From the NCBI GenBank assembly GCA_028687545.1, contig JAQTZZ010000023.1:1-61104 (forward strand): DNA of 61,104 nucleotides. The letters are read 5' to 3'. Position 1 is the stretch's first letter; each line of letters opens with the position of its first letter. The notes below the pieces were generated by a model that searched no databases, was not told where the DNA came from, and saw only the letters and a program-made list of their open reading frames with translations. Made by a program: the position numbers and the translations under genes. Source of the DNA: Candidatus Wallbacteria bacterium. GTDB taxonomy: Bacteria; Muiribacteriota; JAQTZZ01. Of the stretch, positions 1 to 61,104 are shown in pieces.

Positions 1-11
1 ATTACAGAACA

Positions 12-758
12 ATGGATCTGGAGGGAGCTGCCAAAAAAGAACAGATCACCAGAGCCCTCTATCTTTTCTGCCTGATTTTCCAGTTGCCGGTAGAGGTTTA
101 CAACCCTGTCCGCAATCGACCTTTTCTGCTTTATCTGATCATCGGGCTCAACCTGGCCATTTTTATAGGTGTTGTCGGCATGAATCCTGAATCGGTTTCT
201 GGATTCTATCTGACTTTCGGAGCCATGCCCGAAAAGCTGCTTTCTATGATCGGGATTTTTTCGCTGATTTCATACGCATTTCTTCATGTAAGCTGGTTCC
301 ATGTGATATTCAACATGTATTTCCTCTGGATTTTCGGAGACAATGTGCTGGATGTTTTCATGGATCACGGTTTTGGGAAGGGGAATGTATTATTTCTTGT
401 TTATTATTTAGTCCTGTCCATCCTGGCGGGCTTGACCCATTGCCTGATCAATATTTTCGGGGGAAACCACCTGCCGCTGGTTGGTGCGAGCGGGGCAGTG
501 GCTGGAATCATAGCGAGTTACTGGCTGCTTTTCCCTAAGTCTCAACTATATCAGACTATCCTGTTTATCCCGTTCAAAGTTCCTGTCTGGTTCTACGTAG
601 CGCTGTTTCTGGCGGGAAATGTAACGATGGGTCTGTCTTCAGGGACAGACTGCCGCATTTCCTGGGAAGCGCATCTGGGAGGCTTTGCCGCTGGCTATTT
701 CCTGTTGCAGAATTTTCTGCCTTTCAAGCTGGAAAAAATGGAAACTTCAGATAATTAA
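12..758 (+). CDS. Rhomboid family intramembrane serine protease
   Basis: Predicted polytopic membrane protease that cuts transmembrane helices of substrates within the bilayer using a Ser-His dyad. The nucleophile motif GASG is visible with Ser160, and the partner histidine is His221 in EAHLGG at the start of the last helix. A run of His and Asn residues (HVSWFHVIFNMYF, about residues 92-104) matches the conserved rhomboid second-helix region. Six or so hydrophobic segments span the 248 residues, typical of the short prokaryotic form without an extra cytoplasmic domain. The frame stays open to the window edge, so the true start could lie upstream. The substrate is unknown. Family assignment is secure; the start is less so. 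Confidence 0.92.
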   Translation: MDLEGAAKKEQITRALYLFCLIFQLPVEVYNPVRNRPFLLYLIIGLNLAIFIGVVGMNPESVSGFYLTFGAMPEKLLSMIGIFSLISYAFLHVSWFHVIFNMYFLWIFGDNVLDVFMDHGFGKGNVLFLVYYLVLSILAGLTHCLINIFGGNHLPLVGASGAVAGIIASYWLLFPKSQLYQTILFIPFKVPVWFYVALFLAGNVTMGLSSGTDCRISWEAHLGGFAAGYFLLQNFLPFKLEKMETSDN

Positions 759-764
759 GAAAGG

Positions 765-842
765 TCCGAGGGACGAGGTACGTGGATCGAGGTCAGAGAA
801 AATACAGCTCTTTTCCCGGGCCACGAGCCTCGAACCCCGAAC
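765..842. repeat. Degenerate heptameric repeat, inverted halves
   Basis: Four consecutive 7-mers of the form NNCGWGG run from 765 to 792 (TCCGAGG, GACGAGG, TACGTGG, ATCGAGG). After about 28 bases, the opposite-strand version follows at 820-842 as CCNCGAR heptads (CCACGAG, CCTCGAA, CCCCGAA). The halves therefore form an imperfect inverted repeat between the rhomboid gene and the exonuclease III gene. It could fold as a long hairpin and act as a terminator or a slippage-prone spacer. This is read directly from the bases; the role is unknown. Confidence 0.6.
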
Positions 843-866
843 CAAGTAAAATTTGCGAGGGATCGA

Positions 867-1646
867 ATGGAAGCGATCAGAATCATCTCCTGGAATGTGA
901 ACGGCCTCAGGGCTGTGCTGAAAAAGGGTTTTCTGGAATGGATGCAGACCGAGCAGCCTGAAATTCTCTGCCTTCAGGAAACAAAAGCCGAACCTGAGCA
1001 GCTTCCCAGGGAAGCGTTGGATTTGCCAGGTTATCACGTTTATTTCGCCAGCGCCGAAAAAAAGGGATACAGCGGAGTGGCGCTGTATACAAAGCTGAAT
1101 CCTCTGGAAGTCAGCACTGGACTGGGTATTCCGGATTTTGACAGAGAGGGCAGAGTGATCCGGGCTGAATATGAGGAATTCATTCTATATAATATCTATT
1201 ATCCTAACGGGAAATCTTCAGCCGAGCGCCTGCAATTCAAGCTGAACTTTTACGATGCATTTCTCTCAATCGCAAAGAAGACTGTTTCTGCAGGCAAGCA
1301 TCTGATAATCTGCGGGGATTTCAACACAGCCCATCAGGAAATCGATCTGGCGAGGCCAAAGGAAAATGAGGGCTCATCCGGGTTTCTGCCGCAGGAGCGA
1401 GCCTGGATCGACAAGTTTGTGGCCTCCGGATTCTCCGACACTTTCCGCATGTTCGAGTCCGGCCCAGGGCATTACAGCTGGTGGGACTATAAAACAAGGG
1501 CCAGAGAGAGGAACATCGGCTGGAGAATCGACTACTTCTTTGTAGACCAGGGTTTGAGAAACAGAGTCAAATCAGCATTTATTTTATCGGATATTGAAGG
1601 ATCTGACCATTGCCCGGTGGGAATTGAAATTGTCGGAAAAAAGTGA
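867..1646 (+). CDS. xth: Exodeoxyribonuclease III / AP endonuclease
   Basis: DNA base-excision repair enzyme that cleaves 5' of abasic sites and removes nucleotides 3' to 5'. All family landmarks are present in order: WNVNGLRA at the N-terminus, LQETK with the metal-binding Glu, YYPNG, GDFNTAH with the catalytic Asp/Asn pair, the [15 protein letters not shown] stretch and the terminal SDHCPVG with the catalytic Asp-His. At 259 residues it has the normal length. A GAGGG Shine-Dalgarno sits five bases before the ATG. The following phosphatase gene begins 14 bases after its stop, suggesting cotranscription. Confidence 0.97.
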
Positions 1647-1660
1647 CTGGAAGGAGTTGT

Positions 1661-2323
1661 ATGGATTTTAAAGCAGTGATATTTGACCTGGACGGCACCC
1701 TGCTCAATACCCTTGACGACATTGCCGACGCAATGAACAGGGTCCTGAACAGGATGGGGTTTCCCCAGCATGAGACTGAAAAGTACAAGTATCTGGTCGG
1801 GGAAGGTGTTGATCTTCTGGTGGAAAGGGCACTGCCTGCCTCCTGCAGCAACCTGGACCTGATCGCTGCCTGTCAGCAGGCTTTTGTGGAGACATACAGC
1901 GAATTCTGGTCGGTTAAGACCAGACCTTATGACGGCATTCCTGAGCTGCTTGACACTCTCACTGATCTGGAAATGAAAATGGCAGTACTTTCCAACAAAA
2001 ATCATGACATGACACAGAAGATGGTCCGGGAGCTTCTGCCAAGCTGGCTCTTCGACATGGTGCTTGGCGCGAGGCCGTATGCTCCGAAAAAACCCAATCC
2101 ATCCAGCGCCCTGGAAATTGCCGATGCCCTCAGGCAGCCTTTGTCTAAAATTGTTTTTCTGGGCGACTCCGGAATCGACATGAAAACTGCGGTCGGGGCA
2201 GGGATGTATCCTGTAGGAGCTCTCTGGGGTTTCCGGAACAAAGATGAACTGGCAGCCCATGGTGCCATGCGGATGATCGAAAAACCCGTGGATTTGTTGA
2301 AATTTCTACTGGAAAAGGATTAG
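1661..2323 (+). CDS. gph: HAD-superfamily phosphatase, phosphoglycolate-phosphatase-like
   Basis: Cytoplasmic HAD hydrolase that dephosphorylates a small phosphorylated metabolite, possibly 2-phosphoglycolate produced during repair of 3' ends. Motif I FDLDGTLLNT gives the Asp nucleophile, motif II is VLSNK, the lysine motif is KKPNP and motif IV is FLGDSGIDMKTA; the inserted helical cap (about residues 15-85) marks the Gph-like subgroup. I chose the ATG preceded by GGAAGGAG with four bases of spacing over an earlier in-frame GTG that overlaps the upstream stop and has no such site. The product is 220 residues. Substrate cannot be set from sequence; neighbouring exonuclease III fits a repair-linked role by inference only. 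Confidence 0.88.
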   Translation: MDFKAVIFDLDGTLLNTLDDIADAMNRVLNRMGFPQHETEKYKYLVGEGVDLLVERALPASCSNLDLIAACQQAFVETYSEFWSVKTRPYDGIPELLDTLTDLEMKMAVLSNKNHDMTQKMVRELLPSWLFDMVLGARPYAPKKPNPSSALEIADALRQPLSKIVFLGDSGIDMKTAVGAGMYPVGALWGFRNKDELAAHGAMRMIEKPVDLLKFLLEKD

Positions 2324-2324
2324 T

Positions 2325-3251
2325 ATGAGGGGGATGAGCAGGCTGGTCTTTATATTTTTTCTAACCGGATTCTTTACGGTTTCTGCGGGAATCGGAGAGT
2401 CGATCGAAAGAAGCCTCTGCAATCTGGAAACTATGGTTTACGGGCAGGTGCGGCTCAATGAATCCCTGGAATCCCGGTTTTCAAGGCTGGAAACCATTAT
2501 CTTCGGCAAGGATTTTCACGAAAATAATCTCGATATCAGATTGACCAGGCTGATGAAACCATTTGATTTCGATGAATCAGGGACCATCTCCCTGGTGGCA
2601 AAGATAAATTATCTGGAATGGAAATTATCCAGCCGGTGTTCGGACCTGCCTCTTCTGACCAAGGTCTCGAGATTGAAGAAACAGACACAGGGTGACAATA
2701 CATTAAACGATCCTCTGATCTTTGAAGTCGGGAAACTTTGTGCTGTAGTATTCGAAGGCAGCGACCTTGAAATCCAGTATATCAGACTGCCTGAAAACTT
2801 TGAACTGAAGGCAGTTTTAAGGACTGACCTCAGTTCCAGGCACTCCCGCAAGGACCAGCTGCTGGAAATGGAACTCAAAACCGCAGTTTCAACAGGCGAA
2901 ATACTGATCTTTCCATCAGGAACTACAATCAGAGGCAAGATCGGTCGCGCCAAACGCGCTGAATTGATGGGTAAGAACGGGCGGCTCAACCTGGTTCTTG
3001 AACAGATACTGGATCTGGGAAACAGGGAATGCAGCCTCAAACTCGAACAGCTTGGCTTTACTGAGGATGACAAGACAGGGATGGCTGCCGGAGCTACTCT
3101 GATCGGCCTGGCTGCTTTCGGACCTGTTGGTGCGGTCGGCGGCCTGTTTGTAAAAGGTAAAGATGTGGAACTCAAACGCGGGACAGAATTCATCTTGAAA
3201 GTGGACATCCCGGACAGTGTTCCCGGGATTCGACTGAAGGCGAGGGAATAA
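2325..3251 (+). CDS. Secreted protein with LE-x-x-x-[YF]G repeat region
   Basis: Exported protein of unknown function. A signal peptide covers about residues 1-24. Residues 30-75 hold two or three copies of a short repeat seen as RSLCNLETMVYGQV, SRFSRLETIIFGKDF and DIRLTRLMKPFDF, a pattern I recall from cyanobacterial and related secreted proteins (RLEKLVFG-type). The C-terminal half (about 130-308) looks beta-rich, contains IFPSGTTIRGKI and a glycine-rich GAAFGPVG-like hydrophobic stretch near residue 265. A Shine-Dalgarno AAGGA lies five bases before the start, one base after the phosphatase stop, so translation is probably coupled. It is followed immediately by purA. Confidence 0.8.
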   Translation: MRGMSRLVFIFFLTGFFTVSAGIGESIERSLCNLETMVYGQVRLNESLESRFSRLETIIFGKDFHENNLDIRLTRLMKPFDFDESGTISLVAKINYLEWKLSSRCSDLPLLTKVSRLKKQTQGDNTLNDPLIFEVGKLCAVVFEGSDLEIQYIRLPENFELKAVLRTDLSSRHSRKDQLLEMELKTAVSTGEILIFPSGTTIRGKIGRAKRAELMGKNGRLNLVLEQILDLGNRECSLKLEQLGFTEDDKTGMAAGATLIGLAAFGPVGAVGGLFVKGKDVELKRGTEFILKVDIPDSVPGIRLKARE

Positions 3252-4514
3252 ATGCCAGCAAGGATCGTGATCGGTCTGCAGTGGGGTGATGAGGGCAAGG
3301 GAAAAATCACGGATTATCTGGCTGAAGATGCCGACCTGATAGTTCGATATCAGGGCGGTAACAATGCCGGCCACACTGTCGTGGTGGGATCCGAGAAATT
3401 CAAGCTGCACCTTATCCCTTCCGGTATCCTGCACCCTGGGAAAGGATGCATTCTTGGAAACGGGATGGTAATCGACCTTGGTGCACTTGTCTCTGAAATT
3501 GAGGGCCTAAGGGCGCGGAAAGTATCCTTCGACAATCTGATGATCAGCCCCAAAGCTCACCTGATAATGCCCTATCATATCTTCCTGGACTCTGAGGAGG
3601 AAGTGCAGAGAAAAGAGCGAAAAATAGGTACTACCGGCAGAGGAATCGGCCCTGCCTACAGGGACAAAGTGGATCGCTGCGGGATCCAGATCGGGGATCT
3701 TTTTTCTCAGGAGCTCTTCCAGGAAAAGGTCGGAATGAATCTGGAGAAAAAAAAGCTGGGTTCTAAATTCTCCGTATCTGAGATTGTGAAGAGCTGCAGT
3801 GATCACTTTCAGATCATCCGGGAATTTGTGAAGCCTGTGAACGGTATACTGCACGATCATCTCATACATGGGAAAAATATCCTTCTGGAAGGTGCACAGG
3901 GAACTCTTCTGGATCTGGATCACGGTACCTATCCCTATGTTACCTCATCTTATCCGACTTCCGGAGGAGCGTGTCTGGGTTCAGGGATCGGACCTGGAAG
4001 CATCAAAGCGGTGATCGGGGTGGTAAAAGCATATTCAACGAGAGTCGGAGAAGGTCCGTTTACTACTGAACTCAGAGACGATCTTGGAGATGCCCTGAGG
4101 GAAATAGGACATGAATACGGAACCACTACCGGGCGTCCACGCAGGACTGGCTGGCTGGACCTGGTTGCTCTTAAATACGCAGTACAGATAAACGGTGTAA
4201 CGGAAATCGCACTCACCAAGCTGGATATTCTCTGCGGGATAACCCCGCTGAAAGTAGCTACCGGGTATCGGATTGGGGAACGGATTCAGACCGAATTCCC
4301 CGAAATTGGCGGGATGCTTCAGCAAAGCACCCCGATCTATGAAGAAATTCCAGGATTCAAAGACTTGAAACGGGAGAGTGAATTTTATTATAATCAATAC
4401 ATCGGATTTATTGAAAAATTTCTCGGCGTGCCGGTAACGATAGTATCATACGGCGAGAAAAGGGATGAAACATTTATTAGAAAGGAAAAAGAAGCCGGTG
4501 TAGCTCAGCGGTAG
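3252..4514 (+). CDS. purA: Adenylosuccinate synthase
   Basis: Catalyses the GTP-dependent joining of IMP and aspartate, the first committed step to AMP. The P-loop-like GLQWGDEGKGK starts at residue 8, followed by NNAGHTVV with the catalytic His, GTTGRGIGPAYRDK, the LEGAQGTLLD region and TTTGRPRRTGWLD for IMP and aspartate binding. The end of the usual domain (VSYGEKRDETF) is followed by a short tail EAGVAQR, which is encoded by the 5' end of the downstream tRNA-Thr gene: the TAG stop falls in its D arm. Length (420 residues) is near normal. Start codon abuts the stop of the secreted protein gene. Confidence 0.97.
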   Translation: MPARIVIGLQWGDEGKGKITDYLAEDADLIVRYQGGNNAGHTVVVGSEKFKLHLIPSGILHPGKGCILGNGMVIDLGALVSEIEGLRARKVSFDNLMISPKAHLIMPYHIFLDSEEEVQRKERKIGTTGRGIGPAYRDKVDRCGIQIGDLFSQELFQEKVGMNLEKKKLGSKFSVSEIVKSCSDHFQIIREFVKPVNGILHDHLIHGKNILLEGAQGTLLDLDHGTYPYVTSSYPTSGGACLGSGIGPGSIKAVIGVVKAYSTRVGEGPFTTELRDDLGDALREIGHEYGTTTGRPRRTGWLDLVALKYAVQINGVTEIALTKLDILCGITPLKVATGYRIGERIQTEFPEIGGMLQQSTPIYEEIPGFKDLKRESEFYYNQYIGFIEKFLGVPVTIVSYGEKRDETFIRKEKEAGVAQR

Positions 4515-4568
4515 AGCAGCTGATTCGTAATCAGCGGGGCGTCAGTTCAATCCTGACCATCGGCTCCA
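4494..4568 (+). tRNA. tRNA-Thr (anticodon CGT), CCA encoded
   Basis: Full cloverleaf by hand folding: acceptor GCCGGTG pairs with CATCGGC (one G-U), D stem GCTC/GAGC, anticodon stem GCTGA/TCAGC with loop TTCGTAA, T stem GTCAG/CTGAC with loop TTCAATC, discriminator T and genomic CCA. The anticodon CGT at 4526-4528 reads ACG (Thr). The first 21 bases are also the last codons of purA on the same strand. Confidence 0.95.
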
Positions 4569-4578
4569 CTAAATCATC

Positions 4579-4854
4579 ATGGTGACTTTGCGGAATTTCA
4601 TGGAAGAACTGGTACTGGAAAAAGTGGATGAGTATCTCAAGGTCCATCCTGAAATCTGCAAATGCCAGCATTGCAGACTGGACATAGCGGCGCTCGTTCT
4701 GAATAACTTTCCCCCTAAATATGTAGTGACTGAAGAAGGGGAAAATTACAGCCGGCTTTCCGCCCTGGCTTCCCAGTTCAGAGTGGATCTCGTGACCGCT
4801 CTGATTCAGGCATCCAGCGAAGTCATGCAGAACCCGCGCCATGACAAGAGGTAA
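4579..4854 (+). CDS. comFB: ComFB family protein
   Basis: Small cytoplasmic protein of the late-competence ComFB family. Diagnostic segments are MEELVLEKVDEYLKVHP, the Cys-rich CKCQHCRLDIAALVLN and FPPKYVVTEEGE, together about residues 8-55. ComFB proteins in cyanobacteria have been reported to bind cyclic dinucleotides (c-di-GMP/c-di-AMP), which would make this a second-messenger receptor; that role is carried over from the family and is not shown here. It begins 10 bases after the tRNA CCA, so it may share the purA-tRNA transcript. A palindromic repeat and a STAS gene follow. Confidence 0.85.
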   Translation: MVTLRNFMEELVLEKVDEYLKVHPEICKCQHCRLDIAALVLNNFPPKYVVTEEGENYSRLSALASQFRVDLVTALIQASSEVMQNPRHDKR

Positions 4855-4878
4855 AAAAATGAAGACAAATGTACTTCA

Positions 4879-4908
4879 AGAGCCTCTAGCCTTGAGGCAA
4901 GAGGCTCT
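4879..4908. repeat. Short copy of dispersed AGAGCCTCT/AGAGGCTCT palindrome
   Basis: Perfect 9-bp arms AGAGCCTCT and AGAGGCTCT enclose AGCCTTGAGGCA, which itself pairs as GCC/GGC around TTGA. The right arm ends directly against an ATG (4909). Two longer relatives occur at 21942-22001 and 39077-39140, sharing the arm sequence and the TTGTTAGAGGCTC end. The GAGG in the right arm could serve as a Shine-Dalgarno that the hairpin hides. Confidence 0.65.
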
Positions 4909-4941
4909 ATGAACAAAATTGCGCAGGAGGAGAAGCCGCTA

Positions 4942-5307
4942 ATGGCGAAAATCGAGGAGCAGAATCTGGAAATCGAGTCACGCGAGGAAAATTCGGCAGT
5001 GATCTTGAAAATCAAAGGAAATCTGGATGTTTTCAGCTTGCAGAAAATACGGGAACGTATGGAAGTCATGCTGAATCAGACCACGAGGGTTGTCTTCGAC
5101 TTGACGAACCTGGAATACATAGATTCTGCAGGAATCGGATTCATCATCGGCACACTGAAACGGCTGAGATCCAAAGACCCTGATGCCAAGCTTGTGATCT
5201 GCGGACTCAATGATTACCTTTCCGGAATTTTCAAACTGATCAATTTTTCCCGCATCATCCCTATGGCCAAGGGTATCAAACAGGCCTGGAAAGAACTGGA
5301 TGGTTAA
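4942..5307 (+). CDS. STAS-domain anti-anti-sigma-factor-like protein
   Basis: Single-domain STAS protein (121 residues) of the SpoIIAA/RsbV type, which in partner-switching systems binds a HPK-like anti-sigma kinase and is controlled by phosphorylation of a conserved serine. The core VILKIKGNLDVF, VVFDLTNLEYIDSAGIGFI and the phosphoacceptor Ser in DSAG are all visible. I prefer the ATG preceded by GGAGGAG with nine bases of spacing; an in-frame ATG 33 bases upstream, directly after the palindromic repeat, is an alternative that would add 11 residues. The biotin-ligase-like gene overlaps its 3' end by 8 bases. No anti-sigma kinase is in the window. Confidence 0.9.
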   Translation: MAKIEEQNLEIESREENSAVILKIKGNLDVFSLQKIRERMEVMLNQTTRVVFDLTNLEYIDSAGIGFIIGTLKRLRSKDPDAKLVICGLNDYLSGIFKLINFSRIIPMAKGIKQAWKELDG

Positions 5308-5872
5308 CTGGGAATTCAGATGCTATGATGCGGTCGGATCAACCAATGACCTGTGCAAGGAACTGGTCGTTTCCGATAATGCCCGGGAGGGACTGGTGAT
5401 CATGGCAGAGTCACAGAAATCCGGTAGAGGACAGAAGACCAGCAGCTGGTTTTCCGAATCAGGTCTGGGCCTTTATTTTTCTTTTGTCCTGACTCCATCG
5501 CTGCCACTCTCGCATTTTGAAAGATTCTCAGTTTTTGTCGGTGCCGCTCTCTGCGGCTTTCTTAATCGCCGCTATCCGGACATCGGCTTTTCCGTAAAAG
5601 AACCTAACGACATTCTGGCCGGAGGGAAGAAGCTGGCGGGAATTCTAGTGGAAACGGTGAGCAAAGGCGCAAACTTGTCAGGTATCGTTACTGGCATTGG
5701 TTTGAACCTGAATCACGATTCTGAGGATTTTCCGGTGGAGCTGAGAAATGGTGCCACCTCAATCATGCAGTTGACCGGAAAAACCACTGGCAGGACCGAA
5801 AAGCAGGGAATCATGCAGGAATTTCTTTCAGATTTCGCCACCAGATACAAGGAGAATTACCATGCTCTGTAA
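5300..5872 (+). CDS. birA: Biotin-protein-ligase-like protein with altered GRGR loop
   Basis: Member of the biotin/lipoate ligase fold that would attach biotin to carboxylase carrier domains through biotinyl-AMP. Family landmarks are GSTND (13-17), SGRG at 41-44, the KxPND motif with Lys100, KKLAGILVE and GIGLNLN. Two usual signatures are changed: the GRGRRGR loop reads GRGQKTS, so the Arg equivalent to E. coli Arg118 is Gln45, and KWPND reads KEPND. There is no N-terminal HTH, and the 190-residue product lacks most of the C-terminal SH3-like domain. It may be a diverged or specialised ligase. It overlaps the STAS gene and the next gene, indicating tight coupling. Confidence 0.8.
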   Translation: MVNWEFRCYDAVGSTNDLCKELVVSDNAREGLVIMAESQKSGRGQKTSSWFSESGLGLYFSFVLTPSLPLSHFERFSVFVGAALCGFLNRRYPDIGFSVKEPNDILAGGKKLAGILVETVSKGANLSGIVTGIGLNLNHDSEDFPVELRNGATSIMQLTGKTTGRTEKQGIMQEFLSDFATRYKENYHAL

Positions 5873-7601
5873 GAACTGTGGAAACGAATTCATGCCCGGT
5901 GATGAAAAAAGCGGTAATTTATGCCCTGATTGTTATTATAAATTATACCCGAAGATAAAATCCGCTCTGGAGAAAGTCGATCAGGAAGCCATTAAGAAAA
6001 AGATCCGTGAAAAAGAAGACGGCGGGCCGATCCAGGACGAAGTGATCAACATGGAACAGGTGATTCTGAAAGGCATGCTCACTGACCTTTTCATCCTCGA
6101 CCGGAGCATGCTGATGGGAATGAACAGAATGATGTTCTCCACCAAGGAAGGGGCGATCCTGTTCGAGGAAATCGAGGACCTTTACACTTCAAAATTCAAG
6201 GAAAAAATCATCCAGCCGGATTTTTTCAGCAGCAAGATCAAGGAAAGAGAAGATTTTTCCAAGGGTGTCCAGGCTTTTTACAACGAAACCAACGAGCGCA
6301 ACTCCCCCCGGTTTTCAAGGATCATGGTCTACATCGATGTGCTCAAAGACAGGCTGGCCCGGGATGAATTGAGCAGATCCGCTGAAAGCATCAATGAATA
6401 TCTGAGAGGTGAGGGCAAAAACCGCAACCTGAAAATAGTGGAATTCATCAGCAATATTCTGAAGGACCTGCGGGAACTCCAGCGGCAGAGGGTAAAAAAG
6501 GATATTCAGAAGATCAAAGGTGAATTGCTGGTGATCGCCCGCGAGGTAGAGACCAGGAAAAAGACCGGGGAACTTAAAATCATCGGCTACGATATTGGTG
6601 ATTTCACCTGCCTGGCTCAAGCTCTTTCAGGACTCAGAAAAGGATTTTTGTACGGGATCGCCGGAGCACCCCGCCGCGGGAAAACAACGCTCACGCTGGA
6701 AATCGCTACCAGAATCGCCACCTTCAACAAGATCCCGGTACTTTTTTATACCTGGGAACAGACCAGAAAGAACCTTACATACAGGCTGCTGGCCAAGGAA
6801 GCCCGCATCAATGCCGACACTCTGCAGAGAAAGCAGCTTGACAAGGATCCGCAGCTTGAGAAAAACTTCATTCTGGGCTGGCGCAAGATGGAAAAATACA
6901 TGGAATATTTCTATCTGATTGAAGGAAGCAAGGACGACACCATCGAACGCATCAAGGCACACGCTTATAATGCCATGCAGGACTTCGACACCGATGACGT
7001 GATGATCGTGGTGGACTATATCCAGAAAATGCCGCTCGGACAGGAATATTCTTCCGAAAAGTTCAGGGTGGAGGAGATTTCCACCAGGATCAAGGGGCTT
7101 TCGCTGGAACTGAACTGCCCGATCCTGGCCATCTCCTCGCTTTCCAAGGAAGGCTGCAACCTGGACCTTCAACAGTCTGACGAACGGCCTTCCATGTATC
7201 ACTGCAAAGGCAGCGGAGATATCGAGTACGACCTGGATGCTGCGATCATCATGGCCAAAGACTGGGAAGACACCAAGGAACTTACCGAGCAGTTAAGGCA
7301 GATTGCCACGCAGATGGATAAGGACCCAAACAAGCTTCCAAAGCTCGATATAGTCAACCTGCATCTGGACAAGAACCGCGATTCACCGGAAGGCCTTTCA
7401 TCGATCATCCAGATGCTGTTCATCATTGAAGCCAACAAATTCGTCGAACTGGGCTTCAAGGTGGAAAACGACATGTACCGCTTCCGCAATGTCAACAAAA
7501 TCGTGCAGGAATTAATCAAGGAAGGATATGTCGAATTCCAGGATGCGAGCATCGTCAGGAATCAGGATCCCAACGCAGTGAAAATCGGGTTGAAACAATA
7601 A
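5862..7601 (+). CDS. Zinc-ribbon plus DnaB-like RecA-fold ATPase
   Basis: Unusual 579-residue protein. Residues 3-24 form a treble-clef-like zinc ribbon (Cys3, Cys6, Cys21, Cys24). Residues 50-230 are largely helical and resemble a DnaB N-terminal/linker region. From about 235 a DnaB/RadA-like RecA fold follows, with Walker A GAPRRGKTT (Lys274), a Walker B strand MIVVDY (Asp385) and LELNCPILAISSLSKEG matching the DnaB motif H3/H4 region. It may load on or unwind DNA, but it is not a canonical replicative DnaB, and the zinc ribbon in front is not usual for that family. The start overlaps the ligase gene by 11 bases and has AAGGAG upstream. Confidence 0.75.
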   Translation: MLCKNCGNEFMPGDEKSGNLCPDCYYKLYPKIKSALEKVDQEAIKKKIREKEDGGPIQDEVINMEQVILKGMLTDLFILDRSMLMGMNRMMFSTKEGAILFEEIEDLYTSKFKEKIIQPDFFSSKIKEREDFSKGVQAFYNETNERNSPRFSRIMVYIDVLKDRLARDELSRSAESINEYLRGEGKNRNLKIVEFISNILKDLRELQRQRVKKDIQKIKGELLVIAREVETRKKTGELKIIGYDIGDFTCLAQALSGLRKGFLYGIAGAPRRGKTTLTLEIATRIATFNKIPVLFYTWEQTRKNLTYRLLAKEARINADTLQRKQLDKDPQLEKNFILGWRKMEKYMEYFYLIEGSKDDTIERIKAHAYNAMQDFDTDDVMIVVDYIQKMPLGQEYSSEKFRVEEISTRIKGLSLELNCPILAISSLSKEGCNLDLQQSDERPSMYHCKGSGDIEYDLDAAIIMAKDWEDTKELTEQLRQIATQMDKDPNKLPKLDIVNLHLDKNRDSPEGLSSIIQMLFIIEANKFVELGFKVENDMYRFRNVNKIVQELIKEGYVEFQDASIVRNQDPNAVKIGLKQ

Positions 7602-7602
7602 A

Positions 7603-9186
7603 ATGAAAAGCCAGTTCTTTTTCCTTTCCCTTTCCATTTTTCCGGTATTGCTGATGTGCTGTCTGCTCCAGGGCTGTTTCGAAGGCGGGAATCTCTCCAT
7701 CACCAAAACTACTGCAGAGCAGAATATCAATGAAGTGGTGATGGGACTTGCCAAGAGGGAATCTCTCACCGATCTCGCCGTGATCCGTGATTATCAGAAA
7801 AGAATGGATGGAGCGCTCGCCAGGGCAGAGCTGAAGCTGGTGCCTGAGATTCATCATATCAAATCCTGGTGTTTCTACCTGGAGGCGCACCTGCTGCAGT
7901 ATCGCAGCGGTCAGAAGACCGAGGTGCAGAGGCTGCTCAAACTGGCTCAGGAATCTTTCCAGAGAGCCATCACAGACACCAAGAACAAACAGAAATACCT
8001 GCTGGGCGGCCTGATTGAAACCATGCTCTGCCGCTTCGATGAGAAAAATCCTGAGGAACACCTGTTTTACAGCAGGGTGTTTTTCAGCCTGGCCAAGAAT
8101 TTTCCGGAAGAAAAGGACAGCCTCTTCCATTTCAACCTTGGTGAGCATTACTACACTTCAGAAGAAATCGAAGTGCTGGCTTTTTATCCCTGGCTCTATT
8201 CAGGATATCTGACCCAGGCCTGGGTTACCCTGCAGTCCTGCGAAGTCCCGCACGACATGCCCGAGTTCCTCGAAGCAGAGGCCAGATTCTTTCTGGATGC
8301 CGGCCTGCCGGATGAAGCGATTGAAGGCCTGGAGATCTTCAAATCTCCCAGGTTCCTTTCATATTACCACTACAGAGAAACCCTGCTGCTTCTGAAACTC
8401 GCATACCAGGGCGCCCTGGAGAGCAGCCATGAAGTCGATCTCAAGGTTGTGGATACACTGCTCAAGAAGGACGACGATTTCTTCAACATGCGTAATCTTC
8501 TTGATTACCGGAAAGACTTCTACATTTCGCCTGAGCGTAAGAATCTGTCCAGGCTGCTGATCTATCCCACCACCCGCTCTGAAGAGAAGAAGAGCCTTGA
8601 CGATATGCTGGATCTGATTAAATGGCCCAACGATTTCCTGAAAATCGACCTGGAATACCAGCCGGCAGCCTACCGTGAAGCACTCTACCTTGCTGCACTG
8701 CTTGATCCGGCCGGCCAACCGGCTGAGACCCTTCTTTCCTGTTTCCCTTCCGACTGTTACGCGAGAGAAATCTTCTTGAAACAGAAAGGGATTTACGAGA
8801 CAGAAGAAACTGATTGCAATTATTACTGGGTGGAGAAAAAGAAAGAACCCCGGACGGACAAGCGCAGCCATAAGGACACCAGCGAATTGACCGTAGAAGT
8901 GGCTGTTCCTGAAGACACAAAAGATTCCTGCAGAGTCGAGTTTTATTTTTACGGAACTGATGCCGGCTGCATTCCGGAGGAAGCCGCCCTGAAGGTCAGG
9001 GATCAGGATTACTGGCTGGAACTGGATAAAGCCCGCCATGTTTTCAGGACTTCAGGGGTACTTTTAAAGAAAGAATCAGAGCTGGCTGAAGTTACTCTCA
9101 AATTCAGGGATAAATCTTCCAGAACCATCAGCATTCATCTGCGCAAACCGGAATCAATCATCGAAAAGAAAAGGAGCAGAGACTAA
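7603..9186 (+). CDS. Predicted lipoprotein with helical repeat region
   Basis: Unrecognised 527-residue protein. The N-terminal hydrophobic segment ends in LLQGC, a good lipobox, so the mature protein should be lipidated at about Cys24. The middle (about 40-300) is rich in amphipathic helices with AWVTLQSCEV and AEARFFLDAGLPDEAIEGLE segments resembling TPR-type repeats. The C-terminal 100 residues are charged and beta-like (VEFYFYGTDAGCIPEEAALKV), perhaps a small beta-sandwich. It starts two bases after the zinc-ribbon ATPase stop with no clear Shine-Dalgarno, pointing to translational coupling. No function can be assigned. Confidence 0.72.
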   Translation: MKSQFFFLSLSIFPVLLMCCLLQGCFEGGNLSITKTTAEQNINEVVMGLAKRESLTDLAVIRDYQKRMDGALARAELKLVPEIHHIKSWCFYLEAHLLQYRSGQKTEVQRLLKLAQESFQRAITDTKNKQKYLLGGLIETMLCRFDEKNPEEHLFYSRVFFSLAKNFPEEKDSLFHFNLGEHYYTSEEIEVLAFYPWLYSGYLTQAWVTLQSCEVPHDMPEFLEAEARFFLDAGLPDEAIEGLEIFKSPRFLSYYHYRETLLLLKLAYQGALESSHEVDLKVVDTLLKKDDDFFNMRNLLDYRKDFYISPERKNLSRLLIYPTTRSEEKKSLDDMLDLIKWPNDFLKIDLEYQPAAYREALYLAALLDPAGQPAETLLSCFPSDCYAREIFLKQKGIYETEETDCNYYWVEKKKEPRTDKRSHKDTSELTVEVAVPEDTKDSCRVEFYFYGTDAGCIPEEAALKVRDQDYWLELDKARHVFRTSGVLLKKESELAEVTLKFRDKSSRTISIHLRKPESIIEKKRSRD

Positions 9187-9247
9187 GAAGCTGCTAACCT
9201 CTTTTCCCAAACCTGCCGATAGGTAAGAAAAATCCTGGGGAGATGCC

Positions 9248-10324
9248 ATGAGACTCTCATTGTTTTTCTCAATATTGGCTTTAATCTTGATCAGTTTTCC
9301 GCTCTGGGGCGCTGTAAGCACCGATGATCAGCTCAAGTCGAATGGCTATTCTGATGTGCAGAAATATTTCGATGCCCGCAGGGTGAAGAAAGAGAACCCG
9401 ATGATCCCGGAAGCTGGTACCAACGCGCAGGCAAAGCAGGAAGCCAACAAGATTTACAGGGATCTTTACGAAATCACCCCGGCAGAAGAAAAAGAAATTC
9501 CTGAAAAGCGGGATATTTATTATTACCCCGGTCTGATCGGTCCCTCCTTTTATGGAGTTTCCGGTCTGACGGAGACTATCACTGCCCGTACAGTGGACAA
9601 AAGCCATTACAGGATCGGTGGAAGGTTCCAGTATCGCACGATCACCAAGACTAATGGCCAGAAGATCGCATTCGGTTCAGGGGAGAAAGCTGATGTGCAG
9701 AGTTTCCCGACAGCAGTCACAATCGGGCTGGTGGACCATTTTGAGGCTGGATTCGTGCTTCCCATCACTTCCTGGGACATCAACACCCCGTATTTGAATC
9801 CATCCAATGAAAAAGAATCCGCAGTAGGAGACGCCATGCTGATGGGTAAATTCGGGATTCCGCTTAATGACAAGAATACCAGCGGGATGGCCTTATGCGC
9901 AGGATTCAAATTTCCCTCAGGAAACGATAAAAGGATCGAGGCTGATGGTTCCACCGGACAGACCGATTTCACAATGATGGCAGCCATGAGTTCAAAAGCA
10001 GGGCTGGCCAACTGCCATATCAATGTTGGGTACACATTTACCGGTGATCCGCAGTATTCGGATGTAACCCATTACTGGGGAGACGACAAGATATTGTTCA
10101 GGATGGGAGTTGATTTTTCCCACAATGAGGATGTGACTATCGGCGCTGAGCTGGCCACGGAAGATTGGGGAAACAACGGCAATAAGGTCGAGCTGATCCC
10201 GTCTGTGAGGGCCAGATTCGACGAGGACTTCATGGTGGAAATGGCGATGCCTGTTGACGTCCACAACACGGAATATTACGGGTACAATTTCCGTCTCTCT
10301 GCAGGGCTCTGCTATATATTCTGA
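9248..10324 (+). CDS. Predicted outer-membrane beta-barrel protein
   Basis: Exported 358-residue protein with a signal peptide ending near residue 22 (LWGAVS). After a charged 75-residue linker, the remainder shows alternating hydrophobic strands (FQYRTITK, AVTIGLVDHFEAGFVLPIT, GMALCAGFKFPSG, CHINVGYTFTGD, ILFRMGVDF, VELIPSVRARF, YNFRLSAGLCYIF) with a terminal phenylalanine, the usual signature of a barrel recognised by BamA. The pattern is like the phenol-degradation/MetA-type barrels. The mature N-terminus begins STDDQLKS, almost the same as in a small secreted protein at 20.5-21.0 kb. Shine-Dalgarno GGGGAG is five bases upstream. Cargo is unknown. Confidence 0.78.
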   Translation: MRLSLFFSILALILISFPLWGAVSTDDQLKSNGYSDVQKYFDARRVKKENPMIPEAGTNAQAKQEANKIYRDLYEITPAEEKEIPEKRDIYYYPGLIGPSFYGVSGLTETITARTVDKSHYRIGGRFQYRTITKTNGQKIAFGSGEKADVQSFPTAVTIGLVDHFEAGFVLPITSWDINTPYLNPSNEKESAVGDAMLMGKFGIPLNDKNTSGMALCAGFKFPSGNDKRIEADGSTGQTDFTMMAAMSSKAGLANCHINVGYTFTGDPQYSDVTHYWGDDKILFRMGVDFSHNEDVTIGAELATEDWGNNGNKVELIPSVRARFDEDFMVEMAMPVDVHNTEYYGYNFRLSAGLCYIF

Positions 10325-10340
10325 TTTTTTGTTTAATATC

Positions 10341-10369
10341 TTGACAAAACCGAAGACCTGTATAATAAT
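10341..10369 (+). promoter_or_regulatory. Sigma-70-like promoter
   Basis: TTGACA at 10341-10346 is followed after 17 bases by AATAAT (10364-10369), with TATAAT overlapping three bases earlier. It lies 200 bases before the metallo-beta-lactamase gene, leaving a long leader. Confidence 0.6.
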
Positions 10370-10394
10370 AATTAGTGGACTAGAGTAGAAAGGT

Positions 10395-10550
10395 TAAGCA
10401 TTGAGTATACAGTTGCGCCTTTCTCGCTCTTTTTGCCTATCGAGTTGTTCTCAAAACCCGGCACTCTGTCTGCTCACTTAGATCCTTAAGAAAAGGGAGA
10501 TTTTTTAGTTTTGCGTTAGTCCTGACAGTATAAGCATCGAGTATCAAGTT
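10395..10550 (+). repeat. 20-bp imperfect direct repeat in a leader
   Basis: The sequences at 10395-10414 and 10531-10550 share TAAGCAT(T/C)GAGTAT followed by A/C-rich and AGTT bases, 136 bases apart centre to centre. They lie between the promoter and the start of the secreted metallo-beta-lactamase gene. They may be operator sites or remnants of a duplicated segment. The intervening bases hold no gene I can support. Confidence 0.4.
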
Positions 10551-10572
10551 TGTAAGAAGTATGGAGGGCAGC

Positions 10573-11604
10573 ATGTTCAGGAGCAGTATTTTCGCGGTTG
10601 TAATTTTTTTCCTTTCAATCAGCTTACTCTTTGGTGCCAGCGGATATGTGTTCCTTCCTGATGTGGAACAGGGTGGCTGCTTGATCGCTGTTTCTTCCAC
10701 CGGAAACGGGATCGTGTTTGACAGCGGCGCCAATCAGACCACAGACGAAGACCTGATGAGTTTTCTCAACAATCTGAAAAGTTCCGGGATCCTGAAAAGT
10801 CTCAAATTTGTAGTTGCCACCCATTATGATGCCGACCACATCGGCAGACTGGATAAAGTGCTCAATTCAAGCCTGGCCGGCTCGGACTGCATCGCATATG
10901 ACCGCGGTACTTCAGGCGCGCCCGGCACAACCGCATACAGCAACTATGCCTCTGCCGCTTCCTCTCATCATCGTACAACGATCAAAGCCAATGCTACGCT
11001 CGACCTGGGCGGCGGCATGACCTTTCATTGCCTCTGTGTCAACTGCGACCTGCCCAACGGAACCCACGCTTCGATTTCCGGGAGTGATGAAAATAATTTC
11101 AGCATAGCAGGAATCCTGAGCTGCGGAGATTTTGATCTTTACTATGGGGGCGACCTTCCCAAAGCCATGGAAACGAAGATCGTTCCATTCGTGAAAGACA
11201 TTGAACTCTATGTCTTCGACCATCACGGCAGCGACGGGGCCAGTGGCAGCGACCTTCTGACCGCGTTGAAACCGGAAGTCGGAATCACCCAGATGGGAAA
11301 GAATTCATATGGCCATCCCAACAAGAGCGCTGTAACGAGATTCGAGAACATTCGCAGCACCTCAGGAGGCCGCCCCCTGATGATCCAGACAAATTACGGT
11401 GATGAAAACGATTCACGCGTTGACAATTCCCTGGCGAACTATATAGCCGACAAATCTATGACCCTCACAGGAATTGTAACCAAGGGAGGCACGGTCGCGG
11501 TCCATGTCGCGGACAGCGAATATGAAATCTCGGCCCTGGGGATCGATCCTCCGGTAACTCTCAGTTGCGACGGATCCCAGAGCCTGGCAATGGCAGCGTT
11601 TTAA
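10573..11604 (+). CDS. Secreted ComEC-like metallo-beta-lactamase-fold hydrolase
   Basis: Exported 343-residue protein with the metallo-beta-lactamase fold in the ComEC/Rec2 C-terminal subgroup. A signal peptide covers about residues 1-18. Metal-binding motifs are THYDADHIGRL (HxDxDH form), a later GD in LYYGGDLPKAME, and DHHGSDGAS with YGHPN, all typical of ComEC-type domains. In full ComEC this domain is proposed to degrade one strand of incoming DNA; a free-standing periplasmic or secreted version could be a nuclease or phosphodiesterase. I chose the ATG with GGAGGG five bases upstream over one 12 bases earlier. Its stop overlaps that of the convergent secretin-N-like gene. Confidence 0.83.
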   Translation: MFRSSIFAVVIFFLSISLLFGASGYVFLPDVEQGGCLIAVSSTGNGIVFDSGANQTTDEDLMSFLNNLKSSGILKSLKFVVATHYDADHIGRLDKVLNSSLAGSDCIAYDRGTSGAPGTTAYSNYASAASSHHRTTIKANATLDLGGGMTFHCLCVNCDLPNGTHASISGSDENNFSIAGILSCGDFDLYYGGDLPKAMETKIVPFVKDIELYVFDHHGSDGASGSDLLTALKPEVGITQMGKNSYGHPNKSAVTRFENIRSTSGGRPLMIQTNYGDENDSRVDNSLANYIADKSMTLTGIVTKGGTVAVHVADSEYEISALGIDPPVTLSCDGSQSLAMAAF

Positions 11605-12269
11605 CCCAGATAATCTTCTAAAGTTGCGAGCAGCCTGAGATTGATTATCTGATCACCACTTTCGCCAAGCGATATCAGCATTTCCTTTCCGTTTTCGAGC
11701 TGGAAGTTTTTTTCTATGGAATGCTTGGTGGTGATCGGTTCGCCGTTTTTATCCCATCCCACGATGTTCTGACATTCGAATTTCATTTTAAGTGAGAATT
11801 CGCCGGACTGCAGGACAGGCTCGAATGTGATCAGATTGCCGCAGAGCATGAATCTGTCATCTTCATTAAGTTTTCCGATTTTGTAAAGCACCTTTTCATA
11901 ATTATCAACTGAAACAGAGTCACCGCATTTCACACGCCTGTGTATTTTCAGATTAGCTGCGTCGTTGACCTCCAGCGTGCCGGTAATGACTGCAAAAGAT
12001 CCAAGAATGTCGTCTGAAATGGTTTTTTCCTGAACATCAACTGTGGCAAGCTGCACTCTGATCTTGTCCAGATTTTCCTCTTTATCCGAAATCACGAGCT
12101 GATTTGATAAATCAAGGCAATAAAGGCTGCCTTCAGGTGTAAGTTGTGATCCGATGATTTCAGCTAACTGCTCCGGTGAAAGCCACTTTGCAGTGTAAAC
12201 AAGATAGTTCACCTCAGCGCAGCAGATTAAAGACAAGCATAAAATTAATGCTAAAGTAATTGCTTTCAC
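11601..12269 (-). CDS. Secreted protein with secretin-N-like region
   Basis: Exported 222-residue protein starting at a GTG, with a signal peptide to about residue 18 (CAEVN). Residues 20-80 (WLSPEQLAEIIGSQLTPEG, then NQLVISDKEENLDKIR and LATVDVQEK) follow the N1-type ring-building domain of secretins, where a beta-alpha-beta unit ends with a VxD pair. The rest is beta-rich and ends without a secretin barrel, so it cannot itself form the pore. It may be a pilot-like or accessory component, or an isolated domain protein. The four-base overlap TTAA with the convergent metallo-beta-lactamase leaves no space for a terminator. Confidence 0.68.
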   Translation of the reverse strand: MKAITLALILCLSLICCAEVNYLVYTAKWLSPEQLAEIIGSQLTPEGSLYCLDLSNQLVISDKEENLDKIRVQLATVDVQEKTISDDILGSFAVITGTLEVNDAANLKIHRRVKCGDSVSVDNYEKVLYKIGKLNEDDRFMLCGNLITFEPVLQSGEFSLKMKFECQNIVGWDKNGEPITTKHSIEKNFQLENGKEMLISLGESGDQIINLRLLATLEDYLG

Positions 12270-12307
12270 AGGAAATTCTTCGGAAAAATGCTGAATAAAT
12301 TAATGGA

Positions 12308-13990
12308 CTAGTGGAAGAGTTTCAGGTCCTGAGTGGTACTTTCCTTTTTCTGGGGAAAAAAGAGCTGAATATTGGCGATGTCGCTGCCCTTTTCCAGCAG
12401 CCTGAGATTCTGGTGGCTGCTGAATTCCATCAGGTAGAGCGAATGGCTGCTTTCATCTCCGTATGAATAATAGAAAAATTGCTCATCCGGGAACCAGCAG
12501 AAGGTCGGGAAAAAGGTTTTCCCTTCCAGGTCGTTCTGAGTGAGGGCAATCGAAGACTTGTTGTTCATGTCATAGGCATACAGGTTTTCGACTTTGTTGA
12601 GGCGGGTGACATAGGTCAGGAAATTTCCTTGCGGCGAGAAGCTGGGAGTGACTTCCCTGGCATCCTGGCTGGTTGTCAGCTGGGTATGCTTCTGGGGATT
12701 GTCAAGATCGACCAGGATCAGATCACGATTATCAGGATAATCGCCGGTGCTGACTACGATCGCCAGCTGTTCTTTTTTCGGGTGCAGGGCGAAATCATAG
12801 GCGGAAAAAGTGGGATTTTCCCAGCTGATGGAGCTTTGCTGGGTTTCCAGATTATACTTGTAAATCTTATTGCCTGAAAGATAATAGATGTAATAGCCGT
12901 TAGCTGAAAAAATTGCTTTTTTGACATCATTCCTCTCGGTAGTGACCGATTGGGCGATTCGCGTGGAAGTATCCAGCAGAATCAGCTGAGAAATGTTGTT
13001 GATTTTAGGGGAGATGAAAGCGACTTTGTTCCCTTTGGCAGTAATTGAAAACATCACCAGGCCGCTGTTGTTGTAGAGAACGTCATTTTTTCCGGATGCA
13101 AGGTCATAGTGGAAGATATTGTCGCTGTTAATGAAATAAATGGCATTTTCCTTGAGTGCAAGGTAGAAATCTGCTAGGTAGAGGTTCCCCCGGATGATCT
13201 GCTCATTCCTGCCCAGCAAATTAGTTCTTAAAATGGCTTCGTCATTTCCATAAGTTTTGAGTACCTGGAAAAGGCTGTATTGTGCCTCATAGGCACTTAG
13301 CCTGGTCTTGAAATACTCGTATTTCTGAATAATTTTGGCCAGGTCCTGTGCTTTCTTGTTTTTAAGGATCGGTCCAAGCGCTATCCGTGCCTTGCCGAAT
13401 TCCTCGGCTTTGAAATAAGCATCTGAAGCATAATACAGATAATAATCTTTTTCCGGGCTGAGTTCGTATGCCCGCTGGTAAAAATAGCCTGCCTGGGAAA
13501 AATTTTTTTCCTGGAGAAATTTTTTGGCTTTCTGAAAGAACTGCTCGTCTTCAGACAGGGCTAGCGAGTTGTCTGGTTTCACAGGCTGAATCGCAGTAAC
13601 TTCAGCAGTATTCTGCACCATATTTCCTTCGATCGGGATCGTATTTTTGGTATGTTTTGAGCAATACAATTCTCCATAATCATTGATTCCATAGTTACCG
13701 TCGGAAGGGCAGTTGGGGAATCTGTTACCCTGAAAATAAGTCTGCAGAGCCTGTTCGTGTTTCTGCTGAAACTGGCCCAGGCCATTGGGGAAGCTTACTT
13801 TTTCGGTTTTCATTGTCTCTGAGTTGTAATACTCGATGACTGTCTTGATGGCTTTCATGTTGATCATGCAGAGAGAACTGTTACGTTCACTGCTTTTCTT
13901 GAGGTAACCTATGCCGAGGAGAATACCGAGAACTCCTGCAATGAAAAGTGCGGTGATGATTTCACCTGCAGTGATTCCTTTTTTCGTCAT
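12308..13990 (-). CDS. Prepilin-like / TPR / TolB-type propeller fusion
   Basis: A 560-residue protein with three parts. Residues 1-30 resemble a prepilin leader: KKG before ITAGEIITALFIAGVLGI, with Glu at mature position 5. Residues 41-113 carry a Cys/His module (Cys41, Asn44, Glu53, Tyr55, Cys94-Pro95, Cys110, His113) shared with two other proteins in this window. Residues 145-235 hold TPR-like helices (AGYFYQRAYELSPEKDYYLYY), and 270-550 a TolB/WD40-like beta-propeller with repeated LDxxT and SPQGNFLTYVT blades. It may display a propeller on a pilus-like or inner-membrane anchor. It overlaps the pyruvate kinase gene by four bases and is probably cotranscribed with it. Confidence 0.78.
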   Translation of the reverse strand: MTKKGITAGEIITALFIAGVLGILLGIGYLKKSSERNSSLCMINMKAIKTVIEYYNSETMKTEKVSFPNGLGQFQQKHEQALQTYFQGNRFPNCPSDGNYGINDYGELYCSKHTKNTIPIEGNMVQNTAEVTAIQPVKPDNSLALSEDEQFFQKAKKFLQEKNFSQAGYFYQRAYELSPEKDYYLYYASDAYFKAEEFGKARIALGPILKNKKAQDLAKIIQKYEYFKTRLSAYEAQYSLFQVLKTYGNDEAILRTNLLGRNEQIIRGNLYLADFYLALKENAIYFINSDNIFHYDLASGKNDVLYNNSGLVMFSITAKGNKVAFISPKINNISQLILLDTSTRIAQSVTTERNDVKKAIFSANGYYIYYLSGNKIYKYNLETQQSSISWENPTFSAYDFALHPKKEQLAIVVSTGDYPDNRDLILVDLDNPQKHTQLTTSQDAREVTPSFSPQGNFLTYVTRLNKVENLYAYDMNNKSSIALTQNDLEGKTFFPTFCWFPDEQFFYYSYGDESSHSLYLMEFSSHQNLRLLEKGSDIANIQLFFPQKKESTTQDLKLFH

Positions 13991-15399
13991 AGTCTTTCTA
14001 TCCTTACGATGTTTGTGGTGCCTGAATTCCCGGGAGGGGTGCCGCCGGTCAGAACATACAGGTCGCCTGAATGCAAAAGTTTTTTACTCAAAAGTGCTTT
14101 TTCAACTTCCTCAATCATCTCATCAGTACTATTATAAAAATTAATAATCTCACTTGCAACTCCCCGGTATAGCAGTAACCTTCTTGCCAGATGTTCATGA
14201 GGAGTTAGAGCAACTACATGAATATCCGGTCTCAGGCTGACTATCTTCCTGGTAGTGGCACCGGACATGGTGGGAGTCACAATTGCCTTTGAATTGAGGG
14301 AGGAGGCCGCTTCCACGGCAATTGCGGCGACAGTATCATAAATTGAGGAGTGCTTTTGAAGTTTCACGATGCTGTTATGACTCATGGCCTCAGTTTTCTG
14401 GATTACCTTGCGCATGGTGCGGATCACCTGCAGAGGATATTTACCCATCGCAGTTTCACCGGAAAGCATGAGTGTATCTGCTCCATCCAAAACAGCGTTT
14501 GTAATATCTGTGATCTCCGCCCTGGTAGGAATCGGGTTGCTGATCATTGATTCCAGCATCTGAGTGGCAACAATCACGGGACACCCTTTTTTTATGGCTT
14601 TTGCCACAATGGTTTTCTGGAGGACTCCGATTCCAGAGAATCCTGCTTCCACTGCCAGATCGCCACGTGCTACCATGATGGCATCAGAGACAGGAATGAT
14701 TGTGTCGATCAGTTTTATCGCTGAAACTTTTTCGATTTTGGAAATCACCGGGAGGTCGAGTTTGAGTCTTTTGAGGTATTTTTTCAGGTCCAGAACATCC
14801 TCAGGCTTCCTGACGAACGAAAGAGCAATGTAATCGCAGGGATACTCCAGGTTGAAGTTGATTGCTTCCTTATCCTTGTCTGTGAGCGAGGGGAAATCGA
14901 AATTCTGGTGAGGAAAATTGACTCCTTTATGTGAGGAGATGAATCCACTTTTCAGGACAGTCACCTGAAACGAAGTCGAGCTGACAATCCTCTTGACTTT
15001 GACTTCGATCATCCCGTCGTTGATAAAGAAAGTCTCGCCAAGCTTGAGTTTATCAAAAATTTCCTCAACCGGAAGCGGTAGTTCACCCTTATTGGCGGCA
15101 GTCTCAGCTTTGACAAAAGTATAGGTCTGCCCGGGTTCCAGAAAGACCGCATCCTGAATGGTACCGACCCTGATTTTGGGGCCGCAGAGGTCCTGAACGA
15201 TAAAAACCCTTTTCCGGGTCCTGATTTCGGCTTTTTTGATATTCCTGTACAAAGAAGCCTTTTCTTCCAGCGTACCGTGTGAGAAATTGATCCGGAAACC
15301 GTTGACACCGGCTTCAATCAGCCGGAAAAGCTTGCTCATCGAAGAACTGGCCGGACCAAGAGTAGCAAGAATCTTGGTTTTCGGAAAATTTGTTATCAT
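13987..15399 (-). CDS. pyk: Pyruvate kinase
   Basis: Final glycolytic enzyme, transferring phosphate from phosphoenolpyruvate to ADP. TKILATLGPASSS opens the protein, followed by FRINFSHG, QDLCGPKIRVG, the signature region PVISKIEKVSAI with the catalytic Lys, MVARGDLAVEAG, ATQMLESMISNPIPTRAEITDITNAVLDGADTLMLSGETA (quoted here only as a named stretch around residues 260-300) and the C-terminal allosteric-type domain ending TTNIVRIERL. Length 470 is standard. A TATAAT lies eight bases before the ATG, so the message may start almost at the initiation codon. The divergent radical SAM gene starts 48 bases away. Confidence 0.97.
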   Translation of the reverse strand: MITNFPKTKILATLGPASSSMSKLFRLIEAGVNGFRINFSHGTLEEKASLYRNIKKAEIRTRKRVFIVQDLCGPKIRVGTIQDAVFLEPGQTYTFVKAETAANKGELPLPVEEIFDKLKLGETFFINDGMIEVKVKRIVSSTSFQVTVLKSGFISSHKGVNFPHQNFDFPSLTDKDKEAINFNLEYPCDYIALSFVRKPEDVLDLKKYLKRLKLDLPVISKIEKVSAIKLIDTIIPVSDAIMVARGDLAVEAGFSGIGVLQKTIVAKAIKKGCPVIVATQMLESMISNPIPTRAEITDITNAVLDGADTLMLSGETAMGKYPLQVIRTMRKVIQKTEAMSHNSIVKLQKHSSIYDTVAAIAVEAASSLNSKAIVTPTMSGATTRKIVSLRPDIHVVALTPHEHLARRLLLYRGVASEIINFYNSTDEMIEEVEKALLSKKLLHSGDLYVLTGGTPPGNSGTTNIVRIERL

Positions 15400-15407
15400 A
15401 TCTAGGT

Positions 15408-15413
15408 ATTATA
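15408..15413 (-). promoter_or_regulatory. Extended -10 element for pyk
   Basis: On the minus strand TGTTATAAT ends eight bases before the pyk ATG. The TGn extension can compensate for the poor -35. Transcription would start about two or three bases before the ATG, giving a nearly leaderless message. Confidence 0.5.
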
Positions 15414-15435
15414 ACACATCCTAAATTTAATGAGT

Positions 15436-15441
15436 TATACT
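15436..15441 (+). promoter_or_regulatory. -10 element abutting the radical SAM start
   Basis: TATACT ends six bases before the ATG at 15448. No Shine-Dalgarno precedes that ATG. The arrangement fits a leaderless transcript and favours 15448 over the upstream in-frame ATG at 15430, which would lie within the promoter. Confidence 0.45.
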
Positions 15442-15447
15442 AAAATC

Positions 15448-16857
15448 ATGAAAGTACTATTCATATATCCTGAACGCGGTTACAGCAGTTCCGGAAACAG
15501 GACTATCTGGCAGGGGCGTTTTTATTACAGCATGTCCGTATTTATGGCCTTTCTGAAAAAACACGGTTTTGAAGTAGCGTTTCATCAATCAGGCAATCCG
15601 ATCCGGACCCTGGAGCTTTCCCGGATCCTGCAGCGGGAAAGTCCGGATCTGCTGGCTTTTTCCTCTTTGAATCATCTTTCTCTGGAAGTGAAAAGACTGG
15701 CTCGGAAAGTGAAAGTTCTGGCTCCGGGGCTGACAGTCGCCTGGGGTGGTTTTTTCCCCACGACAGATCCTGAATCAGCGCTGAATTCCCCTGGAGTGGA
15801 TTGTGTCTGCGTCGGGGAAGGCGAGCTCCCTTTTTTAAACCTGCTCTCCAGTCTGAGGGATAAAGCGGAAATCACAGCTACTCCGGGATTCTGGTTCAAC
15901 TCAAGAACTGGTGCAGTGAAAAACAGAACCGGCGGACTGGTGGAAAATCTGGATTCATTGCCTTTCGCTGATCTGGATGCATCCGGATATGCAGGGAGCG
16001 ACGATTATTTGATTTTCAAGAGATTCCCGCTGATGGCAGCCCGCGGCTGCAGACATTCCTGCGATTTCTGCTGCAACAGTGCTCTCAACCGGTTATACGG
16101 AAGCAAAACCTTCCGCTTCCGTTCGCCTTTACATGTCTGCGCCGAACTCGAACAGGTGACAAGCCGCTATCCGGACCTTGAATCCATCCAGTTTCAGAAT
16201 GACATTTTTTTCCCTGACCTGGAATGGCTTTCCAGATTCGTGGAACAATACAAAAAAATCGGCCTGCCCGTTTCATTCCTTTTGTCTACAGGGAGCATAG
16301 ACCAGGAATCAGTAAAGCTCTTGAAAAAGCTGCCTGTGAAGGAGGTGTTCGTCGGAGTGGAGTCTGGGACACTTGAAATGAAAGAGAGGATCGGCAAACA
16401 GTCGGTTCTCACGGACACGGTAAAACGCTGCCGGATGCTGTCTGATGCAGGACTGCGGGTGGCAACTTTCAATATGCTTGGAATACCCGGCGAATGCGGT
16501 GCTGATGTAATGAAATCGGTCTTCCTTAACGCTGAAATCAATCCTGCACTGCTCCAGCTGTCCTATCTTTATCCCTATCGCGGCACTCCGGTGTATGAAA
16601 AGTGGTGGAAAATACTCAGCACCAGGAGATTCTACACTTATTTCGAAGGCAGCATTTTCCAAAGGCATTTTCTGAACAGGCATCTGCGCTTTTATTACCA
16701 TCATTTCATCGATCTGGTTGAAATGGCGGCAAAGAGTAAAAATATCAGATTCCTGAATCTGCTTTTTTCTGATTTCCTTCCGCTGCCGCTGAAGCGGATT
16801 TTACTCCAGCTTCTGAAAAAGAGCGGGCAAAAAAGTATCTTCCAGGTCAGATTCTGA
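15448..16857 (+). CDS. B12-binding-domain radical SAM protein
   Basis: Predicted cytoplasmic radical S-adenosylmethionine enzyme with an N-terminal cobalamin-binding Rossmann domain (about 1-140; MKVLFIYPERG, then LLAFSSLN and VAWGGFFPT, ending in VDCVCVGEGE). The radical SAM core begins at AARGCRHSCDFCC, giving the CxxxCxxC iron-sulfur ligands, and continues with FQNDIFF and EVFVGVESGT. The C-terminus is basic and hydrophobic. Enzymes of this layout methylate or rearrange unactivated carbons, for example in hopanoid, chlorin or lipid synthesis, but the substrate here cannot be named. An in-frame ATG 18 bases upstream is possible. Confidence 0.88.
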   Translation: MKVLFIYPERGYSSSGNRTIWQGRFYYSMSVFMAFLKKHGFEVAFHQSGNPIRTLELSRILQRESPDLLAFSSLNHLSLEVKRLARKVKVLAPGLTVAWGGFFPTTDPESALNSPGVDCVCVGEGELPFLNLLSSLRDKAEITATPGFWFNSRTGAVKNRTGGLVENLDSLPFADLDASGYAGSDDYLIFKRFPLMAARGCRHSCDFCCNSALNRLYGSKTFRFRSPLHVCAELEQVTSRYPDLESIQFQNDIFFPDLEWLSRFVEQYKKIGLPVSFLLSTGSIDQESVKLLKKLPVKEVFVGVESGTLEMKERIGKQSVLTDTVKRCRMLSDAGLRVATFNMLGIPGECGADVMKSVFLNAEINPALLQLSYLYPYRGTPVYEKWWKILSTRRFYTYFEGSIFQRHFLNRHLRFYYHHFIDLVEMAAKSKNIRFLNLLFSDFLPLPLKRILLQLLKKSGQKSIFQVRF

Positions 16858-16881
16858 TACTGGTACCTTTGACAAAATCTC

Positions 16882-16910
16882 TTTACACGGATTTTACTTT
16901 CGGATAGAAT
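16882..16910 (+). promoter_or_regulatory. Promoter positioned for a leaderless STAS mRNA
   Basis: TTTACA (16882-16887), a 17-base spacer and TAGAAT (16905-16910) stand seven bases before the ATG of the STAS gene. The expected start of transcription coincides with the start codon. No ribosome-binding site is present. Confidence 0.55.
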
Positions 16911-16917
16911 ATCCAGC

Positions 16918-17253
16918 ATGGAAATGATCAGCCGGATTATTAGTAAAATCACTGTGATCGAAATCAAGGGCGAGATCGACCATCGGGAAGAGGAAAAGAT
17001 GGCCGAATACTTTAAATCCGCCAGTTTGTTAAAGGGGAACAAAGTTATCCTCCATCTTGGGGGTCTTCCGTATATCAACAGCGCCGTACTCGGTATAATA
17101 GTCAAGTTCTACAACAATCTTCACGGGAGTAAGGGGAAAATGGTTGTCTGCAACCTGAATCCTTTTATTCTGAATATGTTCCGCATCACCCATATCAGCG
17201 AAATCATCAAAATCTGTCCCACCGAAAAAGAAGCCCTGGAAGAACTGGCGTGA
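16918..17253 (+). CDS. STAS-domain protein (second in window)
   Basis: Single STAS domain of 111 residues. TVIEIKGEIDHREEEKM and VILHLGGLPYINSAVLGIIVKFYN give the beta-strand/helix pattern, with Ser in YINSA at the phosphoacceptor position of SpoIIAA-like antagonists. The C-terminus ITHISEIIKICPTEKEALE is the usual last strand and helix. It shares the fold with the STAS gene near 5 kb but little sequence, so they are separate paralogues. It is expressed with threonine synthase: the GTG of that gene overlaps its stop by one codon (GTGA). A partner kinase or phosphatase is absent from the window. Confidence 0.88.
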   Translation: MEMISRIISKITVIEIKGEIDHREEEKMAEYFKSASLLKGNKVILHLGGLPYINSAVLGIIVKFYNNLHGSKGKMVVCNLNPFILNMFRITHISEIIKICPTEKEALEELA

Positions 17254-18509
17254 AATTTCACTATTCCTGCTCTGTCTGCGGGGCCGGCTACAATCTTCAG
17301 GAAGTCAGTTATACCTGCAGAAAATGCGGTGAAACCGGTCTGCTCGATGTGATTTACGATTATGATGCATTGAAGAAAAAGGGCTGGCTCAGCCGGTCCC
17401 GGAATGCCCCTGTCCGCTACCAGAAGATTCTGCCGATTGTTAAAACTTTGAAAAATTCCGACGTCCCTCTGCAGGTCGGAGATTCACCGGTATACAATCT
17501 CAGGGTATGGGAGAAAAGTTTCTCGCAGAAAGGCGTGCTGCTGTTCGACGACACCGGAAATCCGACCGCCTCATATAAAGACAGGGCTTCAGTGATTGCC
17601 TGCATCAGGGCCAGAGAGGAGCGGGAGCCGGTCATCACCTGCGCCTCAACCGGCAACGCCGGGTCATCCCTTGCTGGAATGACAGCTGCGTTCAGGCTTA
17701 AAAGTATTATTTTCGTCCCTGAAACTGCGCCTGTGGCAAAAATCGTGCAGCTGATGATTTTCGGGGCGAAGCTTTTCCGGGTGGCCGGGAATTACGATAC
17801 AGCCTATGATCTCTGCCTGGAGGCCACCAAAAAGTTCGGCTGGTACAACCGCAGTACCGGATTTAATCCGATACTGCTGGAAGGGAAGAAGACCTCGGCA
17901 CTGGAAATCTTTGAAAAATGCAGATTACCGGACAGAATTTATGTGCCTGTAGGCGACGGCTGCATCATAGGCGGTGTTTACAAGGGCTTTTTAGATCTCA
18001 AGCGGCTTGGCCTGATCAGCGAAATCCCGTTCCTGGTCGGTGTGCAGGCTGCAGGTTCTGATTCTTACTGCAGATCAGTCAAAGCAGGGTATAAATTGAT
18101 GCAGGTGGCGGCTGAAACAGTGGCTGATTCAATTTCAGTGGATATTCCCCGGGCCTTTTCCCAGGCGATCAGAATCGCCAAAGAAAAAAAGGGCCATTTC
18201 ATGACAGTCAGCGACTCGGAAATCCAGGCTGCCCAGCGGAAACTGGCAGCTGAAAGCGGTGTGTTCGCAGAACCCGCGGCTGCGGCCGCTGCGGCCGGTT
18301 TCATCAGGGAACGCGAATCAGGCATTCTCAACGGTCGGGAATCAGTATTGCTTCTGATTACAGGCAATGGTCTGAAGGATGTAAAAAGCGTGCTTTCATA
18401 TCTGACCCTGCCTGAGCCGGTCAAACCGAAACTGGCGGTAATTGAAGCAATGCTGGAAAAAAGCATGATCCACAATCCTATCAAAGGAGTTGAAACATGC
18501 CTGAAATAA
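17250..18509 (+). CDS. thrC: Threonine synthase
   Basis: Pyridoxal-phosphate enzyme converting O-phosphohomoserine to threonine. An N-terminal zinc-ribbon-like segment carries CSVCG and CRKCGETG (about residues 7-28), common in this subclass. The PLP lysine lies in NPTASYKDRAS, the phosphate-binding loop is ASTGNAGSSLAGM, and the glycine-rich PVGDGCIIGGVYKGF follows. The alanine-rich stretch FAEPAAAAAAAGF and LLITGNGLKD complete the fold. Length (419) is typical of the fold-type II, archaeal-like class. Translation starts at GTG overlapping the STAS stop. A related PLP activity such as cysteate synthase is possible but less likely. Confidence 0.9.
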   Translation: MKFHYSCSVCGAGYNLQEVSYTCRKCGETGLLDVIYDYDALKKKGWLSRSRNAPVRYQKILPIVKTLKNSDVPLQVGDSPVYNLRVWEKSFSQKGVLLFDDTGNPTASYKDRASVIACIRAREEREPVITCASTGNAGSSLAGMTAAFRLKSIIFVPETAPVAKIVQLMIFGAKLFRVAGNYDTAYDLCLEATKKFGWYNRSTGFNPILLEGKKTSALEIFEKCRLPDRIYVPVGDGCIIGGVYKGFLDLKRLGLISEIPFLVGVQAAGSDSYCRSVKAGYKLMQVAAETVADSISVDIPRAFSQAIRIAKEKKGHFMTVSDSEIQAAQRKLAAESGVFAEPAAAAAAAGFIRERESGILNGRESVLLLITGNGLKDVKSVLSYLTLPEPVKPKLAVIEAMLEKSMIHNPIKGVETCLK

Positions 18510-18757
18510 GCAGGTTTTTTGGTATCATCATCATGATGTATTTCGATGATCATTGCCCGGCTCATTTTCATGTAAAGTATAATGAATTCAGGGCAAAGGT
18601 CTCGATTAATGATTTGAGGTTGATTGAAGGGGAATTGCCGCGCAGAGTCCTGGCCATGACTCTGGAGTGGGCTAACGAACATCGCAGCGAACTGCTTGAA
18701 AATTGGGAAACCATTGGAAGAACGGGTGATTTCAAAAAGGTGAAGCCGCTGGAATAG
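18497..18757 (+). CDS. DUF4160 protein
   Basis: Small 86-residue protein of the DUF4160 family, recognised by PEISRFFGIIIMMYFDDH and CPAHFHVKYNEFRAKVSI, with the HxH-like pair in AHFHV. These genes are very often found beside a DUF2442 gene, as here, and such pairs are suspected but not proven to be toxin-antitoxin-like modules. AAGGAG lies seven bases before the ATG. It overlaps the 3' end of threonine synthase by 13 bases, so it may ride on that transcript. The cytoplasmic role is unknown. Confidence 0.85.
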   Translation: MPEISRFFGIIIMMYFDDHCPAHFHVKYNEFRAKVSINDLRLIEGELPRRVLAMTLEWANEHRSELLENWETIGRTGDFKKVKPLE

Positions 18758-18766
18758 GAGCATTAC

Positions 18767-19003
18767 ATGATCTGGATAGTTGACGCCAAGTACCTTGAAG
18801 CCTTTAAAGTGAAAGTTACTTTCAGCGATGGCACTGAGAAGATTGCAGATTTAGAAAACAAGATAAAAAACGAAAAGCGCAGTATTTTTCTGCCGCTGAA
18901 GGATGCCGTTTTCTTTAGCAAAGTGAGATTCAACCCTGAGATAGACACGATCGAATGGCCAAACGGTGCGGACTTGGCCCCTGAATTTCTTTACGATTTA
19001 TAA
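18767..19003 (+). CDS. DUF2442 protein
   Basis: 78-residue partner of the DUF4160 gene. DUF2442 features are the N-terminal VDAKYLEAFKVKVTFSDG, LKDAVFFSKVRFNPEIDTIEWPNGADLAPEFLY, the last part being the most conserved (TIEWPNGADL-x-P). The gene follows nine bases after DUF4160 with TAGGAG upstream, a standard two-gene module. Suspected DNA-binding or antitoxin role is family speculation. A strong terminator follows. Confidence 0.87.
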   Translation: MIWIVDAKYLEAFKVKVTFSDGTEKIADLENKIKNEKRSIFLPLKDAVFFSKVRFNPEIDTIEWPNGADLAPEFLYDL

Positions 19004-19036
19004 CAGATGAAATATTATTCCACTACTCGAAATCAA

Positions 19037-19058
19037 AGGGCGGTTTAATCACCGCCCT
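19037..19058. terminator. Bidirectional rho-independent terminator
   Basis: AGGGCGGT and ACCGCCCT pair around TTAATC. A T-rich run follows on both sides. It separates the DUF2442 gene from the convergent phosphohexomutase gene. Confidence 0.85.
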
Positions 19059-19082
19059 CTATTTTAAATTAATATAAGAATG

Positions 19083-20405
19083 TTACGCTTTGATCAGGTC
19101 AGTCAGTTCCTTGGTCTTCTTTTTCATCAGTTCATCGGTTTTGGCTTCCACCACCAGACGCAGGAAAGGTTCGGTATTGGACGGCCTGACATTGAACCAG
19201 TAATCCGGGTAATCCACGCGGATCCCGTCGATATCCACCAGTTTGCCGTCTGCATATTTATTCAGCAGGAGCTTGATTTTACCGGCCTTGTCCTCGACCT
19301 TGAAATTGATCTCTCCGCTGAAATGATAATGCTTGATTTCAGCGATCAATTCCGAGATTTTCTTGGTTCCCATCGAGAGGGCTGAGAGGACACAAAGCAA
19401 TGCCACTGTACCGCAATCCGTATAGAAATTGTCCCTGAAATAATAGTGACCAGCCAGTTCGCCGCCGAATACTCCGTCCAGTTCGCGCATCTTCTGTTTC
19501 ATGTATGCATGGCCGACTTTCCACATGTAGGGGGTTCCACCCAGCTTCTTGATCTCTTCTGGAACCGAGCGGGATGAACGCACATCGTAAATCACATAAC
19601 CTTTCTGGTCTTTGAGCAGCAGTTTTCCCATCACAGGCAGGATCAGGTCAGCGCTGATATAGCCGCCATTCTCGTCCACGAACATTACCCGGTCTGCATC
19701 GCCGTCGATTGCGATTCCCAGGTCCGCTTTCTTTTTCACGACCATTTTTTTCAGGTCAACCAGATTCTCTTCTTTGAGCGGGTCAGGCAAATGATTGGGA
19801 AACGTGCCGTCCAGTTCAGGGAAGAGGTTGGTAACTTCGAAACCCAGGTCCTCGAGCAGTTTCGGGATTAAAAGTCCGCCCATGCCGTTGGCTGTGTCAA
19901 GCACAACTTTCAGGGGTTTGATGTTTCTGGCGAATTTTTTCAGATGGTCAGGGTAATCTTTCATGAAATCAAGCTTATGGACTTTGCCTTTTTTGCTGCT
20001 TTTCACAGTAATCTCTGACTCCACCATTTTTTTGAGGTCTGCGAGGCCGCTCTCGAGACCAACAGGCATGGCGAGTTTTCTGGAAACTTTCATGCCGTTA
20101 TATTCAGGGGGATTGTGGGAAGCAGTGATCATTACGCTCCCGTCCATTTCATACTTTACTGTAGAAAAATAAACCATTGGTGTGGCTGTGAGTCCGAGAT
20201 CGTAAACATCGCCGCCCGCGTCTGTGATGCCTGCCACCAGGTGTTCGAAGATCTCATCAGAGCTCGCCCTGACATCCCTGCCCACCGCGAATTTTTTCCC
20301 GCCCAGGAGTTTCGGCAGGAAATATCCGATCTTGTAAGCGTCGCTCTTGTTCCAGTCTTTGTTGTAGACACCCCGGATGTCGTAAGCCTTGAAAATGTCG
20401 CTCAT
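19083..20405 (-). CDS. manB: Phosphomannomutase / phosphoglucomutase
   Basis: Cytoplasmic alpha-D-phosphohexomutase interconverting 6-phospho and 1-phospho sugars for surface polysaccharide precursors. The catalytic phosphoserine loop is ITASHNPPEYNGMK, the metal-binding loop DGDADRVMFVD, the sugar-binding loop GELAGHYYF and the phosphate-binding loop RPSNTEPFLRL. The 440-residue length and FKAYDIRG start match the dual-specificity PMM/PGM group. AGGAGG lies five bases before the ATG. It appears to be a single-gene unit bounded by hairpins on both sides. Mannose versus glucose preference cannot be settled by eye. Confidence 0.93.
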   Translation of the reverse strand: MSDIFKAYDIRGVYNKDWNKSDAYKIGYFLPKLLGGKKFAVGRDVRASSDEIFEHLVAGITDAGGDVYDLGLTATPMVYFSTVKYEMDGSVMITASHNPPEYNGMKVSRKLAMPVGLESGLADLKKMVESEITVKSSKKGKVHKLDFMKDYPDHLKKFARNIKPLKVVLDTANGMGGLLIPKLLEDLGFEVTNLFPELDGTFPNHLPDPLKEENLVDLKKMVVKKKADLGIAIDGDADRVMFVDENGGYISADLILPVMGKLLLKDQKGYVIYDVRSSRSVPEEIKKLGGTPYMWKVGHAYMKQKMRELDGVFGGELAGHYYFRDNFYTDCGTVALLCVLSALSMGTKKISELIAEIKHYHFSGEINFKVEDKAGKIKLLLNKYADGKLVDIDGIRVDYPDYWFNVRPSNTEPFLRLVVEAKTDELMKKKTKELTDLIKA

Positions 20406-20465
20406 CAGTCCTCCTGCTTAAAATATAGATTTCATCCATTTTATACAAAAATGAGTAGTGTTGCA

Positions 20466-20490
20466 AAATCCCCTCAGCTGGAGGGGATTT
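20466..20490. terminator. Hairpin AAATCCCCT/AGGGGATTT
   Basis: Nine-base arms with a further C-G pair enclose AGCTG. On the minus strand it follows the small secreted gene and is trailed by only a few T residues, so termination strength is uncertain. Confidence 0.55.
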
Positions 20491-20523
20491 GAATTCAGAT
20501 GGAACCGAACTGAAACTGTGGTG

Positions 20524-20973
20524 TTAAATTGTTGTCATGGCGCGCTGCAGTTTGATTGCTTCCAGGTTTCTGAGCATCCTGCTGCAGGCGTTTGAAAAAT
20601 CCGGATTGAGTTTGACTTCGGTCAGCTGGTACTCGCCTCTTAGATAGGATTCAATTTTGCCGCGGATCTGGCTCTTGAGGCCGCTTTTGCACTCGATTCT
20701 GGTCTGGATGTATTCATAGGCCAGGTTGTCGTCTTTAATCTGGATGGTTTCGGAAGCAAGGTCTTCCGCCATTTTGAAAGACAGGTTATAGAAATAGGTC
20801 ATTTCCTTTTCATTCAGTCTGTCGGAATACTCTTCCAGAAAGCCTTCGTCTGAACTGATGATTTCAACTGCCGTTTTCTTTCTGCTTTTCAGCTGGTCGT
20901 CGGTAGCTGTGAGGCTGTCTGCGAAAATTGCAAGAGTTGTGAGTGCGAAACAGAGGACCAGGTATCTTTTCAT
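20524..20973 (-). CDS. Small secreted protein, unknown
   Basis: 149-residue exported protein with a clear signal peptide (RYLVLCFALTTLAIFADS). The mature part is mostly helical and charged, with LNEKEMTYFYNLSFKMAEDLAS and a Cys pair (Cys at about 95 and 129). The mature start, TATDDQLKS, is almost identical to that of the barrel protein at 9.2-10.3 kb, hinting at a shared sorting or processing cue. The Shine-Dalgarno GGGAGGGG is strong. A TTGACA is visible at 21062-21067 on the minus strand, though the -10 is weak. I do not recognise a family. Confidence 0.7.
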   Translation of the reverse strand: MKRYLVLCFALTTLAIFADSLTATDDQLKSRKKTAVEIISSDEGFLEEYSDRLNEKEMTYFYNLSFKMAEDLASETIQIKDDNLAYEYIQTRIECKSGLKSQIRGKIESYLRGEYQLTEVKLNPDFSNACSRMLRNLEAIKLQRAMTTI

Positions 20974-21116
20974 TTTGCCCCTCCCTTTTCGAGTTTTGGA
21001 TCTACTTTATTACGTCATACTCTCCAGGGCGGCACAATAGACTAATATAGATCAAAAATGATGTCAAGAGATAAATTAAACTTAAATTGACCGGTGACCT
21101 TTGAAACCAGTTCTTA

Positions 21117-21941
21117 TCATTTGGGTTCGTTTTCTTTCTGAATTCTCTGCATGTCGCGCATCAGGGACTTTAAATCCGTGTTTTTCATCAGCTCCTTCAA
21201 CTCATTGCAGAATTCCTGGTCTTCTGAGAGCTCTTTGAACTTTTTCGCTGAGAGCAGCCCCTGAATGTCCTTTTTCTGGACTTTTTCCTGCACTTCAGGG
21301 TCTGAGAAAAGTTCGTTGAGTTTTGCACTGCCGTGGAAACTGGATTGCAGGTCCTCAATGGTCTTTATTTTTCTGACTTCCGCTGTCTGTGAGAGTTGAT
21401 CAGTTTCTGCAGAAACCGCTTCCCCTGTAGAGCGGAGGCTGGAGGTCACAAGCTTTTCCATGTTGTTCTGCATCAGATCGAAGAGCTTATCCTGGTATGC
21501 TGAATAATTGATCCCGCGCCCTGTTGACTCCTTGAATGAGTGGATGATCTTGGAATTGTCGAGCATGGTCAATGGAGGCATGTTCATTTCCGAAAAAATC
21601 GCGAGCAGGAAAAACAGGCCGCAGACCTTGATGAATCCAAGCATCCCCCCGGCGATGCGGTCTGAAAAAGTGCCCTTGGAATCCTTGAGAAATCTGGAAA
21701 CCGCGAATTCGATCAGAAAGAAAATTGCGAAACAGGCAATGAATACAGAGAGCAGGTAGACAGGGTAACTCTGGAATCTGTTCGAGAAAATCGAGAGTCT
21801 GGCCGCTATTTTCGGGAACAGAAAGATCAGGAAGACCAGGTAGACAAGGGAAAAAATCTCTTTGATGAATCCCCTGATCAGACCCGTCACTATCGTAAGC
21901 AGCGAGACAAAGAGAAGGAAATAATCAAGCATGCTCGTCAT
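21117..21941 (-). CDS. cvpA: CvpA-family membrane protein with helical tail
   Basis: Inner-membrane protein with the CvpA (colicin V production) four-helix core: MLDYFLLFVSLLTIVTGLIRGFIKEIFSLV, then two more hydrophobic segments and DRIAGGMLGFIKVCGLFFLL, the latter being the most diagnostic (residues about 95-120). The remaining 130 residues are polar and helical, with repeats of short acidic/basic helices (LNELFSDPEVQEKVQ, LLSAKKFKELSEDQEF). CvpA proteins are linked to envelope homeostasis, but the mechanism is unclear. The ATG directly follows the right arm (AGAGGCTCT) of a palindromic repeat, which may supply the ribosome-binding site. Confidence 0.82.
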   Translation of the reverse strand: MTSMLDYFLLFVSLLTIVTGLIRGFIKEIFSLVYLVFLIFLFPKIAARLSIFSNRFQSYPVYLLSVFIACFAIFFLIEFAVSRFLKDSKGTFSDRIAGGMLGFIKVCGLFFLLAIFSEMNMPPLTMLDNSKIIHSFKESTGRGINYSAYQDKLFDLMQNNMEKLVTSSLRSTGEAVSAETDQLSQTAEVRKIKTIEDLQSSFHGSAKLNELFSDPEVQEKVQKKDIQGLLSAKKFKELSEDQEFCNELKELMKNTDLKSLMRDMQRIQKENEPK

Positions 21942-22001
21942 AGAGCCTCTTGTAAAATGTCTTTACCCGCTGTTTTTGAGAGACATTTTGTTAGAGGCTC
22001 T
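21942..22001. repeat. Dispersed palindromic repeat, full copy
   Basis: Arms AGAGCCTCT-TGT-AAAATGTCT and AGACATTTT-GTT-AGAGGCTCT pair except for a symmetric three-base bulge, with an 18-base loop. The same order of elements occurs at 39077-39140, and the outer arms at 4879-4908. Read on the minus strand, the element ends directly at the ATG of the CvpA-like gene. Confidence 0.7.
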
Positions 22002-22061
22002 TGGAGCAATAACAAAATTCTTTCAGTGAAGCAGCTTGTAAAGGTTGTTATCATGTTAAAC

Positions 22062-22985
22062 TCAAGTTTTGTTAGTGTCTCCATAAGAATAAATTTTACC
22101 TGATTTGTCGAAATAAGCGAAACTCATGCCCACTGTGTTGAATTCATAACCCAGATTACCTTTATGGTCAATCCCGATCACTCCGCACTTTACGTCCAGT
22201 TCATTGGCGCGCTCCATGGCTTTCCGCAGGGCTTGCTTCGCGTTCAGAAATTCCATCTGCATCACGCACATCTTGGTGAGAGTAAGCCTGATGATGCCTT
22301 CGCCGTGTCCTGTGGCTGAGCAGGCACCCCATTTATCAGCGAAATTGCCGCAGCCGATCACAGGCGTATCGCCCACCCTGCCGGGCAGCTGCAGGAAAAT
22401 CCCGCCTGTGGAAGTGGCGGCTGCGAGCAGGCCGTTTTTGTCCCTGGCTACAGCTCCGACTGTGCCGTGCGGTTCGATGCCGTATTTATCGAGGAATTTG
22501 TGAAGATTCTTGAAATAGGCTGAGACCTGTTTCCCTGCTTTCAGATCGCGGATCGCTTTTTCCCAGCGGGCCTTGCGGCGTGGAGACAAAAGATTAGCCC
22601 GCTTCAATTTCCAGATGTCTGCAAGCCTTCCTGCCTGCTCGCCCACAAACAGCACATGATCTGTGCGGTCCATGATTTTTCTGGCAAAACTGATCGGGTT
22701 TTTGATGCCTACGATCCCGGCCACAGCTCCGCAGTGCAGCTCAGAATCCATGATCGCTGCGTCGTTCTGCACAGTGCCTGCAAGAGTCGGGTATGAACCG
22801 TAACCAGCATTGAACTGTGCCGCATTTTCCAGTACTTTCACTGCAGCTTCCACAGCGTCTAAGGCCGACCCTCCGCCGAGCATCACCTCATACCCGGCAG
22901 TGGATGCCTTGCGCACCCCGTTCACAGTGGCTTTTTTCACTAAAACTTTCCCTGCCCCGCCATGCACGATGATCACTGGGTTCAT
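22062..22985 (-). CDS. iaaA: Isoaspartyl peptidase / plant-type asparaginase
   Basis: N-terminal-nucleophile hydrolase that cleaves isoaspartyl peptides and L-asparagine after self-cleavage before a threonine. IIVHGGAG opens the protein and NAGYGSYPTLAGTVQNDAAIMD follows in the alpha subunit. The processing site is HGTVGAVARD with nucleophile Thr175, and STGGIFLQLPGRVGDTPVIGCG completes the active site with the CSATGHGEG glycine loop. At 307 residues it is the usual precursor length. No signal peptide is evident, so it acts in the cytoplasm, probably in protein-damage turnover. It stands alone between the repeat and the defence island. Confidence 0.94.
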   Translation of the reverse strand: MNPVIIVHGGAGKVLVKKATVNGVRKASTAGYEVMLGGGSALDAVEAAVKVLENAAQFNAGYGSYPTLAGTVQNDAAIMDSELHCGAVAGIVGIKNPISFARKIMDRTDHVLFVGEQAGRLADIWKLKRANLLSPRRKARWEKAIRDLKAGKQVSAYFKNLHKFLDKYGIEPHGTVGAVARDKNGLLAAATSTGGIFLQLPGRVGDTPVIGCGNFADKWGACSATGHGEGIIRLTLTKMCVMQMEFLNAKQALRKAMERANELDVKCGVIGIDHKGNLGYEFNTVGMSFAYFDKSGKIYSYGDTNKT

Positions 22986-23000
22986 GAAAACCTCCGTTCG

Positions 23001-24377
23001 TCAATTTGCCAAATCCTTTAAAATTTTATGAAATCTATAATTCCGTGTAGTGAATTGAATCAATAAATCGTCTGTAAATCCAATTTCTCTAAGAAAACAC
23101 AATTCACAAAGAACTTTTAACTTCTGTCCAAGATTATAAAGTTCTTTTCCTGTAAGTGATTTACTTTTCAGGCGCGGGTCATAATGGACATTAAAATTTC
23201 TGGTGTCTACAACTTTTTTTATAAAGGTATCTTCATCTGGAATGAATTCACTTAAGATAGTGTGATTGACAGATAATAAATCTTTTATTCTGTTTTTTAA
23301 ACTTGGCTCATTGCTATAAGCAAGTTTATCCTTCAACCAAATCTGGTAATCTGAAGGTGCAGTATTAATAATATTTTTAATCCGTAACTTATGCTCATGT
23401 TTGGTCATTATTGAATTTCTGTATGAGCAACGATGATAGATTTCCAATACTTGCACAAAGCTCAAAAAAATATCAATTGGGTATTTATACAGGCTGTGAA
23501 CTGCACTGAAATATAAATCTATGGCAGATTTCAGCTTTTCAAAGTTCGTAAACCAATTACTGAAATAAGTTCCTAAATTTTTTTCGATATCTCTAAAAGT
23601 AAAGTAAAAAATACTTGGTTGCGGTTGCTTAGACTTATCCGGATATCCAACAGTTTTTAGTATAATAGGGACAATTGTGTTTCTGGAGGGATTTTGACTG
23701 TTTTCCTTTTCTTTATTGATAAGTACACCATTCATGACAAGAGGGTAAATGGGTTCAGTTAGAACAAAACAAAAAAAAGATCTTATGAAATACAACATTT
23801 CAAGGTACTCATCAATTATTAAATCTTGTTCTGATTCAAGAGTGAAAAAAGCCTGTTGATCAAGTTTAACAGATGGATTTAATGACTGATATGATTCGTG
23901 AACTCCAGTATCCAGAAAAACTTTGATATTTTTGTAAGATGTTATTGAAACAGGTGATGGTTTAACGAATTCAATTTGTGATGAATTTTCACTTATTTTT
24001 TTAAAAGAAAAAACCGATTTATTCATCCATGTGTTGAGGAAGGTTAGGCTGAAACGGACTTTTCTGAATTTTATTTCTGATTTATCTTTAAAATGATAGC
24101 CTAAAAAAACTTTATCAACACTATAATTTTTAAATTCAGCTGTTTCTATACAATTCACTAGAGTAATTTCATAACCATTTAGAAAATGTCCTAGTATCAC
24201 ATCGAATTTATATGGTCTATCAGATATAATTGGCTCATCAGATAGAAGTTCAATGGGGTGGAAAAGCTCTAACTTTGAGCCACCAGATGCGGGGGAAGAC
24301 GAAAAAGTCCCTGGTATTTTTATTTCGGGTTTTTCGGGGAGCCAAAAAAAACCTTTTTCATCAATTTCTTCAATCAT
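23001..24377 (-). CDS. ApeA-like HEPN protein, putative phage defence
   Basis: 458-residue protein with the layout of ApeA-type abortive-infection proteins. The N-terminus KGFFWLPEKPEIKIPGTFS followed by KLELF is typical of the ApeA N-terminal domain. The C-terminal helical part (about 290-458) fits a HEPN domain with the RNase motif RNFNVH (Arg393-His398); a second RNYRFH occurs at 445-450. HEPN proteins of this kind are thought to cut RNA when phage is sensed. The gene is markedly AT-rich compared with its neighbours and starts 21 bases after the methyltransferase stop on the same strand, so both may be one transcript. Assignment to ApeA is from pattern memory. Confidence 0.75.
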   Translation of the reverse strand: MIEEIDEKGFFWLPEKPEIKIPGTFSSSPASGGSKLELFHPIELLSDEPIISDRPYKFDVILGHFLNGYEITLVNCIETAEFKNYSVDKVFLGYHFKDKSEIKFRKVRFSLTFLNTWMNKSVFSFKKISENSSQIEFVKPSPVSITSYKNIKVFLDTGVHESYQSLNPSVKLDQQAFFTLESEQDLIIDEYLEMLYFIRSFFCFVLTEPIYPLVMNGVLINKEKENSQNPSRNTIVPIILKTVGYPDKSKQPQPSIFYFTFRDIEKNLGTYFSNWFTNFEKLKSAIDLYFSAVHSLYKYPIDIFLSFVQVLEIYHRCSYRNSIMTKHEHKLRIKNIINTAPSDYQIWLKDKLAYSNEPSLKNRIKDLLSVNHTILSEFIPDEDTFIKKVVDTRNFNVHYDPRLKSKSLTGKELYNLGQKLKVLCELCFLREIGFTDDLLIQFTTRNYRFHKILKDLAN

Positions 24378-24398
24378 GGATTAAAACTTTACAATGCT

Positions 24399-25352
24399 TC
24401 ACAATAAAGCCAATTGCTTTTCTTGAGCCTCTATTTCAGCTTTTTTTCTTTCTCGAACCGATTCGCACGTCCAGAATCCATTCTTCTTCCGTGTCCGGTA
24501 TGATTCATCAGTGAACAAAACATTACATTTTTTCCGAATTTTAGTTAGAAGTTCACGATCTTCGCTGATTTTCTTGAAACGTTCTTCGATTACTTCAATC
24601 GGGCCGATTTCACATCCTATCCATTGCCTTTTCTTGATTTCTGCAACAATGTAGGTAGTGCCTGCACCGCCAAATGGGTCTAATACTACATCATCTTCGT
24701 TTGAAGCCATTTCAATGATCCGGTCAAGAAGCTTGATTGACAATTCATTTGCACCCTGCCGCTTTTTATACTTGGAATGCCTGACTGGTGGTATGTCGTA
24801 CCAGACATCGGACAGATTGATGCCCTTCGGGTTCATTTTATCCTTGTAGCCACCATAATCATGCAGGTCAAAGGCACATTTGGGGCAGGTTTCCATTGGC
24901 AGGCGGTCAGGGTGAAAGACTTTGGGTTTTGCACCTTTGCAATAATAAAGCAAAGAGTAATGGGAAGGATACAGGCGTCCGTTTATCGGCAGCGAATACT
25001 TGATGTCAACTGAAATCCAGTGGCGGAAAGTCATCCTTTGGTTTAAGAAACCGGAGATGTAAGTATTCCATCTGGGAATGTTCCAGACGAACAAGCTGCC
25101 TCCGAATTTAAGAACTCTGATGCATTCACTCAACCATTTTTCACACCAGGACAGATACTCGGTGGCTTTCAGATCGTCGTTAATCTTTGAAGGATATTGT
25201 TTTTTCAGGTTAAAAGGAGGATCAGCAAATACCAGATCCACGCTTTCCGATGGTAGCGTTGGTAGAATTTCCAGGCAATCGCCTTGAAACATATGCCCGT
25301 ATTCGGAGTAAAAAGAAGGTTTGAAGCTCTGTGATGAGCCAATTTTATCCAT
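24399..25352 (-). CDS. DNA methyltransferase of a BamHI-type R-M system
   Basis: S-adenosylmethionine-dependent DNA methyltransferase of the beta class, with the catalytic motif first: ADPPFNLKK (44-47 DPPF) and the SAM-binding motif DPFGGAGTT near the C-terminus. A Cys pair (CPKCAFDL) lies in the target-recognition region. Family rules link DPP[YF] to amino-group (N6-adenine or N4-cytosine) methylation. It is divergent from the C-protein and endonuclease genes and should protect the site that the BamHI homologue cuts, presumably GGATCC. A TTGCTT-17-TAATAT promoter is placed upstream, next to a C-box. The basic tail (ERKKAEIEAQEKQ) is helical. Confidence 0.9.
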   Translation of the reverse strand: MDKIGSSQSFKPSFYSEYGHMFQGDCLEILPTLPSESVDLVFADPPFNLKKQYPSKINDDLKATEYLSWCEKWLSECIRVLKFGGSLFVWNIPRWNTYISGFLNQRMTFRHWISVDIKYSLPINGRLYPSHYSLLYYCKGAKPKVFHPDRLPMETCPKCAFDLHDYGGYKDKMNPKGINLSDVWYDIPPVRHSKYKKRQGANELSIKLLDRIIEMASNEDDVVLDPFGGAGTTYIVAEIKKRQWIGCEIGPIEVIEERFKKISEDRELLTKIRKKCNVLFTDESYRTRKKNGFWTCESVRERKKAEIEAQEKQLALL

Positions 25353-25367
25353 ATTTTCCTCATGATT

Positions 25368-25396
25368 ATATTATTACAAACTTTTTAAAAAAGCAA
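25368..25396 (-). promoter_or_regulatory. Promoter of the methyltransferase gene
   Basis: On the minus strand TTGCTT (25391-25396), a 17-base spacer and TAATAT (25368-25373) precede the methyltransferase start. The nearest C-box is eight bases upstream of the -35, so the controller protein could block or modulate it. Confidence 0.55.
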
Positions 25397-25399
25397 TCT

Positions 25400-25429
25400 T
25401 TGCAGACTATAGTCCGTCGAAAATATTAT
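25400..25429 (+). promoter_or_regulatory. Promoter of controller/endonuclease genes
   Basis: TTGCAG (25400-25405), 18 bases, then TATTAT (25424-25429). The first C-box falls inside the spacer. Confidence 0.5.
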
Positions 25430-25446
25430 CATTAAAACTTATAGTT
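25405..25446. promoter_or_regulatory. C-boxes (controller-protein operators)
   Basis: GACTATAGTC at 25405-25414 is a perfect palindrome followed by CGT, the classic C-box core of controller-regulated restriction systems. A weaker match, ACTTATAGTT, sits at 25437-25446. The two lie between the divergent methyltransferase and controller genes, where operators of this type are expected. Confidence 0.75.
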
Positions 25447-25474
25447 GTTTCAACAACAGCTGAGGAATTTATTT

Positions 25475-25705
25475 TTGAAACCTGAAAAAGCATTCGGCAT
25501 CGTTCTTAGGGGAAAAAGGAAAAAATCCGGGATTTCTCAGGAAAAACTCGCTCAGGACAGCGGGTTGGACAGAACCTATATTTCATTACTGGAACGTGGA
25601 TTGAGACAGCCAACCCTGAAAACAATGATCTCCATTTCCAAAGCGCTGGAACTTGACCTGCTTTCCTTAATTTCTGAGGTCTTAAAGGTAATTAATGAAG
25701 ATTAA
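25475..25705 (+). CDS. Controller (C) protein, XRE-type HTH
   Basis: Small DNA-binding regulator of the C.BamHI/C.PvuII kind that delays endonuclease expression until the host DNA is methylated. The helix-turn-helix is visible as KSGISQEKLAQDSGLDRTYISLLERG and PTLKTMISISKALELDLLSL, the latter typical of XRE proteins. I chose the TTG at this position because GAGGA lies eight bases upstream, giving 76 residues; an earlier in-frame TTG would overlap the second C-box. The endonuclease gene begins 11 bases before its stop, so the two are translationally linked. C-boxes just upstream fit autoregulation. Confidence 0.87.
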   Translation: MKPEKAFGIVLRGKRKKSGISQEKLAQDSGLDRTYISLLERGLRQPTLKTMISISKALELDLLSLISEVLKVINED

Positions 25706-26288
25706 AAAAGTTAAATATCTTTTGAAAAAAGGCGAGTTCCATAAATCCGAAGAGTTTAATTCTCTGATGATTGAAATCAAGACCGCCATCACTGCGGTGT
25801 CATGGCATGAAGCCGATATCTTCGTTATTAACCCTACAAAAATGGGAAACGGCGTTAAACCAATAAAAAATGCCTGCATGTCCATGCTTAAGGACTATGG
25901 CTGGAAACTGGAAGGACGGATGCCGATTTCCTCAGAGGAAAGTCCTGGCCCAGTTGATGCTGTTAAAAAAGTTTCAAACGAAAAATTGTTCGCTTTGGAA
26001 TGGGAAACCGGCAATATTTCCTCAACACATCGCGCATTGAACAAAATGGCTCTGGGTTTGCTGAACGATAAGCTTGTCTGTGGGATTTTAGTTTTGCCAT
26101 CGAAAAAATTCTATCGTTTTCTAACTGATCGAGTCGGAAATTATGACGAAATCGAACCATATTTTCCAATCTGGAAAAAGCTTAAGATAAAAAGCGGCGT
26201 ACTCGGCATAATCGAGATAGAGTTTGATGGTACTTCAAAGAACGCTCCATTGATCCCGAAAGGGACTGATGGAAGAGCATTGAGATAA
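25695..26288 (+). CDS. BamHI-family type II restriction endonuclease
   Basis: 197-residue homologue of BamHI (213 residues), recognised from long matching stretches: EWETGNISSTHRALNK against BamHI EFETGNISSAHRSMNK, LTDRVGNYDEIEPYF against LTDRVTNFEELEPYF, and APLIPKGTDG against VPLIPKGSDG. Catalytic residues are conserved: Asp88 (BamHI Asp94) and the E-x-E pair Glu102/Glu104 (Glu111/Glu113). It should be a homodimeric, Mg-dependent enzyme that cuts GGATCC or a close variant. It is encoded with the controller gene and opposite the methyltransferase. The comparison to BamHI is from memory of its sequence; specificity is inferred. Confidence 0.93.
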   Translation: MKIKKVKYLLKKGEFHKSEEFNSLMIEIKTAITAVSWHEADIFVINPTKMGNGVKPIKNACMSMLKDYGWKLEGRMPISSEESPGPVDAVKKVSNEKLFALEWETGNISSTHRALNKMALGLLNDKLVCGILVLPSKKFYRFLTDRVGNYDEIEPYFPIWKKLKIKSGVLGIIEIEFDGTSKNAPLIPKGTDGRALR

Positions 26289-26373
26289 GCCTGAATGTCG
26301 CATCAGTGAAGAAATACCAGTATCAATATGAGTGTATGGCAGATTTGGTTTTATTTTGAATTAGTAGGAACCA

Positions 26374-26946
26374 ATGATTTATTATTTCTGGTCTGATACT
26401 TCTCATTGTTATCATATAGCGACTTTCATGATCGTGATTCTTTATCTGCTTGTTTTTATCTGCTTCTGGATGCAGCAGAAATCAAAGCTGTTACTTTTTT
26501 TGAAAATCAGTACCATTTTCACCGCAGTGTCGATGACAATCTGGAGGCTGGTAGACTGGCCTTTGAGAAGTTTTATCGACTATCCATGTTACATTGGCTG
26601 GCTGGCCACTGCCATAGTTCTGATCATAGTCTATTGCCAAAACCGATTCTGCCAATTTAACCTGCTGTTTCCATTCCTGGCTTTTCCGATCTTTGTGAAT
26701 GCCTATGGTGTTCTAAATCAGTGGGTTTTTGTGAAAGTTTTAGGCTGCGGATGCAATTTCGAGAGCTTCAATGCCAATGATCTGAGCGAAAAATTCTATT
26801 TAGTCCTGTTTCTGCTGGGTTTGGCAATTCTGATCCGCGAATCACGGGGCAGAAAGCTCTGGATTTCCATTCCTTATTTCCTGACCGGAGCACTTTATCT
26901 GCTCTGGTTTTGTATTGATGGACTTGCATCTGGGTACTGGAAGTAA
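26374..26946 (+). CDS. Polytopic membrane protein, unknown
   Basis: 190-residue integral membrane protein with about six hydrophobic segments (residues 16-34, 40-58, 73-90, 97-115, 140-157 and 165-185). It has several Trp and Cys residues, including the cluster CGCNFES in a loop. No catalytic motif or family signature is apparent. AGGA precedes the ATG. It lies just outside the restriction island and converges on the ankyrin-repeat gene with a 15-base gap. Cys-rich loops might bind metal or form disulfides, but this is only a visual impression. Confidence 0.65.
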   Translation: MIYYFWSDTSHCYHIATFMIVILYLLVFICFWMQQKSKLLLFLKISTIFTAVSMTIWRLVDWPLRSFIDYPCYIGWLATAIVLIIVYCQNRFCQFNLLFPFLAFPIFVNAYGVLNQWVFVKVLGCGCNFESFNANDLSEKFYLVLFLLGLAILIRESRGRKLWISIPYFLTGALYLLWFCIDGLASGYWK

Positions 26947-26961
26947 AAGATTTTGGACAGA

Positions 26962-28764
26962 TCACTCAGGCACTCCCGCCTGCTTCAGTTTATCCATGAT
27001 CTTTCTTTTGTCTGAATCACGATAAGATTCATAAGTCTTAATGTAACCCAACGCAGTTCTGCCCGTTCTATCCCTGGCTTCCTTGCTTATTCCATTCGCC
27101 ACAAGTAAATCAATGATTTGACCATAATTTCTATAATTTTCACAGGCATAAAAAAGTGCTGTTTTGCCCTCATTGTCGGTTGAATTTACAGCAGATCCTT
27201 TTTTAATCAAGAATTCTATAACTTCAAGAGTAGAATGTTTAGAAGCATACATAAGAGGCGTAAGACCATCAGCATTTATTTTGTTGATATCTGCGCCTCT
27301 TTCAAGCAGAAAATTGAGCATCTGGATTTTATTTCTGCTGTAATCTTCGAAGAGAGAATGATGCAGGGCCGTATTTCCCGAAAAATCAGTTTTATCTACC
27401 TGCTCATCAACAAGTAAAAACTTAGCTAATTTGCAGAATCCTCTCTCTGCAACTACCATGAGCGCAGAGGGATCATTGCCTCTGAATCTTTTCGGAGTGG
27501 CCCCGATACTGTAAAGATATTCACAACACTCTTCAGGGGCGCACCGCAAAGCATAGTCTAGGTCATTTCCCCAGACGGAATTGTCGACAGTTTTAATGGT
27601 TGAACCAACAGTCGAAAGTATTCTGATAATTTCCAGCGCTGTGTTCCTGTTATCCTCATTGTTGAAGCTACGTAAGGATTTCAGAGCAACATCAAGTGGA
27701 GTTGCACCTGTGATGTCGGGAAAATTTGGATCAGCTCCATGGTCCAACAGTAGAAGAAGGGTTTCTTTTTGAAGGTTTTTGGCAGCAGCTGAAATCGGAG
27801 GAACTGAATCATATTCAATGTTCGGAGTCAGCAACAAGTTTACATGTTCATAGTTTAATATTTTTACTGTTGTTTTCCAATACTGTTTTGATCGATCAGA
27901 TGGAAGGGTCAGATTGGGAGAAATTCCATTTTCGAGAAGCATTTGTAACTGTTTGATCAGGCCATTTTTTGAAAGCATGTATATAACTTCCTCTGTATAA
28001 CCTGTGATAAGTGCATTGTAATCAATCAGCGCACACAAGGAATCGAAATTCTGAAATGAAAGGGCCGCACCAATTGCGCTGACCCCGGAATTATTTTTGG
28101 TTGAGAGAGAGACTTCTGCTGATAACAGGGCATTCGTGATGGAACTCAGACCTGCGGCAATGCTGATTAAAAGAGGGGTGTTTCCATCCAAATCAGGGAT
28201 TTCCAATCTTTCTTTATTCTGAATCAGGCTTAAGATACCATCTAAATCTAAAGAATCTCCTGAAGTAGTGATTTTTCTTCCTGCTATTGATGTAATGATC
28301 GGTGACGATTCAACTGGAGCAGCTAAAGGTTTAGAGATCGTTCCGTGACGGCTGCAGTATAAGCAAAAATTATAATCTGAACTGTAGCGCAGACAATATT
28401 CACCTTTATCAGGGCATGAAGGCAATTTAGAACCGCAAATGTAAGGCTGAAGATCATTCATTTTTTCCAGGAATTTCTTGTTTTGCATGTAATACATCTC
28501 CAAACCGCTTTCCATTGTGCGCATGTTAGCAATGCAGTCTTTTCTGACTTTTTCGACTGTTCTGAATTCTCCGTATGGGAAACGGTTTGAATTCAGGTAG
28601 AAAAAGATTTTACTTTCTCCGAAACTAATAACAAACCTTTTGAAATACTCATATTTTTCAAATTTAATCCTTATAAACGGAGCGATGGCAAATGATAAGA
28701 TCAAGAGAATCAGTGCGGACTTTATAAAAAATCTCTTAAAACCGAGATTCCTGAATTTGAGCAT
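26962..28764 (-). CDS. Membrane-anchored ankyrin-repeat protein with pseudopilin-like module
   Basis: 600-residue protein. A hydrophobic helix at about 13-32 anchors it in the membrane. Residues 77-140 contain the Cys/His module found in two other window proteins: Cys77, Asn80, Glu89, Tyr91, then LPSCPDKGEY with Cys117 and Cys137-S-R-His140. From about 165 to the end run ten or so ankyrin repeats (GNTPLLISIAAG, GATPLDVALK, GNTALHHSLFEDYS, GLTPLMYASKHS, GKTALFYACENY, GRTALGYIK). Ankyrins mediate protein contacts, so it may be a periplasmic scaffold. Its N-terminus lacks a clean prepilin cleavage site. Function unknown. Confidence 0.8.
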   Translation of the reverse strand: MLKFRNLGFKRFFIKSALILLILSFAIAPFIRIKFEKYEYFKRFVISFGESKIFFYLNSNRFPYGEFRTVEKVRKDCIANMRTMESGLEMYYMQNKKFLEKMNDLQPYICGSKLPSCPDKGEYCLRYSSDYNFCLYCSRHGTISKPLAAPVESSPIITSIAGRKITTSGDSLDLDGILSLIQNKERLEIPDLDGNTPLLISIAAGLSSITNALLSAEVSLSTKNNSGVSAIGAALSFQNFDSLCALIDYNALITGYTEEVIYMLSKNGLIKQLQMLLENGISPNLTLPSDRSKQYWKTTVKILNYEHVNLLLTPNIEYDSVPPISAAAKNLQKETLLLLLDHGADPNFPDITGATPLDVALKSLRSFNNEDNRNTALEIIRILSTVGSTIKTVDNSVWGNDLDYALRCAPEECCEYLYSIGATPKRFRGNDPSALMVVAERGFCKLAKFLLVDEQVDKTDFSGNTALHHSLFEDYSRNKIQMLNFLLERGADINKINADGLTPLMYASKHSTLEVIEFLIKKGSAVNSTDNEGKTALFYACENYRNYGQIIDLLVANGISKEARDRTGRTALGYIKTYESYRDSDKRKIMDKLKQAGVPE

Positions 28765-28814
28765 ATTACATATTAAATGTTATTATGGATTCGGGCAAAT
28801 TAAATAAGGCCTAA

Positions 28815-31580
28815 CTAAGTCTGAGTTGCTGGAATGAGTTGCTGCTTTTCCAGAAATCCCTCTACATCCTTCAGCCTTAATCCCAGGCCGTAATCAAAGC
28901 CTTTCCTCAGGCCATCGATTGAATCGGATTTTTCGCCGCGGCTTTGCAGCCATTTTTCAACGAATGGTTCGATTTCTGTTCCAAACATGCTCTTTTCTGC
29001 TGCAGCGGCAACTCCGAGTAATACTCCGCATTCATATATCCGGCCGAGTTTGAGCAGGGAATAGGCCGATTTCTGGAGATACTCCGAACAGATCAGCGGG
29101 CACTGGTTATGCAGAATCGATTTCAGCGACGTGATGAAACAGGAAAGGGCTGTGGCATGCTCTCCCTTGAGTTCAGCCAGTTTCCCTAACTGACCATAAC
29201 CGATATCCAGATGTCCATGCCAGCCGTTCTGTTCCAGCTGGGCGATGGCTTCCCTGTATTTCTGCTCTGCTTTCAGCAGGTCATTTCTGGCCAGATACAG
29301 ATCACCGAGATTGACGATTGCAAAAGCCAGCCGTCTGGACTCCCCAGCCTGGCGATAAATTTCGCAGGACCGCAGAAGCAGTTTTTCGACTGGTTCGAGT
29401 TCGCCAGTTTCTGTAAAAAGCCCGCCAAGATTTCCGAGTATCCCGGCCAGGCCGATCAGATCACCTGATGCTTCAAACAAAGGCCGGCTTATTTCATAAT
29501 GTTTCTTCGCATTAACGTAATCTTTTCTCAGGATGTAAGATACTCCGGCAGTCAAATGGGCCCAGGCGCACAGGACTGGGAACTTACCCTCGGAAATTGC
29601 AATCGATTCCAGGGAAGTTTTCTCCCCTTCTTCATAAAGCCCTAGGGAATTGAGATTCCTGGCTCTTTTCATCAGCAGTTCAGCGAGCATCTGTTCAGGC
29701 AGCTGTTCCCTTTTATTAAGAGCCAGCTTGAACCTTGCCGATGCTTCCAGCTCCATGCCTGTGGTATGCCAGTATTCGTAAAGTGCCAGAATCAGCCTTG
29801 CCAGTTGTTCAGCCGACGACTGGTCGTGATGGGAATCCAGCTCATCCGCCACAGCCAGAAAATTGCAGGATTCGGCACGGAAGGTCTTCACTGCAGTCCG
29901 ATGATCACCGAAAATGCGTAGGGAAGTCGTTTCAGCCAGAGCGAGGTAATGCTCGGAAATGCACTTGAAGACAAAGGGCATTTCGCCTGACTCCAGAAGT
30001 TTTTCCTTGGCATACTCGCGGACTGTTTCCAGAAGATGGAACCTGCCGTCTTGCAGGGGAAGGATCAGGGATTTTTCCACGAGCGAACTATGCAGGTGCA
30101 GCACTTCATCACTCCTGGAACCAGCTGAGCAGGCGATTCTTTCCACTGATTCCAGAACCCATTCGCATTTAAGCGCTGAAACCATCCGCAACAGCATTTT
30201 TTCCGGATCGCTGAGCCGGTCATAGCTCCAGTCAATGGCTGCCCGCAATGTCCTGTGCTGAAGCGGTGCGCCCCTTTTTCCGGATTTGAGAAGTGAGAAT
30301 CTCTCGTCCAGCCTGGCTGCGATTTCACTGAGAGGCAGCGAGGAAGTCAGGCCTGCAGCCAGCTCGATCGCCAGAGGTATTCCGTCCAGTTTACTGCAGA
30401 TCCGCTCGATCAGCTCCTGATCCCTGTCAATGAGTTCCTTCTTCTTCTGGAACCTGTCCATGAAAAGAAGCACAGACTCAGCAGGTTCTGACTCAGCCTG
30501 CCCGGATGCAGTGGCCAGCGGCAGGATCTCCACTATGCATTCGCCATCGATTCTAAGGCTTTCCCTGGAAGTGGCCATCAGTCTGACAGCCGATGCACCA
30601 GCTGCGATGCTGCTGATCACTTCCGCTGCTGCATCGATCAGATGCTCGCAGTTATCGAAAATCAGCAGCAGCTTGAGTTCTTTCAGATGCCGGATGATCT
30701 GATTGAGTTCAGGGACATTTTTCTGGATCTGCAGGTTGAATATTTCACAGAGCCTGTCCAGGATCTCCTGTTTTGAGTTCAGAGTGTTCAGTTCCGCGAA
30801 AAAGATTCCATCAGGGAACCGGTCGAACATCTCGGCCGCAGAGTGCAAGGCCAGCCTGGTCTTTCCGCATCCTCCGAAGCCTTTCAAGGTGACAATGCAG
30901 TTTTCAGAGAACAGCTGCCTGATTTTTTCTTTTTCCTCTGTTCTGCCAATAAAGCTGGTATGCTGCACAGGCAGGTTGTGCTGGAAGCGGTTCAGGGATT
31001 TCAGAGGCGGGAAATCATGCTTGAGTCCTTTGGAACTGAGTTGATAGATTTGCTCGGGTTTTTCCAGGTCTTTCAGCCTGTGTTCACCCAGGCTGATCAA
31101 ATCTGTTTCAGATTCAAGAGATACAGCTGAAGTAGAGGAGAGCAGCACCTGGCCGCCGTGCCCTGTAGCAAGGATTCTGGCTACCCTGTTCACGGTCGGG
31201 CCGAAATAATCACCGCTGCGCTCCACTGCTGGGCCGGAATGGATTGCGCAGCGCACACGGATTTCACCTGTTTCACCCCAGCTTTCGCCTGCGAGGCGTT
31301 TCTGGAACGATTCCGCCGCTCTGGCAGCATGAATTGGTGATTTGAAGGTGGCGCAGAACGCGTCGCCCACTGTTTTGAATACATTGCCGTCAGATCCTTT
31401 AATTTCTTCAGAGAGGATGCTGTCGTGCAGTTCCAGTGCAGTCTTCATCGCCTCAGGATGCTGCTCCCATTTCCTGGTGCTGCCTTCGATATCTGTGAAC
31501 AGGAAGGTTAATTTTCCGTTCTCTGCCTGCAATTTATCCCTCATTGTGTTTTCAGAAAGCCAAAACCAAACTGAGCTCAT
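28815..31580 (-). CDS. Class III adenylate cyclase - NB-ARC-like ATPase - TPR protein
   Basis: Large 921-residue signalling protein. An N-terminal class III nucleotide cyclase (about 22-185) has metal Asp30 and Asp73, Lys69 and Thr129 at the base-selecting positions (Lys favours ATP), and the transition-state pair Asn131/Arg135 in NRVARI. A STAND/NB-ARC-type ATPase follows (about 205-500), with Walker A GFGGCGKTRLAL (Lys240) and LLIFDNCEHL as Walker B. The C-terminal third holds TPR-like helices. This layout is common in actinobacterial LuxR-type cyclases, but no HTH is seen here. It probably makes cAMP in response to a ligand bound by the repeats. A second in-frame ATG 12 codons on is possible. 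Confidence 0.9.
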   Translation of the reverse strand: MSSVWFWLSENTMRDKLQAENGKLTFLFTDIEGSTRKWEQHPEAMKTALELHDSILSEEIKGSDGNVFKTVGDAFCATFKSPIHAARAAESFQKRLAGESWGETGEIRVRCAIHSGPAVERSGDYFGPTVNRVARILATGHGGQVLLSSTSAVSLESETDLISLGEHRLKDLEKPEQIYQLSSKGLKHDFPPLKSLNRFQHNLPVQHTSFIGRTEEKEKIRQLFSENCIVTLKGFGGCGKTRLALHSAAEMFDRFPDGIFFAELNTLNSKQEILDRLCEIFNLQIQKNVPELNQIIRHLKELKLLLIFDNCEHLIDAAAEVISSIAAGASAVRLMATSRESLRIDGECIVEILPLATASGQAESEPAESVLLFMDRFQKKKELIDRDQELIERICSKLDGIPLAIELAAGLTSSLPLSEIAARLDERFSLLKSGKRGAPLQHRTLRAAIDWSYDRLSDPEKMLLRMVSALKCEWVLESVERIACSAGSRSDEVLHLHSSLVEKSLILPLQDGRFHLLETVREYAKEKLLESGEMPFVFKCISEHYLALAETTSLRIFGDHRTAVKTFRAESCNFLAVADELDSHHDQSSAEQLARLILALYEYWHTTGMELEASARFKLALNKREQLPEQMLAELLMKRARNLNSLGLYEEGEKTSLESIAISEGKFPVLCAWAHLTAGVSYILRKDYVNAKKHYEISRPLFEASGDLIGLAGILGNLGGLFTETGELEPVEKLLLRSCEIYRQAGESRRLAFAIVNLGDLYLARNDLLKAEQKYREAIAQLEQNGWHGHLDIGYGQLGKLAELKGEHATALSCFITSLKSILHNQCPLICSEYLQKSAYSLLKLGRIYECGVLLGVAAAAEKSMFGTEIEPFVEKWLQSRGEKSDSIDGLRKGFDYGLGLRLKDVEGFLEKQQLIPATQT

Positions 31581-31614
31581 TATATCAAATTTGATCGAAA
31601 TTATTCAGCTGTTC

Positions 31615-31642
31615 TTGACACTGAAGTGAATCCGGATATCAT
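31615..31642 (+). promoter_or_regulatory. Promoter for PLC-like gene, near-leaderless
   Basis: TTGACA (31615-31620), 16 bases, TATCAT (31637-31642). The ATG follows nine bases later with no Shine-Dalgarno, so the transcript would have a leader of only two or three bases. Confidence 0.55.
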
Positions 31643-31651
31643 GAAAATAAG

Positions 31652-32941
31652 ATGAAATTCAATCTGCATTTGAAATTTGCCCTTGTAATTGTCTTATTGC
31701 TCGGATTTTACAGCCAGGTCTTCTGCTGGGACTGCCATTTCATTTACCTGAAGCTTGTTTCAAATGCTCTGCAGGCCGGCTACCCGCTGCTTGGCGAAAA
31801 AGTGCATTATTCTGCGCTGGAACCGTTTCTGGAAAAAAACAGCTCTGAAATCAGGAAGAGACTCAAAGAATTTTACACCTGGAAAAATAAAGTTTATCCA
31901 TATCAGCAATGGATCCTGACTGACGATGGAAAAGCCGCTCTGGACAGCACTGCAGCACTGACTCCGGCGCAATTCAAGCTGTTGCTTGGCGTGCAGGAGA
32001 TGGCGTTCAATTCAATCACCCCGCCTGAGCTTTTCACTGAAGCTTTCGGCACAATCGTTGCGAACCCTGCCACTGAGCTCCCTTTCTCCACCTGGCTCTG
32101 CTGCTTTTCAGACGAGCCTGACTGGGGCATGGATCTCTATCTGTTCAACGGCGATCCCCGTTACGGGACGATTCCTTTTGGAGACCCTCAGAAATACTCG
32201 TCACAGTCAGCTTTCCATCAGGATTATAATAATGAAAGCTTCGTGATGTACAAGCTGATGCCGAGCCTGAAGCAAAGCATGGCTTTCCTGAGATTTACGA
32301 TTTTTACGGAAATGGCCGGGATCGCCCTCAAAAGCGGCGACCTGTTCTGGGCAGCCAGGTTTCTGGGCAATTCCCTGCATTATCAGCAGGATGTGATCGT
32401 TCCTTACCATTCCAGGGTTTTTCCGAATTTCAGCTTCGGGACTGCCTGGGCTTATCTCACTGCCTCAGATAAAGAAAAATTCATCAGGGAAAAGACCCAG
32501 CTGCTCGCCAATCACCAGTTTCTCTATGAAACACTGGTCTGCGAGACTCTGTTCGGCCGCCTGCAGTGCATCGAATCAGTGATGCCGGACTGCCACGGCA
32601 TCATCATGAGTGCCGCTAATTGCCCGCAGCCTCCTGCAGGCATCGGAAAATACCTGGACGAATTCAACCAATCCTCTGAAAAAGCTTATTACCACGCCAA
32701 TGCGGTGGATACTATGATCTGCGACGTTTTCCCGGCCAAACTGACTTCAGATCCAGGCTATGACCCAGGGCTTGACCAGAGTTTTGACATTTTTGAATAC
32801 TTCAATCCTCAGATTCCTGATTATTCTGAAAAAGAAAAGAAATTTCTCCTGGAGTTCAGATCAGATCTTACAGATACACTGACCGCTACTACTAAACTGG
32901 TGGCCGGATTCCTTTCTGCTACAGCGAAGAGCATTCAATAA
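31652..32941 (+). CDS. Secreted zinc-dependent phospholipase C / P1-nuclease-like protein
   Basis: Exported 429-residue protein. A long signal peptide ends before Trp26 (SQVFC-WDCH), and enzymes of this superfamily need a free N-terminal Trp to bind zinc. The core segment FLGNSLHYQQDVIVPYHS fits the zinc motif H-x3-D-x5-H with His243, Asp247 and His253, as in phospholipase C and S1/P1 nucleases. Remaining metal ligands are not obvious, and several Cys residues suggest an oxidised secreted fold. It may attack phospholipids or nucleic acids outside the cell; I cannot choose between them. It stands between the cyclase gene and the alpha/beta hydrolase gene. Confidence 0.68.
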   Translation: MKFNLHLKFALVIVLLLGFYSQVFCWDCHFIYLKLVSNALQAGYPLLGEKVHYSALEPFLEKNSSEIRKRLKEFYTWKNKVYPYQQWILTDDGKAALDSTAALTPAQFKLLLGVQEMAFNSITPPELFTEAFGTIVANPATELPFSTWLCCFSDEPDWGMDLYLFNGDPRYGTIPFGDPQKYSSQSAFHQDYNNESFVMYKLMPSLKQSMAFLRFTIFTEMAGIALKSGDLFWAARFLGNSLHYQQDVIVPYHSRVFPNFSFGTAWAYLTASDKEKFIREKTQLLANHQFLYETLVCETLFGRLQCIESVMPDCHGIIMSAANCPQPPAGIGKYLDEFNQSSEKAYYHANAVDTMICDVFPAKLTSDPGYDPGLDQSFDIFEYFNPQIPDYSEKEKKFLLEFRSDLTDTLTATTKLVAGFLSATAKSIQ

Positions 32942-33063
32942 ATTCAAGTAATAAATCGGAAAACAGCTTCTATCTGAATTCTATCTGAAAATTTGGCTGG
33001 CAGTGTTCCTGTTTTCAGTATATAATTAAATCCAGAGTATAAGTAAAGAATACAGGGGGACGG

Positions 33064-34719
33064 ATGAAGCATTTTCTTTTGCTTTTCACTATATCCTTCA
33101 TTTTATCATGCCAGGCAGCGATTCCTGATCCACAAGCCTACGATTCCGGACTGATCACTGTGCCTGAAGATTATAGCACTCCTGCCGGCCGCACAATTGA
33201 AGTTTACTGGGAAAGGCTGAAGTGCTCAGGCACAAGTCAGGGGGCGGTCATCTGCATCAACGGCGGTCCCGGCTGTACACACGACACTTTTCACAATCTG
33301 GACATGACTACAGCATCTTACAAAGAAGATCATTTATCCAAACTGCGCGAAAAATTCGATGTTTATTATTTTGATCAGCGTGGTAACGGTGAATCCAGCA
33401 AAATCGATGAATCATCCATGGGTCTTTCTGCTGAAGTCCTGACCCTCAAATGCTGCGACAACCTGAAAAATCTGGAAGGTGTGCTGGAAATTTACCTGCA
33501 GGATATCGGGGAAACGCTTCCCACCATCGAGCAGCTGAACGCCCTGGCCGGCAACCTCAAATGCCCGTGCCGCGGGAATTATTCCATCACCGGCGATGCA
33601 CAGACCGGATACAGGCTCAAATGCGACAAGCATAATACAGTGCAGAATCCTGTTACAGTGCAGCCTGAAAATATCCAGCCTGCCAAGCTTGCCTGCTACG
33701 GCACTCCGAACATCTGCCGCGACATCGAGGAAATCCGCAAACAGGTGATAAAAAAAGACAGGATCGTGGTTTTCGGCGAATCATACGGCGGCATGGTCGC
33801 TCTTTCTTATGCCACTTTGTTTCCGGGCAGCGTTGAAAAGCTGATCATCCACGATTCAGCTGCCAGTGACGACTATTACACCAGCCTGCCGGCCAACTGC
33901 GACGATAACATCAAGCTGCTGGACGGAACCATCCACCAGGGGATCAGAAATAACTACCTCACTTCAATCAAGAAATTCGACAGCCAGGAAGTGGAACTGC
34001 CTGATGGTGTCAATCTGAGCTCAGACGAATTCCTGGCTCTGGTCAGAGGTCTGACCTACAGCATGGAAGGCCATGCGATGGTAGCTAAGATAGTGGACGA
34101 AATCGCCAGGAACGGCTCGTCAGAGACTCTCAACCTGATCCTGCAGCTGATGGGAGGCGGTACGCGTACTGACCGGGCTCTGGAACAGAACGAGAATGTA
34201 TACAAGATTACAGTCGCCCAGGAAATGCAGGATGACAAGGCTGTGGAAAGCGCAGCTGCCCAGAACGGCACATTGGAGATTTATACATACAGATGGCTGG
34301 ACAAGATGAGCTGCCAGGGAATCGCGGCATTCAGAAAACAATCCGGGCTCAACCAGTTCACCGGCTATAATGTCACTGAAAAGTTCTCACAGTTGAAAAT
34401 GCCTGTGCTTGTATTTGTAGGAAAATTCGACCCGATCACACCTCAGAAGTACGCGGAGCAGATCAGCAAAGGTATTGGTTCAAATTGCGAATTGGTGCTG
34501 CTGGAAAAAAGCGCACATGCCGGACTGATCGAGCAGAACGATCTGGTGATTCCGAAGATCATGTCATTCTTAACTGGTAAAGAGCTGCCTGCAGAAGTGG
34601 CGGAACTAAATACCGGTTATCCGGAAATCAAGCGGAGCTTCACCAGGGAAGATGTGGCAAGGATTTACCTGGAAAACATGAGATATGGCAACTCCCGGCA
34701 ATCTGATCCAGGATTCTGA
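33064..34719 (+). CDS. Secreted alpha/beta hydrolase with pseudopilin-like insertion
   Basis: 551-residue exported hydrolase related to proline iminopeptidases and TAP-like peptidases. The signal sequence ends at ILSCQ, a weak lipobox. Core motifs are NGGPGCTHD (oxyanion loop), FDQRGNGES, nucleophile GESYGG (Ser240), GKFDPITP (Asp456) and KSAHAG (His485). Between the FDQRG strand and the nucleophile elbow lies an insertion of about 90 residues carrying the Cys/His module seen in two other proteins: Cys130, Asn133, Glu142, Tyr144, LKCPCRGNY from Cys167, and Cys187-D-K-His190. GGGGGA precedes the ATG and a TATAAT lies at 33021-33026. It probably trims peptides at the cell surface. Confidence 0.85.
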   Translation: MKHFLLLFTISFILSCQAAIPDPQAYDSGLITVPEDYSTPAGRTIEVYWERLKCSGTSQGAVICINGGPGCTHDTFHNLDMTTASYKEDHLSKLREKFDVYYFDQRGNGESSKIDESSMGLSAEVLTLKCCDNLKNLEGVLEIYLQDIGETLPTIEQLNALAGNLKCPCRGNYSITGDAQTGYRLKCDKHNTVQNPVTVQPENIQPAKLACYGTPNICRDIEEIRKQVIKKDRIVVFGESYGGMVALSYATLFPGSVEKLIIHDSAASDDYYTSLPANCDDNIKLLDGTIHQGIRNNYLTSIKKFDSQEVELPDGVNLSSDEFLALVRGLTYSMEGHAMVAKIVDEIARNGSSETLNLILQLMGGGTRTDRALEQNENVYKITVAQEMQDDKAVESAAAQNGTLEIYTYRWLDKMSCQGIAAFRKQSGLNQFTGYNVTEKFSQLKMPVLVFVGKFDPITPQKYAEQISKGIGSNCELVLLEKSAHAGLIEQNDLVIPKIMSFLTGKELPAEVAELNTGYPEIKRSFTREDVARIYLENMRYGNSRQSDPGF

Positions 34720-34720
34720 T

Positions 34721-34856
34721 ATCGGCTGAAGACTTGTTCCTGCGGAGGCGTTCAAAGGCGTTGCAGTATTTATGCTAGAAGCAGAATCCCGCCGAGGCCA
34801 ATTGCCGAGGCATTCGCAGCCGAAGATAGCCGGAGCAGGAATAAGTCTTCGGCCAT
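34721..34856. repeat. Structured element with 20-bp terminal inverted repeat
   Basis: The arms GGCTGAAGACTTGTTCCTGC (34724-34743) and GCAGGAATAAGTCTTCGGCC (34835-34854) are reverse complements with two mismatches. The 91 bases between contain further short repeats (GCCGAGGC twice, GGCGTT twice) and a smaller CCGAAGA/TCTTCGG pair that competes with the outer arms. It could be a MITE-like element or a structured RNA after the hydrolase gene. The rest of the gap to the RRM gene holds only the terminator at 34920-34943. Confidence 0.55.
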
Positions 34857-34919
34857 TTGATTCAATTCCAATAATATGACCAGCTGAAGCAACGATCTGG
34901 ATGATAGCTGGACATGAAA

Positions 34920-34943
34920 AGAGACCGGTGTTATCCGGTCTCT
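34920..34943 (-). terminator. Terminator of first RRM gene
   Basis: AGAGACCGG and CCGGTCTCT form a nine-base stem with a six-base loop. On the minus strand TTTTC follows the stem, so it ends the RRM gene transcript. Confidence 0.8.
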
Positions 34944-35015
34944 TAATGTTCCCAGTCGAAATTGTTCTTGTAAGTTTAGAAGCTGTTGAAACCCGTCAGG
35001 GTTTTGTACAGCTGA

Positions 35016-35294
35016 TTAATACCTTCTCGGACCTCTGTTTGAGGGTCCGCCGGTGCGGGGCTGCTGAGGCTTGGCTTCGTCGATCTTGAGTGTGCGGCCA
35101 TTGATTTCCTGATTGTTCAGGGCAGCCATGGCTTTTTCGGCTTCTGCCGTATCGTTCATTTCAACAAAGGCAAAGCCTTTGCCTTCGATGACTTTAACGT
35201 CTTTTACAGTGCCGTGCTGAGAGAAGAGGTTGGTCAGCTCTTCCGAGGTGGTGGAATAGGGGAGATTTCCCACGTACAGTCTGGGTGTCTTCAT
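35016..35294 (-). CDS. RRM-domain RNA-binding protein A
   Basis: 92-residue single RNA-recognition-motif protein. RNP2 is LYVGNLPYS and RNP1 is KGFAFVEM, with the remaining core SEELTNLFSQHGTVKDVKVI and ALNNQEINGRTLKIDEAKP. The tail is short, with Arg/Gly (GPSNRGPRRY). It is about 90 percent identical to the neighbour gene at 35.5-35.8 kb, so they are a recent tandem duplicate. Such proteins are cold-induced RNA chaperones in cyanobacteria and others. Its leader contains a conserved block with CTCCTT, able to pair with its AAGGAG, so translation is likely controlled. A terminator follows. Confidence 0.94.
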   Translation of the reverse strand: MKTPRLYVGNLPYSTTSEELTNLFSQHGTVKDVKVIEGKGFAFVEMNDTAEAEKAMAALNNQEINGRTLKIDEAKPQQPRTGGPSNRGPRRY

Positions 35295-35400
35295 TTGGTT
35301 CTTGCTCCTTGAGAATTTTTCCGCTTGAACGAAAGGAGTGCGAAATCATGACTGGGTAAAGATTCGTACAACTTTCTCATAGCTACCTATATGTTATTCG
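35295..35400 (-). promoter_or_regulatory. Conserved leader of RRM gene A, anti-Shine-Dalgarno
   Basis: On the minus strand a block of about 60 bases with AGAAAGTTGTACGAATCTT and CGCACTCCTTTCG is shared with the other RRM gene. AAGGAG (35305-35310 in plus coordinates) is the ribosome-binding site; CTCCTT at 35333-35338 is its exact complement. Upstream, ACATAT with TTGCAA 18 bases before suggests the promoter. Confidence 0.65.
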
Positions 35401-35459
35401 GATTTCTCAGGATTGCAAGCTTTAAATTTTAATAATTTTGTAAACCGCTGACCTAAATG

Positions 35460-35487
35460 AAAAGGGCCGGATATATCCGGCCCTTTT
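35460..35487 (-). terminator. Terminator of second RRM gene
   Basis: AAAAGGGCCGG and CCGGCCCTTTT pair perfectly around ATATAT, giving a palindromic stem with T residues on each strand. It separates the two RRM genes and ends RRM gene B. Confidence 0.85.
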
Positions 35488-35514
35488 GTTGGTTCCAGTC
35501 AAACCGAGAGGAAA

Positions 35515-35808
35515 TTAGTATCTGCGGGGTGTTCTGTTGGAGTTTCCGCCGCCGTATGATCCGCCAGTGCGGGGCTGCTGCGGCTTGGCTTCGTCGATCT
35601 TGAGTGTGCGGCCGTTGATTTCCTGATTATTCAGGGCTGTCATGGCTTTTTCAGCCTCGGCAATATCATTCATTTCGACAAAGGCGAATCCTTTGCCTTC
35701 AATGACTTTCACATCTTTCACAGTGCCATGCTTGGAAAACATGCTGTTAAGATCCTCGGTCGTTGTGGAATAGGGAAGGTTTCCTACGTACAGTCTGGGC
35801 GTTGTCAT
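35515..35808 (-). CDS. RRM-domain RNA-binding protein B
   Basis: 97-residue paralogue of RRM protein A. RNP2 LYVGNLPYS and RNP1 KGFAFVEM are unchanged; differences cluster in TEDLNSMFSKHG and in the glycine-richer tail GGSYGGGNSNRTPRRY. Function should be the same, single-strand RNA binding or chaperoning. Its leader repeats the anti-Shine-Dalgarno element and its AAAGGAG is eight bases before the ATG. A TTGATT-16-TAATAT promoter is visible further upstream on the minus strand. Each copy has its own terminator, so they are independent transcription units rather than an operon. Confidence 0.94.
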   Translation of the reverse strand: MTTPRLYVGNLPYSTTTEDLNSMFSKHGTVKDVKVIEGKGFAFVEMNDIAEAEKAMTALNNQEINGRTLKIDEAKPQQPRTGGSYGGGNSNRTPRRY

Positions 35809-35910
35809 TTAACGAGCTCCTTTGGTTTTTTGTAGCCTGTCGAAAGGAGTGCGAGATTCTGACTGGAAGATCCGTACAACTTTCTTATAGCTAAACCTAT
35901 ATTATCCGCT
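35809..35910 (-). promoter_or_regulatory. Conserved leader of RRM gene B, anti-Shine-Dalgarno
   Basis: The leader holds the same block as gene A (AGAAAGTTGTACGGATCTT, CGCACTCCTTTCG). The ribosome-binding site AAAGGAG (35817-35823 in plus coordinates) is complementary over seven bases to CTCCTTT (35843-35849). Confidence 0.7.
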
Positions 35911-35954
35911 TTTTTCTAAAAATCAAGTACTTTCGAAAATAAAATGAAAAAAAA

Positions 35955-35983
35955 TTGCCACAGGCAGGCCTAAAAGATATATT
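35955..35983 (+). promoter_or_regulatory. Promoter of fmdB-ymdB-helicase operon
   Basis: TTGCCA (35955-35960), 17 bases, TATATT (35978-35983), ending 31 bases before the FmdB start codon. Confidence 0.55.
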
Positions 35984-36014
35984 TTAAGAACATTCAGGAG
36001 AAAGCGGAGGGGAG

Positions 36015-36215
36015 ATGCCGATTTTTGTTTTTACATGTCAAAAATGTCATCACGATTTTGAGGAGCTGCTTGGCATGGTATCAGGAGAGCAGAAAATCAA
36101 GTGCCCTAAATGCGGTTCCGAGGATACCAGAAAGTCCCCGGCTTCGTTTACTGCGACCAAAGGGAAAGCTTCCTGCGGAACTTGCGGCGGCGGGTCGTGC
36201 AGTCACTGCCATTAG
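36015..36215 (+). CDS. FmdB-family zinc-ribbon protein
   Basis: 66-residue small zinc-ribbon protein of the FmdB/putative regulatory family. MPIFVFTCQKCHHDFEEL gives the first Cys pair and KIKCPKCGSEDTRK the second, with the PASF sequence after it. The tail GKASCGTCGGGSCSHCH has extra Cys and a His and may bind another metal. The role is unknown; members are often close to DNA-repair or methylation genes. GGAGGGGAG precedes the ATG. The YmdB-like phosphodiesterase follows 38 bases on, probably in the same transcript. Confidence 0.9.
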   Translation: MPIFVFTCQKCHHDFEELLGMVSGEQKIKCPKCGSEDTRKSPASFTATKGKASCGTCGGGSCSHCH

Positions 36216-36253
36216 TATTTAAAACAGCTCCTTCAGTTTAATGGGATTGATTG

Positions 36254-37036
36254 ATGAAGATACTATTCATAGGTGACGTTTTCGCAAAACCAGGCCGCAA
36301 AGCTGTGGAAGACCTGCTGCCTGTTCTGATCTGCAGGCATCTTCCGGATCTGGTGATTGCCAACATCGAAAACGCTGCCCATGGTTCTGGGATTTCGGCT
36401 CAAACTCTGGACTTTTTTAATTCTCAGGAAATCGATGTCTATACAACAGGGAATCATGTGCTGGAAAAACCGGATGCCCTGGAGCTTCTGAACAATGAAC
36501 CGAAACTGATCAGGCCTGCGAATTATCCGCCGGGTTTTCCGGGTAGAGGTTATGCTGTCTTTGAGACCCGGAAAAGAGTGAAAGTAGCTGTTGTCAATCT
36601 GCAGGGCACAGTCTTTATGCCCAGGATCGAATGCCCCTTCAGAACCATGGACAGAATTCTGAATGAAATCGGCAGCAGCACAAATCTGATCTTTGTCGAT
36701 TTTCACGCAGAAGCTACTTCTGAAAAAAGGGCATTGGGCTATTATCTCGACGGAAGGGTCAGTGCTGTGATCGGTACCCATACTCATGTGCAGACCGCAG
36801 ATGAGGAGATACTCCCTAAGGGAACGGCATTCCTTTCTGATGCAGGAATGACAGGACCTCATCATTCCATCATAGGCATGAAAAAGGAAATCATCCTGGA
36901 GAAATTCCTGAGCCGCCTGCCTCAGAAGTTCGAGCCTGCCGCAAAGGGAAACATCCTTTGTGGAGTCCTGGTAGAACTTGATGAGCGGAATGGACGCGGA
37001 ATCGGGATTTTGCGCATCAGGGAGAGGCTTGATTGA
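36254..37036 (+). CDS. ymdB: YmdB-family metallophosphoesterase
   Basis: 260-residue cytoplasmic phosphodiesterase; members hydrolyse 2',3'-cyclic nucleotides and influence biofilm and mRNA stability in Bacillus. Family motifs are MKILFIGDVFAKPGRKAV, IENAAHGSGIS, TTGNHVLEK, NLQGTVFMP, DFHAEATSEK and GTHTHVQTADE, which supply the di-iron ligands (Asp, Asn, His). Start is the ATG; a TTG one codon earlier is less likely. Its stop overlaps the helicase start by one base (TGATG), so coupling is likely. Length is normal. Confidence 0.93.
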   Translation: MKILFIGDVFAKPGRKAVEDLLPVLICRHLPDLVIANIENAAHGSGISAQTLDFFNSQEIDVYTTGNHVLEKPDALELLNNEPKLIRPANYPPGFPGRGYAVFETRKRVKVAVVNLQGTVFMPRIECPFRTMDRILNEIGSSTNLIFVDFHAEATSEKRALGYYLDGRVSAVIGTHTHVQTADEEILPKGTAFLSDAGMTGPHHSIIGMKKEIILEKFLSRLPQKFEPAAKGNILCGVLVELDERNGRGIGILRIRERLD

Positions 37037-39006
37037 TGGAGCAGGACAGGATGAATATCGAGGCCGCACTGAATCCGGAGCAGCTAAAAGTTGTGCGGGA
37101 AGCCGACGGCCATTCCCTGGTCCTGGCCGGTGCCGGTTCAGGCAAGACCCGCACTCTGATTTACAGGCTGGCCTATCTTTTTCAGCGGAATGTGCCGCTG
37201 GACGAAATCATGCTGCTCACTTTCACCAATAAAGCAGCCAAGGAAATGCTCTTCAGAGCCCAGAATCTGATCGGTGTGACATACATGTTTCCCTACGGCG
37301 GGACTTTCCATCATGTGGCAAATCTTTTTTTACACCGGTTTTCCAGTCTGGTCGGACTGCCGGATGATTATTCGATCATAGACAAGGAAGATGAGAAAGA
37401 CCTTCTGAAGGGCTGCCTGGTCAACCTGGCTGCCAAATTCGGCAATTACGCTCCCAAGCCAGGCTTATTAAGTTCAATTTATGGCCTGTCGCGGAATTCC
37501 TGCTGCCCTGTAGCTGACACCATTGCCAGGCGTTTCCCTGCCTTAATAAACAGTACCGATGTTTTTCTGGAAATCTTCAATTCATATCTGGAGGAGAAAA
37601 AAAAGCAGCATCTGCTGGATTTCGATGATCTGCTCTGTTACTGGAACCAGCTCCTGGACAATGAAATTTACAGGAATTTCATGGACAGGATTCACTATGT
37701 TCTGGTGGATGAATATCAGGATACGAACAGACTGCAGTTCGAGATCCTGGAAAAACTGGTGCCTAAAGATGGAAATTTACTGGTTGTGGGAGACGATGCG
37801 CAGTCAATCTATTCTTTCAGGGCAGCGGAAATTCGCAATATTCTCGATTTTCAGGAGCGATTTCCAGGCTGCAGAGTATTCAGGCTCACGACAAATTACC
37901 GCAGTACACCTGAAATTCTGGACCTGGCCAATGCGAGCATTTCCAAAAACATGCATCAGTATCCAAAGGATCTTAAGCCAGTTCTTCCTACAGGATTAAT
38001 ACCCAGGATCGTGAAATGCGGTGATCAGCACCAGGAAGCGCTTTTTATTGTTCAACAGATCAGGAAGTTGAAGGAAGCCGGTACTGAGCCCTCAGAAATT
38101 GCCGTGCTGTTCAGGGCGCGTTACCAGGCACTGCGACTGGAAATGCAGCTCAAGAAAGACGGAATGCCTTTTGTGGTCCGGGGAGGACGTGGATTTTTCG
38201 AGCAGTCCCATATCAGGGACATCATGGCCTTTCTCAGGCTGCTTTTTCATCCTTTCAATCTGCAGGATTTCTTGCGTGTGATCAAACTTTTTCCTGGTAT
38301 CGGGAACAAGAACGCGGAAACCCTGCATTTCAGATTCATCAGGGAATTCCATGGAGACAGGCTGTCAGATCCTGAAGATTTGCAGCCAGTCCGGCTCTCC
38401 AAAAAGGTCGAAGAAGGCTGGGCAATGTTCGCGCAGCTTTATGCCAAAACCATGACCATGGAAAAAGGCGGGGAAATCGTCACTGCCATCCTGAATGATT
38501 TTTACAGCAATTACCTCAGTATGGAGTACGAAGATGCCGATGAACGCGAAGCTGAAATCGAGGAACTTGGGATCCTGGCCGGGAGCACAAACATCCGGGA
38601 TTTCATCCACCTGGCTGTGCTGGATGAAGATATCAAGAACGATCAATACAGCAGCAGCGAGGAAGAATCTTCAGTGATTCTTTCCACAATCCATCAAGCT
38701 AAAGGTCTGGAATGGAGTGTGGTCTTTATTCTTGGAGTGAGTCAGGGAATTTTTCCGGACTCGAGGAATGAAGACAAGGAAGGGATTGAGGAAGAAAGGC
38801 GTCTTTTCTATGTGGCAGTTACACGCTCGAAAAAAGAACTGTATATTTCCTATCCTGATCTGGTCGAAAAATATGGCTCAGCATCAGTCAGGGGTGGAAA
38901 ACAAAAATATCTGGCCATGGTGAGTCCGTCGAAATTCCTGACTGAACTTCCTGCTGAGTGCTACGAAACCTGGAAAGTCAACCTGAATCATGCGTTCTCG
39001 TTCTGA
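37036..39006 (+). CDS. uvrD: UvrD/PcrA-type superfamily 1A DNA helicase
   Basis: 656-residue 3'-5' DNA helicase. Motif I GAGSGKTRTL, Ia TFTNKAAKEM, motif II DEYQDTN, motif III GDDAQSIYSFR, motif IV NYRSTPEI, motif V HQAKGLEW and VAVTRSKKELY in motif VI are all present in order. It is shorter than PcrA or UvrD (about 720-740 residues), ending soon after motif VI and lacking the usual C-terminal RNA-polymerase-binding tail. Likely roles are repair and clearing proteins from DNA. It is encoded directly after ymdB with a one-base overlap, and the nearest Shine-Dalgarno is the GGAG about 12 bases upstream. Confidence 0.94.
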   Translation: MEQDRMNIEAALNPEQLKVVREADGHSLVLAGAGSGKTRTLIYRLAYLFQRNVPLDEIMLLTFTNKAAKEMLFRAQNLIGVTYMFPYGGTFHHVANLFLHRFSSLVGLPDDYSIIDKEDEKDLLKGCLVNLAAKFGNYAPKPGLLSSIYGLSRNSCCPVADTIARRFPALINSTDVFLEIFNSYLEEKKKQHLLDFDDLLCYWNQLLDNEIYRNFMDRIHYVLVDEYQDTNRLQFEILEKLVPKDGNLLVVGDDAQSIYSFRAAEIRNILDFQERFPGCRVFRLTTNYRSTPEILDLANASISKNMHQYPKDLKPVLPTGLIPRIVKCGDQHQEALFIVQQIRKLKEAGTEPSEIAVLFRARYQALRLEMQLKKDGMPFVVRGGRGFFEQSHIRDIMAFLRLLFHPFNLQDFLRVIKLFPGIGNKNAETLHFRFIREFHGDRLSDPEDLQPVRLSKKVEEGWAMFAQLYAKTMTMEKGGEIVTAILNDFYSNYLSMEYEDADEREAEIEELGILAGSTNIRDFIHLAVLDEDIKNDQYSSSEEESSVILSTIHQAKGLEWSVVFILGVSQGIFPDSRNEDKEGIEEERRLFYVAVTRSKKELYISYPDLVEKYGSASVRGGKQKYLAMVSPSKFLTELPAECYETWKVNLNHAFSF

Positions 39007-39076
39007 ATGTATCAATGAAGGGGCAGATCACAAAATTTGCCTGCTGCAGTATTGAATCATTTGGCTAAAAGGCATT

Positions 39077-39140
39077 ATGAACCTCTTGCAAAATTCTCTT
39101 TTGAGCTGTATCTTGGGTTGGAATTTTGTTAGAGGCTCAT
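39077..39140. repeat. Dispersed palindromic repeat, third copy
   Basis: ATGAACCTCT-TGC-AAAATTC and GAATTTTGTT-AGAGGCTCAT are the arms, with the same order and bulge as the copy at 21942-22001. The right-arm end TTTTGTTAGAGGCTC is identical in both. It lies between the helicase gene and the glyA promoter region; no gene starts directly against it. Confidence 0.65.
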
Positions 39141-39172
39141 ATGGGACACTAATCTTAAGACAAGTGCCTCAT

Positions 39173-39178
39173 TATAAT
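39173..39178 (+). promoter_or_regulatory. -10 element for glyA
   Basis: TATAAT about 33 bases before the start codon. No convincing -35 is seen at the expected distance. Confidence 0.4.
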
Positions 39179-39210
39179 GAGAGAACATCATACAACGAAT
39201 GGGGGAATTC

Positions 39211-40464
39211 ATGCTGGAACACTTGAAAAATACCGATCCTGAAGTTTTTTCTGCCATCAAATCCGAGATCGACCGCCAGGAAAACGGACTGGAACTGATC
39301 GCCTCTGAGAACTTCGTTTCTTATTCTGTTCTGGAAGCCCAGGGTTCGGTAATGACGAACAAGTATGCTGAAGGATACCCGGCCAAACGTTATTATGGCG
39401 GTTGCGAATTCGTGGACCAGGCTGAGGAACTTGCGAGAGCCAGGGCCAGGCAGCTTTTTTCCTGCCAGTGGGTCAATGTGCAGCCCCATTCAGGCTCCCA
39501 GGCCAACATGGCCGTTTATTTCGCCAATTTGAAACCCGGAGATACGGTTTTCGGCATGAATCTCTCGCACGGCGGGCATCTCACTCATGGTTCGCCGGTC
39601 AACTTTTCAGGCATCTTCTTCAAGATCGTCCCCTATGGAGTCAATCAGAAGACAGAGCGTATCGATTACGACGAGCTCGCTAAAATGGCGGCCGAGCATA
39701 AACCGAAGATGATCGTGGTCGGCGCGAGCGCATATCCACGAATCATCGACTTCGTGAAGATCCAGGAAATCGCCAATTCCGTGGGAGCAGTGACCATGGC
39801 TGATATTGCCCACATCGCCGGACTTGTGGCAGTCGGACTTCATCCCACCCCCATCGGAGTGATCCGCTTTACCACCACCACCACTCACAAAACCCTCAGA
39901 GGTCCCCGCGGCGGCATGATCATGTGCAATACTGAAGAAGACTACAATGCAATCAACAAGATCATTTTCCCCGGCATCCAGGGCGGACCACTGATGCATG
40001 TAATCGCCGCCAAGGCAGTGGCATTTGGTGAGGCCCTGAAACCTGACTTCAAAAAATATCAGGAGCGGGTCCTGATCAATGCGAAAACCCTGGCTGACGA
40101 ACTGATGAGCAGGAAATTCCGTCTGGTGTCCGGCGGGACTGACAATCACCTGATGCTGCTCGATGTGCTGGGCAGCAAGGGGCTGACCGGCAAGGTCGCA
40201 GAAAAAGCCATGGAGCACGCGGGCATCACGGTCAACAAGAACACCATCCCCTTTGATACCAAGAGCCCCTTTGTTACAAGCGGAATCCGGATGGGTACAC
40301 CGGCTGTCACCACCCGAGGCATGGGACCCGAAGAAATGAAAAAGATCGCCGGATTCGTGGATCGTGCTCTCAGCAACAACGAAAATGAGGAAGAATTGAA
40401 AAAGATCAAGGCTGAAGTGAAGGAACTGACTAAATCCTTCCCGCTGTATCCGGAATTCGAATGA
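39211..40464 (+). CDS. glyA: Serine hydroxymethyltransferase
   Basis: PLP enzyme converting serine and tetrahydrofolate to glycine and methylene-THF, the main source of one-carbon units. [10 protein letters not shown] is the N-terminal signature, [18 protein letters not shown] and [11 protein letters not shown] follow, and the PLP lysine lies in [15 protein letters not shown]. The C-terminus [15 protein letters not shown] is typical. I preferred the ATG preceded by GGGGGA over an ATG 12 bases earlier, giving 417 residues. It overlaps the lipoate-ligase gene by four bases (ATGA), linking one-carbon supply and glycine cleavage cofactor attachment, a sensible functional pair. Confidence 0.97.
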
Positions 40465-41198
40465 AATATTTTCTGCTGGTCGATCCGCCTCAGTCCGGCG
40501 CAGTGAACATGGCGAGGGATGAGTTCCTGTTCCGCTTTGCGAGCGGACAGGCAGAAAAGATTGTAATTTTCAGGTTTTACACTTTTTCCCCTGCCTGTTT
40601 ATCCCTGGGAGTCTTCCAGTCCTCCAAAGGAATCGATCTTCCCTGGATTCACAGTCTTGGGATGGAAGTCATCCGCAGGCCGACTGGAGGCCGGGCAGTG
40701 CTGCATCAGTATGAAATCACTTACAGCATCGTGTTTCCGCTGGAGGGATCAATTTTTTCAGGGAGCATCAAGGATTCGTACCGGAAAATCTCGGAATTGA
40801 TCAAAGAAGTCCTGGAACAGCTGAAGATCGACTGCGAGTTGTCCCACCCCGACCTGGACGATTATCAGGAAAACTTTGACTGCTTCCGCAGCCCCTCCTA
40901 TTTTGAGCTGATTCACCGCGGGAAGAAGATCCTCGGTTCTGCCCAGAAAAGGGAAAAGAACTGCTGCCTTCAGCATGGCTCGCTTCTATTGAAGAGAGAT
41001 CCTGAACTGTCCAACAGGATTTTTCAGGAATCCGGAGACTACCCGGAACTGCAGATCGATTTCCGCAGTTTTGTGGAGACAATGGTGATGACTCTGGAAA
41101 AGAAGCTTAAAATAAAGTTGACGCCTTGCGTGATTCCTCCGGATAACGCGCTTTATCTCTCGCTGATAGAGAAATACCGCACAGTCGATGAGAAATGA
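40461..41198 (+). CDS. Lipoate-protein ligase / octanoyltransferase family (LplA/LipM-like)
   Basis: 245-residue member of the biotin/lipoate ligase fold. Key segments are [40 protein letters not shown] and the lysine loop [11 protein letters not shown] followed by CLQHGSLLL. The sequence [12 protein letters not shown] matches LplA/LipM more closely than BirA. It probably transfers octanoate or lipoate to the H protein of glycine cleavage or to 2-oxoacid dehydrogenases. Coupling to glyA fits the glycine-cleavage link. Ligase versus transferase activity cannot be decided by eye. Confidence 0.88.
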
Positions 41199-41201
41199 CC
41201 T

Positions 41202-41843
41202 GTGAAATTCTTCTTTTTTCTGATGATTTTGCTTACATTCCGGCTTCAAGCGCTTGAACTATGCAGAATTAAATATCAGGGCGGCGGAGACTGGTACAAT
41301 GACCCTGAAGTTCTGCCGAATCTGGCCCGTGAAATCACCAAACGGACTGGAATCAAAGTTTCCGAACAGCAGAGAGAATTGGATCTTTCCGACCAGGCAC
41401 TGTTTTCCTGTCCATTCCTGTTTCTCACAGGACATGGAAACATCAAACTCGATGGCGATGAACTGGAAAGGCTCAGAAAATACCTTGAAAACGGCGGTTT
41501 CCTTTATGCTGACGACGATTATGGCATGGATCAGAGCTTTCGTCTTCTGCTCAAAAAAGTGTTTCCAGATAAAGAACTTCTGCCGCTGCCGGCAGATCAT
41601 GCCATCTATAAAATTTTCTACCGGCTGGAAGGGCTGCCTAAGATCCATGTTCATGACGGCAAACCTCCACAGGGCTTCGGTATTTTCGAAAAGGGAAAGA
41701 TGGTAGTGTTTTATACCTATGAGTCAAACATCAGCGACGGCTGGGCTGATCCCGGTACACACAATGATCCGGAGAATCTGCGCGAACAGAGCTTTCAGAT
41801 GGGAGTAAATATTTTCTACTATGCACTCTGCGGATCAGAATAA
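41202..41843 (+). CDS. DUF4159 secreted protein
   Basis: 213-residue exported protein starting at GTG with a short hydrophobic signal peptide (FFFLMILLTFRLQAL). DUF4159 landmarks are the N-terminal RIKYQGGGDWYNDPEVLPNLAREI, FLTGHGN, LRKYLENGGFLYADDDYG, and QMGVNIFYYALCG. The fold resembles a glutamine-amidotransferase-like flavodoxin without clear catalytic residues. DUF4159 genes in planctomycetes and related bacteria sit with MoxR, DUF58 and BatA-like genes; here only the next gene remains. It overlaps that gene by 23 bases. Confidence 0.85.
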   Translation: MKFFFFLMILLTFRLQALELCRIKYQGGGDWYNDPEVLPNLAREITKRTGIKVSEQQRELDLSDQALFSCPFLFLTGHGNIKLDGDELERLRKYLENGGFLYADDDYGMDQSFRLLLKKVFPDKELLPLPADHAIYKIFYRLEGLPKIHVHDGKPPQGFGIFEKGKMVVFYTYESNISDGWADPGTHNDPENLREQSFQMGVNIFYYALCGSE

Positions 41844-44832
41844 ACTTTTTCAGAAAGTTCTCTTTGTTTTCAGGACAGCGGCGTTAGCGCTTTACCTGCT
41901 TTACTTCGTGCTGTTCCTGTCCTTGATGCTTCTGCTGCGGAAGTGTTTCTTCCTGATCGGATTTGGGCTTCCCTTTGATGTCCTGTCCCTGTTTCTGATT
42001 CCAGCCGGAGCTGCGGTATTGCTTGGAGCCTTTTTTTCCAAAAATCTATACCGTGAAACAGGAAAAAAGCTGGAAGAAAAATTCAATGCCGGCGGAATGC
42101 TGCTGAATGCCTTTGATTTCATCGAAAAAAAGGGGAAAAATAAATATTCTTTCTCTGAATATCTGATGGATCGGGAAATACAGAAGGGATGGGAACTGCT
42201 TTCCCATCTGCCTTACTGGAAAGCATTAAATCCATGGAAATTTCTGCTGCCTCTGCTGGCTTGCTTTCTGATTCTGGCAGGAGTGAATCATTTTCCCGAA
42301 AAGCGTCAGTCGAACGACAGCTTCACAGTCAGCCCCGGTGATGCAGCGATAGCAGAGGGAGATAGAGTTGAACTCAAATTACGGTTTGACTGGGCGCGCT
42401 CCCGGGAAGTGATGCTGTTTTACAGACAGGGGGAAATCCTGAACGAGATTGTGCCACAGCGGCAGGGGAACAGCTACCTGTACATTCTGGCTCCAGAGCG
42501 GAGCCTGCAGTACTGGTTCGAATTTTCAGGCGGTAAAACCAGGGAATATCGTATCACTCTGATTCCTAAACTTAAACTTATCGAGATCAAGCAGGTCCGC
42601 AGCTACCCGGAATATACCGGGAAAATTCCAGAAACTCTGACAACGCCCTCTCTCAATTCAAAAATACTGCGCGGCGGGAGCGTAGCTTACAGGATACAGC
42701 TTTCAGCAATTGCAAGTGCCGAAGTGTCTGCAGGTGATTTTTCCGAAAAAGTCCAGGCCGCGGACAAAATTGAATTTTCACTGGCGCCTTTCTCGACTGT
42801 GGAAATCAAACTGCTTGCTGAGAATTCGATCAGCAAACTGCTGTTGACCGGTGAATTGGAGGTCAGACCGGATCTTGCCCCTGTAATCGAGATCTATTCT
42901 CCTCCAAATGGATCCCTGCTTGTTCCTGGTGAAGATCTGAAGCTGAAAGCGCAGTTTCACGACGATTATGGCTTGAAAAGGCTGTCTTTCAAAGCCGGAG
43001 CGGATGAATTCCTGCAGACTGAGGAGCTTAGTCTTTCCGGAACGGCTTTTTATTATGATAGAATCATAAAACTGCCTGCAGAGCTGTTTTCAAGACCAGG
43101 CATTCTCAAAATTGGCTTGACTGTCTCAGACAACAATCCAGCTGGATTGCCCGTCACCTGCGAGTTGACAGTCGGATTCGGGGACAGGGAGATGAATCTG
43201 CAGAATCTGTCTTCCTTTGAGGTCGGTCTGATGCAGGAGGCTGGTAATCTCCAGAGCAGAATTAAAGGTTCGCTGGATGCCCTGGCAAAATGGGAGGAGT
43301 CGGCTAAATTTTCTCCAGAGCTTGGTTTTGAGCAGCAGAAGGAACTGCAGCAGATTGCCGGAGATCTGAAGAAAGTCCGCGACGATATCAAGAACTTTGT
43401 CAACAGACTGGACCGGGAATCCGAAAAATCCGATCAGATGCTGGAAATACCGGAAGAAATCAGGCAGAAGGGCGAACAGGTCAGAGATCTGCTCAAAGAA
43501 CTGCTCGGGGACTATCTGAATCCTTTGATCGAGAAAGTGGAGAATCAGTCCAAATCCGCCAGTTTCGATCGCAAGAAGGATTTTTCTGCGAAGTCAGTGC
43601 TTGATCAACTCGATAAAACACTCAAACTGCTGCAGGATCTGAAGCGTGAGAAAAACCTGGAGGTGCTGAAGGAACAGCTGCGCGATTCCCTAAAGCGCAT
43701 TGATACTGCCGGAACCAGTGAAATTTCCGCAGAAATCGAGAAAATCGAACAGAACCTCAGCCGTGAAAATGCCTATCCTGACGATTTTAAACCCGAACTG
43801 GACGAGCTCTCAGCAGAACTTAAAAACGTGAAAAACACCCTGGAGTCAGGAGAGTCTACCGAAGAGAGCAGGGCGGCTTTCAAGAAAGCTGTCTCCGACT
43901 TTCTCGATTCTTGTGAGAAAAAGAAAAAGCAGAAGGAAGAAACACGCAAGAGTGACCTGAAGCAAAGAACCAACCAGCTGCTGCTGGAAGCCGGGCTTTT
44001 CTGGTATGAATCCGGAAATTTCAAGGATTACATCTCCTTCAGCCGTGAAGCCGTAAGCTACCTGGAATGGTTCAAGCGAATCTCGGACGGATTGAGCTAT
44101 CTCTCACAGCAGAGTTTCCTTTTTCCACAGACAATTTTCATCGATCTGATAGAGATCGAAAATGCTTTTAAAAAGATTGTGAAAGCGGAAAGTGATCCTG
44201 TCTTCCGTTTCCAGAGGCAGAAGATGAATCAGAAGCTGCTCTCCCTGATCGACGATCTGCTGAAATTTCAAGAGTATCTGAAGAACAATCCAGGTTCGAT
44301 GCTGGATGAGCTGAAGCAGAAAATGGGGGAGATCATGAAGAATCAGCAGCAGGCGATGCAGATGCTGAAACAGCTTGGTGAAGGTGAACCGGAGTATGAG
44401 AAGCTCTGGCAGCAGGTTCTGAAGCAGCAGTCGGCTATCAGAGGTGCCTTTTCGGAACTTGCGGGTTCTCCGGTTTCTCAGGAGTTGATGAGGCAGATGG
44501 AACAGATCGACATGATGCTGTTGGAAATCGAACGCAAAATGCAGGAAAAAAGTCCCAGACAGGATGTAATCAACAAGCAGGAAAGTACCTTCCAGAATAT
44601 GCTCAAACTCGACGAAGCTCTGAAAAAACTTGATGAGACTGAAAAAAAACGCAGAGCTGAAGCTGAACTTCAGAACCTGCGGCAGACTGACGGCCAGGCT
44701 TTACCCAGAGAAGAGCAGTTGAAAAAATATTACATCAGAGATGAAAACATGGATCTGCCTGAATTTTACAGGAAAATCTGGGAGAATTACCAGCGCGAGC
44801 TGGAAAGCCGGGAAAAACCGGTCCGCTGGTGA
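41821..44832 (+). CDS. DUF4175-like membrane protein with long coiled coil
   Basis: 1003-residue inner-membrane protein. Three hydrophobic helices lie in the first 160 residues (about 17-40, 49-68, 136-154). A beta-rich periplasmic section (170-450) includes Ig-like strands such as VELKLRFDW, YWFEFSG, FHDDYGLKRLSFKAG. The rest (470-1000) is a very long coiled-coil, rich in Glu/Lys/Gln with repeated LxxLxxxL heptads and MxxNQQQAMQMLKQLGEG, as in DUF4175 proteins. These may work with the DUF4159 partner as an envelope sensor. Transcription is likely joint. Function unknown. Confidence 0.75.
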   Translation: MHSADQNKLFQKVLFVFRTAALALYLLYFVLFLSLMLLLRKCFFLIGFGLPFDVLSLFLIPAGAAVLLGAFFSKNLYRETGKKLEEKFNAGGMLLNAFDFIEKKGKNKYSFSEYLMDREIQKGWELLSHLPYWKALNPWKFLLPLLACFLILAGVNHFPEKRQSNDSFTVSPGDAAIAEGDRVELKLRFDWARSREVMLFYRQGEILNEIVPQRQGNSYLYILAPERSLQYWFEFSGGKTREYRITLIPKLKLIEIKQVRSYPEYTGKIPETLTTPSLNSKILRGGSVAYRIQLSAIASAEVSAGDFSEKVQAADKIEFSLAPFSTVEIKLLAENSISKLLLTGELEVRPDLAPVIEIYSPPNGSLLVPGEDLKLKAQFHDDYGLKRLSFKAGADEFLQTEELSLSGTAFYYDRIIKLPAELFSRPGILKIGLTVSDNNPAGLPVTCELTVGFGDREMNLQNLSSFEVGLMQEAGNLQSRIKGSLDALAKWEESAKFSPELGFEQQKELQQIAGDLKKVRDDIKNFVNRLDRESEKSDQMLEIPEEIRQKGEQVRDLLKELLGDYLNPLIEKVENQSKSASFDRKKDFSAKSVLDQLDKTLKLLQDLKREKNLEVLKEQLRDSLKRIDTAGTSEISAEIEKIEQNLSRENAYPDDFKPELDELSAELKNVKNTLESGESTEESRAAFKKAVSDFLDSCEKKKKQKEETRKSDLKQRTNQLLLEAGLFWYESGNFKDYISFSREAVSYLEWFKRISDGLSYLSQQSFLFPQTIFIDLIEIENAFKKIVKAESDPVFRFQRQKMNQKLLSLIDDLLKFQEYLKNNPGSMLDELKQKMGEIMKNQQQAMQMLKQLGEGEPEYEKLWQQVLKQQSAIRGAFSELAGSPVSQELMRQMEQIDMMLLEIERKMQEKSPRQDVINKQESTFQNMLKLDEALKKLDETEKKRRAEAELQNLRQTDGQALPREEQLKKYYIRDENMDLPEFYRKIWENYQRELESREKPVRW

Positions 44833-44933
44833 TAGGGATTTATTTGACCCTGCCCAGGTTGAAGAAAGACCTGCATCCGAGAAACAATGAAAATGCCTAA
44901 ATTTTCAGACCTGTTTCAGTCGATAGAGGTAGT

Positions 44934-45995
44934 ATGACAAAAATCAGCATCGTGATTATGCTCATGATCTGGGTAACCTGCTGCAGAGCCGAGAAAACAG
45001 TATTTTTCGAAGCCGAAACTCCGAAGTATATACAGGTGCAGGTCCCGGCCAATTCGGTCTATTACAAGCGGACTTTTGAGATTTTCACCGAAGATTTATA
45101 CGGGCTGAGCCTGACCGACAGCTTCGAAGTGATCGGTAAGCCTCAGCTCATCATCCAGCCTGTCAGCGGGAACAGGATCAGCAAATGGACAGCGCCTTGT
45201 TGTTTTAACCTGGGCAGCACCAGGGAGGTTGCCTGTACGACTGTGGAGCTGAATTTCACTAATCTTCACGGATATCCTCCCCTTCCCTCGGCAGTCTCAA
45301 AGCTCAAGTTTTTCATGCAGGGAGGTGTGGTCAATTCTGTGTCCCAGCCGGAATCGCTGATCAAGGACAGCGGGCAGCGCTATGATTACTATGGACAGAC
45401 GTTTTCACCTAATAACGGGAGATACCTGGCTTGTGTGTCGATCCAGGCAAAAAACAGCCATCAGCTCTGGGTGCTGGACCGCAGCGTTACGCCCATGCTC
45501 TTCTCCCGTGTGGCAGAAGATTACACCGGATCGATCAGCGACCCGGACTGGGGCGAGGATCTGCAGTCACATTCGTTTATCTTCTTCGAAGATTCCAACC
45601 GGTTGCGGTTCTATGATTTTACTGCCAAGAAAGTCATCAAGATCTACAACAGCGGGGAAGCTCATACGGCGGATGATTATGTAAATCTATCCAAATACAA
45701 GCTGTTGAGCAGACCGAAAGTCAGCCTCAACTATAAGAAACTGCTTTTCACAGGTGAGTCAAAAAATCTTCTGCTGGCTGATCTGAACATCGACAAGAAG
45801 CAGCTTGAAAATTTCACTTTTCTGACCAATAATCCTCTCAAGGGTTATGATCTCTCCAGTGATGCCAAAGCCGTGGTAGCTGCGATTTATTATCGCAGTA
45901 AATTCGTACTGGCGATCTTTGATATTACGAACGGCCAGACAAAATACATTGATCTGGGAAAACTTGAACCTGCCAACCCCTGCTGGGGGGAGTAG
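44934..45995 (+). CDS. Secreted TolB-like beta-propeller protein
   Basis: 353-residue exported protein with signal peptide (IVIMLMIWVTCCRAE). After a beta-rich section of about 130 residues (VFFEAETPKYIQVQVPANSV), residues 140-350 show blade-like repeats: FSPNNGRYLACVSIQ with LWVLDRS, LFSRVAEDYTG, SDAKAVVAAIYYRSKFVLAIFD, matching TolB/WD40-like propellers. The N-terminal Cys pair (CC) is part of the signal peptide; another CC lies in KWTAPCCF. GAGG precedes the ATG. It resembles the propeller part of the prepilin fusion protein. Ligand is unknown. Confidence 0.72.
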   Translation: MTKISIVIMLMIWVTCCRAEKTVFFEAETPKYIQVQVPANSVYYKRTFEIFTEDLYGLSLTDSFEVIGKPQLIIQPVSGNRISKWTAPCCFNLGSTREVACTTVELNFTNLHGYPPLPSAVSKLKFFMQGGVVNSVSQPESLIKDSGQRYDYYGQTFSPNNGRYLACVSIQAKNSHQLWVLDRSVTPMLFSRVAEDYTGSISDPDWGEDLQSHSFIFFEDSNRLRFYDFTAKKVIKIYNSGEAHTADDYVNLSKYKLLSRPKVSLNYKKLLFTGESKNLLLADLNIDKKQLENFTFLTNNPLKGYDLSSDAKAVVAAIYYRSKFVLAIFDITNGQTKYIDLGKLEPANPCWGE

Positions 45996-46022
45996 TAAAT
46001 AAATCCATTCTGCCTGGAGAAT

Positions 46023-46043
46023 GGGCGGATGTAAAATCCGCCC
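46023..46043. terminator. Palindromic hairpin GGGCGGAT/ATCCGCCC
   Basis: Eight-base arms flank GTAAA between two convergent genes. The sequence recalls short palindromes scattered in many genomes, so it may be a repeat that doubles as a terminator. Confidence 0.6.
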
Positions 46044-46052
46044 CTACAGGAA

Positions 46053-46478
46053 TTATTTAATAATTATTTCTTTAGTACCGGCCAGTTTCCCGTCGAAAAA
46101 CACCCTGATTTCCCACTTCCCGCGTGCCCATTCAGGCTCGACCTCCGCGATCTTCAGCCAGTACCAGGTGGAAACCTGGCCGGCGGCATTCAGCGAGACC
46201 TCGGTTGGATAGCGCTGGTTTCCTCTGGGATCGAGAAAGATCGCTGTAGTCTGGTGCCTGCCCTGGACGTCCTTCCAGAGGGCATGGGTATAGGCCATTT
46301 CTCCCACATCAAAAGACTGCCTGGGGTCTTGAGGCGCACCATTTGTGATTTTTGTGCAGGTAGTGAGAGTCACTTCTCCAGTGTAGCGCTTAAGGTTTGA
46401 AAGGTCGGCAGTCTGGTCAGTACAACTGCAGATGAGCAGAAACTGGATCAAGATCAGGCAATAAAAATCAGGTTTCAT
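46053..46478 (-). CDS. Small lipoprotein, unknown
   Basis: 141-residue predicted lipoprotein with a lipobox at LLICSC (lipidated Cys about 19). The mature part is beta-rich (LTTCTKITNG, WKDVQGRHQTTAIFLDPRG) and ends in WYWLKIAEVEPEW-x-GKWEIRVFFDGKLAGTKEI, a motif like the last strands of Ig-like or substrate-binding beta-sandwich domains. It overlaps the mini-ribonuclease gene by 11 bases and so belongs to the tRNA-synthetase operon, an odd place for a lipoprotein. Function unknown. Confidence 0.68.
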   Translation of the reverse strand: MKPDFYCLILIQFLLICSCTDQTADLSNLKRYTGEVTLTTCTKITNGAPQDPRQSFDVGEMAYTHALWKDVQGRHQTTAIFLDPRGNQRYPTEVSLNAAGQVSTWYWLKIAEVEPEWARGKWEIRVFFDGKLAGTKEIIIK

Positions 46479-46872
46479 CTTGAACGAGAATTGTCTCCAT
46501 CATTTGAAAAAGTCTTTTGAGATTCTCTTCATCTTTCAGAAGAAAATAATATCCCAGCAAGGCTTCCAGCGAAGTGGCATGACGATAATCTGCCATGGCC
46601 ACTCCTTTGGGATGTGAGGTGATTTTTTTATTGCGCGCCCTGCGCACTATATCCAGTTCCTGTTCAGTGAGAAGGGGGAGCATTTTTTTGAGAAAAGAGG
46701 CCTGTCTTTTGCCATTGACTATGGACACGACTTTTTTATGGGCGAATCTGGTCTGAAATTTTTCCGAAGAAATGACTTTCATCCTGAAATAAAGATCAAA
46801 GACTGCATCTCCGATGTAAGCGAGTATCAATGGCGAATACTCATCAGGATCGTACTTTTGAAAAAGATTCAT
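46468..46872 (-). CDS. mrnC: Mini-ribonuclease III
   Basis: 134-residue RNase III-like protein without the dsRNA-binding domain. LAYIGDAVFDLYFR is the signature with the catalytic Asp, and ATSLEALLGYYFL carries the Glu near the end; KGKRQASFLKKML and HPKGVAMADYRHATSLEAL flank it. In Bacillus MrnC matures 23S rRNA. As in many Firmicutes the gene is next to cysS, with a four-base overlap here. Length is normal. Confidence 0.94.
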   Translation of the reverse strand: MNLFQKYDPDEYSPLILAYIGDAVFDLYFRMKVISSEKFQTRFAHKKVVSIVNGKRQASFLKKMLPLLTEQELDIVRRARNKKITSHPKGVAMADYRHATSLEALLGYYFLLKDEENLKRLFQMMETILVQDET

Positions 46873-48251
46873 ATAGGCAGCACCTTGTAGCCTTCTTTGG
46901 AATCATCCACCCTGTATCCTAAGGAGAGTATTTCGGATCTCAACCTGTCTGCTTCCGGAAAATTCCGGGTGGTTTTGGCCTGCCAGCGTTTGCTTGCCAG
47001 TTCCAGGATGTTTTCAGGGATTGAAAATTTGTCTGTTTTAAGAATTCCCAGGACATTGTCAAAAAGCTGAAGTTCAGTAAGTGCGGCATTTCTGGAATCA
47101 TTGGAAAGAGAGCTGCAGTTCATGGCATCATTGAGAGTGCGCATGAATTCGTGGAAATGGCTGAGAGCGAGGGAAATATTCAGGTCATCTGCCATTGCGT
47201 TTTGAAACCCTTCCCTGAATCTGGTGAAGTCCAGGCTGGAAGTTCCTTCTACTGGATGAAAATCCATCAGCCGCTGCTTGAATTCGCCGATCCTTTTCAC
47301 AGTTTTTTCGGCATTTTCCAAACCTTCCAGGGTGAAGTTCAGTTTGCTGCGGTAATGGGCTGAAAGCAGCAGGTAGCGGACCCCGAGCGGCTGAAAGCCT
47401 TTGTCTGTCAGGTCGCGCAGAGTATAAAAATTACCCAGGGATTTGGACATTTTTTTGTTGTCCACAATCAGATGCTCGCTGTGCAGCCAGTATCTGACGA
47501 ATTTCCTGCCAGAGGCTGCTTCGGACTGGGCAATCTCATTTTCGTGATGAGGAAAGATGTTGTCTACTCCACCGGAGTGGATATCGAATGTTTCGCCAAG
47601 GTATTTCTTGCTCATGGCTGAACATTCTATGTGCCAGCCTGGCCGTCCTTTTCCGAACGGTGAATCCCAGAATGGCTCTCCTTCTTTCCAGGCTTTCCAG
47701 AGCACAAAGTCGCGCACATCATCTTTTTCATACTCGTCAGTATCGTATCTGAGTCCTGTTTTGACTCCTGCAAGGTCGATCTTGGAGAGTTTCCCGTAAT
47801 CCTTGAAATCTGAGATGCGGAAATAGGTGGAGCCGTCCTTTTCATAAGTAAATCCCTTGGATTTAAGGATTTCTATCATTTCTATCATTTCCCGAACATG
47901 GGCTGTAGCCCTGGGGTAGTGTTCAGCAGACTCAATGTTTAGAAATTTCATGTCCTCGAAGAATCCCCTGGTATAAAATTCAGTGAATTCCTGGAGAGAT
48001 TTTCCCTGGGCGACTGAGTCACGGATTATCTTGTCTTCGATGTCAGTGATATTCATCACCTGAGTCACGCTGAATCCGGCAGAGATCAGAAATCTGCGCA
48101 GCAGATCCTCGAAAATATAGGTGCGGAAATTTCCGATGTGAGCATAGTTATATACGGTGGGGCCGCAGGTGTACATGCCGACTTCACCCTGCTTCACAGG
48201 AAGGAACTCTTCAATTTGACCGCTATAGGTGTTTTTAAAGCTGATTTTCAT
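46869..48251 (-). CDS. cysS: Cysteinyl-tRNA synthetase
   Basis: Class I synthetase charging tRNA-Cys. CGPTVYNYAHIGNFRTYIFEDLL contains the HIGH equivalent, ECSAMSKKYLG and GGVDNIFPHHENEIAQSEA hold zinc ligands, and KMSKSLGNF is the KMSKS motif. Length (460) is typical. The start overlaps gltX by 17 bases; GGAGAG precedes the ATG. It is part of the gltX-cysS-mrnC unit. No aberrations seen. Confidence 0.97.
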   Translation of the reverse strand: MKISFKNTYSGQIEEFLPVKQGEVGMYTCGPTVYNYAHIGNFRTYIFEDLLRRFLISAGFSVTQVMNITDIEDKIIRDSVAQGKSLQEFTEFYTRGFFEDMKFLNIESAEHYPRATAHVREMIEMIEILKSKGFTYEKDGSTYFRISDFKDYGKLSKIDLAGVKTGLRYDTDEYEKDDVRDFVLWKAWKEGEPFWDSPFGKGRPGWHIECSAMSKKYLGETFDIHSGGVDNIFPHHENEIAQSEAASGRKFVRYWLHSEHLIVDNKKMSKSLGNFYTLRDLTDKGFQPLGVRYLLLSAHYRSKLNFTLEGLENAEKTVKRIGEFKQRLMDFHPVEGTSSLDFTRFREGFQNAMADDLNISLALSHFHEFMRTLNDAMNCSSLSNDSRNAALTELQLFDNVLGILKTDKFSIPENILELASKRWQAKTTRNFPEADRLRSEILSLGYRVDDSKEGYKVLPI

Positions 48252-49707
48252 GATCTCTCCGCCCGAGAAAATTCAGAAATCTGTCCAGTCTCCGGGTTGT
48301 TTTTCCGATCCCAAGGCAATGAATGATATCGTACACCCCAGGACCCTCTTCCTTGCCGGTCAGCGCAAGCCTGAATGGCAGGAACAGTTCCTTGCCTTTG
48401 AGGGATAAACTTTTGCCGACTTTCTTAAGCGTCTCATGCATCAGATTTTTTTCCAGTATCGGAAGTTTCCCGATTTCCGCGAGATATTCCGAAAAAAGCC
48501 GGCTGATTTTATCTTTGTCGGGCAATTCAGGCAGCAATGCTTCTTCGTAACTGATGTCTTCATTGAAAAACCAGTTCGCAATTGCTCCGGTATCGGACAG
48601 CTTGTCGACGTTGCTCTGGGTGAAAAGCAGGACTTTTTTCATGAATTCCGGGTCAGCGTCTTTCTGATCAGGATGAACTTCCAGTAAAAAGGGAAGAGCC
48701 AGCCTGCAGTATTCATCGGCAGGCAGTCGGCTGAGATAATGATGATTCAGCCAGAAAAGTTTTTTCACATCGAAAAACTGGGGATTGCGGATCAGATTTT
48801 CAGTGTTGAATCTCTCCACCATTTCCTCTGCAGAAAAGAATTCCTCATCCGATTTAGGAGACCATCCCAGCAGAAAAAGGAAGTTAGTCAAAGCTTGCGG
48901 CAGGATGCCGATTTTTTTGAACTCGGCTACAGAGGCGGCTCCATGGCGTTTACTGAGCTTCTGCCTGTCCGCACCTAAAAGAATCGAGAGATGTCCGAAA
49001 CGGGGCGGGGGATAGCCGAAAGCCTCATAAAGCATCAGTTGCCGTGGGGTGTTGGAAAGATGCTCTTCACCCCGGAAGACATGGGTGATTTCCATCAGCA
49101 CATCGTCTACTACCACCGCGAAATTATAGATAGGAATGCTGTTGCTGCGCAGGATGATGAAATCTCCAACCATACCTTCCTCAAAAGTGACCAGTCCGCG
49201 CACCAGGTCGTCCAGGACATAATCTTTGTGTGGAACCCGGAAGCGGATGGTGGCGTTTTCGCCTGAGGCTACTCTTTTCTCGGCCTCGGCAGGGAGGATG
49301 TTGCGACAGGTTCCATCGTACTGAGGGTTTTCACCGCTTGCCATGGCAGCTTCTTTTTTACTTTCAAGATCAGTTTCACTGCAGAAGCAGTAATAGGCAT
49401 GTCCTGAGCTTACAAGCTGCCGCGCCATTTTCTGATAGAGGCTCGTGCGTTCGCTCTGGCGGTAAGGGGAATGCGGACCTCCGATGTCCGGGCCTTCATC
49501 CCAGCGGATGCCGGCCCATTTGAGGTCACGGATGATGGTTTCTTCGGACTCTTTTGTGGAGCGGCATTCATCCGTATCTTCAATGCGGAGGATAAATTTA
49601 CCCTGATTTTTTTTTGAGAAAAGCTGGTTGAAGAGTGCACTTCTGACCAGGCCGACATGTGTGCTGCCGGTCGGAGAAGGGGCGATTCTGACTCTGAATT
49701 GACTCAC
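48235..49707 (-). CDS. gltX: Glutamyl-tRNA synthetase
   Basis: Class I synthetase, 490 residues, starting at GTG with AAGGAG five bases upstream. RIAPSPTGSTHVGLVRSALFNQLFS is the HIGH region, LRIEDTDECRS binds glutamate, and KLSKRHGAASVAEF is the KMSKS-like loop. A DVLMEITHVFRGEEHLSNTPRQ segment follows. Whether it is discriminating or also charges tRNA-Gln is not visible. A TTGCCA-17-TATAAT promoter lies upstream. Confidence 0.97.
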   Translation of the reverse strand: MSQFRVRIAPSPTGSTHVGLVRSALFNQLFSKKNQGKFILRIEDTDECRSTKESEETIIRDLKWAGIRWDEGPDIGGPHSPYRQSERTSLYQKMARQLVSSGHAYYCFCSETDLESKKEAAMASGENPQYDGTCRNILPAEAEKRVASGENATIRFRVPHKDYVLDDLVRGLVTFEEGMVGDFIILRSNSIPIYNFAVVVDDVLMEITHVFRGEEHLSNTPRQLMLYEAFGYPPPRFGHLSILLGADRQKLSKRHGAASVAEFKKIGILPQALTNFLFLLGWSPKSDEEFFSAEEMVERFNTENLIRNPQFFDVKKLFWLNHHYLSRLPADEYCRLALPFLLEVHPDQKDADPEFMKKVLLFTQSNVDKLSDTGAIANWFFNEDISYEEALLPELPDKDKISRLFSEYLAEIGKLPILEKNLMHETLKKVGKSLSLKGKELFLPFRLALTGKEEGPGVYDIIHCLGIGKTTRRLDRFLNFLGRRDHENQL

Positions 49708-49739
49708 GTTAGCTCCTTGCCGGATTTCATTTCTGCGTA

Positions 49740-49768
49740 ATTATATTCCTGCCGGTTGTAAATGGCAA
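49740..49768 (-). promoter_or_regulatory. Promoter of the gltX-cysS-mrnC operon
   Basis: On the minus strand TTGCCA (49763-49768), 17 bases, TATAAT (49740-49745), about 33 bases before the GTG start. Confidence 0.65.
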
Positions 49769-49858
49769 TGCAGAGCGTCAGACAGACTGCCGAAAAAGAA
49801 TACACTTTTAACCCTGGCTGTGATAAAATTTTTTCATCATGCGTTTCCGGGAGGAGCT

Positions 49859-51178
49859 GTGAAGAAATTCCTGACCATATTGGCAATCTTTTGTTTGGGA
49901 GTTGGCGGTTTTACTGCTGATTCAGCAGGGCCGCACAACCAGATCATCTTTCTGATAAACGGGCTTGATTCAGCAAGTCTTTCCCTGGCCAGGATGGCTA
50001 TTGCCGGGCCTTACGGCAAGTTGAATTTCGAGAAGCTGACTCACGGCGGTTACCTTTCCACATATTCCTTCAATTCCTGGGTTACTGACACAGCCGCCGC
50101 AGTGTCAGCGATAGCTACAGGTGAACGGGCTAATAACGGCGAATTAAGTCTGGATTCATTGGGCAGCGTCAAGCCGACACTGCTGGAAGAAGCTCAGAAG
50201 AGCGGGAAAGCAATCGGCATCGTAACAGACACCAGAGTGACTTTTGCACCGGCTGCTGCGTTTTACACCCATTCCACCAATAGATTCAAGGAAAACGACT
50301 TTGCCCTGGACCTCCTGAAACTGGAACCTGATCTGGTGATGGGTGGCGGGAAGTTCAATTTTCTGTCCAATTCTCAGGGTGGCGTAAGGGAGGACGGCAA
50401 GGATCTTCTAAGAACCGCGGAGAAACAGGGGTACAAAGTGCTTGCCGACCGCCTGGATCTAGTGAAATGCAGCACTCTCAACACCAAGGTGCTTGGACTT
50501 TTCACTGAAAACCACCTGAGCTTCGAACTGGACAGGCCTGCAGATGAACCATCTTTCTCTCTGCTGGTGGAAAAATCGATCAAGCTTCTGTCGGCAAAAT
50601 CAGACAAGGGATTCGTGCTGGTATTGATCTGCGACCGGATTTCCCAGGCTTTAAGGAATCATGACGTAAAAGCCTTTGTGACCCAGTTCGAGATGCTGGA
50701 CAAATGCTGCGCCGGGATCGTGGATTTCCAGAAGGCCCTCCCTGATCCCCTTTTTCTGCTGATGTCGCCATTTTCGACCTGTCCGCCCATGCTGTCCGAG
50801 AAAAACGACCTGGCCTATCTTCCGAACATCAAAGCTTCAGCTGAATACATGGCTGCCAAAATCGATACATCCGGCGAAAATGTTGGCTGGGTGATGAGCA
50901 AGTATGCAGGCGTGGAAAACCTGAGCGAAAAGGAAAAAAGCAAGGTTTTCTATGATTTGAAAAACGAATTCCTGCCGCTGGCCATCGGAGATGTGGTTTC
51001 AGACAGGCTGGGAATTTATTTTCTGGAACCTACCATTCAGAAAACTCTTGCCTCTACTTACGGCAATTCTGCGGAAATCACACCCTACTTCGTGGCAGGT
51101 CCCAATCAAGACAAGTTCAGCATTTTCATGCAGAATTATCAGGTAGGCAAGCTTCTGATCAGCGGACTTTCCGAGTAA
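49859..51178 (+). CDS. Degenerate alkaline-phosphatase-fold secreted protein
   Basis: 439-residue exported protein that follows the PhoA fold: IIFLINGLDSASLSLARM, VTDTAAAVSAIATGERANNG, LLKLEPDLVMGGG and TPYFVAGPNQDKFSIFMQN align with alkaline phosphatase landmarks. The active site is not conserved: the first metal Asp is replaced (INGLD where IGDGM is usual), the nucleophile Ser is Thr78, the EGS-x-IDH block reads CDRISQALRNHD, the D-H pair in the TSDHET region is lost, and the HTG histidine is missing. It is therefore probably a pseudoenzyme or binding protein. I chose GTG preceded by GGGAGG; an upstream in-frame GTG exists. Ends with GKLLISGLSE. Confidence 0.75.
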   Translation: MKKFLTILAIFCLGVGGFTADSAGPHNQIIFLINGLDSASLSLARMAIAGPYGKLNFEKLTHGGYLSTYSFNSWVTDTAAAVSAIATGERANNGELSLDSLGSVKPTLLEEAQKSGKAIGIVTDTRVTFAPAAAFYTHSTNRFKENDFALDLLKLEPDLVMGGGKFNFLSNSQGGVREDGKDLLRTAEKQGYKVLADRLDLVKCSTLNTKVLGLFTENHLSFELDRPADEPSFSLLVEKSIKLLSAKSDKGFVLVLICDRISQALRNHDVKAFVTQFEMLDKCCAGIVDFQKALPDPLFLLMSPFSTCPPMLSEKNDLAYLPNIKASAEYMAAKIDTSGENVGWVMSKYAGVENLSEKEKSKVFYDLKNEFLPLAIGDVVSDRLGIYFLEPTIQKTLASTYGNSAEITPYFVAGPNQDKFSIFMQNYQVGKLLISGLSE

Positions 51179-51212
51179 CCAGGCAGAAAATCGAATTCCG
51201 CAGAGGTCTCTT

Positions 51213-51764
51213 ATTAAAATCGAAATCAGACGATTATCTCAAGAATTGATCCCTGATTTTTACAGGGTACATGACCCTGAAAACGGAGAAGGCTGGTGCA
51301 ATTGCGTGGCCTGGCACCTGCCGACCTGGGACGGCTGGGATAAGCGTACTGCAAAAGAAAACCGTGAACTTCGCAACAAACTGTTCAGCAGCGGGGAATA
51401 TGATGGCTATCTGCTTTATCTTGACGGAGTCCCCTGCGGCTGGTGCCAGACCGGTCAGCGGGACAGGCTGCCGAAACTCCTGAAAGCGTTTAATCTTTTA
51501 CCTGATTCTGAAACCTGGGCCATCACCTGCCTGTTGATCATTCCTTCGCAAAGAGGGAAGGGTCTCTGCAATGCTTTTTTATCAGGAATCGTGGCTGACC
51601 TGAAAAATTCAGGTGTCAGGAAAATCGAAGCCTATCCAAAAAGTAAATCTGATCTCGCACCAGGTGATGCCTGGATGGGGCCTCTCAAGGCTTTCGAAAA
51701 AGCGGGTTTCCAAAAGATCCGCGATCTCAGCGGCAATGCGCTGATGGCTGTTACATTTGAGTAA
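51213..51764 (+). CDS. GNAT-family acetyltransferase, probable ATT start
   Basis: 183-residue GCN5-type N-acetyltransferase. Acetyl-CoA-binding motif A is CLLIIPSQRGKGLCNAFL, with the R-G-K-G pyrophosphate loop; the C-terminal part FEKAGFQKIRDL is typical. The frame is open upstream with the classic first strand IEIRRLSQELIPDF, but no ATG, GTG or TTG lies before it. AGAGG is six bases before an ATT, so I start there; the alternative is a TTG (51246) that would cut off the first strand. Substrate unknown. The preceding gene ends 34 bases upstream. Confidence 0.78.
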   Translation: MKIEIRRLSQELIPDFYRVHDPENGEGWCNCVAWHLPTWDGWDKRTAKENRELRNKLFSSGEYDGYLLYLDGVPCGWCQTGQRDRLPKLLKAFNLLPDSETWAITCLLIIPSQRGKGLCNAFLSGIVADLKNSGVRKIEAYPKSKSDLAPGDAWMGPLKAFEKAGFQKIRDLSGNALMAVTFE

Positions 51765-51768
51765 AGTA

Positions 51769-52008
51769 ATGATTCCAGCAGTAATCGGGTATCTCCTGAA
51801 TGATGATCAAAGACTGCTTAATCTTTGTGGAGATTTTTTATTTGTTTCAGGTGTTGTCTGCATCATAACTTATAAAGCGATGCAAGCTCTTGAAAAATCA
51901 AACTCTGTTTTAAATCCCTACAAGGCATCCCTGAAAATGCTGATGATTGTGGGAATAATTCAAATTATTCTTGGTGTAATTATATTTATCTTGCATCTAA
52001 GAGCATGA
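51769..52008 (+). CDS. Small two-helix membrane protein
   Basis: 79-residue protein with two transmembrane helices (about residues 17-36 and 55-75) separated by a polar loop NSVLNPYKAS. It starts five bases after the GNAT stop, without a strong Shine-Dalgarno. No family is recognised. A TTG 12 bases upstream, overlapping the GNAT gene, is an alternative start. The gene is AT-richer than its neighbours. It converges on the alpha-amylase gene. Confidence 0.55.
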   Translation: MIPAVIGYLLNDDQRLLNLCGDFLFVSGVVCIITYKAMQALEKSNSVLNPYKASLKMLMIVGIIQIILGVIIFILHLRA

Positions 52009-52014
52009 AAAACT

Positions 52015-53265
52015 TTACTTTGTCCACACCGCATAGCCGGCACCGCTGGCTGCCAGAGTCCAGCCTGAGGCTGGAGACCAGTCGCCAGGGCCGATCTTCA
52101 CGATCAGATTTTTACCGACCTGAGCTACATATTTGGAATTGTCAGCTATCGGAATCGTGATGTCACTGGTAGAGGTGATGCCTGCCTGCTGCCGGATTTC
52201 GATCAGTTTCTTGATCTCAGCTTGAATTCCAGTGCCCCAGTCGAAATAATGGCACCAGTAAACGCAGGGAGTGCCCGGATGAGTCAGGATATAGGCATAG
52301 CCCATCAGCACCTTGTCGCCAGGGAATGGCCAGTGATTCTGCCCGCCTGAACCGCCAGTGCTCGGTCCTGTGTCATGATTGTCTACGAATGTCACTGCCT
52401 TGGCCGGCCACCAGCCGATCAGTCCTGCCGGCTTGCCGTCTTTGTCCTTGAGCCTGTAAAATTCGTTTGTAGTCACGCAGTGCTGCAGCAGTCCCTTGGT
52501 GGTGAAATCAAAGGCCGCGGAATTGCCGCCTGCTGCATCCAGCCAGTTGCAGATCATCTGCCGGTTGACGTCAGGATTATTGATGTTGAGGTCTCCCCAC
52601 CATTCGCCTACGGAAAAATACGGTGTGGTGGCCTGATTATACATGTCTGTGAAACTCCCGTGATATCCACGCACGAAATCATAGCGCCAGCCGTCGAAAC
52701 CGACGTCGGATCTAAGCAGTTTCAGCCAGTCGATGATGCTCTTGCGCACATATTCCTTGTTGTGGTCGATGTCCCGGGCTGCGCTGTAACTGGCTCCGGT
52801 ATCTGTACCGCCTTGTGCGCCGGGCCATTCGTCGTCGCAGCAGACCGAATCAGGTCCCCATTGCGGATCCGTGAAATCAGCCCAGTCCTTGGTGCCGCAA
52901 CGGTGATTGATCACTATGTCTGCGAGAGCTTTGAGATTGTATGAATGGAGCTTATTGACTGCGCTCTTGAGCTGATCTTTGGTACCGTAAGGGGTGTCAA
53001 GACACGACAGGCGGGTTGGAAGGTATCCTTCGGATGCTGCCGAAGTTGAGCAGGGAGGAAGCCAGACCATGGTGAAATGCCCGTCCGCAATTTTGCCGGC
53101 ATTCTGCTCAATCACACCCCACCAGGGTGAAGACTTCCAGGAATACCAGTGAAATCCCTGCAGCATTACACCTGAATAATTCCCGTCCAGATTGCCGGAT
53201 TGAACTGATGATGTAAAAAAGAAAATCAATAAAACGAGGATATAAATCGATCTTGCATTCTGCAT
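52015..53265 (-). CDS. Secreted alpha-amylase (GH13, plant-like)
   Basis: 416-residue exported glycoside hydrolase that cleaves internal alpha-1,4 bonds in starch or glycogen. A signal peptide precedes QSGNLDGNYSG. GH13 motifs are DIVINHR, GWRYDFVRG with nucleophile Asp196, VGEWW with acid/base Glu221 and FVDNHDTG with Asp298. The compact domain and MLQGFHWYSW start resemble the plant and archaeal GH13_6/7 groups. GGGGG precedes the ATG. The promoter has a TTGTCC-17-TATACT core with a tandem 10-bp repeat directly upstream, so it is probably activated by a regulator. Cys-rich loops (CCDDEW, CVYWCHY) suggest disulfides. Confidence 0.95.
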   Translation of the reverse strand: MQNARSIYILVLLIFFFTSSVQSGNLDGNYSGVMLQGFHWYSWKSSPWWGVIEQNAGKIADGHFTMVWLPPCSTSAASEGYLPTRLSCLDTPYGTKDQLKSAVNKLHSYNLKALADIVINHRCGTKDWADFTDPQWGPDSVCCDDEWPGAQGGTDTGASYSAARDIDHNKEYVRKSIIDWLKLLRSDVGFDGWRYDFVRGYHGSFTDMYNQATTPYFSVGEWWGDLNINNPDVNRQMICNWLDAAGGNSAAFDFTTKGLLQHCVTTNEFYRLKDKDGKPAGLIGWWPAKAVTFVDNHDTGPSTGGSGGQNHWPFPGDKVLMGYAYILTHPGTPCVYWCHYFDWGTGIQAEIKKLIEIRQQAGITSTSDITIPIADNSKYVAQVGKNLIVKIGPGDWSPASGWTLAASGAGYAVWTK

Positions 53266-53300
53266 GCTGCCCCCGGGACTCAAATTCGGTTCCTGGCCGA

Positions 53301-53329
53301 AGTATAACTCTGAATAAAGATTGGGACAA
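53301..53329 (-). promoter_or_regulatory. Promoter of the alpha-amylase gene
   Basis: On the minus strand TTGTCC (53324-53329), 17 bases, TATACT (53301-53306), 36 bases before the start codon. Confidence 0.65.
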
Positions 53330-53330
53330 G

Positions 53331-53360
53331 TTACAATTTGTTACAAATTATTACAAATTG
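53331..53360. repeat. Three tandem 10-bp repeats upstream of the amylase promoter
   Basis: TTACAATTTG, TTACAAATTA and TTACAAATTG are consecutive decamers. They lie one base upstream of the -35, in helical phase, where an activator would bind. They could also act as an AT-rich UP element. Confidence 0.7.
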
Positions 53361-53422
53361 CGCCTTACGCAGATAAGGTTATTAATCTGACTGTATTTTG
53401 ACTGTGTGTAATCCGGAATCAG

Positions 53423-53445
53423 AAAGGGGAGACAGGCTCCCCTTT
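53423..53445 (-). terminator. Terminator of the EF-hand gene
   Basis: AAAGGGGAG and CTCCCCTTT pair around ACAGG, with T residues after the stem on the minus strand. Confidence 0.8.
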
Positions 53446-53465
53446 ATTACAATCTCAAAGTCGGA

Positions 53466-54041
53466 TTACTGATTACCGTCCGGTGATGGTGGGGGAGTTT
53501 GCGGATTCTGCGGAGGAGCTGGCATTCCAAGCATCTCCATGATCTCTTCCATCATTGCTTTTCTCTGCTGAGGTTCGATCTGGCCTTTGCCGCTCTGATC
53601 GTATTTCTTCTCAATCGTCTGGCGGGCGCTGTTCCAGGCGCTGATTTCTTTCGAATCCAGGTGACCGTTCTTGTCCGTATCAAATTTCTTCAAAATAAAC
53701 TGCTGCATCATGCCGCCGTTCATGTCCCGGTTCTCTGCTCCAGCTCCGCCCACGATCTGTCTGATCTGCATGACAATGCTTGTCAGCTGTGTCAGTTCCT
53801 GCATGCAGACCGCGAATTCGTCCCTGTCCAGGGTTCCATTATGGTCTCTGTCAAGTTCTTCAAAGGAGGGAACGCGAAAATCAATGTTCCTGAAACCGTT
53901 CATGCGTCCCATCTGTGGCGGCATCTGTCCTGCCGGTCTGGCCTTGTCAGAGGTATTCTGCGGCGCAGCAGGTTTTTTGTCGGCCGCAAGCACCAGCGAA
54001 AAAAGCAGTAGAAATACTGACAAAATCGCGATTCTAATCAT
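53466..54041 (-). CDS. Secreted EF-hand protein
   Basis: 191-residue exported calcium-binding protein. A signal peptide (RIAILSVFLLLFSLVLAADK) is followed by a Pro/Gln linker, then EF loops DRDHNGTLDRDE and DTDKNGHLDSKE, and a degenerate third DQSGKGQIEPQQ. The tail is Pro-rich (PAPPQNPQTPPPSP). I started at the ATG preceded by GGAGG and four bases, not the frame start 39 bases upstream. Such proteins often act as Ca sensors or adaptors. It lies between the amylase and HEAT genes on the same strand. Confidence 0.87.
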   Translation of the reverse strand: MIRIAILSVFLLLFSLVLAADKKPAAPQNTSDKARPAGQMPPQMGRMNGFRNIDFRVPSFEELDRDHNGTLDRDEFAVCMQELTQLTSIVMQIRQIVGGAGAENRDMNGGMMQQFILKKFDTDKNGHLDSKEISAWNSARQTIEKKYDQSGKGQIEPQQRKAMMEEIMEMLGMPAPPQNPQTPPPSPDGNQ

Positions 54042-54115
54042 AGCACCTCCAGGAAATCTTAGATTTGCTGATTTTACCACAGAGATGCAATTTTTATCAA
54101 TGAACCGATCGATTT

Positions 54116-57100
54116 CTATTTCCCGGATGCGGCAATGACGTTGGCTGCTTCCAGGGCTGCGACACGTACATTGTAATTCTCATCATTCACTGCGATCTGC
54201 CTGAGGAGAGACAGTTGCCCCATAGCGCCGGACCCGATTCTGCCCAGAGATTTAGCCGAATGCAACCTGACAAAAGAATCCCCGTCTGAGAGGCCCCTGG
54301 CATATGCCTGCAAAGCTTTGGCCTGGTCATTTTCCAGTTTTTTCAATACTGCTGCTGCATACTCCCTCAGATAGGAATCGCTGCAATCGAGAGCTTTGAT
54401 AAAAATAGGAGATGCCTCGACTTTGTCGATTGTGATGGCGTCCAGGGCTTTGATTGCGAACTGGCGGAGATATGGATCATCGCTGGTTAAAACACCAGTC
54501 AGGGCTGGGACAGCTTCCCCGGCATCTTTACCTGCCTTTTCCAGCCCAATTGCAGCAAGGCGTCTGGATTCCGGGTCTTTTTCATTCAGGGACTTGATCA
54601 GTAATTGGATAGTATCAGCCCCAGCCCGGAGATTCCCAATGATCTTTAAACAACAGTGATGAATTTCCAGATCCGGGTCAGTCAGTTTTTTCAGGATCGA
54701 GGGCAGGATGGATGCAGATAAACCGCCGATCCGGTCAAGTATTCTAAGCGCGGATTTGACTTCACCTGTATCGCTGCTTTCCAGGATCGGGATCAAGTCC
54801 AAAACAGCGGCGGAACCGAACCTGACCAGGGAAGATTCAGCATTAGTAATCACTGCTGTATCGCTATCTTTAAGCGATTCAATCAGGGAGTGGATTGCCA
54901 AGCTTTGGTTCCGGTTATAGAAACCCAGCGACGCAACAACTGTGGAGCGGATGTAAGGATCAGTGCTTTTCAGGGCATCCAGAAGTTCAGGCAGGGTTTC
55001 TACGGTTGAGACCAGATTTCTCAAAGATGCCTCGGCCTGGGACCGGACATAATTACTTCTATCTTTAAAGGCTGAGAGGATCAGGGGATAGGCGATCCTG
55101 AAATCGGGTTCGATGACTCCGATGGTTTGAAGAATGAGGCAGCGGATTTCACGGTTTGGGGTTGAAAAAATATCCGCCAGGGCCTGTGCCGCGCCTGATG
55201 AAGCCTTCTGATATTTCCCAATTGACTGGATCACAAAGGTGCGGACCCTGAGGCCATCGACGGACAGAGCTTTTATCAGGTAGGGAAGTGCTCCGGGTTC
55301 GTCCAGACCGATTTTTTCCAGTGCGGTCTGATACTTTGGGAAGTCATCTGAATCGCAGGAGGAGAGGTTTTCGAGCAGCAGGGGATAAGCAGACAAGGCT
55401 TTCTTACCGAAATTTCCCAGGGATTCTGCGGCGTACAGTCTGACTCTGGGATCCTGACTTGAAAGGCAGGTGATGAGAGCAGGAATGGTGGTCGGAGTTT
55501 TCAGAAGTCCTGCAAGTGTTTCTGAGGCTGAACGGCAGGTGACAGGATTGGGATCTGAAAGCGATTTGATCAATTCGGGAATGGATGTGGACTGGCATCC
55601 AAGTTTCTGGAGCGAAGTAATGGCGTTCAGATTCACCTGCCCGCTCCCGTCGGGAATCACATTGACCAGGGCGGCGATGACTTCACTGCTCTTACAACCA
55701 GTCATTCCCAGAGCCAATGCGGCGGAACGCTGTATTTCCTGATTTTTGCTTTTCAGTGCTTTGACTAATCTGGGAACAGATTCAGGCGGGAATGAATTGA
55801 AATTTCGCAGATACCCAAGCGCTGAATTTCTGACTTCGTCATTCTCGTCAATCAGGCATTCGGTAACGGCCAGGGCGGCTATTTCTCCGGAGCTGGAAGT
55901 GAGCAGTGCTTCAAGTGCCGCAAGCCTTACCACCGGGACGGAATCAGACAGCATTTTCAGCAGTATCGGTTCAGATCCGGCAATTTTTCCAAGCGCGATC
56001 AGAGCCTGGATCCGGATGAGCGGGTTTTCGTTGTCCAGAGATTTGCTTAATGCTGCTCTGCCTTGCTCTGTTTCAGCGGCTGCGCTGATTTTTTTTCCGG
56101 AAAGTACCGAGTCTGCCTGGTTTTTACTCTGCTGAAGAAACAAAAGAGCAGGGAGCGAATCATTCTGCTGCAGGTATTTGTCCAGCAGATTGTTGCACTC
56201 CGCACGGACTCTGGGGTCAGAGTCTCTGAGGCCGCAGAAAAGCAGCGGAAGCGAATCTTTAGGGGCTGCTTTCAGTTTCAGCAGGGATCCGGCCATCAGG
56301 ATCTTCGAATTGCTGTCCTCTTTGTCAAAGGCTTCGCTAAACCGCGAAATCACCTGAGATATGCCGATTAATCCGATTGAATGCAGGCGCAGCACGGCAC
56401 CCGGGTCATTCAGGCTGAACAAAATAAGATTGTAGATCAAAATGATGAAAATCAGCAGGATCATAGCTGCGATCTTGAACTGAGGTGATTTCAACCAGTC
56501 AGGAATTTCCGGAGTTTTCAAGCTGAGCTGTAAAGGTTTGGCGGAAGTAAGATCCTCCCGTTTGATTGAGATTCTTGAGATTGGGGGAATTTTTGAAATT
56601 CTGTCAGGTTCCGGTTCCCGTCTGAGAGGGCTGACCGGTTTTGCTTTACTGGAGCTGTCCTCATCGAGATTAATCTCAAGGGCATGGTCCAGTTCTTTTT
56701 CCAGGGTTTCAACGGTCTCCTTGCGGTGTTCCAGAAAATCCAGGGATTTTTTCAGGAAAATATCCGCCACTTTCTGCATCCCTTTGTCCTGGTATTTTCT
56801 CAATGTCCGCAGGGCGTTGTTTTTAATGCTCAGATTTGGATTGTCAAGCAGCGGCAGCAGCAGCTCAATATTCTCTTCCGCAGGGTAATACTGGAGGACG
56901 AAAGCAGCGGAAGCAATCATGCTCGGCATCTTGGACTGCAGCATGTTTCGGATCACTTCCATGGCTCGTGCCTGATTCAGCTTGCTCACAGCTTTAAGGG
57001 CATTGGCGCGCACACGGTTGTCTTCATCATCGAATCTTGTCATTATATGGGGGTAGCACTTGGGATTGTCGATGTATTCAAGGGACTCCACTGCGCTCGC

Positions 57101-57604
57101 CCTGATCCTTGAATTCTCATTTTCAAGGTACGGAACGATCAGATTGATTTCCTGTTCGCTGCCGAGCTTGCCGATTGCCGTCAGGAGAGCTGAAATCACT
57201 GTAGGGTCCTGGTCATTGTTGAGGTAAAGCACCAGTTGAGACAGAGCATCGACTTTGTCGTCTGAAATTATCAATCCCTGAATCACCTGGAGTTTCTCGA
57301 TCTGAGTGATTTCGCTGAAAACCTTGAATTTGCTGAAATCTATGCGCTGGGTTTCCAGCCAGCCAGGTTCCATCAACCCGCCGTCCTTAAGGATCCTGAT
57401 GGCTTTCTTGGCGAAAAATCTGACTTCTGTCGAAGGATCGTTTTCCGCTATGTTCTGGAGCAGCTTGGTGTTTTCATCGCTGAGATTTCTGGTGAGATAT
57501 ACTACCACCTGCTTACGGTCTTTTTCCTGGTCTGATTTCAGTAAATTTATTATTTCCCTGGCAGACAAATTAAACTCCGGTTTGATGCTGATCCGTGCCA
57601 ACAA
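54116..57604 (-). CDS. Giant membrane-anchored HEAT-repeat protein
   Basis: 1162-residue protein built of HEAT/PBS-lyase-type helical repeats in two blocks. The first (about 10-290) has motifs such as NDQDPTVISALLTAIGKLGS and NSRIRASAVESLEYID. A hydrophobic helix at about 375-395 (FKIAAMILLIFIILIYNLIL) is the only membrane span, so the blocks lie on opposite sides. The second block (about 420-1155) has over fifteen repeats such as DPRVRLYAAESLGNF. Such solenoids bind other proteins. The first start is TTG and weakly supported. It lies 12 bases after a radical SAM gene on the same strand. Confidence 0.83.
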   Translation of the reverse strand: MLARISIKPEFNLSAREIINLLKSDQEKDRKQVVVYLTRNLSDENTKLLQNIAENDPSTEVRFFAKKAIRILKDGGLMEPGWLETQRIDFSKFKVFSEITQIEKLQVIQGLIISDDKVDALSQLVLYLNNDQDPTVISALLTAIGKLGSEQEINLIVPYLENENSRIRASAVESLEYIDNPKCYPHIMTRFDDEDNRVRANALKAVSKLNQARAMEVIRNMLQSKMPSMIASAAFVLQYYPAEENIELLLPLLDNPNLSIKNNALRTLRKYQDKGMQKVADIFLKKSLDFLEHRKETVETLEKELDHALEINLDEDSSSKAKPVSPLRREPEPDRISKIPPISRISIKREDLTSAKPLQLSLKTPEIPDWLKSPQFKIAAMILLIFIILIYNLILFSLNDPGAVLRLHSIGLIGISQVISRFSEAFDKEDSNSKILMAGSLLKLKAAPKDSLPLLFCGLRDSDPRVRAECNNLLDKYLQQNDSLPALLFLQQSKNQADSVLSGKKISAAAETEQGRAALSKSLDNENPLIRIQALIALGKIAGSEPILLKMLSDSVPVVRLAALEALLTSSSGEIAALAVTECLIDENDEVRNSALGYLRNFNSFPPESVPRLVKALKSKNQEIQRSAALALGMTGCKSSEVIAALVNVIPDGSGQVNLNAITSLQKLGCQSTSIPELIKSLSDPNPVTCRSASETLAGLLKTPTTIPALITCLSSQDPRVRLYAAESLGNFGKKALSAYPLLLENLSSCDSDDFPKYQTALEKIGLDEPGALPYLIKALSVDGLRVRTFVIQSIGKYQKASSGAAQALADIFSTPNREIRCLILQTIGVIEPDFRIAYPLILSAFKDRSNYVRSQAEASLRNLVSTVETLPELLDALKSTDPYIRSTVVASLGFYNRNQSLAIHSLIESLKDSDTAVITNAESSLVRFGSAAVLDLIPILESSDTGEVKSALRILDRIGGLSASILPSILKKLTDPDLEIHHCCLKIIGNLRAGADTIQLLIKSLNEKDPESRRLAAIGLEKAGKDAGEAVPALTGVLTSDDPYLRQFAIKALDAITIDKVEASPIFIKALDCSDSYLREYAAAVLKKLENDQAKALQAYARGLSDGDSFVRLHSAKSLGRIGSGAMGQLSLLRQIAVNDENYNVRVAALEAANVIAASGK

Positions 57605-57616
57605 TATATCATAAAC

Positions 57617-58582
57617 TCACCACCATTTGAAGTTACGGAGAATCGCTTGAAAATACAGGCTATAACAGGCATTGAACTCAAGAGAACCATTGCAGCGGCA
57701 GAAAGAGCAGTAATCATTCTGTGGGGGTATTTCCCTGAATTCCTGAGCGGGAGGAATCTTTTCACGCAGATCGAAGCAGGGATAAAAGCTGCCGTCAGTA
57801 TCAACGAATGCAGAAAGTTTCCCTGCAAAACACTTCATCCGGCGGGGGAACTTACCTGATTTCAAGGCTTTTTTCAGAAGCCTCAGATTGGCACTTGAAT
57901 TGGCGATTCTGGCTCCTTTTTTTTCCAGTTGTTGAAGTCTTTCGATGACGCTGATCAGGCGGGTGTTACCGGGATAACTGAAATCACCGCTGAGTTTGTG
58001 GGGCGAAAAAAGTTCAAAATCTGCATAGAATCCAATTTCCGAAGCTTTCTCCAGGATAAAATCGACATCTTCCAGATTTTCCCTGCAGAGAACTGTAGCA
58101 GTAATCACTTTTTTTCCGGAAGCCACAAGTTTCCTGATCAGGCGCAGGATTTCTTCAGTGGAAGGCCTGCCTCTTAATAATTTCTGCGTTTCTGTGTTAC
58201 CTTCCAGGGACAGGAAAAAAGTCTTGAAATACTGCCAGATGCTCTTTTTTTCTTCCAGCAGAATCCCGTTTGAATTAAGAGTCAGATGAAATCCCTGTTT
58301 ACAAGCGAATTCTGCGATTTCAGAAATATCATCTCTGAGTAGAGGTTCACCGCCGGTGAATCCCAATCTCAGGCAGCCAAGTCTTTTAAGCGACTCCAGA
58401 ATTCTGATGACTTTGGAGGTAGAAAGCTCATTCAGACCCCGGCTGGGGATTGCACAGTAAGGGCATGAGAGCTGACAGCGGTCAGTAAGAGAAAAAGAAA
58501 CTGCCAGAGGATATTTCCAGCCGGAAATAAAATGGCCTGCATTCCGTGTGACAAGTCTAGATAGAAATAGCAGAGGATTCAT
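57617..58582 (-). CDS. Radical SAM protein with SPASM-like Cys cluster
   Basis: 321-residue protein. The radical SAM core has FSLTDRCQLSCPYCAIPS (CxxxCxxC cluster), FTGGEPLLRDD and FFLSLEG. Near the C-terminus FYPCFDLREK and CSFCRCNGSLEFNAC supply extra cysteines for auxiliary iron-sulfur clusters as in SPASM/twitch enzymes that modify peptides or mature enzymes. The order is typical of heme-d1 or PqqE-like proteins, yet no peptide substrate is visible nearby. The HEAT gene follows in the same transcript, so they may work together. A TTGGAT-17-TATAAT promoter lies upstream. Confidence 0.88.
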   Translation of the reverse strand: MNPLLFLSRLVTRNAGHFISGWKYPLAVSFSLTDRCQLSCPYCAIPSRGLNELSTSKVIRILESLKRLGCLRLGFTGGEPLLRDDISEIAEFACKQGFHLTLNSNGILLEEKKSIWQYFKTFFLSLEGNTETQKLLRGRPSTEEILRLIRKLVASGKKVITATVLCRENLEDVDFILEKASEIGFYADFELFSPHKLSGDFSYPGNTRLISVIERLQQLEKKGARIANSSANLRLLKKALKSGKFPRRMKCFAGKLSAFVDTDGSFYPCFDLREKIPPAQEFREIPPQNDYCSFCRCNGSLEFNACYSLYFQAILRNFKWW

Positions 58583-58618
58583 GGTTAAATGTTAGCGGCT
58601 GAGTATTTCGAAATCAAG

Positions 58619-58647
58619 ATTATAAAGTGATTTGATTGAAAATCCAA
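58619..58647 (-). promoter_or_regulatory. Promoter of the radical SAM/HEAT operon
   Basis: On the minus strand TTGGAT (58642-58647), 17 bases, TATAAT (58619-58624). It overlaps the divergent promoter. Confidence 0.6.
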
Positions 58648-58664
58648 GGTATTGTTGATAAAAT
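58636..58664 (+). promoter_or_regulatory. Promoter for the secreted-protein operon
   Basis: TTGAAA (58636-58641), 17 bases, TAAAAT (58659-58664). It faces away from, and shares bases with, the radical SAM promoter. Confidence 0.55.
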
Positions 58665-58686
58665 AAAATCTGACACTGGAGGATAT

Positions 58687-59316
58687 ATGCAAAGAATTCT
58701 GATCCTGGTTCTAATCCTGCCGGCCTTTTTTTTATTTGCTCAGGATGAACGAAAAATCCTGGAGAAAATATTCAATCCTTTTCAGCAGGAAGGTTTGAAC
58801 AGTCTGGATTGTGAAATGAAGGTGAATTTTTCCGATCCTGGCATGGCGGAACTTTCGGGTTTCATGCCCCGCCTGATTTTATCGTATAAAAAAGGTGCCT
58901 TCAATTTAAGTTACAAGCTTCCTGAAAATATCCCGGACCAGATGAAAACACTGGTCCAGCCGTTACTTGAAAAAATGATCGGAAAGACGGATTTTGCGGA
59001 TTACAATGCCGGCCTGGCAAAACTTCAAACCGAGTATTCCATTACAGGCATAAGCACGGTAGAAACTGGAACTGAGGTAGCAATGAAAGCCCTGTCCAAA
59101 AATGAAAAGGTTCAGAAACTGCTGATCAGGATTGATAAGCAATTCAGAGTGGTGAACGCAGCTGCAAGCGGCAGCAATTTATCTGCAGCGATTACGGTCA
59201 CATATAGAAATGAAGGGAAATTCGTCGTTTTCGATAATGTATCAGTCAATGCAGCTCAGGACTCAAAAGCCCAGAATTTCAGCTTGAAATATGAGAATTA
59301 CAGAATCAATCAATAA
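58687..59316 (+). CDS. Secreted protein, possibly LolA-like
   Basis: 209-residue exported protein with a signal peptide (RILILVLILPAFFLFAQ). The mature part alternates strands (CEMKVNFSDPG, PRLILSYKKGAFNLSYKLPE) and ends VTYRNEGKFVVFDNVSV, a pattern loosely like LolA/LppX-type lipoprotein carriers, but I cannot confirm it. I chose the ATG with GGAGG four bases upstream over a longer reading. It overlaps the next gene by 26 bases, indicating coupling. Function unknown. Confidence 0.7.
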   Translation: MQRILILVLILPAFFLFAQDERKILEKIFNPFQQEGLNSLDCEMKVNFSDPGMAELSGFMPRLILSYKKGAFNLSYKLPENIPDQMKTLVQPLLEKMIGKTDFADYNAGLAKLQTEYSITGISTVETGTEVAMKALSKNEKVQKLLIRIDKQFRVVNAAASGSNLSAAITVTYRNEGKFVVFDNVSVNAAQDSKAQNFSLKYENYRINQ

Positions 59317-60559
59317 ACTGATTTTTTGCTGTCTGCTGTTTTACGCCTGCGCCCATGCAGAAAGTGGAAAAATTCTTGTCCCGATGGACAGCGGGCAGAG
59401 CAATCATCTTCGGGCTTATGGTTTAACCTATGCCTGCCTCAAACAGGGTGATACTGCTAAATGGCTCCTGAATTACAGGGGTGGGTCGTTTTTGTTGCCT
59501 AATCAGCAGTCCCTGGCTGAGATGGCTTTAAAATGGGGTATAACCTGCCAGATTGTAGATTCTGCTGCTGAGGCTTTGATCTATAAAGAGATCAGCGATA
59601 ACAACATGGAATCCATCCACCTTGAGAAATCTCCAAAAATCGCAGTTTATACTCCTGAGAGTGCCAAACCCTGGGATGACGCTGTAACTCTAGCGCTCGA
59701 TTATGCACAGATTCCCTATACCAAAATCTATGATCAGGATATAATCGCTGGACGACTTTCTGAATTCGACTGGCTGCATCTGCATCATGAAGATTTCACC
59801 TCTCAATACTCAAAATTTTATACTGCATTCAGAAACGCTGAATGGTATCAGGAGTCTGTATTCCAAGCCACTAAACTGGCTCATGACCTGGGCTTTCAGT
59901 CTGTAGCTGACGAAAAAAAGGCTGTAGCCGGTAAAATTGCCGGTTTCGTGGATCAGGGGGGGCTGCTGTTTGCAATGTGCTATTCCACTGAAACTCTGGA
60001 CATAGCTCTTGCCGCTGATGGAATTGACATTGTGCCACCTGAAATTGACGGCACTCCGGTTACTCAGGATTTCAATTCCAAGCTTGATTATACAAAAACA
60101 CTGGCCTTTGAAGGATTTACCGTTAATCCCGATCCTCAGACAGGTTATATCTCTGATATAGATTACAACCACGCCAACACGCCTGAACGGATCATGGCCC
60201 GCCCATTCTCGCTTTTCGATTTTTCAGCCAAATTTGATCCGATCCCCTGCCTGCTGACTCAATGCCACGAGCGGGTGATCAAAGGATTTTTCGGCCTGAC
60301 TACTTCCTATACGACTCCCAGAGTAAAAAAAGGAACGACCATCCTGGGTAAAGTTGACGACAATTGCGTGAAGTATATTTATGGCAAATTCGGTAAAGGA
60401 TCGTTCACCTTTTACGCGGGGCATGATCCTGAGGATTACTCGCACGCTGTTTATGATAAATTCACTGATCTTTCCCAGCATCCTGATTCACCTGGATATC
60501 GCCTCATCCTCAACAATGTTCTCTTTCCGGCTGCAGAAAAAAAGAAACTTAAAACCTAA
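59291..60559 (+). CDS. Secreted protein of the PMD-x-x-QSNHLRAYG family
   Basis: 422-residue exported protein. After a signal peptide (KLIFCCLLFYACAHAE), the sequence KILVPMDSGQSNHLRAYGLTYACLKQG and WLLNYRGGSFLLP is the hallmark of a conserved family often labelled asparagine synthetase B in databases, although it lacks the glutamine-amidotransferase and PPi-loop motifs of AsnB. Residues 115-275 (KIAVYTPESAKPWDDAV, FDWLHLHHEDFT, LLFAMCYSTETLDIAL) resemble a class I amidotransferase-like fold. Enzymatic activity is unknown. It shares a transcript with the preceding gene and perhaps YhcH. Confidence 0.75.
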   Translation: MRITESINKLIFCCLLFYACAHAESGKILVPMDSGQSNHLRAYGLTYACLKQGDTAKWLLNYRGGSFLLPNQQSLAEMALKWGITCQIVDSAAEALIYKEISDNNMESIHLEKSPKIAVYTPESAKPWDDAVTLALDYAQIPYTKIYDQDIIAGRLSEFDWLHLHHEDFTSQYSKFYTAFRNAEWYQESVFQATKLAHDLGFQSVADEKKAVAGKIAGFVDQGGLLFAMCYSTETLDIALAADGIDIVPPEIDGTPVTQDFNSKLDYTKTLAFEGFTVNPDPQTGYISDIDYNHANTPERIMARPFSLFDFSAKFDPIPCLLTQCHERVIKGFFGLTTSYTTPRVKKGTTILGKVDDNCVKYIYGKFGKGSFTFYAGHDPEDYSHAVYDKFTDLSQHPDSPGYRLILNNVLFPAAEKKKLKT

Positions 60560-60583
60560 AGGTAAAGTGCAAAAGAGGTAAAA

Positions 60584-61036
60584 ATGATTTGGGATTTATG
60601 GAAAAATCATCGGCTCTATCTTCCCGGAATACCAGCGATCGCTCAGATCGGGGAATTCCTGCGCAAAACCGATCTGGAGAAATATGCTAAGAAGGAAACC
60701 GAACTTGACAACAGAGACTTATTTGTTCTTTTAAATGACTACAGAACACAGGTCAATCCGGAAGTCAGTCTGGAAGCTCATCGTAATTATCTTGACCTGC
60801 AGCTGATGATTTCAGGTGAAGAAATCATCAGGATTTCACATCTGGAAAGGTGTATGCCGATACAGGAATATACTCCCGAAAAGGATGCAGCTTATTATGC
60901 AAGCAAAAATTGCACTGAACTGATACTCAGAACCGGTGAATTTGCTGTTTTCTACCCCTGGGATGCTCATCAGCCATGCCTGGCTGTATCAGAACCTCTG
61001 CAGGTGAAAAAACTGGTCTTCAAGATTGCATCTTAA
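60584..61036 (+). CDS. YhcH/YjgK/YiaL family protein
   Basis: 150-residue cupin-like protein of the DUF386 family. Diagnostic segments are LEAHRNYLDLQLMISGEE (with the metal-binding His and Asp), and GEFAVFYPWDAHQP (second His), consistent with the zinc-binding beta-barrel seen in YhcH. Members are linked to sialic-acid or sugar metabolism, and some may be anomerases. GAGG precedes the ATG by five bases. It follows the secreted protein gene by 24 bases. The remaining 68 bases of the window hold nothing I can call. Confidence 0.88.
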   Translation: MIWDLWKNHRLYLPGIPAIAQIGEFLRKTDLEKYAKKETELDNRDLFVLLNDYRTQVNPEVSLEAHRNYLDLQLMISGEEIIRISHLERCMPIQEYTPEKDAAYYASKNCTELILRTGEFAVFYPWDAHQPCLAVSEPLQVKKLVFKIAS

Positions 61037-61104
61037 CTATTTTCGAACAAAATTCGGCACTTCAAACGGTATTTCCAGAGACATTTCAACATATCCGGAA
61101 AACT

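Follow-up and report, generated by a model that had tools for sequence, protein, structure and literature searches.

The RRM gene pair and its leaders

The window, by which we mean the whole stretch of 61,104 nucleotides of Candidatus Wallbacteria DNA analyzed here, contains two RRM genes arranged in tandem on the minus strand. Gene 1 (35515..35808) encodes a protein of 97 amino acids with a single RRM and a short Gly/Arg-rich tail (PF00076, 78.8 bits), and gene 2 (35016..35294) encodes a protein of 92 amino acids (PF00076, ~79 bits). The two proteins are identical at 71 of their 80 N-terminal residues. Scores against the NCBIfam model NF058537 (Rbp_regulator) are 79.2 bits for gene 1 and 79-81 bits for the pair, below the model cut-off of 100. 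The genome holds a third RRM gene (L003, contig C59), with a leader that differs from those of the pair and contains a strong, unrelated hairpin (AAAATGCC/GGGCATTTT, about 1690-1790, minus strand).

Each gene of the pair is preceded by a promoter-like element on the minus strand, TTGATT-16-TAATAT for gene 1 (35899..35926) and TTGCAA-16-TAACAT for gene 2 (35391..35418). Both elements were read by eye and are absent from the listing of the consensus scan; the former places the predicted start of the RNA of gene 1 near 35893. A terminator-like palindrome, AAAAGGGCCGGATATATCCGGCCCTTTT, likewise recognized by eye and absent from the scan output, lies 3' of gene 1 (35460..35487, minus strand). Because each gene has a promoter-like element of its own and the palindrome follows gene 1, the two genes are probably transcribed separately. 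The palindrome at 35460-35487 is GC-rich and nearly identical when read on either strand, and another GC-rich terminator-like palindrome is located 3' of gene 2 (about 34920-34944, minus strand).

A sequence-only reading of this DNA had proposed that the two genes share a leader of about 60 nt with two conserved blocks, the second of which could mask the ribosome-binding site. Both blocks were located, on the minus strand. Block 1 lies at 35867..35885 before gene 1 (AGAAAGTTGTACGGATCTT) and at 35359..35377 before gene 2 (AGAAAGTTGTACGAATCTT). Block 2 (TCGCACTCCTTTCG in both leaders) is positioned at 35841..35854 and 35330..35343, where it holds the possible anti-Shine-Dalgarno (anti-SD) sequences CTCCTTT and CTCCTT, respectively. 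The corresponding Shine-Dalgarno (SD) sequences are AAAGGAG (35817..35823) and AAGGAG (35305..35310), also on the minus strand. At 0 mismatches, no further copy of either block was found in the 4.54-Mb genome.

That retention of the leaders goes beyond drift is borne out by a comparison of the two copies, which as paralogues are not independent observations: the leader core shows 5 differences in 53 positions (about 9%), compared to 14 of 34 fourfold sites (41%; Fisher p = 0.001). The 3' parts of the two coding sequences are also near-identical, so that patchy gene conversion between the copies is conceivable and could have occurred.

The two blocks form the arms of a predicted hairpin

Based on folding, shuffle tests, and pair counts, the leaders are predicted to form a hairpin that extends over 35833..35893 before gene 1 (TAGCT..GGCTA, beginning at about the predicted transcription start) and over 35321..35385 before gene 2, both on the minus strand. 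Block 1 constitutes the 5' arm and block 2, with its conserved CTCCTTTC, the 3' arm. The predicted inner stem sets 5' GAAAG-UU-GU-A-CGRAU against AU-Y-U-CG-C-AC-UC-CUUUC, and a looser outer stem, UAGCU/GGCUA (core UAGC/GCUA), surrounds it. The apical loop holds CCAGUCA, which occupies 35860..35866 in the leader of gene 1 and 35349..35355 in that of gene 2 (minus strand) and is identical in L034, a leader from another genus that is described below.

Pairing of the 5' arm with the 3' segment was more stable than in dinucleotide-shuffled sequences, with p = 0.007 for gene 1, 0.05 for gene 2, and 0.011 for L034, and the stability of the whole 5' part was borderline in the three leaders (p = 0.05, 0.20, and 0.05). 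Across the two copies in the window, 33 of 34 pair cells hold, compared to 30-53% when the partner is slid. Only two substitutions separate the inner helices of the two copies, and these are each other's partners, converting G22-C42 to A22-U42. With two sequences a column-shuffle control is uninformative, and the weight of this observation is that of two changes falling on partner columns among 24 stem columns, about 1 in 23. A transcription terminator within the leader was considered and rejected, given that there is no T-run after the 3' arm.

A related leader in another genus and the distribution of the leader

Our survey of RRM genes covered 57 relatives, including one genome (G001) of the same family, with three RRM genes. 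The leader of one of these, L034, resembles the leaders in the window in the order of its motifs, AGCCATGAGAAAGTT, ATC, and CCAGTCA. In its fold, UGAGAAAGUU is paired with AGCUUUUUCA, and the pairs that close the loop are CAUC/GAUG. The stem has CAG/CUG in place of UAG/CUA of gene 1, as well as a G-U pair in place of a G-C pair. Among the three leaders, of which two are paralogues from one genome, the pairing between the blocks includes two compensatory pairs; pairs for all three leaders were read from the folds and not counted by a tool, since in the MAFFT alignment L034 has its 3' arm displaced by three columns from the pairing register. In a protein tree, L034 is placed apart from the gene pair and groups weakly with the third RRM gene of the window's genome, and the leader has therefore persisted through some reshuffling of the paralogues.

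With only the two window copies as input, a hairpin model returned L034 as its best non-self match (E = 0.016 in 24 kb), and it failed to pick out L034 at genome scale. A model of all three leaders (R2), run on 40 genomes of the phylum and on 382 relatives that included other phyla, yielded just these three at E <= 0.01. They come from two genera, and all of them precede RRM genes. L034 is part of this model, which makes its recovery circular, but not the absence of the leader elsewhere. We found no copy before genes other than RRM genes, as would be expected of a regulon, in the genome or in the relatives searched. Two motif-pattern matches in viral contigs, in which we found no RRM gene, were taken as chance matches (model E = 0.57). 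Thus, in this genome and 382 relatives the leader is specific to RRM genes, a pattern that is expected of autogenous control and argues against a general cold-shock regulon.

Complementarity to the Shine-Dalgarno sequence

As the sequence-only reading had noted, block 2 contains an exact complement of the SD sequence of each gene (CTCCTTT/AAAGGAG, 7 nt, for gene 1 and CTCCTT/AAGGAG, 6 nt, for gene 2), and the spacer separating the two elements has indeed diverged between the copies. An SD complement of at least 6 nt within ~95 nt upstream occurs in 1 of the 25 other genes in the window that have an SD sequence, and one of 7 nt in none of the 25. In the window as a whole, CTCCTT is found 23 times on both strands, compared to 48 times expected from shuffles.

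The conclusion that had been drawn from this complementarity, selection on pairing, must be divided. Selection on a paired leader structure is supported, namely for block 1 with block 2. It is not supported for CTCCTT with AAGGAG, for which the duplex energy of the SD with the 3' leader segment did not differ significantly from shuffles (p = 0.16 for gene 1, 0.15 for gene 2, and 0.78 for L034). Nor did the predicted covariation between CTCCTT and AAGGAG among homologues materialize: there is no compensatory change, and L034, in which CTCCTT is replaced by CTTTTT, can retain the pairing of CUUUUU with AAGGAG only via two G-U pairs and not above chance. Masking of the SD as a general property of bacterial RRM leaders was also rejected, with 15 of 85 leaders reaching p <= 0.05, a mean p of 0.45, and an excess attributable largely to the type A leaders described below.

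The 3' arm of the hairpin uses CUUUC of the anti-SD, and the hairpin and the SD mask are therefore mutually exclusive. Of the two, the hairpin formed by blocks 1 and 2 is the structure for which the leader sequences provide the better evidence, and pairing of CTCCTT with AAGGAG is a possible alternative fold. Both folds are predicted for the leaders in the window, and which would prevail varies with the length folded: the masked fold prevails for gene 1 when about 20-30 nt of coding sequence are included, for gene 2 with 60-90 nt, and for L034 never.

Predicted response to temperature

An RNA thermometer had been among the functions suggested for the leader. Predicted heating speaks against this, as it moves most leaders toward the masked state rather than the open one. 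The SD of gene 1 would stay masked or shift toward masking, and that of gene 2 would be half open throughout. For the window-type and the type A leaders alike, most are predicted to pass from the open hairpin to the masked fold upon warming, with a shift that is small for gene 1 and L034. This direction is opposite to that of a heat thermometer and the same as described for cspA. Cold-biased switching of the leader is compatible with these predictions.

A candidate switch under the control of the RRM protein

Taken together, we place roughly even confidence in the interpretation that the leader is a cis-regulatory hairpin, perhaps a two-state translational switch, that is probably under autogenous control by the RRM protein. 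According to this model, each RRM gene would have its own promoter and a 5' leader of ~85-90 nt, which would fold from its predicted 5' end into a long imperfect hairpin with CCAGUCA in the loop. As long as the hairpin stands, block 2 would leave the ribosome site unmasked. Once it opens or gives way to another structure, CUCCUU(U) would become free and could close the ribosome site by pairing with AAGGAG, such that translation would be the controlled step. The input may be the RRM protein, acting via the loop or an arm, possibly with a bias toward the open state in the cold. The RRM protein is the most likely ligand judging from leader sequences that were found only before RRM genes in everything searched, and autoregulation, another of the earlier suggestions, is compatible with the data. 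A precedent may be RbpB, an RRM protein of Bacteroides thetaiotaomicron, for which CLIP data place a site in the RbpB mRNA itself, "implying the potential for autoregulation" (PMC11697453).

An alternative that we regard as unlikely is that the leader senses temperature by itself in the manner of cspA, with a cold form that exposes the ribosome site and without a protein ligand. That most leaders of both types are predicted to shift from open to masked as the temperature rises would accord with this, as would the cold-response boxes in cyanobacterial rbp 5' UTRs (PMC9333190) and the finding that a stand-alone cold-shock protein was not detected in this genome, where the sole CSD matches are two within one 471-amino acid frame (G000 contig C11:27632-28231; L080, L081). 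However, a shift in this direction is expected from any pair of folds with unequal helix lengths, it is small for gene 1 and L034, and the response is a predicted one.

It is rather unlikely that the 5'-terminal hairpin merely stabilizes the mRNA against nucleases or sets its folding, with SD complementarity as a by-product of a pyrimidine-rich arm. Such a role would fit a hairpin that starts at the predicted start of the RNA and is the best-supported structure of the leader, as well as the weak SD complementarity of L034. It would leave unexplained, however, the restriction of the leader to RRM genes and its invariant CCAGUCA loop, the latter of which may be due to chance with three leaders.

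We consider it still less probable that CTCCTT and AAGGAG form a resting mask which hides the ribosome site until heat, as in a thermometer, or a factor opens it. The complementarity of 6-7 nt is exact in both copies, G-U pairs maintain the pairing in L034, and gene 1 is predicted to adopt the masked fold when 30 nt of coding sequence are included. Against this, the pairing does not surpass shuffles, compensatory change is absent, a better-supported hairpin competes with it, and the SD of gene 1 is predicted to be still ~94% paired at 60 C, so that heating fails to open it.

The least probable interpretation is that the leader has no function and is a residue left by tandem duplication of the genes or by gene conversion. 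It could appeal to the tandem position of the copies and to a near-identical 3' coding part resembling a conversion tract, but it is at odds with the far lower divergence of the leader core than of fourfold sites. It is also at odds with the presence of both motifs and the fold in another genus, where they precede an RRM gene that the protein tree does not place closest to the pair.

Relation to known leaders of RRM genes

Chlorobi-RRM RNA is located before RRM genes. The corresponding motif, RF01697, was rated a probable RNA and a probable cis-regulator (Weinberg et al. 2010, PMC2864571). It has in common with the window leader, which lies 5' of an RRM gene, that both are structured RNAs linked to RRM genes. 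The two differ in phylum, and the sequence and loop of the window leader are its own. An Rfam scan of 34000-37000 with E up to 5 gave no match of RF01697 to the window leader, and none was found at the gathering threshold in the related loci. Two weak Rfam matches fall on the terminator palindrome (35456-35494) and thus outside the leader.

For the cyanobacterial rbp genes (rbpA1/rbp1), conserved boxes in the 5' UTR have been described for the cold response (Maruyama et al. 1999, as cited in PMC9333190), whereas a cold response of the window leader is a prediction. We observed no counterpart of its hairpin motif by eye in the cyanobacterial loci that we inspected. Leaders of the cspA type adopt mutually exclusive mRNA folds, of which the cold form frees the ribosome site (reviewed in PMC9450479). 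They resemble the window leader in possessing a long 5' UTR, in preceding the gene of a small RNA-binding protein, and in having two exclusive folds with an open cold form, both of which are predicted for the window leader. By contrast, the window genes encode an RRM rather than a cold-shock domain, the sequences are unrelated, and the temperature response in the window is a prediction only. The closest known elements are thus Chlorobi-RRM RNA and the cyanobacterial rbp 5' UTRs, and the window leader is a new example among the structured leaders of bacterial RRM genes, a known kind of leader.

Little is known of the control and the RNA targets of bacterial RRM proteins. A leader that was encountered solely ahead of RRM genes and that contains an invariant loop provides a concrete candidate binding site, CCAGUCA. 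Should the leader indeed be a cold-biased switch regulated by its own RRM protein, it would parallel the control of cspA, and would do so in a bacterium for which we found no stand-alone cold-shock protein.

Type A leaders and other RRM leaders of the phylum

A second type of leader, type A, was present 14 times in 13 genomes of another family of the same phylum (f5), each time before an RRM gene (MKIYVGNLPYS...). In our alignment A1, these leaders (L082:944-1039, L095:1286-1383, L020:1714-1809, and 11 more) share the conserved sequence GAGUAAGUGUG. Their 5' hairpin, CGCA.TTAT..AC:GT..GTAA.TGTG, has 96.6% of cells paired, compared to 13-57% when slid, and includes two compensatory pairs. It encloses TTCTCC, the alternative partner of which is the SD sequence GGAGAA. 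The pairing of anti-SD with SD comprises 84.6% of cells, compared to 36-60% when slid, and the outer pair, in those leaders that form it, is A-U, G-C, or U-A. In folds predicted at 37 C, the 5' hairpin is formed in 11 of the 14 leaders and the SD hairpin in 3, and several type A leaders exceed shuffles in the stability of both halves. At this temperature L095 and L082 are predicted to adopt opposite states. No Rfam match to the type A leader was found in the loci scanned.

Homology of type A to the window leader was rejected, as model R1 gave no significant score on the window leaders. Despite the absence of detectable homology, the two have in common an anti-SD inside a 5' hairpin, an alternative hairpin of anti-SD and SD, and their restriction to RRM genes. 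Judging from the sequences, the evidence for a two-state design is stronger elsewhere in the phylum, through type A, than in the window leader. We tentatively raise the possibility, which we think less probable than its contrary, that RRM genes of this phylum evolved two-state leaders at least twice from unrelated sequences, with an anti-SD that is kept in a 5'-terminal hairpin and would otherwise close the ribosome site, and that the RRM protein, the cold, or both would set translation of the RRM gene itself. The 14 type A leaders in 13 genomes constitute a larger set in which to address the identical question.

Two other sets of RRM genes in the phylum have conserved leader groups of their own, one comprising L087, L088, L096, and L103 (MSSKIFVGNLPFS...) and the other L005, L007, L101, and L113 (M(N/K)IYVGNLPYSATEEQL...). 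SD complementarity was not above chance in either group. In L101, which comes from a relative in the same phylum, positions 1626-1801 downstream of an RRM gene match group II intron D1-D4 (RF02001, 46.8 bits).
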